A stretch of 64,000 nt of DNA from Paraburkholderia youngii (GTDB lineage: Bacteria; Pseudomonadota; Gammaproteobacteria; Burkholderiales; Burkholderiaceae). How positions within the stretch are numbered: the first letter of the stretch is position 1; each line of letters begins with the position of its first letter. The stretch spans positions 930,001 through 994,000 of the forward strand of contig NZ_JAALDK010000002.1 of assembly GCF_013366925.1 (NCBI RefSeq), read 5' to 3'. Positions 1 to 64,000 of this stretch are shown here, piece by piece. Both the position numbers and the translations under genes were made by a program. The notes beneath the pieces are model-generated. The model saw only the letters and a program-made list of their open reading frames with translations. It was not told the origin of the DNA and did no database searches.

Positions 1-745
1 TCAGCAGAAGGAAGGCCGACGCCACGAAAGCAGACGGAAACAGCAAAAACTCATAGACCGGAAACTGGTAGTAGTGACCACCCCAGAAAGAAGCGCTCTG
101 GAACGCACCTGGCCACGCGTCGAACCCCATGAACCGGCTGGCGGCGATGTCGAGCAAGCCCATTGTCATCCAGATCACGGCGAAGCCCGCGAGCGCGAGT
201 CGCAGGTTGCCGGCACGAGGCCAACGCTTGCGGGTCGCACGCATCGCCCACAACGCCACCACGGCGGTGCCCGTGAAGGTATAGAAGTAGCTTGGCGCGT
301 CGATCAGAATCGGCTCGGCGATGCGAGCATGCGACGATTGCCAGAACGGAATGAAACGGCACCAGCAGCCGAAGTTCAGCGCATGGGCGTTATAGGTGAA
401 CATCGGTCGAAGAAAGTCCAACCACGGATCAAGCCAATATGCTGAGAGCCAGCCGACCATCATCAAACGCACCGCGTCGATGCGGCGACTCTTGACGATT
501 CCGTAGACATACCAGATCGCTACTGGAATCAGGATCAGCACGCTGACCCACTGGTAATGGTCGATCGTCGCTTTCACGGACTCTGGAATCGGATCCGCGC
601 CCAATTCCACGGGGCGGAAGTCCTCTGAACGAATCCACGCCACATAGGCGCGGATTTGTGCAAAAGCGAAAAGCGCACCGAGCGCTGCCCACGCATACAC
701 CCTATGCCAGGTTGTGCTGCTGCGCGGGGCGACCATTTCCGACAT
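1..745 (-). CDS. AveC-like (spirocyclase AveC family) membrane protein, 3' end cut by window edge
   Basis: My own reading of the minus strand gives an open frame of 248 codons from an ATG at 743-745, preceded by a strong AAGGAGG, and still open at the left edge. The protein is hydrophobic with several predicted membrane spans. It carries the patterns I associate with the AveC family: WLDPWLDF, then FTYNAHALNFG, then YYQFPVYEF near the cut end. AveC acts in avermectin biosynthesis, but most relatives are uncharacterised and sit in steroid or terpenoid-like clusters. Here it faces a cytochrome P450 operon, so I infer a membrane role in handling a hydrophobic alicyclic substrate. The biochemical role is unknown. 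Confidence 0.65.
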   Translation of the reverse strand, partial: MSEMVAPRSSTTWHRVYAWAALGALFAFAQIRAYVAWIRSEDFRPVELGADPIPESVKATIDHYQWVSVLILIPVAIWYVYGIVKSRRIDAVRLMMVGWLSAYWLDPWLDFLRPMFTYNAHALNFGCWCRFIPFWQSSHARIAEPILIDAPSYFYTFTGTAVVALWAMRATRKRWPRAGNLRLALAGFAVIWMTMGLLDIAASRFMGFDAWPGAFQSASFWGGHYYQFPVYEFLLFPSAFVASAFLLL

Positions 746-770
746 GCGTTGCCTCCTTCATCACGCCGTA

Positions 771-786
771 ATTCACGTATGTGAAT
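771..786. promoter_or_regulatory. Perfect 6-4-6 palindrome, candidate operator of the AveC-like gene
   Basis: The sequence ATTCACGTATGTGAAT is a perfect inverted repeat with a 4-nt centre. It lies 26 bp upstream of the AveC-like start codon, inside the likely promoter or 5' leader. The GTGAA/TTCAC half-site recurs, in the opposite orientation, in the divergent promoter region at 2203-2219. That suggests one regulator for both promoters; no TetR- or IclR-type gene for it is visible nearby. Confidence 0.45.
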
Positions 787-841
787 GTCGATCGCAAAAA
801 TGTACTCCTACCGATGTGGCTACGTCAAGCGCATACGCAGG

Positions 842-1984
842 TTATCGGCCCATGAGGTCGTGAATCTCGTGATCGAGCGCCGCCATCGCGAACCGAGGCG
901 CAACTGCGCAATTGTTGACTTCCGCCTGCCATTCCACGGGATTCACAAGCCAGAAGAACAGCCCATAGACGATGTGGCGCCGGTAAGCATCCAGCGCGCT
1001 TTCAAATGACGGCGGCTTGTCCACGCCGTGAAAGGCAAGCCGCTCGAGATAGTATTCGAGCAACTCACGCTCCCATCGCGGCCGATCCGCGATATCGAGT
1101 GCCGATATCAGGAAGTACGTGACGTCATGGGCCCACGGTCCGCGTCGATACGACTGCCAGTCAAGAAAGCCGGGCGTGCCGTCGCGGTCGAAATAGAGGT
1201 TGCCGAGGTGTACGTCGCCGTGAAGAAACGTCATCGGCCCGATCCGGTCGAAGGCACGCAGATCGAGGAGCGCCTGCTCCATCCAGTCACGATCATGAAA
1301 CCGCTTAGGCACTGCAGCGCCGCGCGGCAACTGTGTATAGCTGGCGAACACATCCGGTTTCAGTTGGCCCCAGTGATACGTGCCCGCCTCGCCGTCGGGC
1401 AGCGGGTCCTGCGCGGCGAGCCAGCCCAGTTCGCCACCGTTCTCGAGCGCAGGCGATTGCCAGAACTGCGCATGCCACCGCGCCTGGGCATCCAGATTTG
1501 CCGCCGCCTGCGCAAACGTCAGCGGCCGCTGCACGCGACAGAACTCCACTTGCCGAGAACGTAGATCCTCGAGGATCACGATTGACTGCCCGCTTCGACT
1601 GTCCGTCTCTGCATAGAAGCAGGCAGGCACATTCGCAAGTAAGCACGGATGGACTTCCTTGAAGAATCTCGCCTCGTATTCGTATATGTAGGCGTTCAGA
1701 TCGCGATACTCGGGAACGAAGCCGCCCTTGACGATCAGAGACTCCGGCATGCCAAGCTCGCGTCCTCTTGCGTTGTAAGCGAGACGCACCCTGACTTTGG
1801 TAGCCGTGCCGTACATCACGTCGTCTATAGCCAGCGATTCAATCGCTACGCCCTCATGGCTCTGGGCGAGCGCCGAGGTCAGCCATGAAGGTGTGATTTC
1901 CTCGACCTGCAACGGAAGCCCGCCGGTGTCTGACTGTGGCCCGTGTGATTCCGTCAGGGCGAGGCTTTTCTTCGCAACACTCAT
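842..1984 (-). CDS. Phosphotransferase, APH/ecdysteroid-kinase-like
   Basis: A 380-aa cytosolic protein with the aminoglycoside phosphotransferase/choline kinase fold. The Brenner motif HGDVHLGN begins near residue 255 and carries the catalytic Asp; the Mg-binding Asp follows in GFLDWQ near residue 275. An N-lobe lysine sits in LIVKGG near residue 86. I chose the ATG at 1982-1984 because AGGAG lies 9 nt upstream; an upstream in-frame ATG would add 23 residues but has no better site. Such kinases often accompany P450 and SDR genes in catabolic clusters, where they may phosphorylate a hydroxylated substrate. That role is inference; it is not a convincing antibiotic-resistance APH. Confidence 0.75.
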   Translation of the reverse strand: MSVAKKSLALTESHGPQSDTGGLPLQVEEITPSWLTSALAQSHEGVAIESLAIDDVMYGTATKVRVRLAYNARGRELGMPESLIVKGGFVPEYRDLNAYIYEYEARFFKEVHPCLLANVPACFYAETDSRSGQSIVILEDLRSRQVEFCRVQRPLTFAQAAANLDAQARWHAQFWQSPALENGGELGWLAAQDPLPDGEAGTYHWGQLKPDVFASYTQLPRGAAVPKRFHDRDWMEQALLDLRAFDRIGPMTFLHGDVHLGNLYFDRDGTPGFLDWQSYRRGPWAHDVTYFLISALDIADRPRWERELLEYYLERLAFHGVDKPPSFESALDAYRRHIVYGLFFWLVNPVEWQAEVNNCAVAPRFAMAALDHEIHDLMGR

Positions 1985-2202
1985 CTTGACGCGCTCCTGT
2001 GAGTTCCGTGTGCGTTCGTGCTCGACATCGTCCACGCGCATGTTGCGCGGCACGTCTGAAGGCTCGCAACGAGGGAAATCCCGGCTGGCATTTTCGTTTC
2101 TTTTTTAGAACGACGTACGCTTTCCTGCGCACCACTTCAAACTCGTCTGCTAACACCGCGCCGAGCCGGCTTCATTGCCACGGATCGCGAGTGCGCTGAA
2201 TT

Positions 2203-2219
2203 AGTGAAATTTCTTCACT
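2203..2219. promoter_or_regulatory. Inverted repeat in the divergent promoter region
   Basis: The 327-bp gap between the phosphotransferase (minus) and the first SDR (plus) holds no gene that I can support. It contains AGTGAAATTTCTTCACT, a perfect 6-bp inverted repeat with a 5-nt spacer, 92 bp upstream of the SDR start. The half-site GTGAA is shared with the palindrome at 771-786. The surrounding stretch is AT-richer than the flanking genes, as expected for a promoter. Confidence 0.45.
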
Positions 2220-2310
2220 CTAATCGTTCCAGCCGGTAACCATCTTCTGTCGGGTGTTGTGACTAGAATTCATAAAAAGGCCTAAACCGAGCCTCACAGG
2301 AGACAACTCG

Positions 2311-3114
2311 ATGACCACGACCGTGCTTGAACGGCTATTCGGCATTAGCGGAAAAATCGCTGTCGTTACCGACAAGGGACGCAATTCCAGCATCGATATT
2401 GCGCCGGTGCTGGCCGCGGCCGGCGCACGAGTGGTAGTCGCGGATCACAGTCCGGCGCATATGCAACCGGTCGTCGACAAAATCCATTCGGCGGGCGGCG
2501 AGGCAATTGCCATTGAGACGGACGTGGAACGCGAAGCCTCGGTGATTGCCTTATTCGACCAGGTCAAAGCCGCCTGGGGCAGCCCCGACATCGTAGTCAA
2601 TTGCGCGGCGATGACCAATAACGGCCCGCTTACAGAGTTCTCCGAAGCCGCCTGGGACGAAGTCATGGCGATCGACCTGAAGTCTGTGTTCTTTTGCATG
2701 CGAGAAGCGATCAAGCACATGCTCGCCGCAGGCCGGGGTGGACGCATCGTGAACGTCACCACCATGGGCGCCACGCATGCCGTGCTCAATGGCAATGGCG
2801 CTTATAGCGCCGCGCGCGCCGGCGTCGCGGGGTTAGTGCGGTCCGCAGCGCTTGACTATGCCCGCGACCGGATTCTCGTCAACTGCGTGCTGCCCGGTGC
2901 GGTGCCCGGCAAGGTTCAGTTTCATCCGGATATGCAGACGCGCCTTAAGACAGGACAGCTCACGGGACCCGGTACGGATGCTGAGCGACGTCTGCCGCTC
3001 GGATGGGGCGACCCCGCCGATATCGCCGCCGCGGTGCTGTATCTCGCGGGGCCATCGGGCCGCTATATGACGGGCCAATCGATTACGCTCGACGGCGGAT
3101 TTCTGATTAGCTGA
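2311..3114 (+). CDS. SDR-family protein with substituted cofactor and catalytic motifs
   Basis: A 267-aa short-chain dehydrogenase/reductase fold protein, starting after ACAGGAGACAACTCG. The usual cofactor glycine motif is replaced by TDKGRNSS (residues 20-27), so two conserved glycines are missing. NNAG is NCAA (97-100). The catalytic YxxxK is YSAAR (Tyr165, Arg169), and Thr occupies the place of the catalytic Ser. Length, helices and the C-terminal TGQSITLDGG are normal, so the gene is intact rather than decaying. First gene of an operon with an intact SDR, ferredoxin and P450. It may be a non-catalytic partner of the second SDR or use an altered cofactor; I would not assign it a dehydrogenase reaction. 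Confidence 0.8.
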   Translation: MTTTVLERLFGISGKIAVVTDKGRNSSIDIAPVLAAAGARVVVADHSPAHMQPVVDKIHSAGGEAIAIETDVEREASVIALFDQVKAAWGSPDIVVNCAAMTNNGPLTEFSEAAWDEVMAIDLKSVFFCMREAIKHMLAAGRGGRIVNVTTMGATHAVLNGNGAYSAARAGVAGLVRSAALDYARDRILVNCVLPGAVPGKVQFHPDMQTRLKTGQLTGPGTDAERRLPLGWGDPADIAAAVLYLAGPSGRYMTGQSITLDGGFLIS

Positions 3115-3225
3115 AGACGTCGGCGGCTGCCGCGAATCCTGGGTCGGCGGTTCACCGTGGCACTACGACGACTGAAGCGAACCGAATAGCCCGACCTTCA
3201 TCGACCAATCAAACCGGAGCATTCC

Positions 3226-4032
3226 ATGTTTAGTGAAACGCAGATCGGCGCGCGCCTCGCGCAGATTTTCAATCTCACGGGCAAGACCGCCGTTATTACC
3301 GGCTCTGCGCAAGGTCTCGGCCGCGAGACCGGGCGACTGCTTGCCGAGGCCGGCGCCAATGTCGTGATCGCCGATCTGAACCCGGATGCCGGTTGCGCAA
3401 CAGCAGCAGAGATCGAAGCCAACGGCGGCATCGCGATTCCATGCAAAGTCGACGTTGCCGACGAAGCATCCGTCAAGGCACTCTTCGCCGCCGTCGATGC
3501 AAAGTTCGGCGGTGTGGACATTCTGATCAATAACGCCGCGCACCGTTCGAAAGCCGAATTCTTTGAAATGTCCGTCGAACAATGGGACCAGATGCAGGAC
3601 GTCACACTGCGGGGCACGTTTCTGTGTTGCCGCGAGGCTATCACGCGTATGAAGGCAAAGGGCGGCGGTGGCTCGATCGTCAACATTTCCTCCGTTGGCG
3701 CACTTCGACCCACGCTGTGGGGCGTCAATGCCCATTACGACGCTGCGAAGGCTGGCGTTGACAGCATCACGCGATCACTCGCCAGCGAGTTCGCAGCCGA
3801 TGGCATCCGCGTCAACTCGATCCTCCCAGGCGGCATGGCCAGCGAAGGCGGCAAGAACATCAGCGCGACCTTCAAGATTCGAGGACCAATCGTTGGTGCA
3901 GGCCGAGTTCCGATGGGACGGATGGCCGCCCCGATCGAGGTCGCCCAAAGCGTGTTCTTCCTCGCAAGCCCTGCCGCTAGCTATGTTACTGGACAGATCA
4001 TCGCCGCGGACGGCGGCTTCACGGTTAGCTAG
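3226..4032 (+). CDS. SDR-family NAD(P)-dependent oxidoreductase
   Basis: A 268-aa classical short-chain dehydrogenase with every key motif: TGSAQGLG (25-32) for the cofactor, INNAA (101-105), catalytic Ser in NISS (155-156) and YDAAK (Tyr171, Lys175). Asp after the second strand (IADLN) favours NAD over NADP. It follows the degenerate SDR by 111 bp, with GGAG before its ATG, and precedes ferredoxin and P450 genes. The likely job is oxidation of an alcohol formed by the P450, but the substrate cannot be read from sequence. Confidence 0.87.
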   Translation: MFSETQIGARLAQIFNLTGKTAVITGSAQGLGRETGRLLAEAGANVVIADLNPDAGCATAAEIEANGGIAIPCKVDVADEASVKALFAAVDAKFGGVDILINNAAHRSKAEFFEMSVEQWDQMQDVTLRGTFLCCREAITRMKAKGGGGSIVNISSVGALRPTLWGVNAHYDAAKAGVDSITRSLASEFAADGIRVNSILPGGMASEGGKNISATFKIRGPIVGAGRVPMGRMAAPIEVAQSVFFLASPAASYVTGQIIAADGGFTVS

Positions 4033-4082
4033 GTAAATGCCACTGCGTGGCTCGCACGGCTGCAAAACATTAGGACACTGAA

Positions 4083-4403
4083 ATGCCAAAGATTACGTTT
4101 ATCGAGCACGACAACACCGAGCATATCGTCGATGCGATTGCCGGACAGTCGTTGATGCAAGCAGCAATCGACAATTCGGTGCCCGGCATCCTCGCGGACT
4201 GCGGGGGCTATTGCAATTGCGCGACTTGCCATTGCTACGTCGATGATATGTGGACCGCAAAGATTCCGCCTGCAAAACACGCGGAACTCGACATGCTGGG
4301 CGGCGCCATCGATACCAACAACAACAGCCGACTCGGTTGCCAGATTCAATTGACCAACGATCTCGATGGGTTAGTCGTCCGGCTACCCGCTTCGCAAACC
4401 TGA
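4083..4403 (+). CDS. Adrenodoxin/putidaredoxin-type [2Fe-2S] ferredoxin
   Basis: A 106-aa soluble ferredoxin whose cluster ligands fit the adrenodoxin pattern C-x5-C-x2-C...C: Cys40, Cys46, Cys49 and Cys86. Two additional cysteines, Cys44 and Cys51, lie inside the ligand loop and are unusual. It sits directly upstream of the P450 gene and is its obvious electron donor. No NADH:ferredoxin reductase lies in this operon; the only reductase of that kind in the window is BenC, dedicated to benzoate dioxygenase. A reductase from elsewhere in the genome must be borrowed. Confidence 0.9.
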   Translation: MPKITFIEHDNTEHIVDAIAGQSLMQAAIDNSVPGILADCGGYCNCATCHCYVDDMWTAKIPPAKHAELDMLGGAIDTNNNSRLGCQIQLTNDLDGLVVRLPASQT

Positions 4404-4442
4404 CGAAACCAACGACGAAAAACCTGTTCGCGGAGAACACAC

Positions 4443-5669
4443 ATGTCTCATAGCGCGGTCCCACTCGTTCCAGTTCCCGACCATGTTCCTCCCGAACTCG
4501 TGGTGGATTGGGATTTCAGCAAGCCTCCCGGCGGCGAAGCCGACATCGTCGGCGCCTGGAAACGTCTGCACGATGGTCCGGACATCATCTGGACGCCGTA
4601 CAACGGCGGTCACTGGATTCTCACGCGAGCGGAAGACATCGAATTCGCGCAGCGCAATCACGATCCGTTCTCCATGCGCGAAATTACGCTGCCCGCTAGT
4701 ACAACAATGCAGATCTTGCCGCTCTCGGCCGATCCGCCTGAGCATGCCGACTATCGCGCACTGATCAACCGCTTTTTCGCGCCGAAAGTGATACGCGACA
4801 TGGAAGGCGAGATCCGTGAACTGGCTGTCTCGTTGATCGAAAGCTTCCGGGAAAGAGGCCGATGCGAATTCATGGCCGACTTCGCGATGAACTTTCCCAT
4901 CACGATCTTCATGCGGCTCGTGAACCTCCCGCTCACCGATCTGGACGATCTGCTTGCGTGGACCGAGGCGAGCGTTCGCGCCAACGATCCCGAGCGTCGC
5001 GAATGGTCGCAGCGCATGCTGTTCGGCTACCTGGAGAGCATCATTCGTGAGCGCCAGAAAGAGCCGGGTACGGACCTGATCAGCGCGATAGTGAATGGAA
5101 CCGTATTCGGCAGGCCCCTCACGGAGCAAGAGATCCGCGGCATGATGGTCAACGTCATCTTTGGCGGACTCGACACTGTCGCGTCCACCATGGGCTTTGC
5201 GGTGCTCTATCTCGCTCGTCATCCCGCGCATCGTCGTCAGCTGGCGGAACACCCGGAGCTGGCGGGGAACGCGGTCGAGGAATTGCTGCGCATGTTCGCG
5301 CCTTCGAGCACAGGCCGGGTGATGACGCGCGACTTCGAATACAAGGGCCTGCGTTTCAAAGCGGGCGATCGGGTGTACGTCCGTCCGCTGCTACACGGTA
5401 TGGACGAGCGCAAGTTCAAGTGCCCGATGCATGCAGACTTCGCACGTGCCAATGCTTCGCAACATGCGGCCTTCGGCAACGGTCCTCATCGCTGCGCCGG
5501 TGCGCTCCTTGCGCGCAGTGAGATTCGCGTGTTCCTCGAGGAGTGGTTTAAGCGCATTCCCGACTTCTCGTTGGATCCGGATGGCGAAATCAGCTTCGAA
5601 GGGGGAATGGTGAACTGCGTGACGCGTGTATCGCTTTTGTGGGATTCCGACGCGAAGCGCGCAGTCTAG
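4443..5669 (+). CDS. Cytochrome P450, bacterial class I (P450cam-like)
   Basis: A 408-aa soluble P450 of normal bacterial length. The heme loop is FGNGPHRCAG (344-353) with proximal Cys351; the ExxR motif is E280-LLR; the I helix carries GGLDT (241-245), keeping the acid-alcohol pair Asp244-Thr245 needed for oxygen activation. The N-terminal region (VPPELVVDWDF...) resembles P450cam and related terpene hydroxylases. GGAGAACACAC precedes the ATG. Last gene of the SDR-SDR-ferredoxin-P450 operon. I infer regioselective hydroxylation of a small hydrophobic, perhaps terpenoid or alicyclic, substrate. Confidence 0.93.
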   Translation: MSHSAVPLVPVPDHVPPELVVDWDFSKPPGGEADIVGAWKRLHDGPDIIWTPYNGGHWILTRAEDIEFAQRNHDPFSMREITLPASTTMQILPLSADPPEHADYRALINRFFAPKVIRDMEGEIRELAVSLIESFRERGRCEFMADFAMNFPITIFMRLVNLPLTDLDDLLAWTEASVRANDPERREWSQRMLFGYLESIIRERQKEPGTDLISAIVNGTVFGRPLTEQEIRGMMVNVIFGGLDTVASTMGFAVLYLARHPAHRRQLAEHPELAGNAVEELLRMFAPSSTGRVMTRDFEYKGLRFKAGDRVYVRPLLHGMDERKFKCPMHADFARANASQHAAFGNGPHRCAGALLARSEIRVFLEEWFKRIPDFSLDPDGEISFEGGMVNCVTRVSLLWDSDAKRAV

Positions 5670-5687
5670 CGCTCGGCGTCTGCATGA

Positions 5688-6551
5688 TCAGCCTTCTTGC
5701 AGAAATGCAATGCTCTCCTGATTGAATCTCTCGGGCTGTTCATACTGTGCCCAGTGGTCACAGCCCTTGATTTCCACGAGCTGCGCGTTCGGTACGGTCC
5801 TCGCGATCGCATGGGCGTTGCTAAGAAACATATTGGGCGCATCAACGGCGGCGATCACCTGGACAGGCAGGGTCAGGCTGCGCCACTCTTCCTCGCTGAG
5901 GGCCTGACCGCCCAGTGAGAAGGCCAGAAGACGGGGCATGGCGGCCTTCATGCGCGGGTCGCGGTAAATCTCGAGGCGCACGCCAACCAGTTCGTCGGAC
6001 AGTGCCTCCGGGTCCAGAAGCAGCGCTTTCAAGGCAGCGGAAACAGTTTCCCAGCCAGGTTCGGCCGCGGCGGAAGATCGGCTCTTGCGCACACCTTCGG
6101 CAAAGCGTCTCTCCTCTTCCGGATCGACGATGATGCCCGCGGGGGCCACCAGCACCAGCTTGTCGACACGAGCCGGATGGGCCAATGCCAGTGCCGCGCC
6201 CACCCAGGCGCCCAGAGACACGCCGACAACCGCGGCTCTCGCGATACCCATGGCGTCCATGAAGCCGCGCACGTGCTCGACGTAGTCCTCGATCAGGTAG
6301 TCGTAATCGGGCTTGTCGGTCCAGCCGCAGCCCAGCATGTCCAGACCGATGACGCGGAAATGGCCGGCATACGCCGCATAGTTCGCGCCGAAATTCTCCA
6401 GACTGCCCGCCGTGCCATGCAGCAGAATCACCACCGGCGCATCGGCCGGACCGGCTTCCAGATAGCGCGTATCGACACCGGCGGCATCGACCCACGCCAG
6501 CTTGTGGGGCGTCTTGAACAGGTGTTGCCAGATACTGGTGTGCTTCTTCAT
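5688..6551 (-). CDS. Alpha/beta hydrolase, MhpC/BphD-like C-C hydrolase candidate
   Basis: A 287-aa alpha/beta hydrolase with an intact triad at the positions expected for meta-cleavage product hydrolases: Ser112 in GVSLG, Asp237 in AAVDAP, His266 in CDHW. Oxyanion-hole residues lie in LLHGTAGS. Its ATG overlaps the stop of the preceding hydrolase gene by 4 nt (ATGA), so the two are translationally coupled. With an extradiol dioxygenase encoded at 10.6-11.5 kb, hydrolysis of a ring-fission product is the likely role. An ordinary esterase or enol-lactonase activity is possible. Confidence 0.8.
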   Translation of the reverse strand: MKKHTSIWQHLFKTPHKLAWVDAAGVDTRYLEAGPADAPVVILLHGTAGSLENFGANYAAYAGHFRVIGLDMLGCGWTDKPDYDYLIEDYVEHVRGFMDAMGIARAAVVGVSLGAWVGAALALAHPARVDKLVLVAPAGIIVDPEEERRFAEGVRKSRSSAAAEPGWETVSAALKALLLDPEALSDELVGVRLEIYRDPRMKAAMPRLLAFSLGGQALSEEEWRSLTLPVQVIAAVDAPNMFLSNAHAIARTVPNAQLVEIKGCDHWAQYEQPERFNQESIAFLQEG

Positions 6552-7405
6552 TGTGCAGGCCTCGCCGTCAGGTCCACCGACAGGAAGCCGGTGACATTAC
6601 TGTTGAATTCTTCCATCTTCTCGTAGGGTACCCACAGTCCACAGTTGCCATGGATATGGACGCGCGCCCGGGGAATGCGGGACAACATGAACAGGGCATT
6701 GTCGTAGTTGATCGTCTGGTTATTACGTCCCCAGATGACGAGCGTCTCGGCCTGAATCTTGTGCAGGTCCTGCCACAACGGCTCCAGTGTCTGCCCCGGC
6801 TTGCCGCCGTGACCTTCCGGCGCCTGATTCATGAATTCGGGCTCGATACTCGCCTCGTAGCGTTCGCGGATCACCTCTTCGGAGAGGATCGTCGGGTCGT
6901 AGACGAGCCGCTCGAGATTGGCACGCATGCGCTCCATGCTCGGACCTTCGCCGGCGTAGTAATTGTGCGTATCCGGCCTGGGCGGCATGGGCTGGAAAAG
7001 CGATAGCCCGCCGGGCGCACTGATCACCACGAGGCGATCGATCAGCTCTGGATAGTCGATCGCCATTTTCAAGGCTACCGAACCGCCGGTCGCGAGACCC
7101 ATTACATGCGCGTTGGCGATGCCCAGCGCCTCGAGCATGTCGCGGAAGGTGCGCGCATAGAAACTGGTGCGCGGCCCCTCGATCTGCGGCTTGTCGGATT
7201 TGCCGTAGCCCGGCAGGTCGACGATGAGCGTGCGGAAATGGCGCGACAGCGCCTCCAGGTTGCGGCCGAAGTTCCCCCAGCCGAAAGCACCTGGCGCACC
7301 GCCATGAATGCACAGCAGGACGGGCCCTGTACCGGCCTCGTGATAGTGCACCTTGACGGCGCCCGCCTGCACGAATTTCGAAGTGTTGTCTCTTGTCAGC
7401 ATCAT
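6548..7405 (-). CDS. Alpha/beta hydrolase fold protein with all three triad residues replaced
   Basis: A 285-aa protein clearly homologous to MhpC/BphD-type hydrolases over its full length, but the nucleophile elbow is GLATG (Ala105 for Ser), the acid position is GRNNQ (Asn229 for Asp), and the histidine position is CGLW (Leu257 for His). The oxyanion-hole HGG (35-37 region) and the fold remain, and the frame is open, so it is expressed, not decayed. It is coupled to the intact hydrolase downstream and lies 19 bp after the MFS gene. It could be a structural partner, a cofactor-free oxygenase-like or binding protein, or use an unrelated mechanism. No hydrolase activity should be assumed. Confidence 0.82.
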   Translation of the reverse strand: MMLTRDNTSKFVQAGAVKVHYHEAGTGPVLLCIHGGAPGAFGWGNFGRNLEALSRHFRTLIVDLPGYGKSDKPQIEGPRTSFYARTFRDMLEALGIANAHVMGLATGGSVALKMAIDYPELIDRLVVISAPGGLSLFQPMPPRPDTHNYYAGEGPSMERMRANLERLVYDPTILSEEVIRERYEASIEPEFMNQAPEGHGGKPGQTLEPLWQDLHKIQAETLVIWGRNNQTINYDNALFMLSRIPRARVHIHGNCGLWVPYEKMEEFNSNVTGFLSVDLTARPAQ

Positions 7406-7424
7406 TGAAGTGTCATCCCAATCG

Positions 7425-8705
7425 TTATTCGGCCGCGGCCTTCATTGCCGGGTAGCGCCCAAGCAGCAGAATCGCGGCAGCGCCGACGACGCACGCAACC
7501 AGCGAGACTTCGTGCACCAGCGCATATGAGCCCAGGCGGTCGAATGCAAGGCCGTACAGGAACGGGCCGGCCGCGCCGCCCAGCGTCGCCGCGCCGAACA
7601 GGCAGCCGTAAATCGAGCCGAACGAGCGATTGCCGAAATACTTGCGCGCGAGGAACGGAATCAGATCCCCTTCCGAGCCCGTCGAAATGCCGAGCAGCAA
7701 CGCCGCCAGAATGATCAACGCCGGCACGTGCGCGGCGCCAGTGAGGAAGATCGCAAAACCCATCGCGCCGACAAAGAAGGCGGCGCAGGCCACGAATGGA
7801 GCAAACACGCGGTCGAGCACTGCGCCAAGCCCTACCCGCGCAATCGCGAGACCCGCACCGACGAAGCCCGCCGCCTGTGCGCCGACATCGTGTCCAAGCC
7901 CCCGGTCGCTAACGAACGGAGCAAGATGCACGAAGCCACCAAGAATCGCGCTCGAAATCAGGAACATGACGATCGCGAGCAGCCAGAAGCGATAGCCGCG
8001 CACCGCTTCGCCGAGCGTAAGCCCCGGGTCGACCGATGCCGCCGCCCTTGCATCCGCGGCAAAGTACTTCTGTTCCGGCAGATTGCGGAACATCAGCCGA
8101 TGCGCCACGAAGCCGAGCACCAGCACGACCAGCGCGCTCGCGCCAAACCAATGGCGCCAGTCCATCATCACGCCCAGCCGGTTGGCGGCGATGGGTGCGA
8201 AGAAGCCACCCACACCGGTACCGATCATCGCGAACCCGAGCGCCATGCCGAGGCGCTTGTCGAAGACGCGCGGCAGTACGCCCAGGTAGCCTGCGGGCGT
8301 GGTCCCCGAGCCGAGAAAGCCGATCAGGAAACCGACCGCGGCGAAATAGGCGTGATTAGCCGGCGCAACTGCAAGCGCAACCAGCGAAACCGCGAGAAGC
8401 GCGATCGAACCCGCGACGACCTTGCTCCAGCCCAGCCGATCGGCAAGAAAGCCGACTGCCGGCGCTCCTAGCGTCGTCCCTATCAGCGAGAACATCGGCA
8501 GCACCGCCACGTCGGAGCGGCCCCAGCCAAAGGTCGCCGCCATGGGCTTCAGGAACACGCCCGCGACGCTGAAAAACAGCGGCCCGAAGCCGAACATCAG
8601 GCCGATGGCGGCACCACAAACGACCCACAGGCCCGCGGATCGGGTCATCTTCGACGATGCTTCGAGCGAGGGCATCAATTTCGTGCCAAGAGGACTGCTG
8701 CTCAT
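7425..8705 (-). CDS. MFS transporter, probable substrate importer
   Basis: A 426-aa inner-membrane major facilitator with about twelve hydrophobic spans and the loop-2 motif FLADRLGW. AAGGAG lies before the ATG at 8703-8705. It heads an MFS-hydrolase-hydrolase operon, which suggests uptake of the compound processed by the local catabolic genes (an organic acid or ring compound). The family includes oxalate/formate-type and monocarboxylate-like carriers; substrate not predictable. Confidence 0.85.
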   Translation of the reverse strand: MSSSPLGTKLMPSLEASSKMTRSAGLWVVCGAAIGLMFGFGPLFFSVAGVFLKPMAATFGWGRSDVAVLPMFSLIGTTLGAPAVGFLADRLGWSKVVAGSIALLAVSLVALAVAPANHAYFAAVGFLIGFLGSGTTPAGYLGVLPRVFDKRLGMALGFAMIGTGVGGFFAPIAANRLGVMMDWRHWFGASALVVLVLGFVAHRLMFRNLPEQKYFAADARAAASVDPGLTLGEAVRGYRFWLLAIVMFLISSAILGGFVHLAPFVSDRGLGHDVGAQAAGFVGAGLAIARVGLGAVLDRVFAPFVACAAFFVGAMGFAIFLTGAAHVPALIILAALLLGISTGSEGDLIPFLARKYFGNRSFGSIYGCLFGAATLGGAAGPFLYGLAFDRLGSYALVHEVSLVACVVGAAAILLLGRYPAMKAAAE

Positions 8706-8720
8706 AATCTTCTCTCCTTC

Positions 8721-9020
8721 TTAAAACACGTGGCGAATGCCGAGTTGCACGATCGTTTGCGTCCGCGTCGACGATGCACCCACACCGTTGGGCATCGTCG
8801 GTGACTGCGAATACGGCGTCACTGCGTAGAAATTTCCTGCCACTTTCGCGCCCGCAAACGCGTGCTGCCAGGTGCCGACCGTGAACAGGTCGGTGCGTTT
8901 CGACAGCCGATAGTCGACACCGAGAGTCCCCGATGTTGTACTTGCCGAGCTTGCGCTGATCGACATAGGCGAGGCCCGCGCCTACCAGGAAATCCGGCGC
9001 CGGATGCCAGCTCAGTCCGC
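8721..9020 (-). pseudogene. Porin remnant, C-terminal end, frameshifted
   Basis: The minus strand encodes the tail of a Gram-negative general porin: GVDYRLSKRTDLF, then QTIVQLGIRHVF with the terminal Phe needed for outer-membrane insertion. Upstream, in another frame, lies LSWHPAPDFLVGAGLAYVD followed by KLGKYN, the preceding porin strand. The two parts join only through a frameshift near 8930-8937. The N-terminal two thirds, including signal peptide, are absent; the sequence breaks off at about 9015-9020 against a glyoxalase fragment. A relic, not a functional gene. Confidence 0.8.
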
Positions 9021-9128
9021 CTTCATCTTCACCAGGCCAAACCATCGCTGGTAAAACTCCACCATCCTGTCGACATCGATGACATGGATGCCGACGTGTT
9101 TGAATCTGGCCTTGAGTGCCTGTGACAT
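9012..9128 (-). pseudogene. N-terminal fragment of a VOC/glyoxalase-family ring-cleavage-type protein
   Basis: From an ATG at 9126-9128, with a good AGGAG upstream, the minus strand reads 38 codons: MSQALKARFKHVGIHV, then the family pattern DVDRMVEFYQRWFGL, then a stop at 9012-9014. This is the first beta-alpha-beta unit of a vicinal-oxygen-chelate dioxygenase or glyoxalase, including a likely metal-ligand His in KHVGIHV. It ends exactly where the porin remnant begins. Start and ribosome site survive, so a short peptide may still be made. I read it as the scar of a deletion that fused two genes. Confidence 0.75.
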
Positions 9129-9284
9129 GCTGAGTCTCCTGTTAGATGGGTCGTTCTGGTATTTGATTGACGGGCCGTCGTCCGTGGCACTCCATGAGCC
9201 AAGGTTACGGGCCCGAAACTCTACGACAAAGCAACATTTTCGCGGCTTGAATGACTTCAGATCATCCAGGCGCCTTCATTACAT

Positions 9285-10505
9285 TCACGTCGACAGCGCC
9301 AGGGCCTCTCGTCCATGTCCCCGCACGATCAAAACCCTGCCGACGTAGCCGAGCACGCCGCACACGCCGATGGTCCAGCCCATGCCGGCCGGCGAGATCC
9401 CCGGAAACAGTCCGACGACGAAGCTCGCCAGCGCGCCGAAGGCGAGCTGGGTCGCGCCGAACAGCGCCGCTGCCGCGCCGGCATTGTCTGGATAGCGCGA
9501 CATCAGATCGGTCGCGCAATTGGCGGAAAGCAGTCCCACCACGCCGATGACACAGCACAGTCCGGCCACCATCGACCACAGCCCGCCCCACCCGGTCAAG
9601 CATGCAAACGCGACGAACAGTGCTGCGGCAGACGAGAGCGTCGATGCGGCGGAAATCATCCGCAACACGCCGAACCGGCCGACATAGCGCGTGTTCAGAA
9701 AGTTGCCGGCCATGATGCCGAGCACATTCAGTGCGAAGAACAGGCCATAGTGCTGCGGCGAGATATGGAAATACTGGATATAGACGAACGGCGTCTCCGT
9801 GATGTAGGTGAACATCGCGGCAAACACCATCCCGCCGCACAGCAGATGCCCCCAGACGGCCGGATCGCGCAGCAGCCGCCCGTATGCGGCGAACGACTGC
9901 AACGCGGCCTGGTTAGCGCGCTTCTCCCGCGGCCACGTTTCCGGCACACGCAGCCACGCGGCCACTGAACAGAACGCGCCGAACAGCGTCAGTGCGACGA
10001 ATACCGTGCGCCAGTCGCCGAGCAGCAACAGTTGCCCCCCGATCAACGGCGCGAGCAGCGGTCCGACCGAGGTGACCAGCGCGACCATCGACAGCACTTT
10101 CGACGCTTCGCCGGGCTCGTGCGCATCACGCGCGATGGTCCGCGCAAGCACCGAGGCAGCGCCTGCCCCGAGCGCTTGCAAAAAGCGCATCACAATGAGC
10201 TGGTTAATGGAGGCCGAGAGCCAGCATGCAACGCTGGCGAGAACGAACAGGCCGAGACCGGCGAGCAGCACCGGACGCCGCCCGTACGCGTCGGAGATCG
10301 GACCGTACAGCACCATGCCGATCGAGAACCCGGCGATAAAAGCCGTCAGCGTTGCCGCCGCGGCGGCGGCCGGGACGCCGAACGATGCGGCAATCGCCGG
10401 CAGGCTCGGCAGATAGATATCGGTCCCGAGCGGACCGCAGGCGGCAAGCGCGCCAAGCAACAGGATCAGCCGCCGATCTGGCCGGCGTCGAGTCAGGTGG
10501 GGCAT
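9285..10505 (-). CDS. Bcr/CflA-family MFS drug/metabolite exporter
   Basis: A 406-aa inner-membrane protein with about twelve spans. GTDIYLPSLPAI at the first span and GPISDAYGRRPVLL in loop 2 are typical of Bcr/CflA exporters (bicyclomycin, chloramphenicol, sulfonamide or peptide export). I prefer the ATG at 10503-10505; an upstream GTG (10571) would add 22 residues. Last gene of the hydroxylase-reductase-dioxygenase operon, so export of a toxic catechol or quinone intermediate is a plausible local role. Confidence 0.85.
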   Translation of the reverse strand: MPHLTRRRPDRRLILLLGALAACGPLGTDIYLPSLPAIAASFGVPAAAAAATLTAFIAGFSIGMVLYGPISDAYGRRPVLLAGLGLFVLASVACWLSASINQLIVMRFLQALGAGAASVLARTIARDAHEPGEASKVLSMVALVTSVGPLLAPLIGGQLLLLGDWRTVFVALTLFGAFCSVAAWLRVPETWPREKRANQAALQSFAAYGRLLRDPAVWGHLLCGGMVFAAMFTYITETPFVYIQYFHISPQHYGLFFALNVLGIMAGNFLNTRYVGRFGVLRMISAASTLSSAAALFVAFACLTGWGGLWSMVAGLCCVIGVVGLLSANCATDLMSRYPDNAGAAAALFGATQLAFGALASFVVGLFPGISPAGMGWTIGVCGVLGYVGRVLIVRGHGREALALST

Positions 10506-10580
10506 CGCAATTCCGTTGGAAGCGGTTCGGTTCGTATTCGCCAGAAAAAACCGGCGGGCGGGCACACTCACTGCACGCCA

Positions 10581-11552
10581 TCAGATCGCGGCATCGCGAC
10601 TCACGAATCCGCCTTCGCCGTTGATTTCAACCGGTGCCAGCGCTCCCCTGCTGGCGGCCAGCGCGTTTTGCTCGCGCTGCTTGAGCCGGTTTTCAGGCGT
10701 CTCCCAGCTACGCTCGTGCCCCCACAGGCTCATGCACCAGAGCTCCTCTGGCTTCCAGCTTTCACGATCGATCAGCCGGCCACCCCACCCCGTTTCGATG
10801 AGAAATCCGCCGGGCGTCTTCGAATAGAAAGACAGCATGTGGTCATTCCCATGTCGGCCGAGACTCGTCTGGATCATGCCCGGCATGGTCAACGCCTTGT
10901 CGTATAGCCGGCCGACATCGTCCATGAACTTGTATTCGACCATCACGTGATGCAGGAATCTGGCAGGGGTTTTGACCAGCGCCAGCGAGTGATGCCGCTC
11001 ATTGGCATGGATAAAGCGCACCTTGATGTCCCCTTCCATATAGTCGGTCAGGCCAAAGCCGAGCACCTTCATGTAGAAATATTCCATCTCCTCCAGAAGC
11101 GGAGTGCCGATGACAACGTGGCCGAACCCCAGCGAACCGGTACGGAAGCCTCCGATCGGGCGGCCCGGCTTGAAGGGGCTCGCGTCGGTACTACGTCCAA
11201 CGAAAAATTCGACACGATTGCCGTCTGGGTCAGATGCCCACAACATGCGCTGCACGCTGCGTTCGCACCGCTCTGCAGCGTTGCTTTCGTGCACTGGAAT
11301 ACCCGCCGCGGTCATTTCCTCATGCACCGTCTCCAAGGCTTCCAGGCTGTCGACCTTCATGCCGATAAACCCGACGCCATTGCGCTGCGCCGGACGCACG
11401 AACAGACGCCAGGCATAGTCATCCATGCGCAGGCCGAGACACTCCTGATCCAGCGAACGGACTTCGAATCCGATGTAGTCCGTTGCGAACGCACGCCACT
11501 CGTCCATGTTGGTGGCGTCGATGCCCAGATAGCCGATTTCCTGGATTTGCAA
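10581..11552 (-). CDS. Extradiol (type I, two-domain) ring-cleavage dioxygenase, TTG start
   Basis: A 323-aa two-domain vicinal-oxygen-chelate dioxygenase of the BphC/HsaC type. Fe(II) ligands are His145 (GFGHVVIG), His202 (LHHVMVE) and Glu253 (FLIETG), with catalytic His188 and Tyr243 in place. It cleaves a catechol-like ring next to its hydroxyl groups. The start is a TTG at 11550-11552 with AGGGGA 6-7 nt upstream; no ATG fits, and QEIGYLGI matches the family's first strand. Encoded with a flavin-dependent hydroxylase and flavin reductase, an arrangement like hsaABC of steroid degradation, but substrate specificity cannot be inferred. Confidence 0.9.
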   Translation of the reverse strand: MQIQEIGYLGIDATNMDEWRAFATDYIGFEVRSLDQECLGLRMDDYAWRLFVRPAQRNGVGFIGMKVDSLEALETVHEEMTAAGIPVHESNAAERCERSVQRMLWASDPDGNRVEFFVGRSTDASPFKPGRPIGGFRTGSLGFGHVVIGTPLLEEMEYFYMKVLGFGLTDYMEGDIKVRFIHANERHHSLALVKTPARFLHHVMVEYKFMDDVGRLYDKALTMPGMIQTSLGRHGNDHMLSFYSKTPGGFLIETGWGGRLIDRESWKPEELWCMSLWGHERSWETPENRLKQREQNALAASRGALAPVEINGEGGFVSRDAAI

Positions 11553-11565
11553 TTTGAATCCCCTG

Positions 11566-12132
11566 TCAATTGGGTGCGCCGTGATGCTCGCGCGGCAGCC
11601 CCTGCGTCATCGCGTATTCGCCATTGCTGAACGTCAGGGGCTTGCCGTCGAAATGCGCGTATTGCTTGACCTCGCCGATCAGGATCAGGTGATCGCCGGC
11701 TTCCTGGACGGAAACGCGCTGGCATTCCAGCTGCGCAACCACACCGTAGATCAACGGCGCACCGCCGAGCCCCGCCACCCACGACACCAGCTCGAACTTC
11801 TCCGGATGACTCGTGCAGAACCACTGCGACACCTGGACCTGGTCGTGCGCGAGCATGTTCACCACGAAATGCTCTGCGCTCCTGAAAGCCTCGACATTTC
11901 TCGACTGGCGCCGGATCGACCATAGGATCAATGGCGGGTCCAGCGAGACAGAGGCGAAGGAATTCACCGTCATGCCGACCGGACCGCCGTCATGACTGGC
12001 CGTGATCACCGTCACCCCAGTCGGATACTGACCAAGGCAGCGTCGGAATGAGCGGCTGTCATCGAGCGGGCGGCCACGCTCCAGCAGGGCCCACGGCCGC
12101 ATGTCCGCGACGAATTGCTGTTGAATCATCAT
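11566..12132 (-). CDS. Flavin reductase component (HsaB/HpaC-like)
   Basis: A 188-aa flavin reductase-like domain protein that supplies reduced flavin to the oxygenase encoded just upstream. Motifs include GQYPTGVTVITA, then MTVNSFASVSLDPPLI, which shape the flavin pocket. I chose the double ATG at 12127-12132, which has CGGAGCG upstream; the longer frame would overlap the preceding gene's end. Its stop lies 13 bp before the TTG start of the dioxygenase, so the genes form one operon. Confidence 0.87.
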   Translation of the reverse strand: MMIQQQFVADMRPWALLERGRPLDDSRSFRRCLGQYPTGVTVITASHDGGPVGMTVNSFASVSLDPPLILWSIRRQSRNVEAFRSAEHFVVNMLAHDQVQVSQWFCTSHPEKFELVSWVAGLGGAPLIYGVVAQLECQRVSVQEAGDHLILIGEVKQYAHFDGKPLTFSNGEYAMTQGLPREHHGAPN

Positions 12133-12161
12133 TGCGTTTTCGCTCCGTGATGTCTGCGGGA

Positions 12162-13409
12162 TTAGCGCCAATAGGCGGCAGTGGCGAAGTCGTTGACCTT
12201 GAATTCGGGCGCCGGCAGACCCAGAAGCGCCCGCGAATAAGCGCTCGCCGCGAGCTCCTTGCCGCCGGTGCCGTGCGTGCGCGCCGCCATCAGGTTGCGG
12301 AAGATCAGCTGCATCGGATTGGAGCTCTGCGAAGCCACTGCGCCGACCATCGGCCAGATGTCATGCAGGACATCGAAGCAGGCGGCGAACGAATCGGCCG
12401 ATTCGAAGCGCACGCGCAGACGCTCCAGATGCGAAATCGGTTCGCCCTTGCAGGCCTGATCGAAAATATGCCGCCAGTTGTTCAGGGTCCGCGTGCGAAT
12501 GTCGTTGATGCGGGTCAACGCGTCCGCGAGCTTCAGATGGAGGATGGGGTTTTCGGCCAGGCGTGCCCCGGTGCCCATCTTCGTATAACGATTGCGGGAC
12601 TGTTCAAGAAACAGGTTCACGCCTTCCAGCGCCGTGCCGATCACGGTATTGGCAGCCGTCGCGTAGAACACCGTCATCCACGACACGCCGCGATACAGCG
12701 GTGTCTGGATCGCCTCGTAGCCAGGGTTAATGTCGTTGACGACATCGACCATCACGTGGATGCGGTGATTCGGCACGAACACCTTGTTCGCCGTGACCGC
12801 CTTGCTGCCGGTGCCGCGCAGGCCCTGCACGTCCCAGCTGTCGTGGTCGATGACCAGATCCTTGATCGGCACCAGGAAATTGCGCTCACCACCGCCGAGC
12901 ACGACATAGTGCGCAAAATCGACGCCACTGGAGAAGGTCCATCTGCCATCGAGGATATAGCCGCCCTTGGTCGGTTCGGTCTTGCCGAGCGGCGCGTAAG
13001 AGCTGGAGGCACGGGCGTCCGGACCATAGACGCCCCAGAAATCCTCATGCATCTGCGGGTCCATCGCCGCGATTTCGAGGTTGTGGCAGACGATCTGGCC
13101 GGCGATCCACGCCGCGGAACTGTCGCATTGGGCAATGCGCATCAGGCCGTCGTAGAAGTCCGCCGGAGAGAGTTCCAGGCCGCCGTATTGCAGCGGCGTG
13201 AGGCTGCGGAACACGCCGGCATCGAGCATGGCCTCGACGCTGGCATCGGGAACGCGACACTCGCGCTCGGACTGCTCGCGGCCTGCGCGCAGCACCGGAA
13301 GAATCGCGTCGACAGCCTTCAGGAATGCCTCGCCCGCTTTCAGCGCGCGCTGGCGGTAGGCTTCGCCCTCGGTGGCCGCGAAGGGTTGGGTTTCAATCAC
13401 TGCGTTCAT
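12162..13409 (-). CDS. Flavin-dependent monooxygenase of the acyl-CoA dehydrogenase fold (HsaA-like)
   Basis: A 415-aa protein of the two-component hydroxylase group that includes HsaA and the C2 oxygenase of 4-hydroxyphenylacetate hydroxylase. It uses reduced flavin and O2 to ortho-hydroxylate a phenol. The acyl-CoA dehydrogenase-like layout is visible: helical N-domain, a beta domain with GRWTFSSGVDFAHYVVLGG, and a helical C-domain with HLKLADALTRI. It is the first gene of the operon that also encodes flavin reductase and extradiol dioxygenase, giving phenol to catechol to ring-opened product. The divergent LysR gene at 13522 is the likely regulator. Confidence 0.87.
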   Translation of the reverse strand: MNAVIETQPFAATEGEAYRQRALKAGEAFLKAVDAILPVLRAGREQSERECRVPDASVEAMLDAGVFRSLTPLQYGGLELSPADFYDGLMRIAQCDSSAAWIAGQIVCHNLEIAAMDPQMHEDFWGVYGPDARASSSYAPLGKTEPTKGGYILDGRWTFSSGVDFAHYVVLGGGERNFLVPIKDLVIDHDSWDVQGLRGTGSKAVTANKVFVPNHRIHVMVDVVNDINPGYEAIQTPLYRGVSWMTVFYATAANTVIGTALEGVNLFLEQSRNRYTKMGTGARLAENPILHLKLADALTRINDIRTRTLNNWRHIFDQACKGEPISHLERLRVRFESADSFAACFDVLHDIWPMVGAVASQSSNPMQLIFRNLMAARTHGTGGKELAASAYSRALLGLPAPEFKVNDFATAAYWR

Positions 13410-13491
13410 GTCGTCTCTATCGATGTAGTTCGAGTGAGCACAGTGTAGGTGGGGTAAGTACCCGATCTAAAACGATTCCTTGTACGCTAGA

Positions 13492-13506
13492 ATGAGTTCA
13501 ACTCAT
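13492..13506. promoter_or_regulatory. Perfect palindrome in the LysR/hydroxylase intergenic region
   Basis: ATGAGTTCAACTCAT is a perfect 7-1-7 inverted repeat lying 16 bp upstream of the LysR start codon and 83 bp from the divergent hydroxylase start. The position suits a LysR autoregulatory and activation site, and T-N11-A spacing is present within it. An alternative LysR start codon lies inside the palindrome, so occupancy could also affect translation choice. Confidence 0.5.
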
Positions 13507-13521
13507 GCAAGAACGTTTGAA

Positions 13522-14412
13522 ATGAAGCGCCTTCCCTCTCTGACAGCCGTCAGATATTTCGAGGTCGCTGCCCGCCTGCAAAGCTTTACCGCGGCGGCCG
13601 CCGAACTCCACGTGACCCAGGGCGCGATCAGCCGCATGATCCAGACGCTCGAGGAACAACTCGAGGTTCGCCTGTTCGAACGCAATGGCCGCTGGATTTC
13701 ACTGACACCCGTCGGCAGGACCTATCACGAACAGATTACGGTGGGCCTGAACCAGATTGCCGAGGCGGGCAGCCGGCTGAAGGAAAGCGCAGACCAGTCG
13801 ACGCTGATCCTTTCCGTCAACGTTGGCTTCACCCTCTGGCTGGTCCAAAACATCAGCGAGTTCCGCGCCAAATTCCCGGATATCCAGGTGGACGTGCTGG
13901 CCGAGGAACTCAAGGAACTTGATTACGACGCGCCCGTCCATGCTCGCATCCGTTATGGCTCACCCCCGTGGCCCGGTTACGATTCGATCTGCCTGCTCGA
14001 CACGACCGAGGCGGGCGTGGTTTGCTCGCCGCGCATGAAGCAGCAGGTCGATGTGCATGAACCCGCCGACTTGCTCACGGCCCCGTTGCTGAGCATTGCC
14101 GGCACGCGCGAAGAACCTTGGCAGAAGTTTTTCGAACAGCACGGACTGCAGATGCCAAGCCTCGGCAAATCCCCGCGCTTTCTGCAGATGCTGATGATGC
14201 GCGAAGCCGCCATGTCAGGTCTCGGCTTCGGCTTGGTGCCCTTGTTCCTGTTTCAGCAGGACTTCCGGGACGGCCGGTTGGTGCAGGCCATCCCGCACAC
14301 ATGCACCATCCGACACGGGTACCACCTCCTTTACCGTAAGGGCGAGGACCTCAACCCGAAACTCAAGATTTTCAAGAAGTGGCTGTTGGCGCGGCTTCGA
14401 GCGTCGATATGA
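13522..14412 (+). CDS. LysR-family regulator (GcvA-like)
   Basis: A 296-aa LysR-type regulator beginning MKRLPSLTAVRYFEVAAR, typical of the GcvA subgroup. The winged helix-turn-helix spans about residues 5-65 (FTAAAAELHVTQGAISRMI), followed by a periplasmic-binding-like effector domain. It is divergent from the hydroxylase-reductase-dioxygenase operon and most likely activates it in response to the aromatic substrate. In-frame upstream starts exist but are not supported by a ribosome site or by homology. Confidence 0.87.
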   Translation: MKRLPSLTAVRYFEVAARLQSFTAAAAELHVTQGAISRMIQTLEEQLEVRLFERNGRWISLTPVGRTYHEQITVGLNQIAEAGSRLKESADQSTLILSVNVGFTLWLVQNISEFRAKFPDIQVDVLAEELKELDYDAPVHARIRYGSPPWPGYDSICLLDTTEAGVVCSPRMKQQVDVHEPADLLTAPLLSIAGTREEPWQKFFEQHGLQMPSLGKSPRFLQMLMMREAAMSGLGFGLVPLFLFQQDFRDGRLVQAIPHTCTIRHGYHLLYRKGEDLNPKLKIFKKWLLARLRASI

Positions 14413-14447
14413 GCGCGTGGCCAGGGACACTGCGCACGGCATTGTCG

Positions 14448-14479
14448 AGTCAGCGACTATAGGTTGAGTCGCGCTGACT
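14448..14479. terminator. Hairpin between convergent genes
   Basis: Arms AGTCAGCGACT and AGTCGCGCTGACT pair over 11 bp with a 2-nt bulge and an 8-nt loop. It lies 36 bp after the LysR stop and about 90 bp beyond the end of the convergent TadG-like gene. There is no T tract, so it may act as a bidirectional weak terminator or merely protect transcript ends. Confidence 0.45.
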
Positions 14480-14569
14480 GGGTGTAGGCGTCCTGATCAG
14501 ATAGCGTTGAGGCGGGCTTCTGCTACGCCGCAGAGTTGCCATGCCGTGAAGCGCGCCTCGATGGCAATG

Positions 14570-15757
14570 TTACTGAACCAACCGGGGCATCATGATCGTC
14601 CCATAGTTGGGGCCAATGCCGTCCATCTGGCTGTTTTTGCAGTAGTTCGGATCGTTGCCCATCTGAACGGTGATCAGTGCGTTGGTGCCGCTGCCTGTCT
14701 CGTTCAGGATGTGCAGGCACCCGAATGCGACGATCGGCGGGGTACTCCCCTGTCCCCCCGTAACATTACTCACCACGGCTACCGTCACCCAGGCACAACT
14801 ACCCGCCGAACCCGCCGGAATCTGACTACAGGTTCCAACATTGTGGAACGCATTGCTATTCAGGCCCGTCTCGAGATAAATCGGTTGGCCGATAGACATC
14901 GGACTCGCGTTTCCGCTCGTCATCAACCCGACTATGGCGTCGGAACCAAGCTGGCTGTTAGCAGAAGAGAGGGACGTCCATTGTCCTGCGTTGCAATTGG
15001 CGGCCTGGTACGACGCTCTGATCCCGAAGATGTACGGTTGGCCGATCGTCTGCGGAATGGGCGTGCCGTTGTTGGCCGCTTGGGGGTCGGTTGTACTGGT
15101 AGCAAGCTTGGGGGAGTTGGTCGCCGAATTCCAGTAGGAGTTGTACAGGCATTGCGACATCACGACCGGGAACAGTGCCCCAACTTCAGCGGTTCCCGGA
15201 CTAGCCACGACCGCGGTCGCCGTCGCACTCGTCTTCAGCGACGCGATGTTCAGCACTTGCGCCAGATACAGCGGGACGCTACCGTTGGAGTCGGTTCCGT
15301 CCTTGTGGACCGTCACCTGGACCGCAGGCACGATCTTTCCGCTTGCTACCGGCACGGTGGCCTGGGATACACCAGCCGCAACATTGGTCACATTCACATA
15401 GCCCGTAGTGACATCCGACGTATGCAACTGCACGGCCGCCCCCTGCACGTTGTTCTTCGGCCCGAACGAAACAGCCACGGTCTGCGAGTCGTTCCAATCC
15501 GGATTGGCCGCGCTCGCGTTGTTACAGCTAGCGTTGCTGGCTTGGGTATAGAGGCACTGTGCCCCTGCAAGCGCCGCGGCGTCCGCGGCAGTCTGTGCCT
15601 GAGTGCGGGCCACCATCAGGTTGCCAATGTCGATCGCGAGCGCCGCGAAGCTGAGGAGCATAAGCAGCAGCAAGGCGACCATGATGGCCACCGCGCCCTT
15701 CTGCTTCTTCATCGATTTGGCGCGGCGCTGAGTACGCAGGGTATGGACGTTACGCAT
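14570..15757 (-). CDS. TadG-like pilus-assembly-related protein
   Basis: A 395-aa protein with a short basic N-terminus (KKQKGAVAIM) and one long hydrophobic helix (about residues 20-45), followed by the segment VARTQAQTAADAAALAGAQ that marks TadG/DUF2134-type pseudopilin-like proteins. The rest is a Ser/Thr/Asn/Gly-rich extracytoplasmic domain with several cysteines. It lies 10 bp downstream of a TadE gene. TadE/TadG are minor pseudopilins of Flp pilus systems, but no tadABC, rcpA or prepilin peptidase gene lies nearby. It is lower in GC than its neighbours. Confidence 0.8.
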   Translation of the reverse strand: MRNVHTLRTQRRAKSMKKQKGAVAIMVALLLLMLLSFAALAIDIGNLMVARTQAQTAADAAALAGAQCLYTQASNASCNNASAANPDWNDSQTVAVSFGPKNNVQGAAVQLHTSDVTTGYVNVTNVAAGVSQATVPVASGKIVPAVQVTVHKDGTDSNGSVPLYLAQVLNIASLKTSATATAVVASPGTAEVGALFPVVMSQCLYNSYWNSATNSPKLATSTTDPQAANNGTPIPQTIGQPYIFGIRASYQAANCNAGQWTSLSSANSQLGSDAIVGLMTSGNASPMSIGQPIYLETGLNSNAFHNVGTCSQIPAGSAGSCAWVTVAVVSNVTGGQGSTPPIVAFGCLHILNETGSGTNALITVQMGNDPNYCKNSQMDGIGPNYGTIMMPRLVQ

Positions 15758-15767
15758 GATGATCTTC

Positions 15768-16196
15768 TTATTCGTTATTCATCGTGGCCGTGGAGCTCAA
15801 CGTGATCGGCCCAGTCAACGGGTTCATCAGGGGGCCGAGCAACAACCCCGTGAACGTGTACGAGACCTTGACCGCCAACGCGGTGCCGAACGACCCGCCT
15901 GCGTTGGTCACCGAGACCGATGGCGTGGGGTTTTTCGCCGCAAACGAAATCAGGTACGAGGACGTATAGCCGGTCACGACGCTCGTAATGTCCGTGGTCG
16001 TGGGCCTGGGACTCGTTAGCACGATGCCCGCCCGCGCGCCCTCCCTGGCGGCGTTGGTGATGACAGCCTGGTCGTACAGAGCCAGGCCGAACTCGACGAT
16101 TCCGAACACAATCAGCAACAGAAGCGGAAGTACGAGCGCGGTTTCGACGGCCACCACACCCTTTTGCTTTTTTTCAGGTTCATCATTTGACTCCAT
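15768..16196 (-). CDS. TadE-like minor pseudopilin
   Basis: A 142-aa protein: charged start (ESNDEPEKKQKG), then the TadE signature GVVAVETALVLPLLLLIVFG with its conserved Glu, then a second conserved stretch DQAVITNAAREGARAG. A Thr/Ser-rich surface domain follows. It is the upstream partner of the TadG-like gene. TadE-type proteins are processed by a prepilin peptidase and help anchor or assemble Flp pili; such a machine must be elsewhere in the genome if this pair works. Confidence 0.85.
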   Translation of the reverse strand: MESNDEPEKKQKGVVAVETALVLPLLLLIVFGIVEFGLALYDQAVITNAAREGARAGIVLTSPRPTTTDITSVVTGYTSSYLISFAAKNPTPSVSVTNAGGSFGTALAVKVSYTFTGLLLGPLMNPLTGPITLSSTATMNNE

Positions 16197-16510
16197 AGGC
16201 GGTCACGCAACATTCGCCGACCGCATCCTGTTCGCTAAAGCTTGCGCTCTGCTCCGGACGCTGATTCGGTGGACGCGATCTTGTATTTCGCAACGGCGCG
16301 GCTAGCGCCAGGAAATCGAAGTTGGGGTGACTGAACGGCAACGAGCCAGCACACATCGAGGTAACATCGATGACGTGGTACGTTTGAAATGTGATGGAAT
16401 CGCGACGGTGCTCTTCGCTTGATTTCTCATGATGCCCCCCGACGATGAGTGCCACGCTCCGCATGTGATTGCTGAATGCGAAGGGCCTCGGGAAGCCATC
16501 TGGTTGTCAT

Positions 16511-16548
16511 TTTGGCTTCCGTTTATGCTTCAAAGCATACGAGCCAAA
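16511..16548. promoter_or_regulatory. Nested inverted repeats in a 445-bp intergenic region
   Basis: The gap between tadE (minus) and the flavin reductase (plus) has no gene I can support. It contains a strongly structured element: an outer pair TTTGGCT (16511-16517) with AGCCAAA (16542-16548), and an inner perfect palindrome TATGCTTCAAAGCATA (16524-16539), with a CG/CG pair between them. It ends 92 bp before the flavin reductase start. It could be an operator or an mRNA hairpin. Confidence 0.5.
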
Positions 16549-16640
16549 GCGGGAAATTCTGCGCGCTGCCGCACAATTCTTCTGCAATAGCGGCAAAGCG
16601 GCGATCGACGACGACAACACATTGGAATGGTTCAACCCCT

Positions 16641-17144
16641 ATGAGCAACAGGATCGCGCGGCTTTTCCGGCATCTGACGTCAGGCGTATATGTGATCGGC
16701 GTAGCGGACGGCGAGCGCCGCAATGCGTTCACCGCAAGCTCGGTGATGCAGGTTTCGTTTGCACCATTGCTCGTCGCGCTCGGCATCAGTCCCGAGCATC
16801 AGTCGTACGAACTGCTGCGCAGCGGCGCGGTGTTTGCGATCAGCGTGCTGCGCGCGGATCAACAGAAGCTCGCCGAGCACTTCGGCACGCAGTCGGGCCG
16901 CGCCGTCGACAAGCTCGCGACGACTCGCTGGCGTACCTGCGTGACCGGCGCGCCGCTATTGGTCGATGCGCTCGCGCATTTCGAGTGCCGGGTGGTCGAT
17001 GACATCGCGGCGGGAGATCATCGGGTGGTGATCGGGCGTGTCGTCGATGGCGCGCTAGCGGGCGCGGGCGGAAAGCCGCTGATCTATGCGCAGACCGGCA
17101 ATCTCGATATGAGCGAGGACCTTTATCCCGGGACGTTTTCGTAG
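16641..17144 (+). CDS. Flavin reductase-like domain protein
   Basis: A 167-aa flavin reductase-like (FMN-binding split barrel) protein. LTSGVYVIGVADG near the start, FTASSVMQVSFAPLLVALGI and AHFECRVVDDIAAGDH are family features; the usual SVSLxPPL segment is altered to QVSFAPLL. I chose the ATG at 16641 because the preceding in-frame codons have no similarity. It stands alone with no oxygenase gene beside it, unlike the HpaC-type gene at 11.6 kb. Confidence 0.72.
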   Translation: MSNRIARLFRHLTSGVYVIGVADGERRNAFTASSVMQVSFAPLLVALGISPEHQSYELLRSGAVFAISVLRADQQKLAEHFGTQSGRAVDKLATTRWRTCVTGAPLLVDALAHFECRVVDDIAAGDHRVVIGRVVDGALAGAGGKPLIYAQTGNLDMSEDLYPGTFS

Positions 17145-17163
17145 TGGGTGGCGCGCTGGCTGC

Positions 17164-17625
17164 TCAATGCCAGTGCCCGCCATGTCCGCCGTGCCAGTGG
17201 CCGTAGTAGCCGCCATGATGATAGCCACCGCCCCAGTAGCCTCCGATCACCACTGACGGTCCCCACCATCCGTAGTAGCCAGCCCATGGATAACCGTATG
17301 GGTAGCCGTAGGGATACCCGTAGTAGCCCGGATAACCGTAATACCCGGGATAGCCGTAATAAGCAGGCGCAGGAACCGCGACATAGGTGCAATCCTGTCC
17401 CGACAACGGCAAATCGTTTGGCGCCGGATTCGCGCCGGCCGTCCCGCTTGCCGCCGTAGGCGCGCTGCCGGTCGCTGATTCCGTGGTGGCGGTGGCCGCC
17501 CCGCTGGTGCAGGCGTAATAACCACCCGCTCCCGGATAGTACGAATAGGGACCGTAATAGACGCAGCCACACAGCGCAAATGCGCCCGCCACGCCAGTGC
17601 ATAGACCAACGATTCCACAACGCAT
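17164..17625 (-). CDS. Tyr/Gly/Pro/His-rich small lipoprotein
   Basis: A 153-aa exported protein of extreme composition. A short hydrophobic signal ends in ALCGC, a plausible lipobox. A Ser/Thr/Ala-rich linker follows, then YGYPG-type repeats, then a C-terminal stretch of Gly, His and Trp (GGHGGHWH). I start at MRCGIVG (17623-17625); an upstream in-frame ATG would add 14 basic residues that spoil the signal. His clusters could bind metal. Similar YPYG-rich cell-envelope proteins are common in Burkholderia but uncharacterised. Confidence 0.6.
   Translation of the reverse strand: MRCGIVGLCTGVAGAFALCGCVYYGPYSYYPGAGGYYACTSGAATATTESATGSAPTAASGTAGANPAPNDLPLSGQDCTYVAVPAPAYYGYPGYYGYPGYYGYPYGYPYGYPWAGYYGWWGPSVVIGGYWGGGYHHGGYYGHWHGGHGGHWH
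17284..17363. repeat. Imperfect tandem repeats encoding YGYPG/YPYG units
   Basis: Within the lipoprotein gene, units of 12-15 bp such as GGATAACCGTA and GGATAGCCGTA recur in tandem, encoding repeated YYGYPG and YPYG units. Such arrays vary in copy number by slippage, but always in multiples of three, so the frame survives. Confidence 0.6.
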
Positions 17626-17754
17626 GATCGCTCCCCCTCTGCGGGCGCAGCGCAGCCGTCTCGACACGGCATGGTTTTATTCTAGTCGTCGAATCCTGCA
17701 TCAGGTACGCGTCTTGCGCAGGACAGGTATTCCGTGGAAATCAGGAGTTTCAAC

Positions 17755-18261
17755 ATGGACCTGCCCGATCCTCTCGACCCGAACGCCTCCTCGACTCCCG
17801 CACAGCCGGCCACCGGCGCACGGATCGCCGGCGGTGGTGTTGGCGATGGTCCCGGCCCCGACGTAATGGCCGCCGCCACGCTCGACGGCAACAAGGTACT
17901 GTCTTCCGACGGCCAGGACCTCGGCAAGATTTCCGACATCATGCTCGACGTGCGCAGCGGCCGCATCGCGTATGCGGTGCTGACGGAGGGCGCCATTCTC
18001 GGCATCGGCGGCACCTTGCACGCGATCCCCTGGCGCGCGCTGACGCTCGACACGGACCGCAAGTGCTTCCAGCTGGACGCCACGGCCGAGCAGGTGAAAA
18101 GTTCGCCGGGCTTCGACAAGGACCATTGGCCGGCGATGGCCGATCGCGCATGGGGCGCGTCGGTCCACCAGTTCTATCATCGCGAACCGTACTGGGAAGC
18201 CACACGCGGTGTCGTCGAAAGCGATCCCGCCGCACGTATCGATCCGACCACCGGGATCTGA
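17755..18261 (+). CDS. PRC-barrel domain protein
   Basis: A 168-aa cytosolic protein; CAGGAG precedes the ATG at 17755, which I prefer to an in-frame ATG seven codons earlier. After a Pro/Ala/Gly-rich leader, a PRC barrel spans about residues 40-115: VLSSDGQDLGKISDIMLDV, then RIAYAVLTEG and LHAIPWRALTLD. Photosynthetic-reaction-centre barrel proteins of this type in proteobacteria are usually general stress proteins. The gene for a small membrane protein follows about 100 bp downstream. Confidence 0.82.
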   Translation: MDLPDPLDPNASSTPAQPATGARIAGGGVGDGPGPDVMAAATLDGNKVLSSDGQDLGKISDIMLDVRSGRIAYAVLTEGAILGIGGTLHAIPWRALTLDTDRKCFQLDATAEQVKSSPGFDKDHWPAMADRAWGASVHQFYHREPYWEATRGVVESDPAARIDPTTGI

Positions 18262-18358
18262 AGACCCTCGTCCCGACGCTCCAGCACCGCTATCTCACGC
18301 ACGCCACCGTCTTGCGACGAGCACACGAGGCGCGGCGCGCGGCAAAGGAGAAACGACG

Positions 18359-18655
18359 ATGATCCGACGCGCACTAGTCAATCGAAAGAACATATCCTTC
18401 GTCGCGTGGGTGGCAATCGGCACGGGTTCGGTGTTTCTCAGCCTTGCGCTTCCGCTGCCCGCGCTGGGCGCATTCGTAGTCGGCGCTTGTTGCGCGTATG
18501 CGGGGCGTTCCGGCCGGCGGCAGAGCGGGCATCCGGTCGCCGGCTTGCTGGAGCGCAAGCAACCAGAGGTCGTCGACGACGTGAATCAGCAAGCACCGGC
18601 AATGAAGTCGACGCGCGAGGCGAGCGAGACGGAAGACGAAGCGGCGACGCGTTGA
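18359..18655 (+). CDS. Small membrane protein of unknown function
   Basis: A 98-aa protein starting after a clear AAAGGAG. Residues about 12-42 form a hydrophobic hairpin (ISFVAWVAIGTGSVFLSLAL, then a second span), followed by a charged tail rich in Glu, Ala and Thr. I do not recognise the family. It lies about 100 bp after the PRC-barrel gene and may be co-transcribed with it. Confidence 0.5.
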   Translation: MIRRALVNRKNISFVAWVAIGTGSVFLSLALPLPALGAFVVGACCAYAGRSGRRQSGHPVAGLLERKQPEVVDDVNQQAPAMKSTREASETEDEAATR

Positions 18656-18972
18656 AGCGCCGCATTCGCACGCTCATCGCCGGGCGGCGATCAGGTCATA
18701 GCGTTTGAGCAGCGCATAACCGCGAAGCTTGCGCATGCCGTCAGGCGGCACAATAGGCGTATGACGGATGTCGAGCGAAGCTTGCCTGACTAGCGAGAAC
18801 GCCGCGCAGATCGCGTGCGGCGAAGAAAAACGGATAATGCACGGCGGTCTGTCTCCTGCGCAATGGTGCACTGCGCCATATCGGTATCGGTGCGGCTTAC
18901 GGGCAGAATGGCAGTGCGCATCACTCGCGAACAAGGCGGTTTCCTTCAACTGCAACTGAAAAAAAATTCACT
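18656..18972. other. 317-bp intergenic region
   Basis: Lies between the small membrane protein and a LysR gene. A short hairpin ATCGCC-GGGC-GGCGAT sits at 18676-18691 just after the first gene and could be a weak terminator. A minus-strand open frame (18674-18955) has no ribosome site and no recognisable similarity, so I do not call it. Confidence 0.4.
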
Positions 18973-19866
18973 ATGCGCATCCCACCGCTGAAGGCGATCA
19001 TCGCGTTCGAAAGCGTTGCGCGCACGAAAAGCGTAAATCGCGCGGCCGACGAACTTGGCCTGACCGCGTCGGCGGTGAGTCATCAGCTGAGCAACCTCGA
19101 ATCGATCATCGGGCAGGCGCTGTTCCAGCGCTCCGGCCGCGGACTCGTGCTGACGCCGACCGGCGAGCGTTATCTGGCCGACGTGACGGGCTCGCTCGCG
19201 GACCTGAGCCGCGCGACCGAACGCGCGTCGAGCCGTACCGACGTCGAGATCCTGCGCGTGCATTCGAGCCCGAGCTTCGGCCTGATGTGGCTGCTGCCGC
19301 GACTGTCTTCGTTCCAGGAAGCGAACGACGACATCCAGCTGAACGTCGCCTGCTCATACGAAAACGTGTCGTTCTCGAACGGCTTCTACGACATCGACGT
19401 GCGCCACGGCTACGGCAACTGGACCAACGTCGAAGTCAAAACGGTGCGCGGCGAGTTCATCGCGCCGCTCGCGTCGCCGAAGTACCTCGCGCAACATCCG
19501 GTGAAGACGCCGGAAGACCTGCTGTCGCATCGGCTGATTTATTCGGAGTCGCCGCTCGTGCAGTGGAAACAGTGGTTCGGCAGGACCGGTGTCTCCGCCG
19601 CGCACAAGACCTTCGACTTCTCGTTCGACCGCTCGTACATGTCGCTCGAAACCGCGGCGCTCGGGCTCGGCATCGCGCTCGAAAGCCTGATGCTCGCATC
19701 GGTGAAGATACGCGAAGGCCTGCTCGCGCCCGTGTTCGACGCCAGCTTCGCGGTCGAAGTCGGTGCCCACCATCTCGTCTATCCGGCGCAGAACGCGGAC
19801 CTGCCGCGCGTCGAGCGCTTTCTTGCGTGGATCGAGCGCGAAGCGGCCGCCGACTTGCGGGGCTGA
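18973..19866 (+). CDS. LysR-family regulator (GcvA-like)
   Basis: A 297-aa LysR-type regulator: RIPPLKAIIAFESVAR start, helix-turn-helix (NRAADELGLTASAVSHQLSN) in residues 20-45, and a full effector domain. It lies 165 bp upstream of an SDR-MFS-split transketolase operon in the same direction and is its likely regulator. Confidence 0.87.
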   Translation: MRIPPLKAIIAFESVARTKSVNRAADELGLTASAVSHQLSNLESIIGQALFQRSGRGLVLTPTGERYLADVTGSLADLSRATERASSRTDVEILRVHSSPSFGLMWLLPRLSSFQEANDDIQLNVACSYENVSFSNGFYDIDVRHGYGNWTNVEVKTVRGEFIAPLASPKYLAQHPVKTPEDLLSHRLIYSESPLVQWKQWFGRTGVSAAHKTFDFSFDRSYMSLETAALGLGIALESLMLASVKIREGLLAPVFDASFAVEVGAHHLVYPAQNADLPRVERFLAWIEREAAADLRG

Positions 19867-19944
19867 ATCCGCGTTTTCGTTCGCGTCCGGCTGCACGCCT
19901 GGCACAGCGCCGCGCGTGCGCTCCATCCGTCATCTGAATTTTTC

Positions 19945-19958
19945 TCAGCTATTGCTGA
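19945..19958. promoter_or_regulatory. Short inverted repeat upstream of the SDR-transketolase operon
   Basis: TCAGC-TATT-GCTGA is a perfect 5-4-5 inverted repeat, 73 bp upstream of the SDR start codon in an AT-richer patch. It is a candidate LysR or promoter-proximal operator; the short arms make chance occurrence possible. Confidence 0.35.
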
Positions 19959-20030
19959 ACGTTTCCGCGTTGATGCGGGCGCCTCGCGAGCCGACACTCT
20001 GGGCACCAGTCAACACACAGGAGACAAACC

Positions 20031-20780
20031 ATGTTGCTCGAGAACCGGACCATCATCGTGACGGGTGCGGCGTCGCCGCGAGGCATCGGCAAGGCCACGG
20101 CCCGCGCACTGGCCGCGCAAGGCGCAAGCGTCGTGATCCTCGATCTGCGCCGCGAAGATGCGCAAAGCGCGGCCGCCGAGCTCGGCGCGAAGCATCTCGG
20201 TCTGGCTTGCGACGTAACCGACAAGGACGCCTGCATCGCGGCCGCGCGCGAGACGCTGCAGCGCTTTGGACGCATCGACGGTCTCGTCAACAACGCGGGC
20301 ATCACGCAGCCGGTGCGCACGCTCGAGATCGGCGGCAAGGACTTCGACGCGATCGTCGACGTCAATCTGCGCGGCACGCTGTACATGTCGCAAGCGGTGC
20401 TCCCGGCGATGAAGGAGCAGAACGGCGGCAGCATCGTCTGCATGTCCTCGGTCTCGGCGCAGCGCGGCGGCGGCATCTTCGGCGGCCCGCACTACAGCGC
20501 CGCGAAAGCGGGCGTGCTCGGCCTCGCCAAGGCGATGGCGCGTGAATTCGGCGCGAACCATATCCGCGTGAACTCGATCACGCCGGGCCTCATCCATACG
20601 GATATCACGGGCGACAAACTGACGCCCGCGATGCGCGAGGACATCATCAAAGGCATTCCGCTCGGCCGGCTCGGTGACGCCGCGGACGTCGCGAACGCGT
20701 GCCTGTTTCTGCTGAGCGACCTGTCGAGCTACCTGACGGGGATCACGCTCGACGTCAACGGCGGCATGCTGATTCACTGA
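20031..20780 (+). CDS. SDR-family oxidoreductase
   Basis: A 249-aa classical short-chain dehydrogenase with a slightly lengthened cofactor loop (TGAASPRGIG, residues 11-20), NNAG, SSVS and catalytic YSAAK. Asp in ILDLR suggests NAD. CAGGAGA precedes the ATG. First gene of an operon with an ACS-family MFS carrier and a two-subunit transketolase, so it probably oxidises a polyol or sugar-like substrate to a ketose-like product for C2 transfer. Confidence 0.87.
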   Translation: MLLENRTIIVTGAASPRGIGKATARALAAQGASVVILDLRREDAQSAAAELGAKHLGLACDVTDKDACIAAARETLQRFGRIDGLVNNAGITQPVRTLEIGGKDFDAIVDVNLRGTLYMSQAVLPAMKEQNGGSIVCMSSVSAQRGGGIFGGPHYSAAKAGVLGLAKAMAREFGANHIRVNSITPGLIHTDITGDKLTPAMREDIIKGIPLGRLGDAADVANACLFLLSDLSSYLTGITLDVNGGMLIH

Positions 20781-20888
20781 CACACTGCGCGCCGCCAGAC
20801 GGCGCAAGCAACGCACCCGGGACACTATCCGGGGCACGTGGCCGCGGGCACGCGCAGCAGCGCCTGCCGTGGCACCCAGGAGACATCG

Positions 20889-22214
20889 ATGAAAGCGAAA
20901 TACACCGCGACCGTTGCAGGCGACGTGATACCGCGAAACGACGAACTCACGTTCGAAGCGCGGACCTATGCGAAAGTCGCCCGGCGGCTGATTCCATTCC
21001 TGATGCTGTGTTATCTCGGCGCGTATCTGGACCGCGTGAACGTCGGCTTCGCGAAGCTGCAGATGCTCAACGATCTGCAATTCAGCGAAACGGTGTACGG
21101 GATGGGCGCCGGCATCTTCTTTCTCGGCTACTTCCTGTTCGAGGTGCCGAGCAACGTCATTCTTCATCGCGTCGGCGCGCGCCGCTGGCTTGCGCGAATC
21201 ATGCTGACGTGGGCCGTCATCTCCGCGAGCTTCGTGTTCGTCAGAACACCTACCGCGTTCTATGTGCTGCGGTTTCTGCTCGGCGTAGCCGAGGCCGGCT
21301 TTGCGCCCGGCGTGATCCTTTACCTGACCTACTGGTTCCCGGCGCAGCGTCGCGCCAAGGCGTTGTCGCTGTTCTTCATGGCGATTCCGCTCGCGGGCAT
21401 CATCGGCGGACCGCTGTCCGGCGCGATCATGCATTCGCTGCACGGCGCGCTGTCGATGTCGGGCTGGAAATGGCTGTTCCTGCTCGAAGCGCTGCCGTCG
21501 CTCGTGCTCGGCATCGCGATTCTGCTGTATCTCGACGACGGCATCGCCAAAGCGAAGTGGTTGAACGATGCGGAGAAAACGCTGCTCGCACGCAACGTCG
21601 CGAACGATGCGCAACAGACGGTCACGCACGTGTCGATTCGCGACTTCATCGGTGACCGGCGCTTGTGGCTGATGGCCGCGATCTACTTCTGCGTGGTGCT
21701 GGGCCAGTATGGCCTGACGTTCTGGCTGCCCACGATCATCCGCAAGGCCGGCGTCGCCGATCCGTTGCTGGTCGGCCTGTTCACCGCGATTCCGTATCTG
21801 TGCGCGATCGTCGCGTTGCCGCTGATCGGCATGAGCGCGGATCGTCGCCGCGAGCGCCGCTTTCACCTGGCGATTCCGATGCTGGTCGCCGCCGCCGGCT
21901 TCGCGACGTTGCCGCTGCTTGGCAGCGTGGGTGCGTCGATCGTGTGTCTGAGCGTTGCGTCGGCAGGCATTCTCGCTTCGTCGTCGCAGTTCTGGTCGCT
22001 GCCGACCGCGCTGCTCGGCGGCATGTCCGCGGCGGCCGGTATCGCCGCGGTGAACTGCTTCGCGAATCTGGCGGGCTTCTTCTCTCCGGCGATCGTCGGC
22101 TGGCTCAACGATCTGACCGGCAAGTCCACCGCCGGGCTGATCTTCATTTCCGCCGCGGTAACGCTGGGCGCCTTGCTGGTCTTTCTGGTGCCCGCGCGAT
22201 CCGTGAACCGATGA
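20889..22214 (+). CDS. MFS transporter, anion:cation symporter (ACS) family
   Basis: A 441-aa inner-membrane symporter with about twelve spans. The N-terminal span reads LCYLGAYLDRVNVGFAKLQM, typical of ACS-family carriers for organic anions such as tartrate, phthalate or hexuronates. CAGGAGACATCG precedes the ATG at 20889. Its place between an SDR and transketolase subunits points to uptake of the operon's substrate, probably an acidic sugar derivative. Confidence 0.87.
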   Translation: MKAKYTATVAGDVIPRNDELTFEARTYAKVARRLIPFLMLCYLGAYLDRVNVGFAKLQMLNDLQFSETVYGMGAGIFFLGYFLFEVPSNVILHRVGARRWLARIMLTWAVISASFVFVRTPTAFYVLRFLLGVAEAGFAPGVILYLTYWFPAQRRAKALSLFFMAIPLAGIIGGPLSGAIMHSLHGALSMSGWKWLFLLEALPSLVLGIAILLYLDDGIAKAKWLNDAEKTLLARNVANDAQQTVTHVSIRDFIGDRRLWLMAAIYFCVVLGQYGLTFWLPTIIRKAGVADPLLVGLFTAIPYLCAIVALPLIGMSADRRRERRFHLAIPMLVAAAGFATLPLLGSVGASIVCLSVASAGILASSSQFWSLPTALLGGMSAAAGIAAVNCFANLAGFFSPAIVGWLNDLTGKSTAGLIFISAAVTLGALLVFLVPARSVNR

Positions 22215-22246
22215 ACCCCTTTCTCGACCTGCTACAGGAGTTACCG

Positions 22247-23092
22247 ATGGACACTGAGACCATCACCGAGTCGGTCACGCTCGCCGAGCGTGCGTACCGC
22301 ATCCGCCGCAACGCGTTGCTGATGGGCGAAGTACAGGGCCAGGGCTATATCGGCCAGGCGCTCGACATCGCCGACGTGCTGGCCGTCGCCTACTTCGGCG
22401 CGATGCGTTACCGCGCCGAAGACCCCGAATGGGAAGGCCGCGACCGCTTCCTGCTGTCGAATGGCCACTACGCGATTGCTTTATACGCGGCGCTGTTCGA
22501 AGCCGGCATCCTGCCCGCCGATGAACTCGAAACCTACGGCAGCGACGACAGCCGTCTGCCGATGTCCGGCATGGCGAGCTACACGCCCGGCATGGAGATG
22601 TCGGGCGGCTCGCTCGGCCAGGGGCTGACGATCGCCGTCGGCCGCTGCCTCGGATTGAAGCGCAAAGCGTCGGACTCCTTCGTCTACACGCTGTTCTCCG
22701 ACGGCGAACTCGACGAAGGCGCGGTCTGGGAAGGCCTGATGTCGGCCGCGCACTGGAAGCTCGACAACCTGATCGCGATCGTCGACGTAAACAACCAGCA
22801 GGCCGATGGTCCATCAACGCAGATCATGGCGTTCGAGCCACTCGTCGACAAGCTCGAAGCATTCGGCTGGTACACGCAGCGCCTGGACGGCAACGACATC
22901 GACGCGGTGAAGCGCGCCTTCGACAACGCGCGTCATCACGACAAGCCGCAACCGCGCATCATCGTCTGCGATACGAAGATGGGCTGTGGCGTGCCGTTCC
23001 TCGAAGCGCGCGAGAAGAATCACTTCATCCGCGTCGATGCACACGAATGGCAACTCGCGCTCGAAGCGCTCGAAGCCGGGAGACAAGCATGA
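22247..23092 (+). CDS. Transketolase, N-terminal (TPP-binding) subunit
   Basis: A 281-aa protein equal to the first third of a transketolase, with the thiamine diphosphate motif SDGELDEGAVWE and NNQQADG. I chose the ATG at 22247, which has CAGGAG 7 nt upstream, over an ATG at 22211. The C-terminal half is a separate gene overlapping by 4 nt (ATGA), so the functional enzyme is a two-subunit transketolase. Stand-alone split transketolases usually act in special sugar pathways rather than in the pentose phosphate cycle. Confidence 0.87.
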   Translation: MDTETITESVTLAERAYRIRRNALLMGEVQGQGYIGQALDIADVLAVAYFGAMRYRAEDPEWEGRDRFLLSNGHYAIALYAALFEAGILPADELETYGSDDSRLPMSGMASYTPGMEMSGGSLGQGLTIAVGRCLGLKRKASDSFVYTLFSDGELDEGAVWEGLMSAAHWKLDNLIAIVDVNNQQADGPSTQIMAFEPLVDKLEAFGWYTQRLDGNDIDAVKRAFDNARHHDKPQPRIIVCDTKMGCGVPFLEAREKNHFIRVDAHEWQLALEALEAGRQA

Positions 23093-24087
23093 GTACCGTT
23101 GCAAATAAGCCGCGCCTTAAAACCTCGGCGATGATCGCGTCGATTGCCGCCGAAGGACAGGTCACGCGTTCGGCGCCGTTCGGTCACGCGCTGGTCGAAC
23201 TGGCGCGCACCAAGGCGAGCGTGATCGGCATGACGGCCGATCTCGGCAAGTACACCGACCTGCATATCTTCGCGAAGGAATTTCCGGACCGCTACTACCA
23301 GATGGGCATGGCCGAGCAACTGCTGATGGGCGCGGCCGCCGGCTTCGCGCACGAAGGCGCGCAGCCGTTCGTCACGACCTACGCGGTGTTCGGAACGCGC
23401 CGCGCGTACGACTTCATTCATCAAACGATCGCCGAAGACAATCTCGACGTGAAGATCGTCTGCGCGTTGCCGGGCCTGACGACCGGCTACGGCCCGAGTC
23501 ACCAGGCGGCCGAAGATCTCGCGCTGATGCGCGCGATGCCGAACATGACGGTGATCGATCCGTGCGACGCGCTCGATATCCAGCAGATGGTGCCGGCCAT
23601 TGCCGCACACGAAGGGCCGGTCTATGCACGCCTGTTGCGCGGCAACGTGCCCGCCGTGCTCGACGAATACGACTATCGCTTCGAATTGGGCAAGGCGAAG
23701 CTGCTGCGCGACGGCAACGACGTGCTGCTGATCTCGTCGGGGATCATGACGATGCGCTCGCTCGAAGTCGCGAAGGCACTCGAGGCAGATAACGTCGGTG
23801 TGGCGGTGCTGCACGTGCCGACCATCAAGCCGCTCGACACCGTGACGATCCTGCGCGAAGCGAAGCGCACGGGCCGCATGGTGATCGTCGCGGAGAACCA
23901 TACGGTGATCGGCGGACTCGGCGAAGCCGTGGCGCGCACGCTGCTCAGCGCTGGAGTTGCGCCGCCGTTCCGGCAAATCGCGCTGCCCGACGCGTTCCTC
24001 GCCGCTGGTGCGCTGCCGACGCTGCACGATCTGTATGGCATCTCCACTAACGCGATGACTGCGACGATCAAAACGTGGCTCGATTGA
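23089..24087 (+). CDS. Transketolase, C-terminal subunit
   Basis: A 332-aa protein with the pyrimidine-binding domain (MTADLGKYTDLHIF, then YYQMGMAEQLLMGAAAGFA) and the C-terminal transketolase domain (VLHVPTIKPLD). Its ATG at 23089 overlaps the stop of the N-terminal subunit gene. Together the subunits move a two-carbon unit from a ketose donor to an aldose acceptor. The operon's SDR and carrier suggest a non-standard ketose donor. Confidence 0.87.
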   Translation: MSTVANKPRLKTSAMIASIAAEGQVTRSAPFGHALVELARTKASVIGMTADLGKYTDLHIFAKEFPDRYYQMGMAEQLLMGAAAGFAHEGAQPFVTTYAVFGTRRAYDFIHQTIAEDNLDVKIVCALPGLTTGYGPSHQAAEDLALMRAMPNMTVIDPCDALDIQQMVPAIAAHEGPVYARLLRGNVPAVLDEYDYRFELGKAKLLRDGNDVLLISSGIMTMRSLEVAKALEADNVGVAVLHVPTIKPLDTVTILREAKRTGRMVIVAENHTVIGGLGEAVARTLLSAGVAPPFRQIALPDAFLAAGALPTLHDLYGISTNAMTATIKTWLD

Positions 24088-24127
24088 CGTCGCACGTTGT
24101 CATGACACCGCGCGGGCCTCATCGGCT

Positions 24128-24367
24128 TTACACCCCGATGGTCCGCGTCGTCTTCAGCGCGATCCATGTCATGCCTTCGCGCAGCCCTTCGAGTACCGCT
24201 TCTCTTTCCACGGCGAACACCTGCGATTGCTGAAAGGTGCGTTCGAAGTCACCTTCGGGCGACACATGTTTGACATGGATCGTCGCCTGAAACCCGCCTT
24301 GTTGCGCTTCCTCCGTGTGGACACTGACGGACCAGGTCCCTTGCTGCGCGTTTGCTGATATGGCCAT
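24128..24367 (-). CDS. Small conserved hypothetical protein of the low-oxygen island
   Basis: A 79-aa protein of mixed beta-strand character (TWSVSVHTEEAQQGGFQATIHVKHV pattern), with no signal or membrane span. GAGGAG precedes the ATG at 24365-24367; a longer frame reading upstream is not supported. An FNR-type box lies 68 bp upstream. I do not recognise a function; its regulation and place mark it as a low-oxygen stress gene. Confidence 0.6.
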   Translation of the reverse strand: MAISANAQQGTWSVSVHTEEAQQGGFQATIHVKHVSPEGDFERTFQQSQVFAVEREAVLEGLREGMTWIALKTTRTIGV

Positions 24368-24434
24368 TGGATGCTCCTCGGGTTGTGGCGAGCGGCTGCC
24401 ACCGTCAGCGTAGGTCCGTGCAACGCCTGTCTCG

Positions 24435-24448
24435 TTGATCCAGGTCAA
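24435..24448. promoter_or_regulatory. FNR-type box TTGATCCAGGTCAA
   Basis: One mismatch from the FNR consensus TTGAT-N4-ATCAA. It lies 68 bp upstream of the 79-aa gene's start. On that strand a TACGCT hexamer is placed where the -10 element of a class II FNR promoter should lie. The rest of the 355-bp gap up to the PHB depolymerase gene shows nothing I can name. Confidence 0.65.
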
Positions 24449-24721
24449 GTGTCAACGCGAACCGTGAGTCACGCTCGACGCCGATCGATCGCCCGATGCC
24501 TTCAGCTTCGCTTCAGATTCACGCTAGCGCGTGAAAACCCTGCCGGGAAAACGCGCAACGACCCGTGCATGTCAGATGCTAAGGCGCCATGCACCGCGCT
24601 CGCATCGATTTCAGGCCCTCGCGCCGAAGTTTCGCGGTAAGCTTTTGCGACGTACCCGCGTCACGAGTTCGTGCCGGTGCGGCAACGCTGCCCTCATGAT
24701 CGACGAACGCCGGGGTTCATC

Positions 24722-26020
24722 ATGTGGTACGCCTTTATCGACGCACAACAACGCCTCGCTCGCGCGATGGTCAGGAGAGTTCTAACCGATTCGGGGTCGA
24801 TGCCGAGCGCGCAAACGGGCTGGCCCAGCCCGAATCATGCGGCCGACGCGTTCAGCCACTGGCTGCTGAGATCGACCTGCGCTTTCGAGCGAACGCCGCC
24901 ATTCGCGATCCACTCGGTTGCCGTCGACGGTCGCCGCGTGAGCGTCGACGAAAACGTCGTCGCCTCGTTGCCACTCGGCGCGCTGCTCAGATTCAAGCGC
25001 AACCTGCCTACACCACCTACTGACACCAAACCGCCAGTGCTATTGTGCGCGCCACTCGCCGGACATCACTCGGTGATGCTGCGCGAGACCGTCGAGACGC
25101 TGCTCGAAGAACGTGACGTATTCGTGACCGATTGGACCGATGCGCGCGACGTTCCGCTCGAAGCGGGCCCGCTATCGCTCGACGACTACGTGCAGGCGCT
25201 CGATAGCTTCATCGGCACCGCCCGCGCGTTCGGGTCGCCGGTTCATGTGGTCGCAATCTGTCAGGCGAGCGTGCCCGCGCTCGGCGCCGCGGCGCTGCTC
25301 GCAGTGGACGAGGCCGCCCCGCTTGCGAGCATCTCGCTGCTGGGCGGCCCGATCGATACCCGTTTGAACCCAACCGTCACGGACCGCTTCGCGAGTTCGC
25401 ATACGCTCGAGTGGTTCCACGATCATGCGATCGATATCGTTCCACCGCCCTATCGCGGCGCGGGACGTCTCGTGTATCCGGGATTCATCCAGCAGGCCGC
25501 GATTTTTGCCGCGCATCCGGAGCGGCAGTTGCGGCTGGAAGCGGACTACTGGTCCCGCTGGCTCGCCGGCGACATCCCCGGTGCGCAGCGGGCGCTGCGC
25601 TCGGCCAACGAATATGCGGCGGTCCTCGATATGACGGAGTGCTACTTCCTCGACATGCTTCGCGTGGTGTTTCACGAACATCTGTTGCCGCGTGATTTAT
25701 GGTCGGTCGCCGGGCGCCGGGTGCGGATCGCCGCGCTGCGCGATACTCCGCTGTGCACGATCGAGGGCGACAGCGACGAGATCACCGGCGCGGGGCAAAC
25801 ACATTGCGCGCATGCGCTGTGCGATACATCGCCGATGCGGACGGCGCGGCAAATCACCATCGAGCAGTGCAATCACTATGACCTGTTCATCGGTCCGCGT
25901 TGGCGCGATGCGGTTTATCCGGGCCTCTGCGAATTCTGGCGCGATGTCGAACACGCCGCGTCGGAGGTTTGCCAGCCGCGCCGCGAGGCCAGGGGTTCGG
26001 CGGACCGCAGACCGGCGTGA
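24722..26020 (+). CDS. phaZ: Intracellular polyhydroxyalkanoate depolymerase
   Basis: A 432-aa protein of the PhaZ1-type intracellular depolymerases, which release 3-hydroxybutyrate from native PHB granules in the cytosol. The nucleophile is a cysteine, in VVAICQAS (Cys180), as in Ralstonia PhaZ1; the catalytic His lies in EQCNHYDLF near the end. HHSVMLRETVETLL and VTDWTDARDVPL are family segments. The ATG at 24722 lacks a strong ribosome site; upstream in-frame starts exist. It lies among FNR-box genes, with a PHB reductase gene 1.2 kb away, linking PHB turnover to oxygen limitation. Confidence 0.82.
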   Translation: MWYAFIDAQQRLARAMVRRVLTDSGSMPSAQTGWPSPNHAADAFSHWLLRSTCAFERTPPFAIHSVAVDGRRVSVDENVVASLPLGALLRFKRNLPTPPTDTKPPVLLCAPLAGHHSVMLRETVETLLEERDVFVTDWTDARDVPLEAGPLSLDDYVQALDSFIGTARAFGSPVHVVAICQASVPALGAAALLAVDEAAPLASISLLGGPIDTRLNPTVTDRFASSHTLEWFHDHAIDIVPPPYRGAGRLVYPGFIQQAAIFAAHPERQLRLEADYWSRWLAGDIPGAQRALRSANEYAAVLDMTECYFLDMLRVVFHEHLLPRDLWSVAGRRVRIAALRDTPLCTIEGDSDEITGAGQTHCAHALCDTSPMRTARQITIEQCNHYDLFIGPRWRDAVYPGLCEFWRDVEHAASEVCQPRREARGSADRRPA

Positions 26021-26073
26021 GGTGGCCGCGACAACGCCGGCAGTCCGCGCGTCACGTCACGACGCCAGTTTGC

Positions 26074-26388
26074 TCAGTTCCCGCGCTCCATGCCGATCGC
26101 GGCTTCCAGGGCCAGTTCCGCCACATCGAACGCGCGGCGGATCGCCGCTTTGGCGTCGTCGTCAGCGCAGTGCGCGATGGGCTTGAGTTCGCGCGCGGGC
26201 GTGACGAGATCGAGCCGCACGTCATACAGCGGACGCGCCGATCCCGGGCGCAATGCCTCGATGGCGAGATGGCAGTGCGACACGAGCGCGCCAAACCGCG
26301 CGAGACGCACCAGTTGCGCACCTGCTTCCGCTTCGAGCGGTGCGGCACCCGCGAAACCAAGGTAGACGATCTGCATATCAATGCCCAT
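26074..26388 (-). CDS. HPF/RaiA-like ribosome-associated protein
   Basis: A 104-aa protein with the beta-alpha-beta-beta-beta-alpha order of the hibernation-promoting factor family: MQIVYLGF, SHCHLAIE, YDVRLDLVTP, then AAIRRAFDVAELALEA. Such proteins bind 30S subunits and silence ribosomes in starved or anoxic cells. GGGAGG precedes the ATG at 26386-26388. An FNR-type box lies 101 bp upstream. Divergent enough that a neighbouring function is possible. Confidence 0.65.
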   Translation of the reverse strand: MGIDMQIVYLGFAGAAPLEAEAGAQLVRLARFGALVSHCHLAIEALRPGSARPLYDVRLDLVTPARELKPIAHCADDDAKAAIRRAFDVAELALEAAIGMERGN

Positions 26389-26488
26389 CTTCGCCTCCCG
26401 TCGCAAGTGTCGAACGGACCTGTTCCACGCAAATGCAAGTCCAGGCGCTCGCTATGGGCTTATCTTGTTCCTGTCGGAGTGGCGGTCA

Positions 26489-26502
26489 TTGACGTGGGTC
26501 AA
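26489..26502. promoter_or_regulatory. FNR-type box TTGACGTGGGTCAA
   Basis: A perfect 5-4-5 inverted repeat of the FNR/ANR/DNR type, 101 bp upstream of the HPF-like start codon. Both half-sites carry the TTGAC variant of TTGAT. Confidence 0.6.
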
Positions 26503-26537
26503 GCGCGGTGAAGGCAGTGTGGCAATCAGCTAGTGAT

Positions 26538-26549
26538 AGTCACGTGACT
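26538..26549. promoter_or_regulatory. 12-bp perfect palindrome upstream of the toxin-antitoxin genes
   Basis: AGTCACGTGACT is perfectly self-complementary and lies 47 bp upstream of the antitoxin ATG; CCGGACCGG follows at 26556-26564. Phd-type antitoxins autorepress through palindromes overlapping their promoter, so this is the expected operator. Confidence 0.5.
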
Positions 26550-26596
26550 GCCATACCGGACCGGACTAACATGGACTTAGCCCACTAGGAGCAGTT

Positions 26597-26833
26597 ATGC
26601 AGACAGTCAATATCCACGAAGCAAAGAGCCAGTTTTCGCGCCTCGTCGATGCCGCGGCCAGCGGTGAGGAGATCGTGATCGCAAAGGCCGGCAAGCCGGC
26701 AGCGCGGCTCGTACCGATGGAATATGCCAAGCCCGTTCGGCGGTTTGGTGGACTGAAGGGGAAGGTTCGCATTGCGGACGACTTTGACGCACCCTTGCCC
26801 GATGACGTTATCGCGGCATTCGAAGGGCGTTGA
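26597..26833 (+). CDS. Type II antitoxin, Phd/YefM family
   Basis: A 78-aa antitoxin. The N-terminal DNA-binding fold reads VNIHEAKSQFSRLVDAAASG, then EIVIAKAGKPAARLVPM, the Phd/YefM signature; the acidic C-terminal tail (DDFDAPLPDDVIAAFEGR) is the toxin-neutralising part. AGGAG lies 6-7 nt before the ATG. Its stop overlaps the toxin's start. It neutralises the PIN ribonuclease and represses the pair. Base composition is less GC-rich than the surrounding stress genes. Confidence 0.92.
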   Translation: MQTVNIHEAKSQFSRLVDAAASGEEIVIAKAGKPAARLVPMEYAKPVRRFGGLKGKVRIADDFDAPLPDDVIAAFEGR

Positions 26834-27210
26834 TGCGACTCCTTCTCGATACGCACGTTTTCCTCTGGGCAGTCACGGACGATCGCAAGCTGACCAAAGC
26901 TGCCCGTAAGCTGATACTCGATGCAAGCGAGGTCTTCGTCAGCAGCGCGAGTATCTGGGAGGCCTCGATCAAAGCCGGTCTTGGAAAGCTCGAGGTGGAC
27001 GTCAATCTCCTCGTTTCTGAGATCGAAGCGAGCGGCTTTCTGGAATTGCCCGTGCGGGCAGTGCATGCCGCTCTGGTTCGAGATTTGCCCGATATTTACA
27101 AGGATCCATTTGATCGGCTTCTGGTCGCACAAGCTCTTTCGGAGCCGTTGCGCTTGCTGAGTTCAGACGGCCACCTGTCGAAATACACAGACCTGGTTAT
27201 CGCCGTCTAG
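26833..27210 (+). CDS. Type II toxin, PIN-domain ribonuclease (VapC-like)
   Basis: A 125-aa PIN-domain protein starting at the ATG that shares its A with the antitoxin's TGA. Acidic metal-binding residues are visible: Asp in LLLDTHVFLW, Glu in SIWEASIK, and Asp in DPFDRLLVAQA. PIN toxins cleave tRNA or rRNA and halt growth. The pair is complete and probably active. Confidence 0.92.
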   Translation: MRLLLDTHVFLWAVTDDRKLTKAARKLILDASEVFVSSASIWEASIKAGLGKLEVDVNLLVSEIEASGFLELPVRAVHAALVRDLPDIYKDPFDRLLVAQALSEPLRLLSSDGHLSKYTDLVIAV

Positions 27211-27215
27211 GACAC

Positions 27216-27962
27216 TCAATGCATATGCATCCCCCCATTGATCGCAATATCGGCACCGGTGATAAAAGCCGCTTCGTCGGAGCATAGAAACGCGATCAAC
27301 GCCGCCACCTCGTCCGGACGTCCGAGCCGGCCGACCGGGATCTGCGGCAGGATCTTCGTGTCGAGAATCTCGCGCGGCACCGCTTCGACCATCGCGGTCG
27401 CGAGGTAACCGGGCGACACGGTGTTCACCGTAACGCCGTGCTTCGCGGTTTCGAGCGCAAGCGCCTTGGTAAAGCCGTGCACGCCCGCTTTGGCCGATGA
27501 ATAGTTGGTTTGCCCGTAGGCGCCGCGCGAGCCGTTGACCGACCCCACGTTGACGATACGGCCGTGGCGCCGCTCGAGCATGCCGGGCAACAGCGGCTTG
27601 GTCATGTTGAACAGGCCATCGAGATCGGTGCGCAGCACGGCGTCCCAGTGCTCCTTGCTCATTTTCGCGAAGCTCGTGTCTTGCGTGATGCCGGCGTTGT
27701 TGATCAGCACGTCGACCGCGCCTAGTTCTGTCAGCACGCGTTGCGCGCAGCGCGCGCAGGAATCGAAGTCGGCGATGTCGGCTTCATATGCGTGAAAGTC
27801 GCGCCCCGTGTCGCGCTCGTGCTGCAGCCAGGTCGGCACGTGATCGTTGTGCGTCGAGTGCGTCACCGCGACCGTCATACCCGCGTCATGAAGCGCCCGG
27901 CTGACCGCCGCGCCCAAACCGCCCATCCCGCCTGTGACCAATGCCACGCGATCCGTTCCCAT
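27216..27962 (-). CDS. phaB: Acetoacetyl-CoA reductase (PhaB-type SDR)
   Basis: A 248-aa SDR very like PhaB: TGGMGGLG cofactor motif, NNAGITQD, NVGSVNGSRGAYGQTNYSSAK with the catalytic Ser, Tyr and Lys, and the NADPH-type THST segment after strand 2. It reduces acetoacetyl-CoA to (R)-3-hydroxybutyryl-CoA for PHB synthesis and consumes NADPH, a useful redox sink at low oxygen. It follows the small phasin-like gene by 64 bp in the same direction and has AGGAG before its ATG, so it should be driven from the FNR box at 28471. Confidence 0.9.
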   Translation of the reverse strand: MGTDRVALVTGGMGGLGAAVSRALHDAGMTVAVTHSTHNDHVPTWLQHERDTGRDFHAYEADIADFDSCARCAQRVLTELGAVDVLINNAGITQDTSFAKMSKEHWDAVLRTDLDGLFNMTKPLLPGMLERRHGRIVNVGSVNGSRGAYGQTNYSSAKAGVHGFTKALALETAKHGVTVNTVSPGYLATAMVEAVPREILDTKILPQIPVGRLGRPDEVAALIAFLCSDEAAFITGADIAINGGMHMH

Positions 27963-28026
27963 CTGAACTCCTCCTTGCCGTGTCTGCCATTGACGGTGCG
28001 CACGCCGGCTTTGCCGGCCCGCGCGG

Positions 28027-28377
28027 CTAAACGACGCCCGCGAACGGCAGCGCGTTCTGCGAGCTCCACCACCACGCGCTCAAGCCGCCCGCGAGCGGCG
28101 CGACGCCCGGCGCGATGCCGTACGCCGCCTGCCACCACGCAGACCACGCAGCGCAAGCGCGGTTCGCCGCGTCGAACCACTCCGCCTCGCGCTGTACGGC
28201 GAAGGCGATCGATTTGCTCCAGTCGGCGAAACTCCGCGCCGCGTACTCGCGCGCCGCGCCCTGCGCGGTCTGATACGCCGACGCGTAATCGAACCAGCCT
28301 TCGGGCTGTCCGGATGCCGTCGAGGTCCATGGTGAAGCGAAGCGTCCGAGCGGCGCGTCGGATTCGGATGCCATCAT
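28027..28377 (-). CDS. Small protein with Trp-rich C-terminus, possible phasin-like
   Basis: A 116-aa protein starting at the double ATG 28372-28377 with GGAGGG upstream. It is rich in Ala, Trp, Ser and Tyr, with an amphipathic helical middle (TAQGAAREYAARSFADWSKS) and a Trp-rich tail (AAWSAWWQAAYG, GLSAWWWSS). Its place just upstream of phaB and near phaZ suggests a PHB granule-associated role. That is inference from context; I do not see a definite phasin domain. Confidence 0.5.
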   Translation of the reverse strand: MMASESDAPLGRFASPWTSTASGQPEGWFDYASAYQTAQGAAREYAARSFADWSKSIAFAVQREAEWFDAANRACAAWSAWWQAAYGIAPGVAPLAGGLSAWWWSSQNALPFAGVV

Positions 28378-28470
28378 CGCTGCCCTCCAGAGGACAGCAT
28401 AGGATTGCCAGGCGCGGTTGCAAACCGTCGAGCGCGTCTGCCACCGTATCGAGCTCGCGACGGCCCGCGC

Positions 28471-28484
28471 TTGATCTGCATCAA
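28471..28484. promoter_or_regulatory. FNR box TTGATCTGCATCAA, bidirectional
   Basis: An exact match to the FNR consensus TTGAT-N4-ATCAA, placed almost exactly midway between divergent genes: 93 bp from the universal stress protein start and 94 bp from the phasin-like start. One site could serve both promoters. The same 14-mer occurs at 33987-34000. Confidence 0.8.
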
Positions 28485-28576
28485 CAGGCTCGCCCGCCGG
28501 GCCCATAGACTCCATTTGACGACGGGCGCGAGCCCGCTTGCGCCCGTTTCCCACGTTCTGTCACGGAGCTTTGGCG

Positions 28577-29416
28577 ATGAGCTACAAAAGCATTCTCGTT
28601 CACCTCGATACGAGCGTTCGTGCACATCCGCGTCTCGAGATCGCATTGCAGCTCGCACACCGCTTTCATGCGACGCTGACCGGCCTGTTTTCGACGTACG
28701 TGCCGCCGCGGCACGCGTTCTTCGTGATGGCCGGCACCGCCGACTACTATGCGGAGCACGAGCGCCTGCGCCACGAGCGTGCCAGCGCGCTGGAGCGGCT
28801 GTTTCGCGCGGAACTCGCGCGCGCGAACGTCGACGGCCAGTGGATCGCCGCGAACGGCTATGCGAACGACGTCGTGCCGCCCTATGCGCGGGTCGCCGAT
28901 CTGATCGTGCTCGGCCAGCCCGACCCGACCGACCCGGACGCGTTCGTCGCCGAACAGTTCGTCGAGCACATCGTGCTGTCGGCCGGGCGGCCGGTGTTGC
29001 TGGTGCCGTCGAGCGGCACCTTCGCGGCGCCCGGCCGCCACGCGCTGATCGCGTGGGACGGCAGCCGCGAAGCGACCCGCGCGATCCACGACGCGCTGCC
29101 GTTCCTCGCGCACGCGGCCAAAGTGACGCTGCTGACGGTTCATTCGTCGGCCGATCGTCCGCCGCAGGGCACGGCTGCCGGCGACGACATCGCACTCACC
29201 GTCGCGCGTCACGGCGTGAGGATCGACGTGCGCGAGCTGAGCGTCGCGGACCGCGCGCCGGTCGGCGACGCGCTGCTGTCGCAGGCGGCCGACCTCGGCT
29301 GCGACCTGATCGTGATGGGCGCCTACGCGCATTCGCGTCTGCACGAAGTCGTGCTGGGCGGCGCGACGCGCACGATGCTCGAATCGATGAGCGTGCCGGT
29401 GCTGTTGTCGCACTGA
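28577..29416 (+). CDS. Universal stress protein, tandem-domain length
   Basis: A 279-aa UspA-superfamily protein. The first domain begins YKSILVHLDTSVRAHP; the second ends with the nucleotide-loop-like IVMGAYAHSRLHEVVLGGATRTML. Such proteins support survival under anoxia and energy starvation. CGGAG precedes the ATG at 28577. A second stress protein gene follows 23 bp downstream, forming an operon under the FNR box at 28471. Confidence 0.87.
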   Translation: MSYKSILVHLDTSVRAHPRLEIALQLAHRFHATLTGLFSTYVPPRHAFFVMAGTADYYAEHERLRHERASALERLFRAELARANVDGQWIAANGYANDVVPPYARVADLIVLGQPDPTDPDAFVAEQFVEHIVLSAGRPVLLVPSSGTFAAPGRHALIAWDGSREATRAIHDALPFLAHAAKVTLLTVHSSADRPPQGTAAGDDIALTVARHGVRIDVRELSVADRAPVGDALLSQAADLGCDLIVMGAYAHSRLHEVVLGGATRTMLESMSVPVLLSH

Positions 29417-29439
29417 AGTGCGCGCTTAAGGAGCCCGCC

Positions 29440-29943
29440 ATGTTTCACCGCCTACTCGTCGCGCTCGACGGCAGCGCCACGGCCTCGCGCGCGTTCGACG
29501 CCGCGCTGACCCTCGCCGCCGAATCGGGCGCCGAGCTGATGCCGCTGTACGTGATCGACGCACCCATCATCGCTTACGACGCGCCCGGCTTCGACCCTTC
29601 CACGATCGAGGACGCGTTCATCGAGGAAGGCAAGCGGATCGCGGCCGACGCGCAGAGCCGGATGAGCGCACGCGGGGTCAAGGGCACGGCCCGCACCGTC
29701 GAAGCCGCGACCACCGGCGAAGACGTCGCGCATCGCATCGTCGAGACGGCGCGCGAATGGCACGCCGATGCGATCGTGATGGGCACGCACGGCCGCCGCG
29801 GGTTTCAACGGCTGATGCTCGGCAGCGTCGCCGAGCGCGTGCTGCGCCGCGCCTGTTGCCCGGTGCTGATGATTCCCGCGCAGGCGAGCGGCGCGACGCG
29901 CGTCCAGCCAGCCCCGGACAGCGCCGACAGCGGCTCCGCCTGA
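29440..29943 (+). CDS. Universal stress protein (UspA family), ATP-binding type
   Basis: A 167-aa single-domain UspA protein beginning FHRLLVALDGS. The ATP-binding loop is complete ([22 protein letters not shown], read G-x2-G-x9-G-S). AAGGAGCCCGCC precedes the ATG. Second gene of the operon driven from the FNR box. It resembles the two other small Usp proteins of the island at 29987 and 33159. Confidence 0.9.
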   Translation: MFHRLLVALDGSATASRAFDAALTLAAESGAELMPLYVIDAPIIAYDAPGFDPSTIEDAFIEEGKRIAADAQSRMSARGVKGTARTVEAATTGEDVAHRIVETAREWHADAIVMGTHGRRGFQRLMLGSVAERVLRRACCPVLMIPAQASGATRVQPAPDSADSGSA

Positions 29944-29986
29944 GCGAACTCGCCTGAGCCGCTAGAAACTGGCTCTGCGCGGCGCT

Positions 29987-30448
29987 TCAGGGCCGAGGGT
30001 AGGCTTGTTCGTCATGCCGCACGATCAGCACCGGTATGTCGGTCGACCGCACGAGCGACTCTGCGACGCTGCCGAGCAGAAAGCGCTGCACGCCACGGCG
30101 GCCATGCGTGCCCATCACGATCAGATCGGCCTGGATTTCGTCGGCGACGCGCGCGAGCACCGCCGACACGTTTTCGGCGTAAGCGTCGATCACCCGCACG
30201 CCGCCCGGCACCTGCGCCTCGCGCAACAGCTCGCGCGGGCCATCGAGCGCGCGGCTGGCGAAATCTTGCGCCGCGCCCGCCGGTTCCGGCTCGAAAGCCA
30301 CGTCGGCATTGTCCGACCACTTGCCGTGCCCCACCACGCAGCAGGCTTCGAGCGTGGCGCCCGTCAGCTTCGCGAGCTTCAGCGCCTCGGCGAAGGCGCG
30401 CTGCGCGCTGGGACTGTCGTCGAGTGCAACCAGAATTCGTGCATACAT
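29987..30448 (-). CDS. Universal stress protein (UspA family)
   Basis: A 153-aa UspA protein (YARILVALDDSPSAQRAF; ATP loop [16 protein letters not shown]). I start at the ATG 30446-30448, which has GAGGGAG upstream and matches the family N-terminus. It converges with the preceding Usp operon and has an FNR-type box 91 bp upstream. Confidence 0.9.
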   Translation of the reverse strand: MYARILVALDDSPSAQRAFAEALKLAKLTGATLEACCVVGHGKWSDNADVAFEPEPAGAAQDFASRALDGPRELLREAQVPGGVRVIDAYAENVSAVLARVADEIQADLIVMGTHGRRGVQRFLLGSVAESLVRSTDIPVLIVRHDEQAYPRP

Positions 30449-30538
30449 GTCGGACTCCCTCTGAAAGCGCTGGCATGACCCGAAGTGGTGCCCTCGCGCG
30501 TTTGCACCGACAGTGTGAAGCGCGCCCCGCCACTCGGC

Positions 30539-30552
30539 TTGACGCTGGTCAA
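30539..30552. promoter_or_regulatory. FNR-type box TTGACGCTGGTCAA
   Basis: A perfect 5-4-5 inverted repeat with TTGAC half-sites, 91 bp upstream of the Usp gene at 29987-30448 and 145 bp upstream of the receiver-domain gene on the other strand. A further small inverted repeat, TAGGA-ATAA-TCCTA, lies at 30604-30617 between it and the receiver gene. Confidence 0.6.
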
Positions 30553-30696
30553 CGGGCCGCCGCTCGGCGCTGCCGCTGCTGGACGACATCGCCAGCAACC
30601 CACTAGGAATAATCCTACAACCACTACCTGGACTCCTAGCACCGCTTAAAGCGCTGCCGATATGTTTCCAAGATTAGGTCGCCAATACTGGTTGGT

Positions 30697-31104
30697 ATGG
30701 ACACCGCCCCGTCAGCCACCTTATCGAGAGTCTTCCTCGTCGACGATGCGGTCGAGGTCCGGCGCCGGCTTGCTTGCCTGATCGCGCTGATTCCCGGCAT
30801 CGAAATCGCCGGCGAGTCGGCGGGCGTCGAGCACGCGTTCGACGACATCGTCGCGAGTCGCGCCGATGTCGCGGTGCTGGACCCGTGCTTCTCGGGCAAG
30901 ACCGACCTCCTGCTGCTCGCTGCGCTAGCGCGGGTGCGGCCGTCCATCGTCAGCATCGTGCTGACCAATCATGACGCGACGGCGTTTCGCCGCGCGTGCG
31001 AAGCGGCGGGCGCCGACTTCTTCTTCGACAAGACCTCGGAGTTCGAGCTCGCCTGCCGCGCCATCGAAGCGATTGCCTATGCGCGTCGTGCGCACCGGGT
31101 CTGA
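30697..31104 (+). CDS. Stand-alone response-regulator receiver domain
   Basis: A 135-aa CheY-like domain with no output domain. The acidic pocket is Asp16-Asp17, the phospho-acceptor Asp62 (VAVLDPCFSG), and the conserved Lys lies in FFFDKTSEF. It precedes the fnr gene by 16 bp, so the two are co-transcribed. Lone receivers act as phosphate sinks or protein-binding switches; a link between phosphorylation and FNR output is an attractive inference. The histidine kinase at 32.0 kb is a possible partner. Confidence 0.82.
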   Translation: MDTAPSATLSRVFLVDDAVEVRRRLACLIALIPGIEIAGESAGVEHAFDDIVASRADVAVLDPCFSGKTDLLLLAALARVRPSIVSIVLTNHDATAFRRACEAAGADFFFDKTSEFELACRAIEAIAYARRAHRV

Positions 31105-31120
31105 CCGCCAGGAGCCGATC

Positions 31121-31903
31121 ATGCAAGTTGCCGCAGTCCGTGAACCCCGCCACGACGCGCCTCGCACCTCGCACGTCGTACCGATCCACGTCGCGCCCAG
31201 CACCGCGGCGGCACGCCACGCCGTCACGGGCTGCTCCACCTGCGCGATGCGCGCGATCTGCATGCCGCCCGAGCTGACACCGGACGAACTGAGCCGGCTC
31301 GATGCGTTGATCTGCGCGACGCGCTCGATCAAACGCGGCGACGCGCTGTATCGCGCGGGCGACGAGTTTCAAAGCATCTACGCGATACGCGCCGGCTCAT
31401 TCAAAACCGTGGTCATGCATCGCGACGGTCGCGAGCACGTGACTGGCTTCCAGATTGCCGGCGACTCGCTTGGCCTCGACGGCATCGGCGAGGGCAAGCA
31501 GAATTGCGATGCGATTGCGCTCGAAGATAGCGTCGTGTGCATCATTCCGTTCGCGCAGCTCGAGGCGATCTGTCGCGAGATCAAACCGATGCAGCATCAC
31601 ATCTATCAGATGATGAGCGGCGAGATCGTGCGCGAATCGAGCCAGATGATGCTGCTCGGCACGATGACCGCCGAACAGCGCGTCGCGACGTTTTTGCTGA
31701 ATCTGTCGAAGCGCTTCAAGGCGCGCGGCTTTTCCGCGGCGGAGTTTCATCTGCGCATGACGCGCGAGGAAATCGGCTGCTTTCTGGGCATGAAACTCGA
31801 AACGGTGAGCCGGATGTTCTCGAAGTTCCAGCGCGAGCACCTCGTCAAGGCGAACGGCAAAACGATCCGCATCGAAGATCCGGAACGACTGGCTCGGGTT
31901 TGA
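31121..31903 (+). CDS. fnr: FNR-type oxygen-sensing transcription regulator
   Basis: A 260-aa CRP/FNR protein with all four [4Fe-4S] ligands: Cys38, Cys41 and Cys47 with the same spacing as E. coli FNR (x2, x5), plus Cys129. The cyclic-nucleotide-like barrel, dimer helix and C-terminal helix-turn-helix follow; the recognition helix carries Glu227-x2-Ser230-Arg231, the set that reads TTGAT. CAGGAG precedes the ATG. It should activate the surrounding genes, six of whose upstream regions carry TTGAY-N4-RTCAA boxes. Confidence 0.92.
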   Translation: MQVAAVREPRHDAPRTSHVVPIHVAPSTAAARHAVTGCSTCAMRAICMPPELTPDELSRLDALICATRSIKRGDALYRAGDEFQSIYAIRAGSFKTVVMHRDGREHVTGFQIAGDSLGLDGIGEGKQNCDAIALEDSVVCIIPFAQLEAICREIKPMQHHIYQMMSGEIVRESSQMMLLGTMTAEQRVATFLLNLSKRFKARGFSAAEFHLRMTREEIGCFLGMKLETVSRMFSKFQREHLVKANGKTIRIEDPERLARV

Positions 31904-31968
31904 GCACCGGCGCGACGCTCGACCCACGTTCGTTCGCGGGACATGCCGGGTGGAACAGGCGCTCCTGA

Positions 31969-31984
31969 ACTGATATAACTCAGT
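31969..31984. promoter_or_regulatory. Dyad around a TATAAC element, possible promoter of the kinase gene
   Basis: ACTGA-TATAAC-TCAGT is a 5-6-5 inverted repeat whose centre resembles a -10 hexamer, 42 bp before the histidine kinase start. A regulator bound here would block or expose the promoter. Short arms, so tentative. Confidence 0.35.
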
Positions 31985-32025
31985 GCGTTGCGGTATGCGA
32001 CCTTGCGTGGCCGCCTGGAGGAGCG

Positions 32026-33126
32026 ATGGGTCTATCGAGCGGCGAGTCTTCCTGCTTCACCAGTGCTGCGTCCGGGTCGGACGTGTCCGTCGAGGATCGC
32101 TATTTCATGTTGGTCGAGGCGGTGCAGGACTACGCTATCTTCATGCTGGACCCCGCCGGCCGCGTCACCAGCTGGAATCCCGGCGCACAGCGCATCAAGG
32201 GCTACACGCCCGAAGAAATCATCGGCCAGCATTTCTCGAAGTTCTATACCCCGGAAGACATCGCGGCCGGCAAGCCCGCGCGCGAACTGGAAACCGCCGC
32301 AGCCGTAGGCCGCGCCGAGGACGAAGGATGGCGTGTGCGTCGCGACGGCTCGCGTTTCTGGGCTAATGCGGTCGTTTCCGCCGTGCACGATGCGTCGGGC
32401 GCGCTGCTCGGCTTCGCCAAGGTCACGCGCGATCTGACCGAGCGCATGCGTCTCGCGGAACTCGAACGCGCGAGCCAGGTATCCACGCACGCGCACATCG
32501 CCCGTGAAAACGAGCAGAAACGGATTGCGCGCGAACTGCACGACGATCTCGGCCAACGGCTGACGGCGCTAAAAATGAGCGTCGCGCTGCTCGAAGCGAA
32601 GCTGAACAAGCAAGCCGACACTGAGCCGCTTGCGGCGCAAACGCGTGAGCTGCAACAGCAGATCGACTGGATGGCCGCTTCGCTGCGGCGCATCGCCGCC
32701 GATCTGCGCCCCCCGCTGCTCGACGACCTCGGACTCGCCGCCGCGCTCGACTGGCTGGCCGAAGACTTCACGAAACGCTACAACGTGCGCTCCAGCGTGC
32801 ATCTCGAACCCGCCGAGCCGGTATGCGGCGAATTCGCGGCGACGGCGCTGTTTCGCATCGTTCAGGAGGCGTTGACGAACGTCGCGCGGCACGCCAAGGC
32901 GAGGCGCGTACGCATCGACATGACCTGCGCGGGCCCGATCGTATCGCTCGATATCGACGATGACGGCGTTGGTGTCGCGCTGGATCATGCGCAGGGAACA
33001 ACTTCATTCGGGCTGCTTGGCATTCGCGAACGTGTGCGGCAGTTGCGCGGCAACGTGTCGTTCATCAGCTCGCCGGGCCATGGTTTCAGGATCTCGATCC
33101 AGATACCAGCCGACGCGCTCGTGTAG
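32026..33126 (+). CDS. PAS-domain sensor histidine kinase, NarX/HisKA_3 type
   Basis: A 366-aa soluble kinase without membrane spans. A PAS domain with a PAC tail (about 24-140: YAIFMLDPAGRVTSWNPGA) is followed by a HisKA_3 dimerisation domain with phospho-acceptor His172 (RELHDDLGQRLTAL) and a HATPase (NVARHAKA, IDDDGVG, GLLGIRERV). GGAGGAGCG precedes the ATG. Kinases of this class pair with NarL-type regulators, but none is adjacent; only the lone receiver lies nearby. A cytosolic PAS fits sensing of redox, oxygen or metabolic state. Confidence 0.88.
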   Translation: MGLSSGESSCFTSAASGSDVSVEDRYFMLVEAVQDYAIFMLDPAGRVTSWNPGAQRIKGYTPEEIIGQHFSKFYTPEDIAAGKPARELETAAAVGRAEDEGWRVRRDGSRFWANAVVSAVHDASGALLGFAKVTRDLTERMRLAELERASQVSTHAHIARENEQKRIARELHDDLGQRLTALKMSVALLEAKLNKQADTEPLAAQTRELQQQIDWMAASLRRIAADLRPPLLDDLGLAAALDWLAEDFTKRYNVRSSVHLEPAEPVCGEFAATALFRIVQEALTNVARHAKARRVRIDMTCAGPIVSLDIDDDGVGVALDHAQGTTSFGLLGIRERVRQLRGNVSFISSPGHGFRISIQIPADALV

Positions 33127-33158
33127 TGCTCCACGCCGCCGCGCCCCGCTACCGCGGA

Positions 33159-33629
33159 TTACTCCTCTGGCGCTTCCTCGCTGATTTGCTCGCGCATCAG
33201 CAACACCGGACAGGTCGAGAAACGCAGCACCCGCTCCGCCACGCTGCCGATCACGAGGCGCCGCACGCCGCGTCGCCCATGCGTGCCCAGCACGAGCAGA
33301 TCGGCGTGGACCTGCTCGCCGTGGCGCAGCACGATCGTGGCGACATCGTCGGACAGGCTCTCCGACTCGATCATCGCGGGCCGGCAGCGCACATCGGCGG
33401 CGGCGCAGGCCTGCTCGGCCTCCTCGAGCACCGAGTGGCCGTCCTGGCGCAATGCTTCGACTAGCGCGAGCGGGTCGTAATAGCCGGCATAGGAAAAGAT
33501 CGGCGTCTTGTCGACTACATAAACCGGATGCACGACGGCCTTCGTCAACGCGGCGAGAGTCACCGCTTCTTTCAGCGCGCGTTTCGAGAAGCTACTGCCG
33601 TCCAGCGCGACGAGGATATGTTGGTACAT
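33159..33629 (-). CDS. Universal stress protein (UspA family)
   Basis: A 156-aa UspA protein ([21 protein letters not shown] loop [16 protein letters not shown]), with a long insert [19 protein letters not shown] typical of this subgroup. GGAG precedes the ATG. It lies 27 bp downstream of a small open frame and about 360 bp from the FNR box at 33987. Confidence 0.9.
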
Positions 33630-33656
33630 GCCGATTCTCCACTGAGGTTGGATTTG

Positions 33657-33893
33657 TCAACGCGCGTGGCGCGCCCCTGCTGCAGATAAAAGGGCCCGCC
33701 CGCACTGCCCGGATGCGGCGTGCCTCGCGTATGCCGCGGCGGTGAGCCGCGTGCTGGTCGCGGTCGACGAGACGAAAGCGCGCATCCGCGGCGACGAACT
33801 GCCGGGCGACATGCGGGCGAGCGCCAGTCCGGTGCCGCCCGCGGACGCGATCATCACGCGGTGGAAGGTGTTGCGCTCGGCAGCAGTGTTCAT
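33657..33893 (-). CDS. Possible small protein upstream of the stress protein gene
   Basis: A 78-codon frame starting MNTAAERNTFHRVMIASAGG. GAGGAAA lies 5 nt before its ATG, third positions are strongly G/C-rich through the first fifty codons, and an FNR box lies 94 bp upstream, the same spacing as for other genes of the island. I recognise no family and the C-terminal part looks less coding-like, so it may be a real small gene or a degraded one. Confidence 0.4.
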   Translation of the reverse strand: MNTAAERNTFHRVMIASAGGTGLALARMSPGSSSPRMRAFVSSTATSTRLTAAAYARHAASGQCGRALLSAAGARHAR

Positions 33894-33986
33894 CGGCTTT
33901 CCTCGGATCGTCGCGTCGCGCCTCCGACCGAGACGGGGCGCCCAACGGTGCCCGCTTACATAATGAACGCCGGCGCGGCGGGCGGC

Positions 33987-34000
33987 TTGATCTGCATCAA
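33987..34000. promoter_or_regulatory. FNR box TTGATCTGCATCAA with -10-like element
   Basis: An exact FNR consensus, identical to the box at 28471. On the minus strand a TTATGT/ATTATG hexamer lies at 33958-33964, where the -10 of a promoter with the activator centred at -41.5 would be. It should drive the small frame at 33657 and the Usp gene at 33159. Confidence 0.75.
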
Positions 34001-34022
34001 GCGACCATGGCTCGCGAACAAA

Positions 34023-35012
34023 TCATGAGTGGACCGCGAGCACGGCCGCGCCGGTCAGCTTGCCGTGGCGCAGATCGTCGAGCGCGCGGTTCGCGTCGCG
34101 CAACGGGTAGGTGGTCGTCTCGATCGCGAGCCGGGTCTCCGCGGCGCTGCGCATGAACGCAAGCCCATCGTCGCGGGTCAGATTGGCGACCGACACGACG
34201 CGCCGCTCGCCCCACAGAAACGCGTACGGGAACGACGGAATGTCGCTCATATGAATCCCGCCGCACACCACCACGCCGCCCTTCGCGACCGCCTGCAGCG
34301 CCAGCGGCACCAGTGCGCCGACCGGCGCGAACAGCAGTGCGGCGTCGAGTTCGCTGGGCGGCGCCTCGTCGCTGCCGCCCGCCCATGTCGCGCCGAGGCG
34401 CAGCGCGAGTTGCTGGGCCGCGTGGTCGCCCGGACGCGTGAACGCATAGACGGTGCGCTGCCGGTGACGCGCGACCTGCGCGACGAGATGCGCGGCCGCG
34501 CCGAAACCGTAGATGCCGATCCGTTCGGCGTCGCCCGCCATGCTCAACGTGCGATAGCCGATCAGACCCGCGCACAGCAGCGGCGCGGCCTCGATATCGC
34601 TGTAGTGCGGCGGCAGATGGAAGCAGTAGCGGCTATCGGCGACCGTGCGCTCGGCATAGCCGCCGTCGATCGTGTAGCCGGTGAAGCCGGCGTCTTCACA
34701 GAGATTTTCGCGGGCGGACAGACAGTAGCGGCAGTGACCGCAGGTGCGCCCGACCCACGGCACGCCGACCCGTTCGCCCACGTTGAAACCGCTGACGCCC
34801 GCGCCCAACTCGGCCACCACGCCGACGATTTCGTGGCCTGGAATCACCGGCCGCTTCGGATGCTCAAGCTCGCGATCGACCAGATGCAGGTCCGTGCGGC
34901 ATACGCCGCAGGCATGAACGTCGATCAGAATCTCGCCGGCGCCGGGCCGCGGGTCCGGCACTTCCCGCTCGGTCAGCGTCGCCGAGCTGCCGTCGAACAC
35001 CATCGCTCGCAT
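34023..35012 (-). CDS. Zinc-dependent alcohol dehydrogenase (AdhP-like)
   Basis: A 329-aa medium-chain dehydrogenase. Catalytic zinc ligands lie in CGVCRTDLH and PGHEIVG; the structural zinc cysteines in CGHCRYCLSARENLC. The cofactor site reads IGIYGFGAAAHL, an unusual form of GxGxxG with Ala-rich loop. AAGGAG precedes the ATG. In this low-oxygen island an NADH-reoxidising or alcohol/aldehyde role fits; a Zn-ADH is also part of the Burkholderia low-oxygen locus. Confidence 0.87.
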   Translation of the reverse strand: MRAMVFDGSSATLTEREVPDPRPGAGEILIDVHACGVCRTDLHLVDRELEHPKRPVIPGHEIVGVVAELGAGVSGFNVGERVGVPWVGRTCGHCRYCLSARENLCEDAGFTGYTIDGGYAERTVADSRYCFHLPPHYSDIEAAPLLCAGLIGYRTLSMAGDAERIGIYGFGAAAHLVAQVARHRQRTVYAFTRPGDHAAQQLALRLGATWAGGSDEAPPSELDAALLFAPVGALVPLALQAVAKGGVVVCGGIHMSDIPSFPYAFLWGERRVVSVANLTRDDGLAFMRSAAETRLAIETTTYPLRDANRALDDLRHGKLTGAAVLAVHS

Positions 35013-35141
35013 CGGGTTTCTCCTTCAGACGCTTCGGTGGCGGCACGCTGACGTCATGCAGATCGTGAGCTGCGCGCCGCTCTCATCAGATCAGCATAGG
35101 CGTGCCATTGTGTCGCGCGATCGGTCGCCGCCCTAAACCGT

Positions 35142-35155
35142 TTGATCGAGGTCAA
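35142..35155. promoter_or_regulatory. FNR-type box TTGATCGAGGTCAA
   Basis: One mismatch from consensus, in the gap between the alcohol dehydrogenase (start 130 bp away, minus) and a hypothetical gene (start 160 bp away, plus). TGATCTTAT about 28 bp downstream on the plus strand could be a -10 for the hypothetical gene. Either or both genes could be targets. Confidence 0.6.
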
Positions 35156-35314
35156 TAAGGGCCGTTTCGCCGCCCGTACACTGATCTTATTCCTGATAGG
35201 GGGCCCGTGCCGTGATTGCGGGAATCCGAGCTTATCTGCTCGTGGGCGCGCACACGCTCGTGCGATAGGTACTTAGCCAATACGAACCAGCCATTTATAT
35301 TGCGGAGACTTGTC

Positions 35315-35689
35315 ATGCGCTTGACCGTTCATCTCGACACGTTCGATCGTGTCAACCCGATGGCCTTCGCCATTCTCTGGCTCGACAAGGACACGCGGCA
35401 ATGGTCGCGCGAAGGTCATTTCGGGCTCGAGTTGCCCGAATGGGGCGCTTTGCATGTGGATTGCGGCGATACGCTCGTGTGCGCGCCGCATAGCACGGTG
35501 CCGGTCTGCGTGCTCGAGGGGCTCGATCTGAATCAGCTCGACGGGCCGTTCGAAGGCGAGGTCGGCCGCGTGCAATGGTGCGCGGAACGCGGCCGCAGCC
35601 TGATGTGCGGCCACTGGCGCGTGCAATGCATCGACGTGGAACGGACGGAACCGGAAAACAGCGTATTCGCAAGCGATGAAAACGCGTGA
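35315..35689 (+). CDS. Hypothetical protein of the low-oxygen island
   Basis: A 124-aa soluble protein starting after GGAGACTTGTC. It is rich in Cys, Trp and His (five Cys including VDCGDTLVCAP and MCGHWRVQC) and beta-strand patterns, without a known motif. Last gene at the right side of the FNR-box island. I do not recognise it. Confidence 0.6.
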   Translation: MRLTVHLDTFDRVNPMAFAILWLDKDTRQWSREGHFGLELPEWGALHVDCGDTLVCAPHSTVPVCVLEGLDLNQLDGPFEGEVGRVQWCAERGRSLMCGHWRVQCIDVERTEPENSVFASDENA

Positions 35690-35701
35690 CTCGGAGCCAC
35701 A

Positions 35702-37120
35702 CTACATCGCGATCACTTTGCCGGGGTTCAGGATATTGTGCGGATCGAGGGCAAGCTTGATCGCCTTCATCGCGGCGAGTTCGGCCGGCGAGCGCGACAT
35801 GCCAAGCACGCTCAGCTTTTCCTCGCCGATCCCGTGCTCGGCCGATACCGAGCCGCCCATTTCCCCCGTGAGTTCATAGACGACGCGCTTGACCTCGTCG
35901 ATGTCCTCGTCGGTCCAGCCCGGTTCCTGCGCCACCACGTGCAGATTGCCGTCGCCGAGATGCCCGTAGACGAGGATCGTCGCTTGCGGCCAGCGCGCGC
36001 GCAGCCGCTCGTCGCAACGCTGCGCCGCATCGCCCGCCTGCGCGACCGCGAAGCTGATGTCGAACGAGATGCGTCCGGGGATCAGGCGCGGATATTCGGC
36101 CGGCGCGTCGCGAATCGCCCAGAACGCCGCGGCGTCGGCGTCCGATTGCGCGATCGCGGCGTCGGAGATCACGCCGGCGTCGAGCATGTCGGCGAGAAAG
36201 TCCTCGAACGCCGCCGCCTGCCGCTCCGGGTCCGCGCCGCAAGTCTCGAGCAATACGTAGTAAGCGTGATCGCTGCCGAGCGGCACGCGCAGTTCGGGCA
36301 GGCGTTCCCGCACGAAGTCGCAATAGCTGGGCCACATGACCTCGAACGCGGACACGCCGGCCGGCAGCCGCTCCTGCGCGCGGCCGAGCAGCGCGGTCAC
36401 CGCCTCGTAATCCGGCATGCCGCACCATGCGGTCGAGATTGCGCGCGGTTTGGCGCGCAGCCGCAGCACCGCGCGCGTGATCACCCCGAGCGTGCCTTCG
36501 CTGCCGGTCAGCAGGTTGCGCAGGTCGTAGCCGGTATTGTTCTTGATCATCTTGCGCTCGCCGCCGATCACGCTGCCGTCGGCGAGCACCGCTTCGACGT
36601 CGAGCACCTGGTCGCGCATCATCCCGTAGCGGATCACGCGGTTGCCGCCCGCATTGGTCGCGATGTTGCCGCCGATCGTGCAACTGCCGCGCGCGCCAAG
36701 GTCGAGCGCGAACATGAAGCCGGCGTGATCGGCCGCTTCCTGCACCGCCTGCAGCGGCGTGCCCGCGAACACGGTGATCGTCGCGCTGACCGGATCGATG
36801 TCGATGACGCCGGTCATCCGCTCGACGCTCAGCGCAACCTCGCCGCCGAGCACGCATGCGCCGCCCGCGTGCCCGGTCATACCGCCTTGCGTGACGACCG
36901 GCTGGCGGAATTGATGACAGATCCTGAGCGCGGTGGCGACCTCTTCGGTCGTGCGCGGTCGGATCAGCGCGATCGGATCGGTCGATGGCGTGCCGCTCCA
37001 GTCGGCGAACTGCCGCCCGCCAAATTCGGCCGGCAGACTCACGATGTCCGCGCCGAGCGTTTCGCGCAGCGCGGCGACGGCTTCGTTACCGCGGGTCGCG
37101 GCGTTCGGTTCTTGCTGCAT
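35702..37120 (-). CDS. FAD-linked 2-hydroxyacid dehydrogenase (GlcD/Dld-like)
   Basis: A 472-aa FAD-binding (VAO/PCMH type) dehydrogenase. The FAD domain shows VVTQGGMTGHAGG and GARGSCTIGGNIATNAGG; the C-terminal FAD-oxidase domain carries GDGNLHV. Enzymes of this family oxidise D-lactate, glycolate or D-2-hydroxyglutarate and pass electrons to cytochrome c or quinones. CTGGAG lies before the ATG at 37118-37120. It follows an L-2-hydroxyacid oxidase gene by 17 bp, so the pair probably oxidises both enantiomers of a hydroxyacid. Confidence 0.87.
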   Translation of the reverse strand: MQQEPNAATRGNEAVAALRETLGADIVSLPAEFGGRQFADWSGTPSTDPIALIRPRTTEEVATALRICHQFRQPVVTQGGMTGHAGGACVLGGEVALSVERMTGVIDIDPVSATITVFAGTPLQAVQEAADHAGFMFALDLGARGSCTIGGNIATNAGGNRVIRYGMMRDQVLDVEAVLADGSVIGGERKMIKNNTGYDLRNLLTGSEGTLGVITRAVLRLRAKPRAISTAWCGMPDYEAVTALLGRAQERLPAGVSAFEVMWPSYCDFVRERLPELRVPLGSDHAYYVLLETCGADPERQAAAFEDFLADMLDAGVISDAAIAQSDADAAAFWAIRDAPAEYPRLIPGRISFDISFAVAQAGDAAQRCDERLRARWPQATILVYGHLGDGNLHVVAQEPGWTDEDIDEVKRVVYELTGEMGGSVSAEHGIGEEKLSVLGMSRSPAELAAMKAIKLALDPHNILNPGKVIAM

Positions 37121-37137
37121 CAGATATCTCCAGTTCG

Positions 37138-38397
37138 TCAGGCGGACAGAGCCGCTGCGCGCGCCTGCACCGTATGGGTCTGCGTTTGCGATTGCACGCG
37201 CGACAGCGGCGCCTGCTGCCCTGGCCAACGCAGATAACTACGGTCGAGCCCGGCGATATCGCAGCAACCGAGCAAGCCGAGCGCCCGGTCGATCTCGGTC
37301 TGCAGAATCTCGATAGCCCGCTCGGCGCCCGGCTGACCGCCCGCGCTCAGACCATAGGTGGTCGCGCGTCCGAGCAATACCGCATCGGCGCCCAGCGCGA
37401 CCGCCTTCAGGATCTCGGAGCCGCGGCGAAATCCGCCGTCGAGCATCACGCACAGCTTACCCCCAACCTGCTCGACGACTTCGGGCAGCACGTCCATCGC
37501 CGATACCGCGCTGTCGAGCTGCCGCCCACCGTGGTTCGACAGCACGATGCCGTCGACGCCGGCCTCCAGCGCCTTCAGCGCATCCGGCGCACCCAGCACG
37601 CCTTTGACGATCAGCCGACGCGGCCACAGATCGCGCAGCCAGCGGATATCGTCCCACGACAACGACGGGTCGAGTTCCCGGCCCAGTGTGATCGTCGCGC
37701 CCTTCACGCTGTCCTGCCCCGGCGGCAGCAGGTCGCCGAGATTGGCGAAGCGCGGCATGCCGTTCGGCCACAGCACGTTGGCCATCCAGCCCGGATGGCG
37801 CAGCACGTCGAACTTGTTGCGCCAGTCGAGTTTCAGCGGCTCGATGTAGTTGCGCAGGTCCCATTCGCGTTTGCCGAACACCGCGCTGTCGGTCGTGACG
37901 ACCAGCGCCTCGATGCCCGCGGCCTTCGCGCGCTGCGCCAGTTTCGCGAGAGATTCGCGCGTGCGGTACATATAGACCTGCATCCACACGCGACCGCCCG
38001 CGCGCCGCACGACGTCCTCCAGCGAGACCGTCGACACGTTGCTCAGCACGAACGGAATGCCGGCCGCTGCCGCCGCGCTGGCCAGCTTGACGTCGCCTTC
38101 GCGAAACATCAGGCCGCTATAGCCGGTCGGGCCGATCATGAACGGCGACGCGCTGCGCTCGCCGAACAGCGTCACGCTCTGATTGCGCTTTTCGACGTTC
38201 ACCAGCGTGCGCGGCAGAAAAGCGATTTCGCGGAACACGTCGCGGTTGCGCCGCAGTGTCGCTTCGTCTTCAGCGCCGCCCTCCACATACTCGAAACAGA
38301 AATTCGGCAGACGCTTGCGGGCCATCGCGCGCAGATCATCGATGCTGTGCGCGCGCTTCACGTCGCGGCCTGAATAAAGGCGGCGTTCCAATTGCAT
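37138..38397 (-). CDS. lldD: FMN-dependent L-2-hydroxyacid (L-lactate) dehydrogenase
   Basis: A 419-aa TIM-barrel FMN enzyme. The active-site stretch SNHGGRQLDSA contains the catalytic His and substrate-binding Arg; PTGYSGL and VTTDSAVFGKREWDLRN are family blocks. GGAGG lies directly against the first ATG, so a start a few codons later is possible. It oxidises L-lactate or a related L-hydroxyacid to the keto acid. The last about 30 residues are Gln/Thr/Ala-rich and longer than usual. Confidence 0.87.
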   Translation of the reverse strand: MQLERRLYSGRDVKRAHSIDDLRAMARKRLPNFCFEYVEGGAEDEATLRRNRDVFREIAFLPRTLVNVEKRNQSVTLFGERSASPFMIGPTGYSGLMFREGDVKLASAAAAAGIPFVLSNVSTVSLEDVVRRAGGRVWMQVYMYRTRESLAKLAQRAKAAGIEALVVTTDSAVFGKREWDLRNYIEPLKLDWRNKFDVLRHPGWMANVLWPNGMPRFANLGDLLPPGQDSVKGATITLGRELDPSLSWDDIRWLRDLWPRRLIVKGVLGAPDALKALEAGVDGIVLSNHGGRQLDSAVSAMDVLPEVVEQVGGKLCVMLDGGFRRGSEILKAVALGADAVLLGRATTYGLSAGGQPGAERAIEILQTEIDRALGLLGCCDIAGLDRSYLRWPGQQAPLSRVQSQTQTHTVQARAAALSA

Positions 38398-38455
38398 CCT
38401 CCAGTGCGTGATTGACTCGTCTATTTGATTGTTGGTTGTGTCGCTGCGCGGCCGT

Positions 38456-40003
38456 TCAGGTCACCACGCCGACCTGCCACGGCACGAACTCGCTCTGCCC
38501 ATAGCCGTGCAGCTCGCTCTTGGTGCGCGTACCGGAAGCGCAGTCGAGCATCATGCGGAAGATCGCTTCGCCGAGTTCGTCGATGCTCGCGCTGCCGTCG
38601 ATCACGCCGCCGCAATTGATATCGATGTCGTCCTGCTGGCGCTCCCACAACGCGGTGTTGGTCGCCAGCTTCAACGACGGCGACGGCGCACAGCCGTAAG
38701 CGGAGCCGCGCCCGGTCGTAAAGCAGATCAGGTTCGCGCCCGAGGCGACCTGTCCCGTCGCGGACACCGGGTCGTAGCCGGGCGAATCCATGAACACGAA
38801 GCCCTTCGCGGCGATCGGCTGCGCGTATTCGTAGACGTCGACCAGATTCGTCGTGCCGCCCTTCGCGACCGCGCCGAGCGATTTTTCGAGGATCGTCGTC
38901 AGACCGCCCACCTTGTTGCCCGCCGATGGATTGTTGTCCATCGCGCCGCCATTGCGCGCGCAATAGTCCTGCCACCATGCGATGCGCGCGAGCAGTTTGT
39001 CGCCGACCGCGGCGCTCACCGCGCGGCGCGTCAGCAGATGCTCGGCGCCGTAGATTTCCGGCGTTTCCGACAGAATCGCGGTGCCGCCGTGCCGCACGAG
39101 CCGATCGACCGCGGCGCCGAGCGCCGGATTCGCGGAGATGCCCGAGTAGCCGTCCGAGCCGCCGCATTGCAGACCGACGCATAGATGCGCAGCCGGTACC
39201 GGCACGCGCTGCACGCGGTTCGCGTCGGCGAGCATCTCGCGCACCATCGCGATACCGCGTTCGATCGTCTTGCGCGTGCCGCCGCTGTCCTGGATCGTGA
39301 AGCTGCGCAGCTTCGTCGAGCTGGCGTCGAGGCCGCCCGCCGCGAGCACACCGTCGATCTGATTCGTCTCGCAGCCCAGCCCGACGAACAGCACCGACGC
39401 GAAGTTCGGATGCACCGCATAACCGGCGAGCGTACGACGCAGGATCGCAATGCCCTCGCCTTGCATGTCGATGCCGCAGCCGAGCCCGTGCGTCAAGGCG
39501 ATCACACCGTCGACGTTCGGATAGTCGGCGAGCGCGTCGGGACGCACGTCGCGCCGGAAATGATCGGCAATCGCGCGCGCAACCGTCGCCGAGCAGTTCA
39601 CACTGGTCAGAATGCCGATGTAATTGCGCGTCGCGATGCGGCCGTCGTCGCGACGAATCCCCATGAAATGCGCGGGTTCATCGACGTAGACGGTCGGCTG
39701 CGCATCGGCGCCGAACGCGTGCTCGCGCGCGAACTCGGACATGCCGAGATTGTGCGTATGAACATGCTGGCCGCGCGCGATCGCTTCACGCGCTACGCCG
39801 ATGATCTGGTTGTAGCGCTTGACCGGTTCGCCCTTGGCGATGTCGCGCGTCGCGATCTTGTGTCCCGGTGGAATCAGCCCGGCGACGACCAGTTGTTCCG
39901 CGTCGATGCGCGTGCCCGGCAACAACTGCCGGGTCGCGATGATGACGTCGTCGGCGGGATGCAGGCGAATGATCGGGCACGCGCCGCTAGCTTGAGTCGA
40001 CAT
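38456..40003 (-). CDS. Altronate/galactarate dehydratase family (UxaA/GarD)
   Basis: A 515-aa two-part dehydratase: N-terminal SAF domain (about 10-90, HPADDVIIATRQLLPGT) and the large UxaA/GarD domain with RNYIGILTSVNCSA, GLGCETNQ and CVGLQCGGSDGYSGISANP. It removes water from a hexonate; beside a tagaturonate reductase-like and an L-galactonate dehydrogenase-like gene, D-altronate to 2-keto-3-deoxygluconate is the best guess. GAGGCTTTTC precedes the ATG. Confidence 0.87.
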   Translation of the reverse strand: MSTQASGACPIIRLHPADDVIIATRQLLPGTRIDAEQLVVAGLIPPGHKIATRDIAKGEPVKRYNQIIGVAREAIARGQHVHTHNLGMSEFAREHAFGADAQPTVYVDEPAHFMGIRRDDGRIATRNYIGILTSVNCSATVARAIADHFRRDVRPDALADYPNVDGVIALTHGLGCGIDMQGEGIAILRRTLAGYAVHPNFASVLFVGLGCETNQIDGVLAAGGLDASSTKLRSFTIQDSGGTRKTIERGIAMVREMLADANRVQRVPVPAAHLCVGLQCGGSDGYSGISANPALGAAVDRLVRHGGTAILSETPEIYGAEHLLTRRAVSAAVGDKLLARIAWWQDYCARNGGAMDNNPSAGNKVGGLTTILEKSLGAVAKGGTTNLVDVYEYAQPIAAKGFVFMDSPGYDPVSATGQVASGANLICFTTGRGSAYGCAPSPSLKLATNTALWERQQDDIDINCGGVIDGSASIDELGEAIFRMMLDCASGTRTKSELHGYGQSEFVPWQVGVVT

Positions 40004-40051
40004 GAAAAGCCTCGAAGACAGGGTTATCCGTAAGCGTTCAAACAGAATACG

Positions 40052-41332
40052 TCAGATCGTGGAGCCAACGCCCTTGGGCAGATCGCGGCTGTCCGATTCC
40101 AGCGACAGCGGCTCGATGCGTCCCACGATGAAAAGATAGCTGAACGCGCCAAGAAAGCAGAAGCCGCCCGCGACGACGAGCGGAATCGTGAACGAGCCCT
40201 TCGACATCGCAACCATCACGCCGGTGAACGTCGTGATCACGATCCCCGCCAGATTCGATGCGAAGTTCTGAATGCCGCCGATCGACGCGACATGACCCGG
40301 CGTCGGCGCGACGTCGCCTGGCAGCGACCAGATGCTCGCCGCGGCGAACGCGAGGCTGCCATAGGCGATGCCGAAGAACGCGAGCATCAGATACGTGTTC
40401 TCCGTGAACGCCGACAGCGTAATCACCGACGACAACAGCATGCCGCCGACCATGCAGGTCTTGCGCGCGGCCGTCAAGCTCCAGCCGCGCCGGAACAGCG
40501 CATCGGACACGAAGCCGCCGAGCCAGCCGCCCGGAATCGCGATCAACGCCGGAATCATTCCGAGCGTGCCGAGCGATTTCAGCGAGAAGCCACGGGTCTC
40601 CACGAGGTAGCTCGGAAACCACGTAATGAAGAAATAGATCACGAAGTTCAGGCAGAAGAAGCCGAGCATCATGCCCCACAGCGTGCGGTGGCGAAACAGC
40701 GACGCCCATGTCACCTTCTCTGCCTTCACCTGAGCCGCGGGAGTCGCCTCGAGTGCGATGGCCATCTCGTCTTGCACAGGATTGCGATAGATCACGAACC
40801 AGCCGACGATCCAGACCGCGCCGAGCAAGCCGGTGAGAACAAAAGCCGCCTTCCAGCCGAGCGTGCTGATGATCAGCGCAACCACGGGAATCGACAGCGC
40901 GGAGCCGACCCGCGAGCCGCTATCGAAGATGCTCGTCGCGAGCGCACGTTCCTTGGGCTGGAACCACTGGCTCACCAGCTTCGTGCAGGACGGATACGCG
41001 CCCGCCTCGCCGACGCCGAGCAACAGGCGGCAGCCGAACATCCCCGCGACGCTGGTCGTGACCGCGGTGGCCGCGGTAAACACCGACCACCAGCCGACTG
41101 CGAGCGGCAGCGCGATGCGCGCGCCGACGCGATCGACGAACCAGCCGAACGGCATCTGCATGAACGCGTAGGTCCAGAAGAAGCCGCTCAGGATGAAGCC
41201 CATCTCGGCGGGGCCGATGCCGAGCGCCTTTTCGATTTGCGGCGCGGCGACCGCGAGATTCGCACGATCGATGTAGTTCACCGCGATCGCGAGAAAGCAC
41301 AGAAAAATCACTACCCAACGCATCTTCTTCAT
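40052..41332 (-). CDS. MFS transporter, ACS family (hexonate/hexarate importer)
   Basis: A 426-aa inner-membrane symporter with about twelve spans and the family opening FLAIAVNYIDRANLAVAAPQI, as in GudP/GarP/ExuT-type carriers. GGAGGAG precedes the ATG. Its place in the altronate dehydratase cluster points to import of an acid sugar such as L-galactonate or galacturonate. Confidence 0.88.
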   Translation of the reverse strand: MKKMRWVVIFLCFLAIAVNYIDRANLAVAAPQIEKALGIGPAEMGFILSGFFWTYAFMQMPFGWFVDRVGARIALPLAVGWWSVFTAATAVTTSVAGMFGCRLLLGVGEAGAYPSCTKLVSQWFQPKERALATSIFDSGSRVGSALSIPVVALIISTLGWKAAFVLTGLLGAVWIVGWFVIYRNPVQDEMAIALEATPAAQVKAEKVTWASLFRHRTLWGMMLGFFCLNFVIYFFITWFPSYLVETRGFSLKSLGTLGMIPALIAIPGGWLGGFVSDALFRRGWSLTAARKTCMVGGMLLSSVITLSAFTENTYLMLAFFGIAYGSLAFAAASIWSLPGDVAPTPGHVASIGGIQNFASNLAGIVITTFTGVMVAMSKGSFTIPLVVAGGFCFLGAFSYLFIVGRIEPLSLESDSRDLPKGVGSTI

Positions 41333-41451
41333 GAAACCGTCTCCTCCTGGCCAGGCTAAGCCTATGTTTAGATGAACCTTGCGACCTCGTGAGCCGCTGG
41401 TGTACTGCGGGGTCGACGACCCGATTTACTGCGGATTTGCGGCCCGCGCCT

Positions 41452-42585
41452 TTAGCCGCGTTGCACGCACGCGGCAAGCGCCGCGTTCAGACGCGGTTGC
41501 TCGACACGCACGCCGAGCTCGCGGGCGAGTTCGATCACCGGCTTGAAGCGCCGCTCTTTCTTTTGCTCGTGATTGCGCGCGATGTCGGCGAGGCGATGAT
41601 CGAGAAAGGGGTTTTCGAATCGCTCGCGCACGTCGTCGAGATAGGCGCGCGCGTCGCTGCCCTGACCGAGCGCATCGAAGACCGGCAGTACCTCGTCGCG
41701 CCATAGCGATTCGAGATCGGCGCGCAACAGCGGATCGCGCATCGCGTGCAGCACGTTCTCGTCGGAATCGCGCGCGTCGGCCTGCCAGCGCTCGGCGAGC
41801 CACGTATGCCCGAGATTCAGCAGCAGCAGCTTCAGGCGTTCGTAGTGCAACAGATCGTCGGTGACGATCATCGCTTCGTGCTCGCACGGCAGCACCATGC
41901 CGGCACGCCGCTCGATCGCCCACAACGCGTAGGGTTCGGCAACCGCGCCGACCGGCCGGATCGGCTCGGACACGATGCGGTCCACCAGCGAATTGACCCA
42001 GATGCAGGTGTGCTCGATGTAGCGCAGGAACTCGGTCCCGCCGCCCCAGCCGCGCGCGATATCGGCGACGAGGCCACGCAGCGTGTCGCCGTTGCCCGAT
42101 ACGAGTTCGCATGGCAGCAGCGTCAGCGGCGCGGCGCCGGCTTTGAAGCGCGCGTGCAGCAGCACTACGAGCTTCGCCGCGAATCCGCGCGGCACGCTCT
42201 TGTCGTTGCGCAATAGCTCGGCGGTGTCGTCGGCGAAACACTCGTAGCCTCGGTCGCCGGTGTTCGAGATCACCACGCGCGCGTCGCGCGCCAAGCGCTC
42301 CACCACCGTCGGCCAATCGGTATTCGCGTTCAATGCCTCGCTGATCGCATGACATTGCGTGGTCGTATCGATCACCGCTTCGCGGCGCAGACCGCGAATG
42401 CGCACCTCGTACTGCCGGTGCGCGCGCAGCGCGTCGATGCGCGCGAGGCTCTCGGGGTTGGCCGTCGTCTGCACGACGCTCACGTGCCCCAGCGCGCGGC
42501 CCGAGTCGAGCGCCGCCGATACGAACAGATCCGCGTGCGCCTGCAGAAAGCGACTCGTGCCGAATTGAAGAATCGGGTTGCCCAT
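41452..42585 (-). CDS. Mannitol dehydrogenase-family oxidoreductase (tagaturonate reductase-like)
   Basis: A 377-aa polyol-specific long-chain dehydrogenase: ILQFGTSRFLQAHADLF at the start (cofactor region), GNGDTLRG, and the catalytic-domain stretch HTCIWVNSLVDRIV. UxaB-type members reduce D-tagaturonate to D-altronate with NADH. I chose the ATG at 42583-42585; an upstream TTG overlaps the stop of the preceding gene. It lies between the Zn dehydrogenase and the carrier and dehydratase genes, matching its proposed middle step. Confidence 0.82.
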   Translation of the reverse strand: MGNPILQFGTSRFLQAHADLFVSAALDSGRALGHVSVVQTTANPESLARIDALRAHRQYEVRIRGLRREAVIDTTTQCHAISEALNANTDWPTVVERLARDARVVISNTGDRGYECFADDTAELLRNDKSVPRGFAAKLVVLLHARFKAGAAPLTLLPCELVSGNGDTLRGLVADIARGWGGGTEFLRYIEHTCIWVNSLVDRIVSEPIRPVGAVAEPYALWAIERRAGMVLPCEHEAMIVTDDLLHYERLKLLLLNLGHTWLAERWQADARDSDENVLHAMRDPLLRADLESLWRDEVLPVFDALGQGSDARAYLDDVRERFENPFLDHRLADIARNHEQKKERRFKPVIELARELGVRVEQPRLNAALAACVQRG

Positions 42586-42605
42586 CGTCCGTTTTCCCCG
42601 CTCGC

Positions 42606-43634
42606 TCAACAGGCCACCAGCGCCTTGATGACGCCGGCATCCGGTTTCAGCAGCTTGGGGAATTCGCCCGGCAGATTGGCGAGCTCGACCACGTGGGTAT
42701 TGAGCGCGGCCGTCGGAATCTTGCCGGCGCGCATCGCTTCGAGCACCGTTTCGAAGTCGGCGACGGTCGCGTTGCGGCTCGCGAGCAAGGTCGTCTCGCG
42801 CTTGTGGAACTCGGGATCGGCAAACGAAATGCGCTCGCTGACGATCGACACCAGCACGTACTTGCCGCCGTGCGCGACGAATTGCAGCCCGCGCTCCATC
42901 GCTTTCACGTTGCCGGTCGCGTCGAATACCACGTCGAAGAACTCGTTATCGGTCAGCGCGGCGAGTTGGGCGGCATCGGTCGCGGCGTCGGTGGTGTCGA
43001 GCAGCACCGTGTGATCGGCCTGCAACGCGCCGGCGCACACGGACAGGCGGTCCGCGCGGCCGTCGAGCACGCTGACCTCGGCGCCGCGCAGTTTCGCGAA
43101 GATCGTCACGGCCATGCCGATCGGCCCAGCCCCGACTACTAGCGCACGCTGCCCGGCTTGCACGTCGGCGCGCGCGACCGCGTGTGCGCCGATCGCCAGG
43201 AACTCGAGCATCGCGGCTTGGTCGAGCGTCACGCCGTCGGCCTTGAAGACGAACGCCTGCGGCACCGCGAGGTACTCGGTCATGCCGCCGTCGGTATGGA
43301 CGCCGAGCACCCGGATGTTCACGCAGCAGTTGCCCTTGCCCGCGCGGCAGGCCACGCAGCGCCCGCACGACAGATACGGCATCACGTACACCTGGTCGCC
43401 GGCCGCGACGCGCGCGCCGGCCGGCGCCGCTTCGACGATGCCGGCAAGCTCGTGCCCCATCACGCGCGGATACGACAGATACGGCTGATTGCCGGTGAAG
43501 ATATGGAAGTCGGTGCCGCAGATGCCGACTCGGCGGATGCGGATCAGCACATCGTCAGGGCCGGCGTTCGGCATCGCGCGTTCGGTGAGCGCGAGCTGGC
43601 CGGGTTGTTCGCAAATGACTGTCTTCATCGTCAT
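42606..43634 (-). CDS. Zn-dependent dehydrogenase, L-galactonate 5-dehydrogenase-like
   Basis: A 342-aa medium-chain dehydrogenase with catalytic zinc residues in GICGTDFH and GHELAG, structural zinc cysteines in CGRCVACRAGKGNCC, and cofactor loop VVGAGPIG. The set resembles LgoD/idonate dehydrogenases. With the UxaB- and UxaA-like enzymes it would oxidise L-galactonate to D-tagaturonate. First gene of the minus-strand operon; its upstream region holds two 18-bp repeats shared with the divergent GntR gene. Confidence 0.85.
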   Translation of the reverse strand: MTMKTVICEQPGQLALTERAMPNAGPDDVLIRIRRVGICGTDFHIFTGNQPYLSYPRVMGHELAGIVEAAPAGARVAAGDQVYVMPYLSCGRCVACRAGKGNCCVNIRVLGVHTDGGMTEYLAVPQAFVFKADGVTLDQAAMLEFLAIGAHAVARADVQAGQRALVVGAGPIGMAVTIFAKLRGAEVSVLDGRADRLSVCAGALQADHTVLLDTTDAATDAAQLAALTDNEFFDVVFDATGNVKAMERGLQFVAHGGKYVLVSIVSERISFADPEFHKRETTLLASRNATVADFETVLEAMRAGKIPTAALNTHVVELANLPGEFPKLLKPDAGVIKALVAC

Positions 43635-43707
43635 GGAGGAATTGATCGGGTATCGGGAGCGGAGCGGCCCGCAGGGCTGCTCGCCTGGCGTCTACTTGGC
43701 GTCGATC

Positions 43708-43765
43708 TGGCCTTACCAATTTGCAAAAGTAACGGCACATGCGATACTGGTCAAGCCAATTTGCA
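43708..43765. promoter_or_regulatory. Two 18-bp direct repeats, candidate GntR operators
   Basis: TGGCCTTACCAATTTGCA at 43708-43725 and TGGTCAAGCCAATTTGCA at 43748-43765 follow the pattern TGG-N5-CCAATTTGCA, 40 bp apart, about four helical turns. Each contains a TGG-N5-CCA dyad, one mismatch from the FadR-subfamily form TNGTNNNACNA. They lie between the divergent dehydrogenase operon and the GntR gene, as expected for a repressor controlling both. Confidence 0.6.
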
Positions 43766-43897
43766 CGATGTTGGGGGAAACCCCGAACGCTGTCAGCGCG
43801 TAGCCTAGCGCGCGCGATTTGCGCGCCGGGCGCTTCGATCTACAATCGGCGCTCGCCTTATCGGGATTGCACAAGCTCCATTGCCGGGAAACGTTTC

Positions 43898-44608
43898 GTG
43901 AACACCAAACCTGCCGACACTCGCCGCCTGTATCTTCAGATCGCGGAAAAATTGCGCGATCTGATCGCTCAGCCGGAGTTCGCGCCGAACGGCCGCCTGC
44001 CGCCCGAGCGCGCGCTGGCGGAAACGCTCGGCGTATCGCGGCCGTCGGTGCGCGAGGCGCTGGTCGCGCTGGAACTGGAAGGCCTCGTCGAGATTCGCAT
44101 GGGCTCGGGCGTCTATCTGTGCGCGACGCCGTCCGCGCAAAGTGATGCGTCGCTGTCGCAGGCCGAACTCGGCGATAGCCTGCTCGACATCCTCGGCGCG
44201 CGCTGCCTGATCGAAGGCTCGATCATCGCGAGCGTCGCACCGTTCTGCAAACCGAAAGACCTGAAGATGCTGCGCGCGATCTACAACGAGATGGAGCGCG
44301 AAGTGAAGGCGGGCAGAATTCCGGTCGCCGCCGATCGCGCGTTCCATCTGGCGATCGCGCAGATGTCCGGCAACGAAGTGCTGGTGCGCACCGTCAGCTC
44401 GCTATTCGATGCGCGACATAGTCCGCTGTCGGAAAAGCTGCGTGGCCACTTCGAAAACGAAACGACGTGGGGCGCCGTGCCCGAAGAACATCTGGTGATT
44501 CTGGAAGCGCTGGAAGCGCACGATCCGCTGCAGGCGCAGGCGGCGATGCAGCGCCACTTGAAGCTGTCGCTGGAGCGCGTGATCACGGGGGGACAGCGGA
44601 CGACTTAG
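43898..44608 (+). CDS. GntR-family (FadR/FCD subgroup) regulator
   Basis: A 236-aa repressor-type protein. The winged helix spans about 10-75 (LPPERALAETLGVSRPSVREALVALELEGLVEI), then an FCD all-helical effector domain with metal-ligand pattern Asp/His (FHLAIAQMSGN, HLVILEALEAHD). I chose the GTG at 43898, where homology begins. UxuR/ExuR-like members respond to hexuronates or hexonates. Divergent from the L-galactonate-type operon and its likely local regulator. Confidence 0.85.
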   Translation: MNTKPADTRRLYLQIAEKLRDLIAQPEFAPNGRLPPERALAETLGVSRPSVREALVALELEGLVEIRMGSGVYLCATPSAQSDASLSQAELGDSLLDILGARCLIEGSIIASVAPFCKPKDLKMLRAIYNEMEREVKAGRIPVAADRAFHLAIAQMSGNEVLVRTVSSLFDARHSPLSEKLRGHFENETTWGAVPEEHLVILEALEAHDPLQAQAAMQRHLKLSLERVITGGQRTT

Positions 44609-44784
44609 AAACGGTTTCATAAAGACTTCTGGGCACGCTTGAGCGTGTTCCAGCAGATCAAGGAACAACCGAGTCTGAGAAACGCCTCATGAACGGTTGG
44701 TCGTCAACGATTGGTTTTCCCATCTCCTCAGTCCGCTTGTTTGCGCCGCAATCGCAAACGTGCCGAGCGTCGACGCGGCTCGTA

Positions 44785-46080
44785 TCAGCGCGCCGCCTCG
44801 GCCCGTACGCTGCGCGATTTCACGCGCCAGTTCGCGAGCGCGCCGAGCGCCATCAGCACGCTGGTGCCGAGAAACACCGCACGCATGCCGACGTGGCCGC
44901 CGACGAAACCGCCCAGCAGCGGACCGGCCACCTGCCCCGCGTACTGCGACGACACCGAGTAGCCGAGAATCGCGCCCGTCACGCTCGCCGGCACGTTGTG
45001 CCGGATCACGCTCGCGATGCACGGCAACAGGCCGCCGAGTGCGATGCCCATCAGAAAACGCAGCACGATCAGCTGCCAGCTCGCGGTAACGAACGCCTGC
45101 GGCACGAGCAGCACCGCCGATACCGCGAGGCAGCCGACGATCACGTTCCAGTGCCCGACGCGATCGGCGAACCTGCCGAGTCGGGACGACGAGATCACGC
45201 TGCCGAGCGCCGCGCCCGACATGACGAAGCCCGCGACCATCGTCACGCTTTGAGGCTTCGTGAGCTGGGCGACGTAGACGGTGATGATCGGTTCGATCGA
45301 CATGTTCGCGACCATCAGCAGCAAGCCGGTGGCAAGCATCGCGATGGCCGGCCGCTTGTCGTCCACCGAGGCCCACGCGCCTTTCTTCGACGCGCTGTCC
45401 GCGCGCTTGCGGACCGGCTGCTCGCGAATCAGAAACGCGGTCGCGAGAAAGGCGACGAAGATCGCCGCGCCCGAGGCCCAGAAGGTCGCGCGGATGCCGA
45501 TCAGCGGCGGCAGAAAGCCGCCGAGCAGCGGGCCGACCAGATTGCCCGCCATGATCCCCGACGACAGCACCCCGAGCGCCCAGCCCGAACGCGCCTTCGG
45601 CGTCTGCGTCGCGACGAGGATCATCGAGCCCGACGCATAGCCGCCGAGCAGCCCGGCGAGCAGCCGCAACGCGACCAGTTGCCAGGCCGAGTGCGCCATG
45701 CCGATCAGCGACATCGCGATCGCCATGCCGAGGCTCGAGCGGATCAGCATCAGCTTGCGGCCGTAGAGGTCCGCGAGCTTGCCCCACAGCGGCGCGACGA
45801 GCGCGGCGCTGAAGAACGTCGCGCCGAACGCGGCGCCGGACCACTGCACGATCGCCGCATGATCCTGCACGCCGAGTTGCTCGACGTAAAGCGGCAGGAA
45901 CGGCAGCAGCAGCGTCATCGCGACGATGGTCGTGAACGAGCCGAACACGCACACGCACAGGTTGCGCTGCCAATGCGCGGCGGCTTCATCGTCGGCCGCC
46001 GGGGCGGCCTTGGCCGCCGCCGTCGCCTGCGCCTGCGGCGGCACCGGTTCGGCCGTTGGTACGTCGAGCTTGCGATTCAT
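44785..46080 (-). CDS. MFS transporter (MdtG-like multidrug efflux)
   Basis: A 431-aa inner-membrane protein with a 35-residue Ala/Pro-rich cytosolic lead, about twelve spans and the loop-2 motif APLWGKLADLYGRKLML. The duplicated halves both carry the GRFADRVG-type loop. Resembles MdtG-type drug exporters. The 176-bp gap to the GntR gene (convergent) shows no clear terminator. Confidence 0.82.
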   Translation of the reverse strand: MNRKLDVPTAEPVPPQAQATAAAKAAPAADDEAAAHWQRNLCVCVFGSFTTIVAMTLLLPFLPLYVEQLGVQDHAAIVQWSGAAFGATFFSAALVAPLWGKLADLYGRKLMLIRSSLGMAIAMSLIGMAHSAWQLVALRLLAGLLGGYASGSMILVATQTPKARSGWALGVLSSGIMAGNLVGPLLGGFLPPLIGIRATFWASGAAIFVAFLATAFLIREQPVRKRADSASKKGAWASVDDKRPAIAMLATGLLLMVANMSIEPIITVYVAQLTKPQSVTMVAGFVMSGAALGSVISSSRLGRFADRVGHWNVIVGCLAVSAVLLVPQAFVTASWQLIVLRFLMGIALGGLLPCIASVIRHNVPASVTGAILGYSVSSQYAGQVAGPLLGGFVGGHVGMRAVFLGTSVLMALGALANWRVKSRSVRAEAAR

Positions 46081-46196
46081 CTTCGAGACTTTCCAGGTGA
46101 CTAGGGGGCCGTTCGAGCTATCCGAAGCATGCTAACGGGCTGCGTCGCCGTCAGGCAGTCAACCCATCATCCTGGTATCGCTACTACCTCTTCCGA

Positions 46197-48074
46197 CTAG
46201 TGGCCCGCGGGCGACGCGCTGTGCGACGTCTGCGGCGCGGCCGCCGCCGATGCCGCCGCATCCGACACCCCCACCGCACCGCCCGGCAGATCGGCCGGCT
46301 TCGTCGAACTCACCGCATCCGGATAGAGCTGCATCAGCACGCGCAGCACACCATTGGTCCAGCCGAAGCCGTCCTGTAGCGGATACTCTCCGCCGCCCGC
46401 CGACTTGTCGCTCGCGTCGACGTCGTACTTCTCGACCAGCTTGCCGGTGCGCTGGTAGTACGCGACGTTGGTGCGAATCCAGCGGGTCGCGATATCACGC
46501 GCGAGCTCCGGCTCGCTGTAGCGGCGCAGCCCGATCACCGCGAGGTACTGCAGCGGCGCCCAGCCGTTCGGTTCGTCCCACTGCTGACCGGTATCGGTCC
46601 GCGTCGTCGCGAGACCGCCCGGGCGCAGCAGATCCCGCCGGATCGTCTGCGCCACTTCGCGCGCGTCGTTGCGTGTCGCGACGCCGGTGTAAAGCGGGTA
46701 GACGGTCGCGGCAGTGAGCCGGTGCGTAAGCGTGCCGTGCACGAAGTCGTAGTCGCCGAAAGCGTGCAGTTGCGGATCCCACAGCACCCGGCGGATTGCA
46801 TCGGCGCGCACGCGGGCGCGTAGTTCGAGATTCTCCGCGTGGCCTGCGTCGCCGGTCACCCGGTAGGCTTTCGCGAGCGCGCGTTCGAGCTCCACCATCA
46901 GGCAGTTCAGGTCCACTGGCACGAGCGAGGTCACGTCGATGGTCGCGAGCGTCCTGCCGTCGGCGAACCAGCGCGAACTGAAATCCCAGCCGGTTTCGCC
47001 GCCCGCGCGCAGGTTGCGCCACAAATCCTGCGCGTCGCGTTGCGGTATCTGCTGCGCCGTCATCACATCCTCGCGGTACGACTCGTCGCGCGGCGCCGCG
47101 CGCTCGTCCCAGTAGCGATTGAGCAGCGTGCCGTCGGCGAGGCGCACCAGATGGCGCGCCGCGTTGCCGGGCGACAGATGATCGCTGCCCGCCATCCAGT
47201 ACGCGTATTCACGGCGCAGCTCGGGCAGATAGCGGGCGTAGACCTGATCGCCCTCTTTGCGCGCGACGAGCTGCACCATCTGCGCGAAGAACGGCGGCTG
47301 CGAACGGCTCAGGTAATACGTGCGATTGCCGTTGGGGATATGGCCATAGCGGTCGATCAACGTCGAGAAGTTGTTCAGCTCGTCGTCGACGAGCGCGCGC
47401 TGGCCGCTCGCGTCGAGCCCCAGCAGAATGAAGTACGAGTCCCAGTAGTAGATCTCGTCGAAGCGGTCGCCCGGCACGATGTACGACGACGGTAGCGGCA
47501 ACAGCGAAGCGTACGGGCTGGCGCTCGCATCCGGTTCGCGGCGCAGCACGCTCCACAGCGTATCGATGTGCGCGGTGACGCTTTCGTTCGGATCGGACAC
47601 ATAGCGCTTCGGCTCGCGAGCAGGCAGCGTGAAGCGCTGTTCGACGAATTGCTTCAGGTCGAAGCGCGGCTGAGCGCGCTGGCTGTCGTAGTCGGCGATG
47701 ACTTGCGGCGGCGGCTCGTTTGGCGACATGTCGGCGAAAGTCTTGCTGTCCGGGTACAGATGCGCGAGTTCGACGTCGCGATACAGCTCGCCATACAGCT
47801 CGGATGGCGGCGTCGGCACGTCCGGCGACGGCTGCGCGTGATCCGTGTTGCCAACGCGCCCGGCCGCGGCGCTGCTCCCGGCATTCGCAGCGGCAGCCGA
47901 TGCTGGCAGCGTAAGGGCCGGCACGGCCGGCTGGGTCGGCGCGACCGTCGGCGCGGATTGCGCGGTGACGCTGCTGCTTGCGGCGAGCGCCAGCGCGGTG
48001 GCCACGGAGGCTAGAACGCAGCGGTACGGCCGCTCGCGGGAAGACCAAACGGGAAGATCGGAACGAAATGGCAT
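46197..48074 (-). CDS. treA: Periplasmic trehalase, GH37
   Basis: A 625-aa secreted enzyme that splits trehalose into two glucose molecules in the periplasm. Signal peptide about residues 18-40 (VATALALAASSSVTAQSA). A 50-residue Ala/Pro/Thr linker precedes the GH37 (alpha/alpha)6 domain. Both trehalase signatures are present: PGDRFDEIYYWDSY (201-214) and QWDEPNGWAPLQ near residue 520. The start codon lacks a clear ribosome site. Confidence 0.93.
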   Translation of the reverse strand: MPFRSDLPVWSSRERPYRCVLASVATALALAASSSVTAQSAPTVAPTQPAVPALTLPASAAAANAGSSAAAGRVGNTDHAQPSPDVPTPPSELYGELYRDVELAHLYPDSKTFADMSPNEPPPQVIADYDSQRAQPRFDLKQFVEQRFTLPAREPKRYVSDPNESVTAHIDTLWSVLRREPDASASPYASLLPLPSSYIVPGDRFDEIYYWDSYFILLGLDASGQRALVDDELNNFSTLIDRYGHIPNGNRTYYLSRSQPPFFAQMVQLVARKEGDQVYARYLPELRREYAYWMAGSDHLSPGNAARHLVRLADGTLLNRYWDERAAPRDESYREDVMTAQQIPQRDAQDLWRNLRAGGETGWDFSSRWFADGRTLATIDVTSLVPVDLNCLMVELERALAKAYRVTGDAGHAENLELRARVRADAIRRVLWDPQLHAFGDYDFVHGTLTHRLTAATVYPLYTGVATRNDAREVAQTIRRDLLRPGGLATTRTDTGQQWDEPNGWAPLQYLAVIGLRRYSEPELARDIATRWIRTNVAYYQRTGKLVEKYDVDASDKSAGGGEYPLQDGFGWTNGVLRVLMQLYPDAVSSTKPADLPGGAVGVSDAAASAAAAPQTSHSASPAGH

Positions 48075-48325
48075 CGGCGGACCCGTTGAGGACGACGCGG
48101 TGACGTCGACGTAGGCGACCCGCCGCGCGTGCCGATCCTATGCTGCACGCTACCGCGGGGCTTCGAGAGGGTCTAGTTAGCAAATGCGGGGCCCGCTCCG
48201 CAAAACGATGTCGCGCGCAAGCGCTCTTTACCGGGTGCTAACCAGGTTCTTACCGAACTGCGCTCGAGGCATGAGCCTTCATCGGGCCGCGCGGTCCGGC
48301 GCCGGCTTGCCGCCCGCTCATTCTA

Positions 48326-48338
48326 GGCGGAAACCGCC
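48326..48338. terminator. GC-rich hairpin at the end of the phosphoesterase gene
   Basis: GGCGG-AAA-CCGCC forms a perfect 5-bp stem just beyond the phosphoesterase stop codon. No T tract follows, so terminator activity is uncertain. The rest of the 265-bp gap up to the trehalase gene start shows no gene. Confidence 0.35.
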
Positions 48339-48339
48339 G

Positions 48340-49827
48340 TTAGCCTCCGGTCGCGAATCCTAATGACGCCGCCTTCGCGCGAAGATTCGCGAAGCGGTCC
48401 GCCGTCGGGTTGATCGCCCGCTTTTGCGACTGATCGACCGCCGATACCGAGCTCGACGGCGAAGGCACGAGAGCCCCCAGGCAGGCTCCGCCGAACGGCC
48501 CCTGGGCGACAGTGAACGCGGGAGCGTCGGTGCGCGGCGCGCCGTTGAAATCGAGCGCGTAGGCGAGATTGAAGGTCGCAGGATCGCTGCCGCGCACGCC
48601 GAGCGGCTGCAAGCCGAAGCGCCATTGCAGCAGCGCGTGAATCGAGCTGGGGTCGAACGGATAGCGCGTGATCGAACCCGCGCGCACGCGCGGGCCCAGC
48701 AGCGCGAGCGGCACGCGAAAGCCGAGCTTGCCGTCGTTGCCGAGCGTGAGCTCGCTGTTGCTGATCGGCCTGGTGGGCGGCACCACGTGCTCGAGAAACC
48801 CGCCCCATTCGTCGTAAACGACGATCATCAGCGTGCGGCTCCACGTCGGGCTCGTGCGCAGCGCCTCGTAGACCTGCGCGAGAAACGCCTCGCCGTCGCG
48901 GATGTCGGCATGTGGATGATCGTCGGAGGAAACGCCTTCCGGCTCGCCCGTAAATGACGGATCGACCATGCAGAATGGCGGCAGCGTCCCCGCCGCGGCA
49001 TTCACGAGGAAATCCGCAAACGGGCGGGAAATGCCGACATACCGCGTGCCATAAAGCGCCGTAATCGGCACGTCGTGGTAGTAGTAGCGAGCGTCGACAT
49101 CGGCGTTGCTCAGCTTGTCCCAGATCGTCGCGAGCGACGACGTGTCGGCGCTGTCGTCGAGCCGGTCCGTCGCGCCGCTATGCAGATAGAGGCGATTGGG
49201 AAACGTGCTGGTCAGGATGCCGCTGAAGTAGAAGTCGCCGATCGTGTAACTGCTGGCCACGGCGTTGAAAAATTGCAGATCGGCCTGCGTGTAGAAGCCG
49301 ATAGGCAGCAGGTCGCCCCGGCTCAGGCTCGTGCCCGGCGTGAGCAGCCAGCCATTCATCGCACCCGATGCCAGTTGCGTGCGCCCCCCCGAAAAGCTGT
49401 GATTGGGGTCCAGGAACGCGCACGCCTGATAGCCGTACGCGGCATTCGCCGCGAGCGAAAACGGCGTTTGCGTCGCGCCGAACGCGTCCTTGAACTTCTG
49501 GTTCGCGGGCATGCCCTCGGCGCCCGGCACCCAGCCGAGGAAATGGTCGAACGAACGATTTTCCATCGTGACCAGCACAATGAAGTCGATGCCCGAGCTG
49601 GCCGGCGCGGGCAACGCCGGGCGCGGCAGGCTATAGCGGTCGGCGGCGTTGGGCGCCGGAATGTCGGTAATCGAGGGCGCGGGGTCGCCGCCTCCTCCGC
49701 CCGTTAAGTCGTCTTCACCCGATCCGCCACCGCAACCCGATAGCGCAACGCTGCCGGCCACCGCGGCTACGCCGGCAAGAAAGCGGCGGCGGTCGTGTGC
49801 ATGAGTCTTGTGAGTCTCGTCGCCCAT
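48340..49827 (-). CDS. Tat-exported phosphoesterase (phospholipase C/acid phosphatase family)
   Basis: A 495-aa exported enzyme. The N-terminus has a twin-arginine signal (HDRRRFLAGVAAVAG) ending at LSGC, which could also be lipidated. The phosphoesterase-family signature TMENRSFDHFLGW carries metal ligands, and YDEWGGFLEHV and HPHADIRDGE are further conserved blocks. AGGAGG precedes the ATG at 49825-49827. Members are phospholipases C or acid phosphatases; the substrate is not clear. Confidence 0.87.
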   Translation of the reverse strand: MGDETHKTHAHDRRRFLAGVAAVAGSVALSGCGGGSGEDDLTGGGGGDPAPSITDIPAPNAADRYSLPRPALPAPASSGIDFIVLVTMENRSFDHFLGWVPGAEGMPANQKFKDAFGATQTPFSLAANAAYGYQACAFLDPNHSFSGGRTQLASGAMNGWLLTPGTSLSRGDLLPIGFYTQADLQFFNAVASSYTIGDFYFSGILTSTFPNRLYLHSGATDRLDDSADTSSLATIWDKLSNADVDARYYYHDVPITALYGTRYVGISRPFADFLVNAAAGTLPPFCMVDPSFTGEPEGVSSDDHPHADIRDGEAFLAQVYEALRTSPTWSRTLMIVVYDEWGGFLEHVVPPTRPISNSELTLGNDGKLGFRVPLALLGPRVRAGSITRYPFDPSSIHALLQWRFGLQPLGVRGSDPATFNLAYALDFNGAPRTDAPAFTVAQGPFGGACLGALVPSPSSSVSAVDQSQKRAINPTADRFANLRAKAASLGFATGG

Positions 49828-50015
49828 CACACGCCTCCTGATTGGCTGCGGCGCGGGCATTCGTCCATGCCTGCCTGCCGCGAAGCAACACGCGCGCGCC
49901 GATTGGAGCGGCGGTTGGTCGTTGGCAGCAAGTTTCGAACCCGAGGGAGTGGCGGGCCGTTGCGAAGTGGCGAAGTCCAACGAATGACTTCAAAGGTAGA
50001 TGAGGCCTTGTCCGC

Positions 50016-51932
50016 CTAGATCTCCACGCGCGCGCCGACTTCGATCACCCGATTGGCCGGCAGTTTGAAGAAAGCCGCGATATTGCCCACGTTGTGCAGC
50101 ATCACCGCGAACAGCCGCTCGCGCCATAGCGCCATGCCGTGGACGCGCTTGGGCACGACAGCCGCGCGGCTCAGGAACCAGGATGTGTCGTCCAGGTTGA
50201 ACGTGAGTTCCGGCGACTTGTAGGCGGCCAGCGTGCGCGGCAAGTCCACTTCGTCCTTGAAGCCGTAATTCACCGTTGCGTGCCAGCAGCCCGCGCACAG
50301 CGGCCTGATCTGCACGCGCTCGCTGTCGGCCACCTTCGGCACGCTTTTCGTGATTACGCTCAGGAAAACCGTGCGCTCATGCAGCACACGGTTGTGCCGC
50401 AGGTTGTTGACGAGCGCGTGCGGCACCGCTTCGGCGTCCGGCGTCAGGAAGATCGCCGTGCCGCCCACACGCGTCGGCGAACTTTCGAGCAGCGTGGTGA
50501 GGTACTGTTTGAGCGGCGTCTTTCCCGCCCGCGCGCGCGCTTCGGCCAGCATCATCTCCCAGCCGCGTCCCCACGTCGCCATGATCGTGAACATGATCGC
50601 GCCGACCACGAGCGGGAACCAGCCGCCGTCGACGATCTTGAGCAGATTCGCCGAGAAGAACAGCGCGTCGATCACGAAGAAGAACGAGGTGGAGAGCACG
50701 CACAGCAGCCAGTTGTAGCGCCACGCGTAACGCACGACGAAGAACGTCAGGAATGTGGTGATCAGCATCGTACCGGTCACGGCGATGCCATACGCGGCCC
50801 CGAGCGCCGTGGAGGAGCGGAAGCCCAACACCGCCGCGACCACGGCGATCAGCAGAATCCAGTTGATGCCGGGCACGTAGATTTGCCCGATCTCGCGCTC
50901 CGACGTATGTACGATGTTCATGCGCGGCAGGAAGGAAAGCTGCATGGCCTGCATCGTCATCGAATAGGTACCCGAAATAACGGCTTGCGACGCGATCACG
51001 GTGGCGATCGTCGCCAGCACGATCATCGGCACGATGGCCCACTGCGGGAACAGTCGGTAGAACGGGTTTTGCACGGCGCCCGGGTTCGCCAGCAGCAGCG
51101 CCCCCTGGCCCAGATAGTTCAGCGCGAGCGCGGGAAAAACGACGCCGAACCACGTAACACGGATGGGTCGCTTGCCGAAATGGCCCATGTCGGCGTAGAG
51201 CGCCTCGGCGCCCGTCAGCGACAGCACCACCGCGCCGAGCGCGACGAACGCCAGCCAGCGGTGATGCATGACCAGGCGGAGCCCTTCCAGCGGATTGAGC
51301 GCGTACAGCACGACCGGCGTGGCTATGATGTTCGCGACGCCCGCCGCGCCGATCACGACGAACCAGAGCACCATCACTGGCCCGAACACGGCGCCGATGC
51401 CGCCCGTGCCGTGCTTTTGCGTGACGAACAGCACGATCAGCGCGGCGAGCGTCACCGGAACCACATAGGTCTTGAGCCCTGGCTCGACGACTTCGAGCCC
51501 TTCCACGGCGCTCAGCACGGATATGGCTGGCGTGATGACACTATCGCCGAAGAACAGCGCCGCGCCCATTACCCCCACCACGAGGAGTCCGCGACGCAAG
51601 CGCGGCCGCGCCGCGACCGACGACGCCGCGAGCGCGAGCAACGCCATGATCCCGCCTTCGCCGTGATTATTCGCCCGCAGGATCAGGACGACGTACTTCA
51701 GCGAAACGACGATCATCAGCGACCAGAAAATCAGCGAAACGATGCCGACGATATTGAAAGCATTGAGCGTGAGACCGTTGGCGGGATCGAACACGGTGGC
51801 GAGCGTATAGAGCGGGCTCGTGCCGATGTCGCCATAGACCACGCCGAGCGCGGCCAGCGCGAGCGCTGGAAGAGCCGGTGAGGCGTCGCCGTGGCCTTCC
51901 TTCCCCGACGCGGCGGTTGCGGAATGTGCCAT
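50016..51932 (-). CDS. kup: Potassium uptake protein Kup
   Basis: A 638-aa inner-membrane K+:H+ symporter of normal family length. It shows about twelve spans after a short cytosolic start, the opening GVVYGDIGTSPLYTL, and GDSVITPAISVLSAVEGLE, both Kup hallmarks, and a cytosolic C-terminal domain from about residue 460. GGAGGGAGAC precedes the ATG. Single-gene unit; the 236-bp region upstream shows no gene or riboswitch I can identify. Confidence 0.95.
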   Translation of the reverse strand: MAHSATAASGKEGHGDASPALPALALAALGVVYGDIGTSPLYTLATVFDPANGLTLNAFNIVGIVSLIFWSLMIVVSLKYVVLILRANNHGEGGIMALLALAASSVAARPRLRRGLLVVGVMGAALFFGDSVITPAISVLSAVEGLEVVEPGLKTYVVPVTLAALIVLFVTQKHGTGGIGAVFGPVMVLWFVVIGAAGVANIIATPVVLYALNPLEGLRLVMHHRWLAFVALGAVVLSLTGAEALYADMGHFGKRPIRVTWFGVVFPALALNYLGQGALLLANPGAVQNPFYRLFPQWAIVPMIVLATIATVIASQAVISGTYSMTMQAMQLSFLPRMNIVHTSEREIGQIYVPGINWILLIAVVAAVLGFRSSTALGAAYGIAVTGTMLITTFLTFFVVRYAWRYNWLLCVLSTSFFFVIDALFFSANLLKIVDGGWFPLVVGAIMFTIMATWGRGWEMMLAEARARAGKTPLKQYLTTLLESSPTRVGGTAIFLTPDAEAVPHALVNNLRHNRVLHERTVFLSVITKSVPKVADSERVQIRPLCAGCWHATVNYGFKDEVDLPRTLAAYKSPELTFNLDDTSWFLSRAAVVPKRVHGMALWRERLFAVMLHNVGNIAAFFKLPANRVIEVGARVEI

Positions 51933-52168
51933 GTCTCCCTCCTCCTACGAATCGCGCGTGAGCCGTGATGGCCGAGCCGCGGGTTCGCTTCGATTCTTTC
52001 GTTTCGTTGACGCGAATTCGTCTTGGTCGTGCGCGCTGGATCGTGCCAGTGCGCTAGAGAAGTATAGAAATTTCCGGCGAAAATGCGCTTTGCGCAGCAG
52101 TCACGCATTTGGCCGACGCCGTCGCTCCGTCCACTGTCAGCTCAACGTCAGGTAGAACGGCGCAAGTG

Positions 52169-53389
52169 TCAGCAGACCGCCTCGTCCGTCCGCCTCGAAG
52201 GTGCCGTGCCGGCGTGCTCTCCGAGTTCCATGATTTCCACGAGCCGCTGCTGGTAGTGCTCCGGCAAATACTCCGCGAGTGAATAGCTTCTGCCCTTGTC
52301 CGCCAGATGTATCGCGAGTCGATCCAGTGCCAGTTCGAGGCTCTGAGGCTCCGACCGAAATTTGATCTTGTTGCCCACCGCGTCAGCGGTCGTCGCCATG
52401 CTGCCGCCGTCGTGGACGAGGGCAGGCAAGCCGAGCATGGCGGCCTCGATAATGACGAGCGGCGCATTCTCAGCTCCCAACGATGGCACGACGACCGCGT
52501 CGGCAAATCGGCGCATCCGCGGAAACAATTCCTCCTGCGGCAGTCTGCCGAAAAAAACCAGTTTGCCGCGCTGGATCAGCGACGCGAAGCGCTGCTCCAT
52601 CGCACGACGATCCGGACCGTCCCCGTAGACTCCTAATACGTCAATACGATGAAAGTTCACGCTCTCCGCGAGTTCGATAAATTCCGCGAGTCCCTTTTCC
52701 TGTGAAATCCTGCCGACAAAGGCAAGCCTGAATCTCTGCTTGCCAGCAACACGCGAAGGCTGAAACGCGACCGGTACTGAAGAGGGATTAAAAACGACTC
52801 TCGTATTCGTGATGCCACTGCGATGCAGCGCTTCTTCCATGAAGGCGCTTGGACAAACGATCGTCTCGAAGATCCGCTTGGCAGGGAATGCCTCGCGTAC
52901 TGCGTGCCAGTAACACTTCGTCATCAGGTCGTGCAGAAGACCTTTCGTCGTCGACCGACGGGTCAACGCCGCACGCGTGCCCAACACTTCGAGCGGCACA
53001 ATCACCGGCCGCCGGTTGTCGAAGTATTGCAGTGCCGGGTTGTAATAGACGAGATGGTAGTCGTGGCTCGTGTGATATGCGCGAAAGCCGAGCTTTCGCT
53101 TTTGACGCGCGATAACGCTCAGTATCGAATTCGATAGAGCGTTATGGTAGTTGTGCACCATCACCCGATGCGGACGAAAACCCACAATAGTCTTCTCGAG
53201 TGCGCGCGCGGCCGCGACATTCCAGGACCTGGACCACTTGGTGGTTCCCACCGGAAAGCGGGTGTCGTCGAAGCGTTCAACTTCGACCCCGGGCAATCGA
53301 CTCAGAAGATCTGCCGATTGCTGATAAACAACTTCCGCGCCGCCCATCGACGCATAATCGTTTATTACCAATATCCTGCAGCGCTTCAT
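52169..53389 (-). CDS. Glycosyltransferase, GT4/GT-B fold
   Basis: A 406-aa GT-B glycosyltransferase. N-terminal MKRCRILVINDYASMGGAE is the classical acceptor-domain start with the GGAE loop; FVGRISQEKGLAEFIELAE and VVPSLGAENAPLVIIEA (E-x7-E donor motif) lie in the C-terminal half. The ATG at 53387-53389 fits homology; an upstream ATG would add 16 residues. It stands alone, with no polysaccharide genes beside it, and is visibly less GC-rich than its neighbours. Confidence 0.85.
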   Translation of the reverse strand: MKRCRILVINDYASMGGAEVVYQQSADLLSRLPGVEVERFDDTRFPVGTTKWSRSWNVAAARALEKTIVGFRPHRVMVHNYHNALSNSILSVIARQKRKLGFRAYHTSHDYHLVYYNPALQYFDNRRPVIVPLEVLGTRAALTRRSTTKGLLHDLMTKCYWHAVREAFPAKRIFETIVCPSAFMEEALHRSGITNTRVVFNPSSVPVAFQPSRVAGKQRFRLAFVGRISQEKGLAEFIELAESVNFHRIDVLGVYGDGPDRRAMEQRFASLIQRGKLVFFGRLPQEELFPRMRRFADAVVVPSLGAENAPLVIIEAAMLGLPALVHDGGSMATTADAVGNKIKFRSEPQSLELALDRLAIHLADKGRSYSLAEYLPEHYQQRLVEIMELGEHAGTAPSRRTDEAVC

Positions 53390-53733
53390 GTTTAGGCCCG
53401 CTGTTGGTGCACAACTCACGACACCGAGTACATGCATTGGTGGTTAATTCGTCGGGAATTTTATGAAGTCATTTTCGACGACTGTGTGTGAGAGCGCACC
53501 AAGCAAGTACCCGTTCTGTTACTGCGTCTTACAGGCCGGGTGATTTTAGAAGTGCTATTACGCTGCGAAAGCTGCGGATGAAAAATTGACCGGAGATCGA
53601 CAGTAATCGTTGAGCTTTTGGGAAGAAAAAACATCTCAGGACGAATCGACGACACAACGGCGGCCACCCTCAGCCAGGGTTTCCCCTCCTTCAGCACATC
53701 AAAACTTGTCCTACTATCAAGCAGTTAAAACTA
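53390..53733. other. AT-richer intergenic region without a supported gene
   Basis: This 344-bp stretch is clearly less GC-rich than the surroundings. A minus-strand open frame (53461-53697) has no ribosome site, poor codon use and no similarity. It may be part of the acquired segment that brought the glycosyltransferase. Confidence 0.5.
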
Positions 53734-53751
53734 ACTAACTCATCAGTTAGT
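53734..53751. promoter_or_regulatory. Perfect 7-4-7 palindrome, TetR operator
   Basis: ACTAACTCATCAGTTAGT lies 9 bp upstream of the tetR ATG, so it overlaps the promoter or leader of the five-gene efflux operon. Size and symmetry suit a TetR-family dimer. The tetR product is the obvious ligand-responsive repressor. Confidence 0.65.
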
Positions 53752-53760
53752 CCGGTGTCC

Positions 53761-54480
53761 ATGCCGCAAGTCGCCCGTTCCAGAATGGGTCGTCGTCCTC
53801 ATCCGCAGGACTTCGACGCACGCGAACATCTGCTCGATGTCGCGGTGGCGCTGTTCGCCGAGCGCGGGATCGCCAACACGACGGTGGCGCAGATCGCGGC
53901 GGCGAGCGGCGTGACGTCCGCGATGGTGCACTACTGGTTCCAGACCCGCGAAAAGCTGCTCGACGCGTTGTTCGAGGAAAAGCTGGTCGCCGCGTTCGGC
54001 GCCATCTGGGACCCAGTCGATGCCGAACGCGACGATCCGCTCGCGCTGACGCAAGGCATCGTCAAACGCATGTTCGACGTCACCGAGGCCATGCCGTGGC
54101 TGCCTTCGCTATGGCTGCGCGAAATCATCAACGAAGGCGGCCTGCTGCGCGAGCGCGCGTTTGCGCATATCCCCGTGCAAAAGGTCGCCGCGTTCGGTCA
54201 GAACATCGCACGCGGTTGCGCGTCGGGTCAGTTGAATGCGCAGCTCGAACCGTTGCTGCTGTTCAACTCGGTGCTCGCGCTCGTGATGCTGCCGCAGGCA
54301 ACCGCCAGGATCTGGCAACGCCTGAATCCGCGCAGTTCGTTCGATCGCGCGACGCTCGAACGCCACGTCGTCGCACTGCTCACGCAGGGCATGAGCGCAA
54401 CCACGGCGGTCAAGACCAGCGCCAGGGCAAGGAGCCGGGCGACGTCCACCGCACGCCGCGCGAAAGGAAAGCCGTCATGA
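53761..54480 (+). CDS. TetR-family regulator
   Basis: A 239-aa regulator: helix-turn-helix at about 20-60 (IANTTVAQIAAASGVTSAMVHYWF), then an all-helical ligand-binding domain. A GTG two codons earlier is possible. Its stop overlaps the ATG of the HlyD gene. First gene of the efflux operon; resembles the CecR-controlled ybhGFSR arrangement of E. coli in gene order. The Arg/Ala/Ser-rich tail is longer than usual. Confidence 0.87.
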   Translation: MPQVARSRMGRRPHPQDFDAREHLLDVAVALFAERGIANTTVAQIAAASGVTSAMVHYWFQTREKLLDALFEEKLVAAFGAIWDPVDAERDDPLALTQGIVKRMFDVTEAMPWLPSLWLREIINEGGLLRERAFAHIPVQKVAAFGQNIARGCASGQLNAQLEPLLLFNSVLALVMLPQATARIWQRLNPRSSFDRATLERHVVALLTQGMSATTAVKTSARARSRATSTARRAKGKPS

Positions 54481-55442
54481 TTCCGTCCGCCCGCTCATCC
54501 ACACGTGTCGCGTTGCTTGCGCTGTGCATCGCGTGCGCGAGCTGTTCGCAACAACCGGCGAACACATGGCAAGGCTATGTGGAAGGCGAGTTCCTGTACC
54601 TCGCGTCTTCGCAGGCGGGCCAGTTGACCGAGCTCGCGGTCTCGCGCGGGCAGACCGTTGCGCAGAACACGCCGCTGTTCGCGCTCGAAGCGCAGAACGA
54701 AACCGACGCCGTGGCGCAGGCCAACGAGCAACTGCGCTCGGCCCGCGCCCAGCTCGCCGACCTCGGGACCGGCAAGCGTCCGCCGGAAGTCAACGTGACG
54801 CGCGCGCAACTCGTGCAGGCCGAAGCCGATGCGGCGCGCGCCGCGACCCAGTTCCGCCGCGACCAACAGCAATTCGACGCCGGCGGCATCGCGCAAAGCC
54901 AGCTCGACGACTCGCGCGCGAGCGCGCTGTCGAGCGCCGCGCACGTGCGCGAGTTGCAAAGTCAGCTCGCCGTCGCGCGTCTGCCGGGACGGATCGAACA
55001 GATCCGCGCACAGCAGGCGCAAGTCGACGCCGCGCAGGCCCAACTCGGCCAGGCCCAATGGAAGCTCGATCAGAAAAGCGTGCACGCGCCGCACGCGGGC
55101 CTCGTGTTCGACACGATGTTTCGCAGCGGCGAATGGGTGCCGGCGGGCAGCCCCGTCGTGCGCATGTTGCCGCCGGAAAACGTCAAGGTGCGCTTCTTCG
55201 TGCCGCAGGGAGTGGTCGGTTCGCTCGCGCCGGGCCGTCGCGTCTCGATTCATTGCGACGGGTGCGCCGCCGATGTGCCGGCCGTGCTCAGCTTCATCTC
55301 GGACCAGGCGGAGTACACGCCGCCAGTGATCTTCAGCAACGAAAGCCGCGCGAAGCTCGTGTTCATGGTCGAAGCCAGACCGCGAACCGCCGATGCGCCG
55401 AAGCTGCGGCCCGGCCAGCCCGTCACGGTCACGCTGCAATGA
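54477..55442 (+). CDS. HlyD-family membrane fusion lipoprotein (YbhG-like)
   Basis: A 321-aa periplasmic adaptor. The signal ends in the lipobox ACASC, so it is probably lipid-anchored. A biotinyl-lipoyl half-domain (GYVEGEFLYLASSQAGQL), a long Ala/Gln-rich coiled coil (about 80-190), the second lipoyl half (VHAPHAGLVFDTMF) and a beta barrel follow. Starts with ATGA overlap after tetR. It bridges the ABC pump and the NodT outer-membrane channel encoded downstream. Confidence 0.9.
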   Translation: MIPSARSSTRVALLALCIACASCSQQPANTWQGYVEGEFLYLASSQAGQLTELAVSRGQTVAQNTPLFALEAQNETDAVAQANEQLRSARAQLADLGTGKRPPEVNVTRAQLVQAEADAARAATQFRRDQQQFDAGGIAQSQLDDSRASALSSAAHVRELQSQLAVARLPGRIEQIRAQQAQVDAAQAQLGQAQWKLDQKSVHAPHAGLVFDTMFRSGEWVPAGSPVVRMLPPENVKVRFFVPQGVVGSLAPGRRVSIHCDGCAADVPAVLSFISDQAEYTPPVIFSNESRAKLVFMVEARPRTADAPKLRPGQPVTVTLQ

Positions 55443-56425
55443 GTGCGCCCGCGCCGCCCCCCGCCAACTCCAGCGACCCCGTGTACGCGATCGATGTGCA
55501 CGGGCTGAACAAACATTTCGGCACCAAGCACGTGGTCAACGACGTGACGATGCAGGTGCAGCGCGGCGAGATCTTCGGTTTTCTCGGCCCGAACGGCAGC
55601 GGCAAGACTACCTGCATCCGCATGATGTGCGGACTGCTGACGCCGGACTCCGGCAGCGGCACCTGTCTCGGCTACGACATCGTGCGGGACAGCGCGCAGA
55701 TCAAACGCCGCACCGGCTACATGACGCAGCGCTTCTCCTATTGGGAAGATCTGTCGATCCGCGAAAACCTCGACTTCGTCGCGCGCATCTACGAGATGAA
55801 GAACCGCCGCGAGGCGGTGGATCGCGCGCTCGAACAGCTTGGCCTGCAAAGCCGTGAGAAGCAGTTGGCCGGCGCACTGTCGGGCGGATGGAAGCAGCGT
55901 CTCGCGCTGGCCGCGTGCATGCTGCATGAACCGGAACTGCTGCTGCTCGACGAGCCGACCGCCGGAGTCGATCCGAGCGCGCGCCGCGACTTCTGGGAAG
56001 AGCTGCACCGCCTCGCGGCGCGCGGCATCTCGGTACTCGTCAGCACGCACTATATGGACGAAGCGGAACGCTGCCACAAGCTCGCCTATATCGCGTACGG
56101 CAGGCTGCTCGCGCAGGGTACGTCGAAACAGGTGATCGACTCGCAAGGGCTCGTGACGTGGGCCGTGTACGGCCAGAATCTCGTCGAGCTCGGCGACCGG
56201 CTGCTCAACTCGCCCGGCGTCGAGCAGACGGTCGCGTTCGGTTCGTCGCTGCACGTGAGCGGGCCCGACACGCCCGAACTCCACGCGAGCATCGACCAGT
56301 TGGAACGCTCGAACCCCACGCTACGAATCGAAAGACAGGAAACCGGCCTCGAGGACGTGTTCATCTTCATGATGAACCGCTCGACCGACAACTATGCAAC
56401 GCCTTCCGCGGGCAAAGCATCGTGA
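55439..56425 (+). CDS. ABC transporter ATP-binding protein
   Basis: A 328-aa ATPase: Walker A GPNGSGKTT, Q loop in YMTQRFSYWE, signature LSGGWKQRL (Trp for the usual Gln), Walker B LLLLDEPTAGVD, and the switch His in STHYMDE. A C-terminal domain of about 90 residues is typical for YbhF/DrrA-type exporters. Coupled by ATGA to the HlyD gene and by GTGA to the permease. Confidence 0.92.
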   Translation: MSAPAPPPANSSDPVYAIDVHGLNKHFGTKHVVNDVTMQVQRGEIFGFLGPNGSGKTTCIRMMCGLLTPDSGSGTCLGYDIVRDSAQIKRRTGYMTQRFSYWEDLSIRENLDFVARIYEMKNRREAVDRALEQLGLQSREKQLAGALSGGWKQRLALAACMLHEPELLLLDEPTAGVDPSARRDFWEELHRLAARGISVLVSTHYMDEAERCHKLAYIAYGRLLAQGTSKQVIDSQGLVTWAVYGQNLVELGDRLLNSPGVEQTVAFGSSLHVSGPDTPELHASIDQLERSNPTLRIERQETGLEDVFIFMMNRSTDNYATPSAGKAS

Positions 56426-57573
56426 ATTCCGCGCGCCGACTTCCGCGCTTTTCGCTGATGCGCTGGTGGAGCATCGTGCGCAAGGAGTTTTTGCAGCTGA
56501 AGCGCGACCGCATCACGTTTGCGATGATGATCGTGCTGCCGATCATGCAGATGGCGCTGTTCGGCTTCGCGATCAATACCGACCCGAAGCATCTGCCGAC
56601 CGCCGTCATCGCCGCCGATCACAGCGAGTTCACGCGCAGCTTCCTGATGGCGATGCGCAACTCCGATTACTTCGACATCGTCTCGACGCTGCCCGATAAA
56701 GAGTCCGGCCGCCGCGCGCTCGCGCAAGGCAAGGTGCTGTTCGTGCTGAATATTCCGGTCGGTTTCACCCGCGAGCTGGCCAAAGGCGCGCGGCCCTCGC
56801 TGCTCGTCGAAGCCGACGCGACGGACCCGATGGCGGTGGGCACCGCGCTCGGCGCATTGCCGTCGATCACGCAGTCGGTACTGCAGAAGGACCTCACGGG
56901 TCCGCTGTCGCCGCTCGCGGTCGGCCCCACCGCTTTCGATGTTCAATTGCACCGGCTCTACAACCCCGAAAGCATCACCCAGTACAACGTGGTGCCGGGC
57001 CTGATGGGCGTGATCCTGACGATGACGATGGTGATGATGACGGGCCTCGCGATCACGCGCGAACGCGAGCGCGGCACGATGGAAAATCTGCTGGCTACGC
57101 CGGTGCTGCCGCTCGAAGTGATGACCGGCAAGATCGTGCCTTATGTGGCGATCGGTCTGGTGCAGGTCAGCATCATTCTCGCGGCCGCTCGCTTCGTGTT
57201 CAACGTGCCGTTCGAAGGAGGTCTGCTCGCGCTGTATCTGTCCGCGCTATTGTTCGTCGCGGCCAATCTGACGATCGGCATTACGTTGTCGTCGCTCGCG
57301 CAGAATCAGTTGCAGGCTATGCAGCTGACGATGTTCTATTTTCTGCCCAACATCCTGCTGTCGGGATTCATGTTCCCGTTCGCGGGCATGCCGAAGTGGG
57401 CGCAGTACATCGGCAACCTGTTGCCGCTCACCTACTTCAACCGGCTCGTGCGCGGCATTCTGCTAAAAGGCGTCGGTTGGGCCGACATGTGGCCGCATGT
57501 GTGGCCGCTGCTGATCTTTCTGTTCGTCGTGATGGGCGTCGCCGTGAAGTTCTATCGACGCACGCTCGATTGA
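56422..57573 (+). CDS. ABC-2-type permease, GTG start
   Basis: A 383-aa membrane protein of the YbhS/YbhR type: one N-terminal span (RKEFLQLKRDRITFAMMIVLPIM region), a large extracytoplasmic domain (about 50-185), then five spans with ITRERERGTMENLLATPV. The GTG at 56422 overlaps the ATPase stop. Only one permease gene is present, so the pump is probably a homodimer, unlike the two-permease ybh system. Confidence 0.88.
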   Translation: MNSARRLPRFSLMRWWSIVRKEFLQLKRDRITFAMMIVLPIMQMALFGFAINTDPKHLPTAVIAADHSEFTRSFLMAMRNSDYFDIVSTLPDKESGRRALAQGKVLFVLNIPVGFTRELAKGARPSLLVEADATDPMAVGTALGALPSITQSVLQKDLTGPLSPLAVGPTAFDVQLHRLYNPESITQYNVVPGLMGVILTMTMVMMTGLAITRERERGTMENLLATPVLPLEVMTGKIVPYVAIGLVQVSIILAAARFVFNVPFEGGLLALYLSALLFVAANLTIGITLSSLAQNQLQAMQLTMFYFLPNILLSGFMFPFAGMPKWAQYIGNLLPLTYFNRLVRGILLKGVGWADMWPHVWPLLIFLFVVMGVAVKFYRRTLD

Positions 57574-57585
57574 GGAAGGCCTGCA

Positions 57586-59103
57586 ATGTGTTCCGCCCCT
57601 CGCTTTCTTGACGTGGTTTTTCGTCGCGCGGCTTGTTTATCCGTCACGCGTCGGCTCGCCGCCTTCGGCGCAAGCGCGGCCTTGTGCGCGTGCACCGTCG
57701 GCCCCGATTTCCATCGGCCCGACGTGACCAGCGTGTCGAGCTATACCGCCGCGCCGCTTGCGGCAAGCACGGTCGCCGCCGACGGTCCCGGCGGCGCCGC
57801 GCAACACTTCGTGCCGACCGAGGTGCCCGGCGACGGCTGGTGGCGCGCGTTCGGCTCGCCGGCGCTGAACGCGCTGGTGCAGCAGGCGCTCGACGACAGC
57901 CCGACCCTCGCGCAAGCCCGCGCGAAACTCGACGAAGCGCAGCAGGACTACCGCGCGCAGGCGGGCGGCACGCTGTGGCCGCAGGTCGATGCGAACCTGT
58001 CGACCACGCGCGAGAGGATCGATCCCGAAGCGCTGGGCTTCGGCCAGCTGACACAAGGCCGCGCGTTTGCGCCGTTCACGCTGTACAGCGCGCAAGTCAC
58101 CGTGTCGTACACGCTCGATCTGTTCGGCGCGAATCGCCGCGCGCTCGAAGCGGTGGCTGCGCAGGTCGACTATCAGCAATACGAACTCGAAGCCGCGCGT
58201 TTGACGGTCGCGGGCAATGTGGTGACGGCGGCGATCCGGCGCGCGTCGCTCGCGCGGCAGATCGCACTCACAGAGGCGCTGCTCGCGAATCAGATGCAGC
58301 AACTCGATATCGCCGAACACCGCTATCACGCGGGCGGCATCTCCGAGGTCGATCTGCTGAGTCAGCGCACGCTGGTGCAGCAGACCCGCGCGACGTTACC
58401 GCCGTTGCGCACGCAGCTTGCACAGACCGATCATCAGCTCGCGATCTATCTGGGACGCGCGCCAGCGGAATTGGCCACCACGCACGACCTTGCCGCGCTC
58501 GACCTCGATACGCTCGTGCTGCCCGCCGACCTGCCGCTGACCTTGCCGTCGACGCTCGCGCAGCAGCGGCCCGACATTCGCGCGTCCGAGGCGTTGTTGC
58601 ATCAGGCGAGCGCGAACCTCGGCGTCGCGACCGCGAACCTGTATCCGCGTATCACGCTGTCGGGCAGCGCGGCGACCGAACGTGTCAACGTGTCCGATCT
58701 GCTGACGGGCTTCAACGTGTGGAACTTTGGCGCCGGTCTCACGCAGCCGCTGTTTCATGGCGGTGAACTGCTGGCGCGCAAGCATTCGTCCGAGGCGGCC
58801 TACCAGGCGGCGCTCGCCGTGTACAAGCAAACCGTGCTGCAGGGACTGCAACAGGTCGCCGACGCGCTGCGCGCGCTCGATCAGGATGCGATTGCGTTGC
58901 AGGCGCTCGATGCCGCGCAGCGCAGCGCGCAGCACAGCGCCGGTATTGCGAGTCAGCGTTATGCGGCGGGCGGCATCAGCCAATTGACGCTGCTCGATAC
59001 GCAGCGCCAGCAATTGCAGACCGGACTCGATCGCACCAAAGCCGCCGCGCAGCGTTATGCCGATACCGCCGCGCTGTTTCAGGCGCTCGGGGCGCGGCCT
59101 TGA
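57586..59103 (+). CDS. NodT-family outer-membrane efflux lipoprotein
   Basis: A 505-aa TolC-like channel. The signal ends at ALCAC, a lipobox, followed by TVGPDFHRPDV, the NodT start. Two repeated outer-membrane efflux domains each carry long helical hairpins; LAQQRPDIRASEALLHQASANLGVATA is typical of the second repeat (read in two parts). It lies 12 bp after the permease gene and completes the efflux operon. Confidence 0.9.
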   Translation: MCSAPRFLDVVFRRAACLSVTRRLAAFGASAALCACTVGPDFHRPDVTSVSSYTAAPLAASTVAADGPGGAAQHFVPTEVPGDGWWRAFGSPALNALVQQALDDSPTLAQARAKLDEAQQDYRAQAGGTLWPQVDANLSTTRERIDPEALGFGQLTQGRAFAPFTLYSAQVTVSYTLDLFGANRRALEAVAAQVDYQQYELEAARLTVAGNVVTAAIRRASLARQIALTEALLANQMQQLDIAEHRYHAGGISEVDLLSQRTLVQQTRATLPPLRTQLAQTDHQLAIYLGRAPAELATTHDLAALDLDTLVLPADLPLTLPSTLAQQRPDIRASEALLHQASANLGVATANLYPRITLSGSAATERVNVSDLLTGFNVWNFGAGLTQPLFHGGELLARKHSSEAAYQAALAVYKQTVLQGLQQVADALRALDQDAIALQALDAAQRSAQHSAGIASQRYAAGGISQLTLLDTQRQQLQTGLDRTKAAAQRYADTAALFQALGARP

Positions 59104-59115
59104 GTTACCGCTTCG

Positions 59116-60333
59116 TCATTGGTTTGCCGACGTCTCGCGCCGCACCTTGTTCAGCACGAGGTACGCGAACGAGCCGATCACGATGCCCCAGAACGCGGAG
59201 CCGAGCCCGAGGAAGGTCATACCGGATGCGGTCGCGAGAAACGTGATGACCGAGGCCTCGCGATGGTCTTCGTCCTGGATCGCGCCCATCACGTTCGACG
59301 TGATCGCACCGATCAACGCGAGGCCCGCCAGAATCGCGACGAATTCCTTCGGCAGCATCGTGAACAGCGCGACGATCGCACCGGCGAAGGTCCCGCCGAT
59401 AAGATAGAACACGCCGTTGGCGATGCCCGCGATATAGCGCTTGTCCGGGTCGTCGTGCGCGTCCTTGCCGGTGCACAGCGCCGCCGTGATCGCGGCGATC
59501 ACGATCGTGATGCCGCCAAAAAACGCCACGCCGATCGACGCGATGCTCGTCGCTGTGATGATCGGCCGGGCCGGCGTGTGATAGCCGGACACGCGCAGAA
59601 TCGTCATGCCCGGCAGAAACTGCCCGGTCAGACTGACGACGACGAGCGGCAGCGCAAGACTCAGCGTCGAGCTCAGCGTCCATTCGGGTTGGATGAAGAT
59701 CGGCCTGGTGACTTGCAGCGGCAGCGCGCCGAGGTGCGCGGCGCCGAGCGCGATGGCGAGCACCGTGCCCGTCAGCAACACCAGCACGATGCAATAGCGC
59801 GGCAGCACGCGTCTGAAGACGATGTACGCGCCGATCATGCCGAACGCCAGCGCCGGCATCGCTGCCGCCGCCTTGAACGCATGCGTGCCGAACTGCAGCA
59901 GAATGCCGGCCATCATCCCGCAGGCGATGCCCTTCGGAATGCGGCGCACCATGCGATCGAAATAGCCCGAGATGCCGATCAGCAGAATGATCACGGCCGC
60001 GCTCAGATACGCGCCCACCGCCTGATGCAGCGTCAACGCGGGGAACAGTCCGACCAGCAGCGCGGTACCGGGCGCGGACCACGCGGTCACGACCGGCACC
60101 TTCAGCTTCCAGCTCGCGAAGATGCCTGAGACGGCCGCGCCGATCGAGATGCCCCATACCCACGACGCGACCATCTCGTTGGGCATGTGGGCCGCTTGCG
60201 CGGCCTGGAAGAAGATCACGAGCGGGCCCGCGTACGAGATCAGCACGGCCAGAAAGCCGGCCACGATGGCGGACACGGACCAGTCGGCCGCAACGGCGCG
60301 CGTGGTCGGCGCCTGGCTAGGGGTGGGATTCAT
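59116..60333 (-). CDS. benE: Benzoate/H+ symporter BenE
   Basis: A 405-aa inner-membrane carrier with about twelve spans. YAGPLVIFFQAAQAAH and PVVTAWSAPGTALLVG are BenE features. It imports benzoate for the dioxygenase encoded upstream. The start has no obvious ribosome site, and a strong hairpin lies between it and benD. Converges with the efflux operon, the stop codons being about 13 bp apart. Confidence 0.92.
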   Translation of the reverse strand: MNPTPSQAPTTRAVAADWSVSAIVAGFLAVLISYAGPLVIFFQAAQAAHMPNEMVASWVWGISIGAAVSGIFASWKLKVPVVTAWSAPGTALLVGLFPALTLHQAVGAYLSAAVIILLIGISGYFDRMVRRIPKGIACGMMAGILLQFGTHAFKAAAAMPALAFGMIGAYIVFRRVLPRYCIVLVLLTGTVLAIALGAAHLGALPLQVTRPIFIQPEWTLSSTLSLALPLVVVSLTGQFLPGMTILRVSGYHTPARPIITATSIASIGVAFFGGITIVIAAITAALCTGKDAHDDPDKRYIAGIANGVFYLIGGTFAGAIVALFTMLPKEFVAILAGLALIGAITSNVMGAIQDEDHREASVITFLATASGMTFLGLGSAFWGIVIGSFAYLVLNKVRRETSANQ

Positions 60334-60361
60334 CGTCGATGTGGGTGTGGCGGCCCGCTGT

Positions 60362-60393
60362 TGGTGACACGCGCCGGGCGGCGCATGTCACCA
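60362..60393. terminator. Strong hairpin between benD and benE
   Basis: Arms GGTGACA-C-GCGCC and GGCGC-A-TGTCACC pair over 13 positions with one mismatch around a GGGC tetraloop. It lies 83 bp after the benD stop and 29 bp before the benE start on the transcribed minus strand. No T tract follows, so it more likely sets differential expression or mRNA stability within the operon than full termination. Confidence 0.55.
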
Positions 60394-60475
60394 TCCGGCA
60401 GCGGAGTCATTCCGGGCCGATAGTATGAAGGACAATCGCCGCGCGGCCTATCGGCGTCGTTCGGCCCGACGCTCG

Positions 60476-62799
<2,324 letters not shown>

Positions 62800-62803
<4 letters not shown>

Positions 62804-64000
62804 GCGCGGCTCCCCGGCGCGTTCAGCGCCTTTTTCATCGTGTCGATCCAGTAGCGGTGCTGCACCGTGTAGAGGCCTTCGTCTTCGGTCTTCACGCCGC
62901 TCATCACGGGGTTCAGGCCGATCTTTTGCGCGGCTTCGTCGGCGCCGTCGATCCAGTGCTTCGAACCGCGGCACATGTCGTTCCATTCGACCGCGCGGGC
63001 CGCATAGCCCAACTGGCAGGCGCGGAATTCCTCGAGGTCATCGGGCGTGGCCATGCCGCTCACGTTGAAGAAGTCCTCGTATTGACGGATGCGGCGCGAG
63101 CGCGCTTCGTCGGACTCGCCCTTCGGCGCGATGCAGTAGATCGTCACCTCGGTCTTGTTGACCGACAGCGGCCGCAGCACGCGAATCTGCGAGCCGAACT
63201 GGTCCATCAGATACACGTTCGGGTACAGGCACAGGTTGCGCGAGTTCTGGATCATCCAGTCAGCGCGCTCGGCGCCGCAGCGCGCGGCGAATTCCTCGCG
63301 GCGGCTAAAGTTCGGACGGTCTTCGGGATTCGCCCAGCGCGTCCACAGCAGCATGTGGCCGTGCTCGAACGCGTAGAAGCCACCGCCCTGACGGCCCCAG
63401 CTGCCCGCATCCATCGCGCGGATCTTGTCTTCGCGCGCGTTTTCTTCCTTGCGATGATTGGTCGTCGCCGCGTAGTTCCAGTGCACGGCCGACACGTGAT
63501 AACCGTCCGCGCCGTTTTCCGCGGTCAGCTTCCAGTTGCCTTCATACGTGTAGGTCGACGAGCCGCGCAGCACTTCGAGTCCGTCTTCCGACTGGTCGAC
63601 GATCATGTCGATGATGAGCGCCGCCTCGCCGAGGAACGTCTCCAGCGGCGGCACGTCATCGCTCAGGCTGCCGAACAGGAAGCCGCGATAGTTGCCGAAG
63701 CGCGCGAGCTTCTTCAGATCGTGCGAGCCTTCCTTGTTGAAGCAGTCGGGATAGCCCGCTTCCGACGGGTCTTTGACCTTCAGCAGCTTGCCGCTGTTGT
63801 TGAAAGTCCAGCCGTGGAAGGGGCACGTGTAGGTGGCCTTGTTGCCGCGCTTGTGACGGCACAGCATCGCGCCGCGGTGCGTGCACGAATTGATGAACGC
63901 GTTCAGCTCGCCCTGACGGTTGCGCGCGATCACGACCGGCTGCCGGCCCATGTAGGTCGTGAAATAGTCGTTGTTGTTCGGAATCTGGCTTTCGTGCGCG
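62800..64000 (-). CDS. benA: Benzoate 1,2-dioxygenase large subunit BenA, 5' end cut by window edge
   Basis: About 400 residues of the alpha subunit, open at the right edge. The Rieske ligands are CTHRG and CPFHGW; the mononuclear iron site starts with [12 protein letters not shown] frame beginning at an internal ATG (63951) is not the true start, since similarity continues to the edge ([17 protein letters not shown]). It adds O2 to benzoate to form the cis-diol. About 50 N-terminal residues and the promoter lie outside. Confidence 0.95.

Follow-up and report, generated by a model that had tools for sequence, protein, structure and literature searches.

An 11-kb island within the window (the whole 64,000-nucleotide stretch of DNA that we analyzed) reads as a local low-oxygen regulon of the FNR (ANR/FixK) type, an interpretation to which we assign a probability of roughly 0.8 from its sequence. 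The island adds a clear new example of an established type of low-oxygen response, and its unusual part is an apparent link to ribosome hibernation. A whole-genome pattern scan of the 9.49-Mb genome found 39 TTGAY-N4-RTCAA sites, 7 inside the window and 32 outside, compared to 14 sites for the reversed pattern used as a control. The window sites comprise the six island boxes, B1 to B6 (Table 1), and one at 12505, which sits within a long ORF and lacks a -10; shuffled sequence gave a mean of 0.10 (100 shuffles). Six of the 39 genome sites fall within 10.7 kb, a degree of clustering reached by 0 of 200,000 random placements. All six boxes listed in the sequence-only reading were thereby located far above chance expectation, and its distances to start codons (four at 91-101 bp and one at 68 bp) agree with our recomputed values. 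Instead of being equally frequent in unrelated intergenic regions, the boxes are much denser and better placed in the island than in the rest of the genome, with a YANNNT hexamer 21-22 bp downstream, the spacing of a class II FNR promoter, at 6/6 island boxes versus 10/32 outside sites. Together with the FNR gene encoded in the island, this density and placement bear out the earlier proposal of an FNR-box stress island with its own FNR.

We then compared the promoter layout across relatives. In five syntenic relatives, an exact box with YANNNT 21-22 bp downstream occurred at 27/27 testable orthologous places, and the sequence flanking the boxes was only 38-72% invariant. Half-site invariance follows in part from picking exact boxes, and we therefore place weight on the count of testable places. 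Across 15 relative loci, -10-like hexamers peaked at a 21-bp gap (37/63 boxes) and no other gap exceeded 4, making 21 bp the usual gap in these loci, against the canonical 22 bp. A -10-like hexamer 21-22 bp downstream was present in 73/92 boxes from 20 further loci (19/92 without), compared to 5.5% of random positions, and in 24/36 boxes from 16 additional loci (missing from 12/36); the relatives do not count as independent samples, and some of the loci came in pairs from several genomes. By a stricter score, based on an E. coli -10 matrix, 3/6 island boxes exceeded 5 bits, with B1, B2 and B4 at 2.7-3.6 bits. Further hexamers with some score stand on the opposite side of B1, B3 and B5. Box and -10 are arranged as in a class II FNR promoter, with the box predicted to be centered at about -41.5.

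Table 1. Features of the island, in window coordinates.
Feature	Position	Strand	Remarks
79-aa conserved protein (orf79)	24128..24367	-	Four strands and one helix, CV_2116-like
-10-like TACGCT (B1)	24407..24412	-	22 bp from box
FNR box B1 TTGATCCAGGTCAA	24435..24448	-	Predicted to serve 79-aa gene; box edge to ATG 68 bp; exact box and -10 at 3/3 testable relatives
PhaZ intracellular PHA depolymerase	24671..26020	+	True start probably near 24722; TIGR01849 343.2 bits, cut-off 300.75
HPF/RaiA-like protein	26074..26388	-	
-10-like CAAGAT (B2)	26462..26467	-	21 bp from box
FNR box B2 TTGACGTGGGTCAA	26489..26502	-	Predicted to serve HPF-like gene; box edge to ATG 101 bp; 4/4 testable relatives
Phd/YefM-type antitoxin	26597..26833	+	PF02604 45.8 bits, over cut-off
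PIN-domain partner of antitoxin	26830..27210	+	PF01850 62.2 bits, over cut-off
phaB acetoacetyl-CoA reductase	27216..27962	-	TIGR01829 334.1 bits, cut-off 302.1
Small protein upstream of phaB	28027..28400	-	Approximate, start uncertain; no Pfam or NCBIfam match
FNR box B3 TTGATCTGCATCAA	28471..28484	bidirectional	Predicted to serve tandem Usp (+), probably phaB side (-); box edge to ATG 93 bp; 5/5 relatives
-10-like TAGACT (B3)	28506..28511	+	21 bp from box
Tandem Usp	28577..29416	+	PF00582, two stretches
Usp downstream of tandem Usp	29440..29943	+	PF00582
Usp	29987..30448	-	PF00582
-10-like CACACT (B4)	30512..30517	-	21 bp from box
FNR box B4 TTGACGCTGGTCAA	30539..30552	-	Predicted to serve Usp 29987-30448; box edge to ATG 91 bp; 5/5 relatives
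Receiver-only response regulator	30697..31104	+	PF00072; adjoins FNR in most relatives
FNR-type regulator	31121..31903	+	C-X2-C-X5-C, fourth Cys, LETVSR
Soluble PAS/HisKA_3 sensor kinase	32026..33126	+	Domain scan
Usp	33159..33629	-	PF00582
Decayed remnant of Usp-type gene	33657..33893	-	Relatives: 351-380 aa ORF
-10-like CATTAT (B5)	33960..33965	-	21 bp from box
FNR box B5 TTGATCTGCATCAA	33987..34000	-	Same sequence as B3; box edge to ATG 94 bp; 5/5 relatives
Zn-dependent alcohol dehydrogenase	34023..35012	-	TIGR02822; not box target
FNR box B6 TTGATCGAGGTCAA	35142..35155	+	Predicted to serve DUF3564; 160 bp to ATG (35315); 5/5 relatives
-10-like TACACT (B6)	35177..35182	+	21 bp from box
DUF3564 protein	35315..35689	+	PF12087

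The predicted targets that find support are the Usp genes, the HPF-like gene, the 79-aa gene and DUF3564, with directed boxes upstream of tandem Usp in 36/58 matches, orf79 in 16/31, DUF3564 in 12/23 and hpf in 16/41. The island holds five Usp loci, one of which is a decayed remnant. phaB is a plausible target, probably via bidirectional B3, its orthologues showing a directed box within 600 bp in 14/16 cases (within 450 bp, only 7/25 matches), and phaZ is a weakly supported one (2/4). Zn-ADH is ruled out by its orthologues, of which 0/13 have a directed box and 10 have a box pointing away. The sequence-only reading had set the boxes in front of stress and PHB genes; this holds for the Usp, HPF-like, 79-aa and DUF3564 genes, is plausible for phaB and weak for phaZ, and fails for Zn-ADH. 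The small gene upstream of phaB produced no match in Pfam or NCBIfam, for which reason the name phasin was set aside, and the long frame 28027-28554 was rejected as coding across B3 due to stop or frame breaks in three relatives. The corrected target list, the near-identical promoters and the natural variants among relatives make the island a compact set for study of FNR regulation.

The island FNR has the cysteine spacing and Glu-Ser-Arg recognition helix previously ascribed to it: C-X2-C-X5-C with a fourth cysteine (C38, C41, C47 and C140) and LETVSR appear in all 21 readable sequences of 23 rows, window and paralogue on contig C1 included. We take C140 to correspond to the fourth ligand in the E. 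coli protein. The protein narrowly passes the NCBIfam Fnr model NF008365 (228.9 bits, cut-off 228). Autoregulation through B4 was considered and rejected, as there is no -10 toward the receiver and FNR genes at a gap of 20-22, and a directed box lies upstream of 0/46 receiver and 0/52 FNR matches; a good hexamer on the FNR side of B4 stands at a gap of 55, in sequence conserved only in P. atlantica. In many relatives the FNR gene follows a FixL/FixJ-like pair, and FixJ probably switches it. Some relatives retain FixJ but have no intact FixL. FixLJ of B. dolosa is reported to drive fixK, a homologue of BCAM0049 (PMC5234846). A heme site in the PAS/HisKA_3 kinase of the window was considered and not established.

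These features suggest the following mechanism. At falling oxygen levels, an FNR-type protein (that of the island, the C1 paralogue, or both) would hold its iron-sulphur cluster and dimerize, and the dimer would bind the six TTGAY-N4-RTCAA boxes, each about 41 bp ahead of a predicted start site, where it would recruit RNA polymerase in class II activation. Usp proteins, the HPF-like factor and its 79-aa partner would then be made, as would DUF3564 and, probably, the products encoded on the phaB side of B3; the HPF-like factor would be expected to park ribosomes. The FNR gene itself has no class II box and would probably be under FixJ control.

Which FNR acts on the boxes is less certain. The second FNR-type protein of the genome (C1:2285714-2286622) is 47% identical to the island FNR with LETVSR and the same cysteines, and it may be the one that uses the six boxes, leaving the island FNR redundant or acting elsewhere. 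We consider this a real though minority possibility: B. cenocepacia anr1 and anr2 are described as possibly redundant (PMC9104464) and H. seropedicae Fnr1 and Fnr3 as having promoters in common (PMC5934665), but the island FNR remains close to box-bearing genes despite heavy rearrangement among relatives. Such boxes could serve any member of the CRP/FNR family whose helix carries E..SR.

An island FNR regulon also invites comparison with the lxa locus of B. cenocepacia, described as 50 genes with six Usp genes (PMC6127331, PMC9733578). Both share a Usp-rich low-oxygen theme alongside regulators and metabolic genes, and the island could be the Paraburkholderia form of lxa. We regard this as unlikely, as the two gene sets are only partly alike when set side by side from descriptions of lxa, the alpha-crystallin (Hsp20) and phosphofructokinase of lxa have no counterpart among the 20 ORFs scanned, and, judging by locus number, the Burkholderia regulator BCAM0049 lies a long way from lxa (BCAM0275-0323). 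Also close are the ANR/FNR/FixK regulons of Burkholderia, Herbaspirillum and Pseudomonas, which have in common with the island an FNR box, targets among Usp and PHB genes, paralogous FNR proteins and FixLJ acting on an FNR-type gene (PMC9104464, PMC5934665, PMC5234846); an Anr-box consensus of the same kind is used by the B. cenocepacia authors (PMC9104464). The island differs in packing several targets and the FNR gene into 11 kb, with an own box for each main target, and in including an HPF-like gene among those targets.

A natural variant speaks for a regulatory role of the boxes. On its plasmid, the corresponding P. sprentiae stretch retains phaZ, phbB and ADH but has neither FNR nor Usp, hpf or orf79, and it contains no exact box, suggesting that boxes were lost together with their target genes; retention of phbB without a box counts against the local-regulon reading. 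That the boxes have no regulatory role, being palindromes that arose by chance or from repeats, as the 18/32 outside sites within predicted ORFs (from a crude gene caller that also misplaced B1 and B4 within over-long ORFs) and the 22/32 without a -10 at the right spacing might hint, is scarcely credible in view of their conservation with a -10, their target bias and this joint loss.

We examined the HPF-like protein by structure prediction and found that its AF2 model (pLDDT 88.7) has 24 Foldseek matches at E<=0.001, all hibernation factors or ribosome structures by entry title. The window protein scores 14.8 bits against PF02482, below the 23.7 cut-off, and we therefore call it HPF-like and do not file it as a member; 35 of the 40 members of its alignment match PF02482 at E<=0.1 (best 6.7e-6). 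Among its homologues, 30/35 have an exact box ahead of the gene or apparent operon, and the gene is apparently driven by FNR. For the 79-aa protein, Foldseek gave no match at E<=0.001. The hpf-like and 79-aa genes are consecutive behind one FNR box, convergent with the FNR gene, in Burkholderia stagnalis and in ten genomes from a different genus of the family, whereas in the window each gene has its own box.

Tentatively, then, Burkholderiaceae FNR may directly activate a putative ribosome-silencing pair (HPF-like and 79-aa CV_2116/Rv1738-like) at low oxygen. Such wiring would be convergent with the DosR-RafH/Rv1738 switch of mycobacteria, reported to respond to hypoxia by inducing Usp together with a dedicated hibernation factor (PMC10799931, PMC7324553, PMC6127331), although the regulator there is DosR in place of FNR, RafH is a two-domain HPF compared to the single domain here, and the likeness between Rv1738 and the 79-aa protein is weak. 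It would be opposite in sign to that of E. coli, where RaiA, which like HPF has the same predicted fold as the window protein, is reported to be lowered by FNR (PMC8778775); the island box has an activator layout. A limited search of partly available literature on ribosome hibernation with FNR or anaerobic conditions, and on Paraburkholderia at low oxygen, found no FNR-activated HPF. Should FNR indeed drive the HPF-like gene, oxygen sensing would be wired directly to ribosome hibernation in many soil and symbiotic bacteria, with a bearing on anoxia survival of aerobes. The dormancy program proposed earlier gains support from the predicted HPF fold, and we continue to infer it.

The toxin-antitoxin pair had been counted as part of that program, and this did not hold up: the pair is missing from 3/4 relatives read at that spot, no -10 faces it from the box, and by this comparison it does not belong to the conserved content of the island. 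Either gain or loss of the pair may account for this, as P. sprentiae retains only 55 bp of the upstream region. With adjacent Phd and PIN domains both over their cut-offs, the two genes form a type II toxin-antitoxin pair by domain content, which P. atlantica also carries.

All six exact TTGAY-N4-RTCAA boxes (B1-B6) claimed by the sequence-only reading were found where it had placed them, in a window where 0.10 would be expected by chance. The genome (9.49 Mb, 4 contigs, the window being C2:930001-994000) carries 39 such sites versus 14 for the reversed pattern, and 6 of the 39 fall within 10.7 kb, a clustering matched by 0 of 200,000 random placements. Box density in the island relative to the rest of the genome thus exceeds chance, and the six-box observation is confirmed.

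We then scored -10-like hexamers at every spacing, and these peaked sharply at a single gap of 21 bp: in 15 loci of relatives, excluding near-duplicates of the window and of one another, 37 of 63 boxes scored over 5 bits at this gap, compared to at most 4 at every other spacing. The looser hexamer YANNNT stood at 21-22 bp in 73 of 92 boxes from 20 further loci (18 genomes, retrieved via their FNR), versus 5.5% when positions in those loci were drawn at random, and in 24 of 36 boxes from 16 loci retrieved via their hpf gene. All six island boxes have it (three of six over 5 bits), as do 10 of the 32 sites that lie beyond the window; the remaining window site does not. The canonical class II FNR gap is 22 bp. 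Judged from sequence, the spacing is close to that of a class II FNR promoter (-41.5), and the FNR reading of the boxes is well supported.

Coordinates of the features discussed (window positions unless a contig of the genome, C1 or C2, or a locus in a relative, L-number, is given)
Feature	Position	Strand	Target named by hexamers	Testable places in relatives
B1	24435		79-aa gene (orf79)	3
B2	26489		HPF-like gene (hpf)	4
B3	28471		tandem Usp; weakly, phaB side	5
B4	30539		a Usp	5
B5	33987		decayed Usp	5
B6	35142		DUF3564	5
Further exact site	12505
orf79, 79-aa conserved protein	24128..24367	-
hpf, HPF/RaiA-like	26074..26388	-
Phd/YefM + PIN pair	26597-27210
Decayed Usp-type gene	33657-33893
Low-GC segment	52001-54000
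Second FNR-type protein	C1:2285714-2286622
Second box cluster (L202)	C2:5466-12713
Boxes in second cluster	C2:9335, 12012
FixJ orthologue	C2:5469-6113
FixJ adjoining FNR	L067:7100-8553
FixJ adjoining FNR	L071:2515-3270

Pfam and NCBIfam identified PhaZ, acetoacetyl-CoA reductase, a receiver-only regulator, FNR, a PAS-HisKA_3 kinase, Zn-ADH, DUF3564, the Phd/PIN pair and, besides one further decayed copy, four Usp genes on the island. The four FNR cysteines and LETVSR occur in all 21 readable sequences (23 rows less two mis-framed), including the window's and that of the one other close FNR-type protein in the genome, on C1. The low-GC segment has a GC of 0.569 versus about 0.65 around it.

A kinase scan of named genomes kept 80 loci, 31 of which were laid out by gene. 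Window gene order is kept at least partly in five (L064-L067, L071), from P. atlantica, P. tuberum, Paraburkholderia sp. UYCP14C, P. monticola and Burkholderia sp. H160, and all 27 testable orthologous places there combine an exact box with YANNNT 21-22 bp downstream, on the side that it occupies in the window, in flanks only 38-72% invariant. The B1 genes are absent from the stretch of L067 examined, and that of L071 ends before B2. Loci in Caballeronia, Trinickia and other Paraburkholderia hold the same genes in changed order, with boxes still ahead of Usp-type genes. A box is lacking altogether from seven of the 31 (L075, L083, L084, L087, L093, L117, L120), most of which share little except the kinase.

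Across 58 loci, counting hits that retain their N-terminal half, a box within 450 bp was directed at tandem Usp in 36/58, CBS-BON in 10/17, DUF3564 in 12/23, orf79 in 16/31, usp3 in 12/24, hpf in 16/41, ADH of any kind in 17/37, phaZ in 2/4 and phaB in 7/25, at FixL (1/39), kinase (1/28) and usp4 (1/27) once each, and never at FNR (0/52), receiver (0/46), FixJ (0/41) or usp2 (0/28). A second survey split ADH and phaB by identity and read distances to 600 bp, finding directed boxes in 14 of 16 phaB orthologues and 17 of 23 more distant ADHs. Zn-ADH orthologues (at least 65% identity) had none (0/13), the box pointing away in 10; the target list stands corrected. Boxes elsewhere in the genome, on C3 and C1 (L169, L155, L162), have OmpW, another Zn-ADH and a Phasin_2 protein as neighbours, as would suit a broader FNR regulon; a correctly spaced -10 is missing at the Phasin_2 box.

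For the window's HPF-like protein, every one of the 24 Foldseek hits with E<=0.001 bears the title of a hibernation factor or a ribosome entry, and a solved hibernation factor is matched by the family profile (8.5e-8). Among 40 relatives, 35 match Pfam S30AE at E<=0.1, the window member falling below the cut-off. Sampling of 150 genomes of the family, from 25 genera, turned up the gene in 40 genomes and 7 genera. Thirty-five loci were retrieved, taken from the best 37 of 50 matches listed after setting aside the window's copy and one split hit; an exact box stands no more than about 500 bp away in 20 of them, and in 7 of these a strict -10 is oriented towards the gene. Ten of the other 15 belong to another genus of Burkholderiaceae (g36): there orf79 comes first and the gene second, both preceded by an exact box and a -10 and running convergently to FNR. 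Counting this arrangement, 30 of 35 have an exact box ahead; the five exceptions are L216, with one mismatch, and L236-L239. The arrangement recurs in B. stagnalis, where TATGCT stands 21 bp past an exact box and orf79 is preceded by one more small ORF. Published work reports that FNR lowers E. coli RaiA (PMC8778775) and that hypoxia raises mycobacterial RafH through DosR (PMC10799931). It is the predicted link to ribosome hibernation that merits experimental work.

Regarding the switching of FNR itself, the receiver-FNR pair follows a kinase and second regulator, a FixL/FixJ-like arrangement, in 13 of 20 FNR-retrieved loci; in B. dolosa, fixK, with BCAM0049 as homologue, is reported to be induced by FixLJ (PMC5234846). 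P. monticola and H160 have FixJ there without intact FixL. FixJ adjoins FNR in L067 and L071, and only a C-terminal trace of FixL is visible in L067, which suggests stepwise loss. Neither FixL nor FixJ occurs in the window's island. The FixJ orthologue of this genome, 90% identical, sits inside the second box cluster, without FixL and alongside CBS-BON, phosphoribosyltransferase, double-CBS and APH-AAA fusion genes; a FixL orthologue was not found in the genome, the best match being the window kinase (42%).

On a plasmid of P. sprentiae WSM5005 (L256), phaZ, phbB, ADH, a transketolase subunit and an oxidase are kept at 84-96% protein identity. This 10.8-kb stretch yielded no FNR, receiver, kinase, Usp, hpf, orf79 or DUF3564 (nor was hpf found in the whole plasmid). 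Exact boxes are lacking too, though B6 has left one degenerate trace; the boxes are thus missing from the stretch along with the stress genes. YeeE/YedE and cytochrome b genes occupy the place of DUF3564, and the flanks of the stretch are retained. The Phd/PIN pair, between the HPF-like gene and phaB, is not a conserved part of the island, being absent from three syntenic relatives (L065-L067; the L071 stretch ends before that spot); P. atlantica copies are 94 and 99% identical, and P. sprentiae keeps only 55 bp of the pair's upstream region. The B5 gene is what remains of a Usp-type gene; P. monticola and P. atlantica have this gene as an ORF of 351-380 aa. Because the decayed remnant follows immediately on a conserved, intact box whose -10 is good, B5 may now serve the next Usp by read-through.
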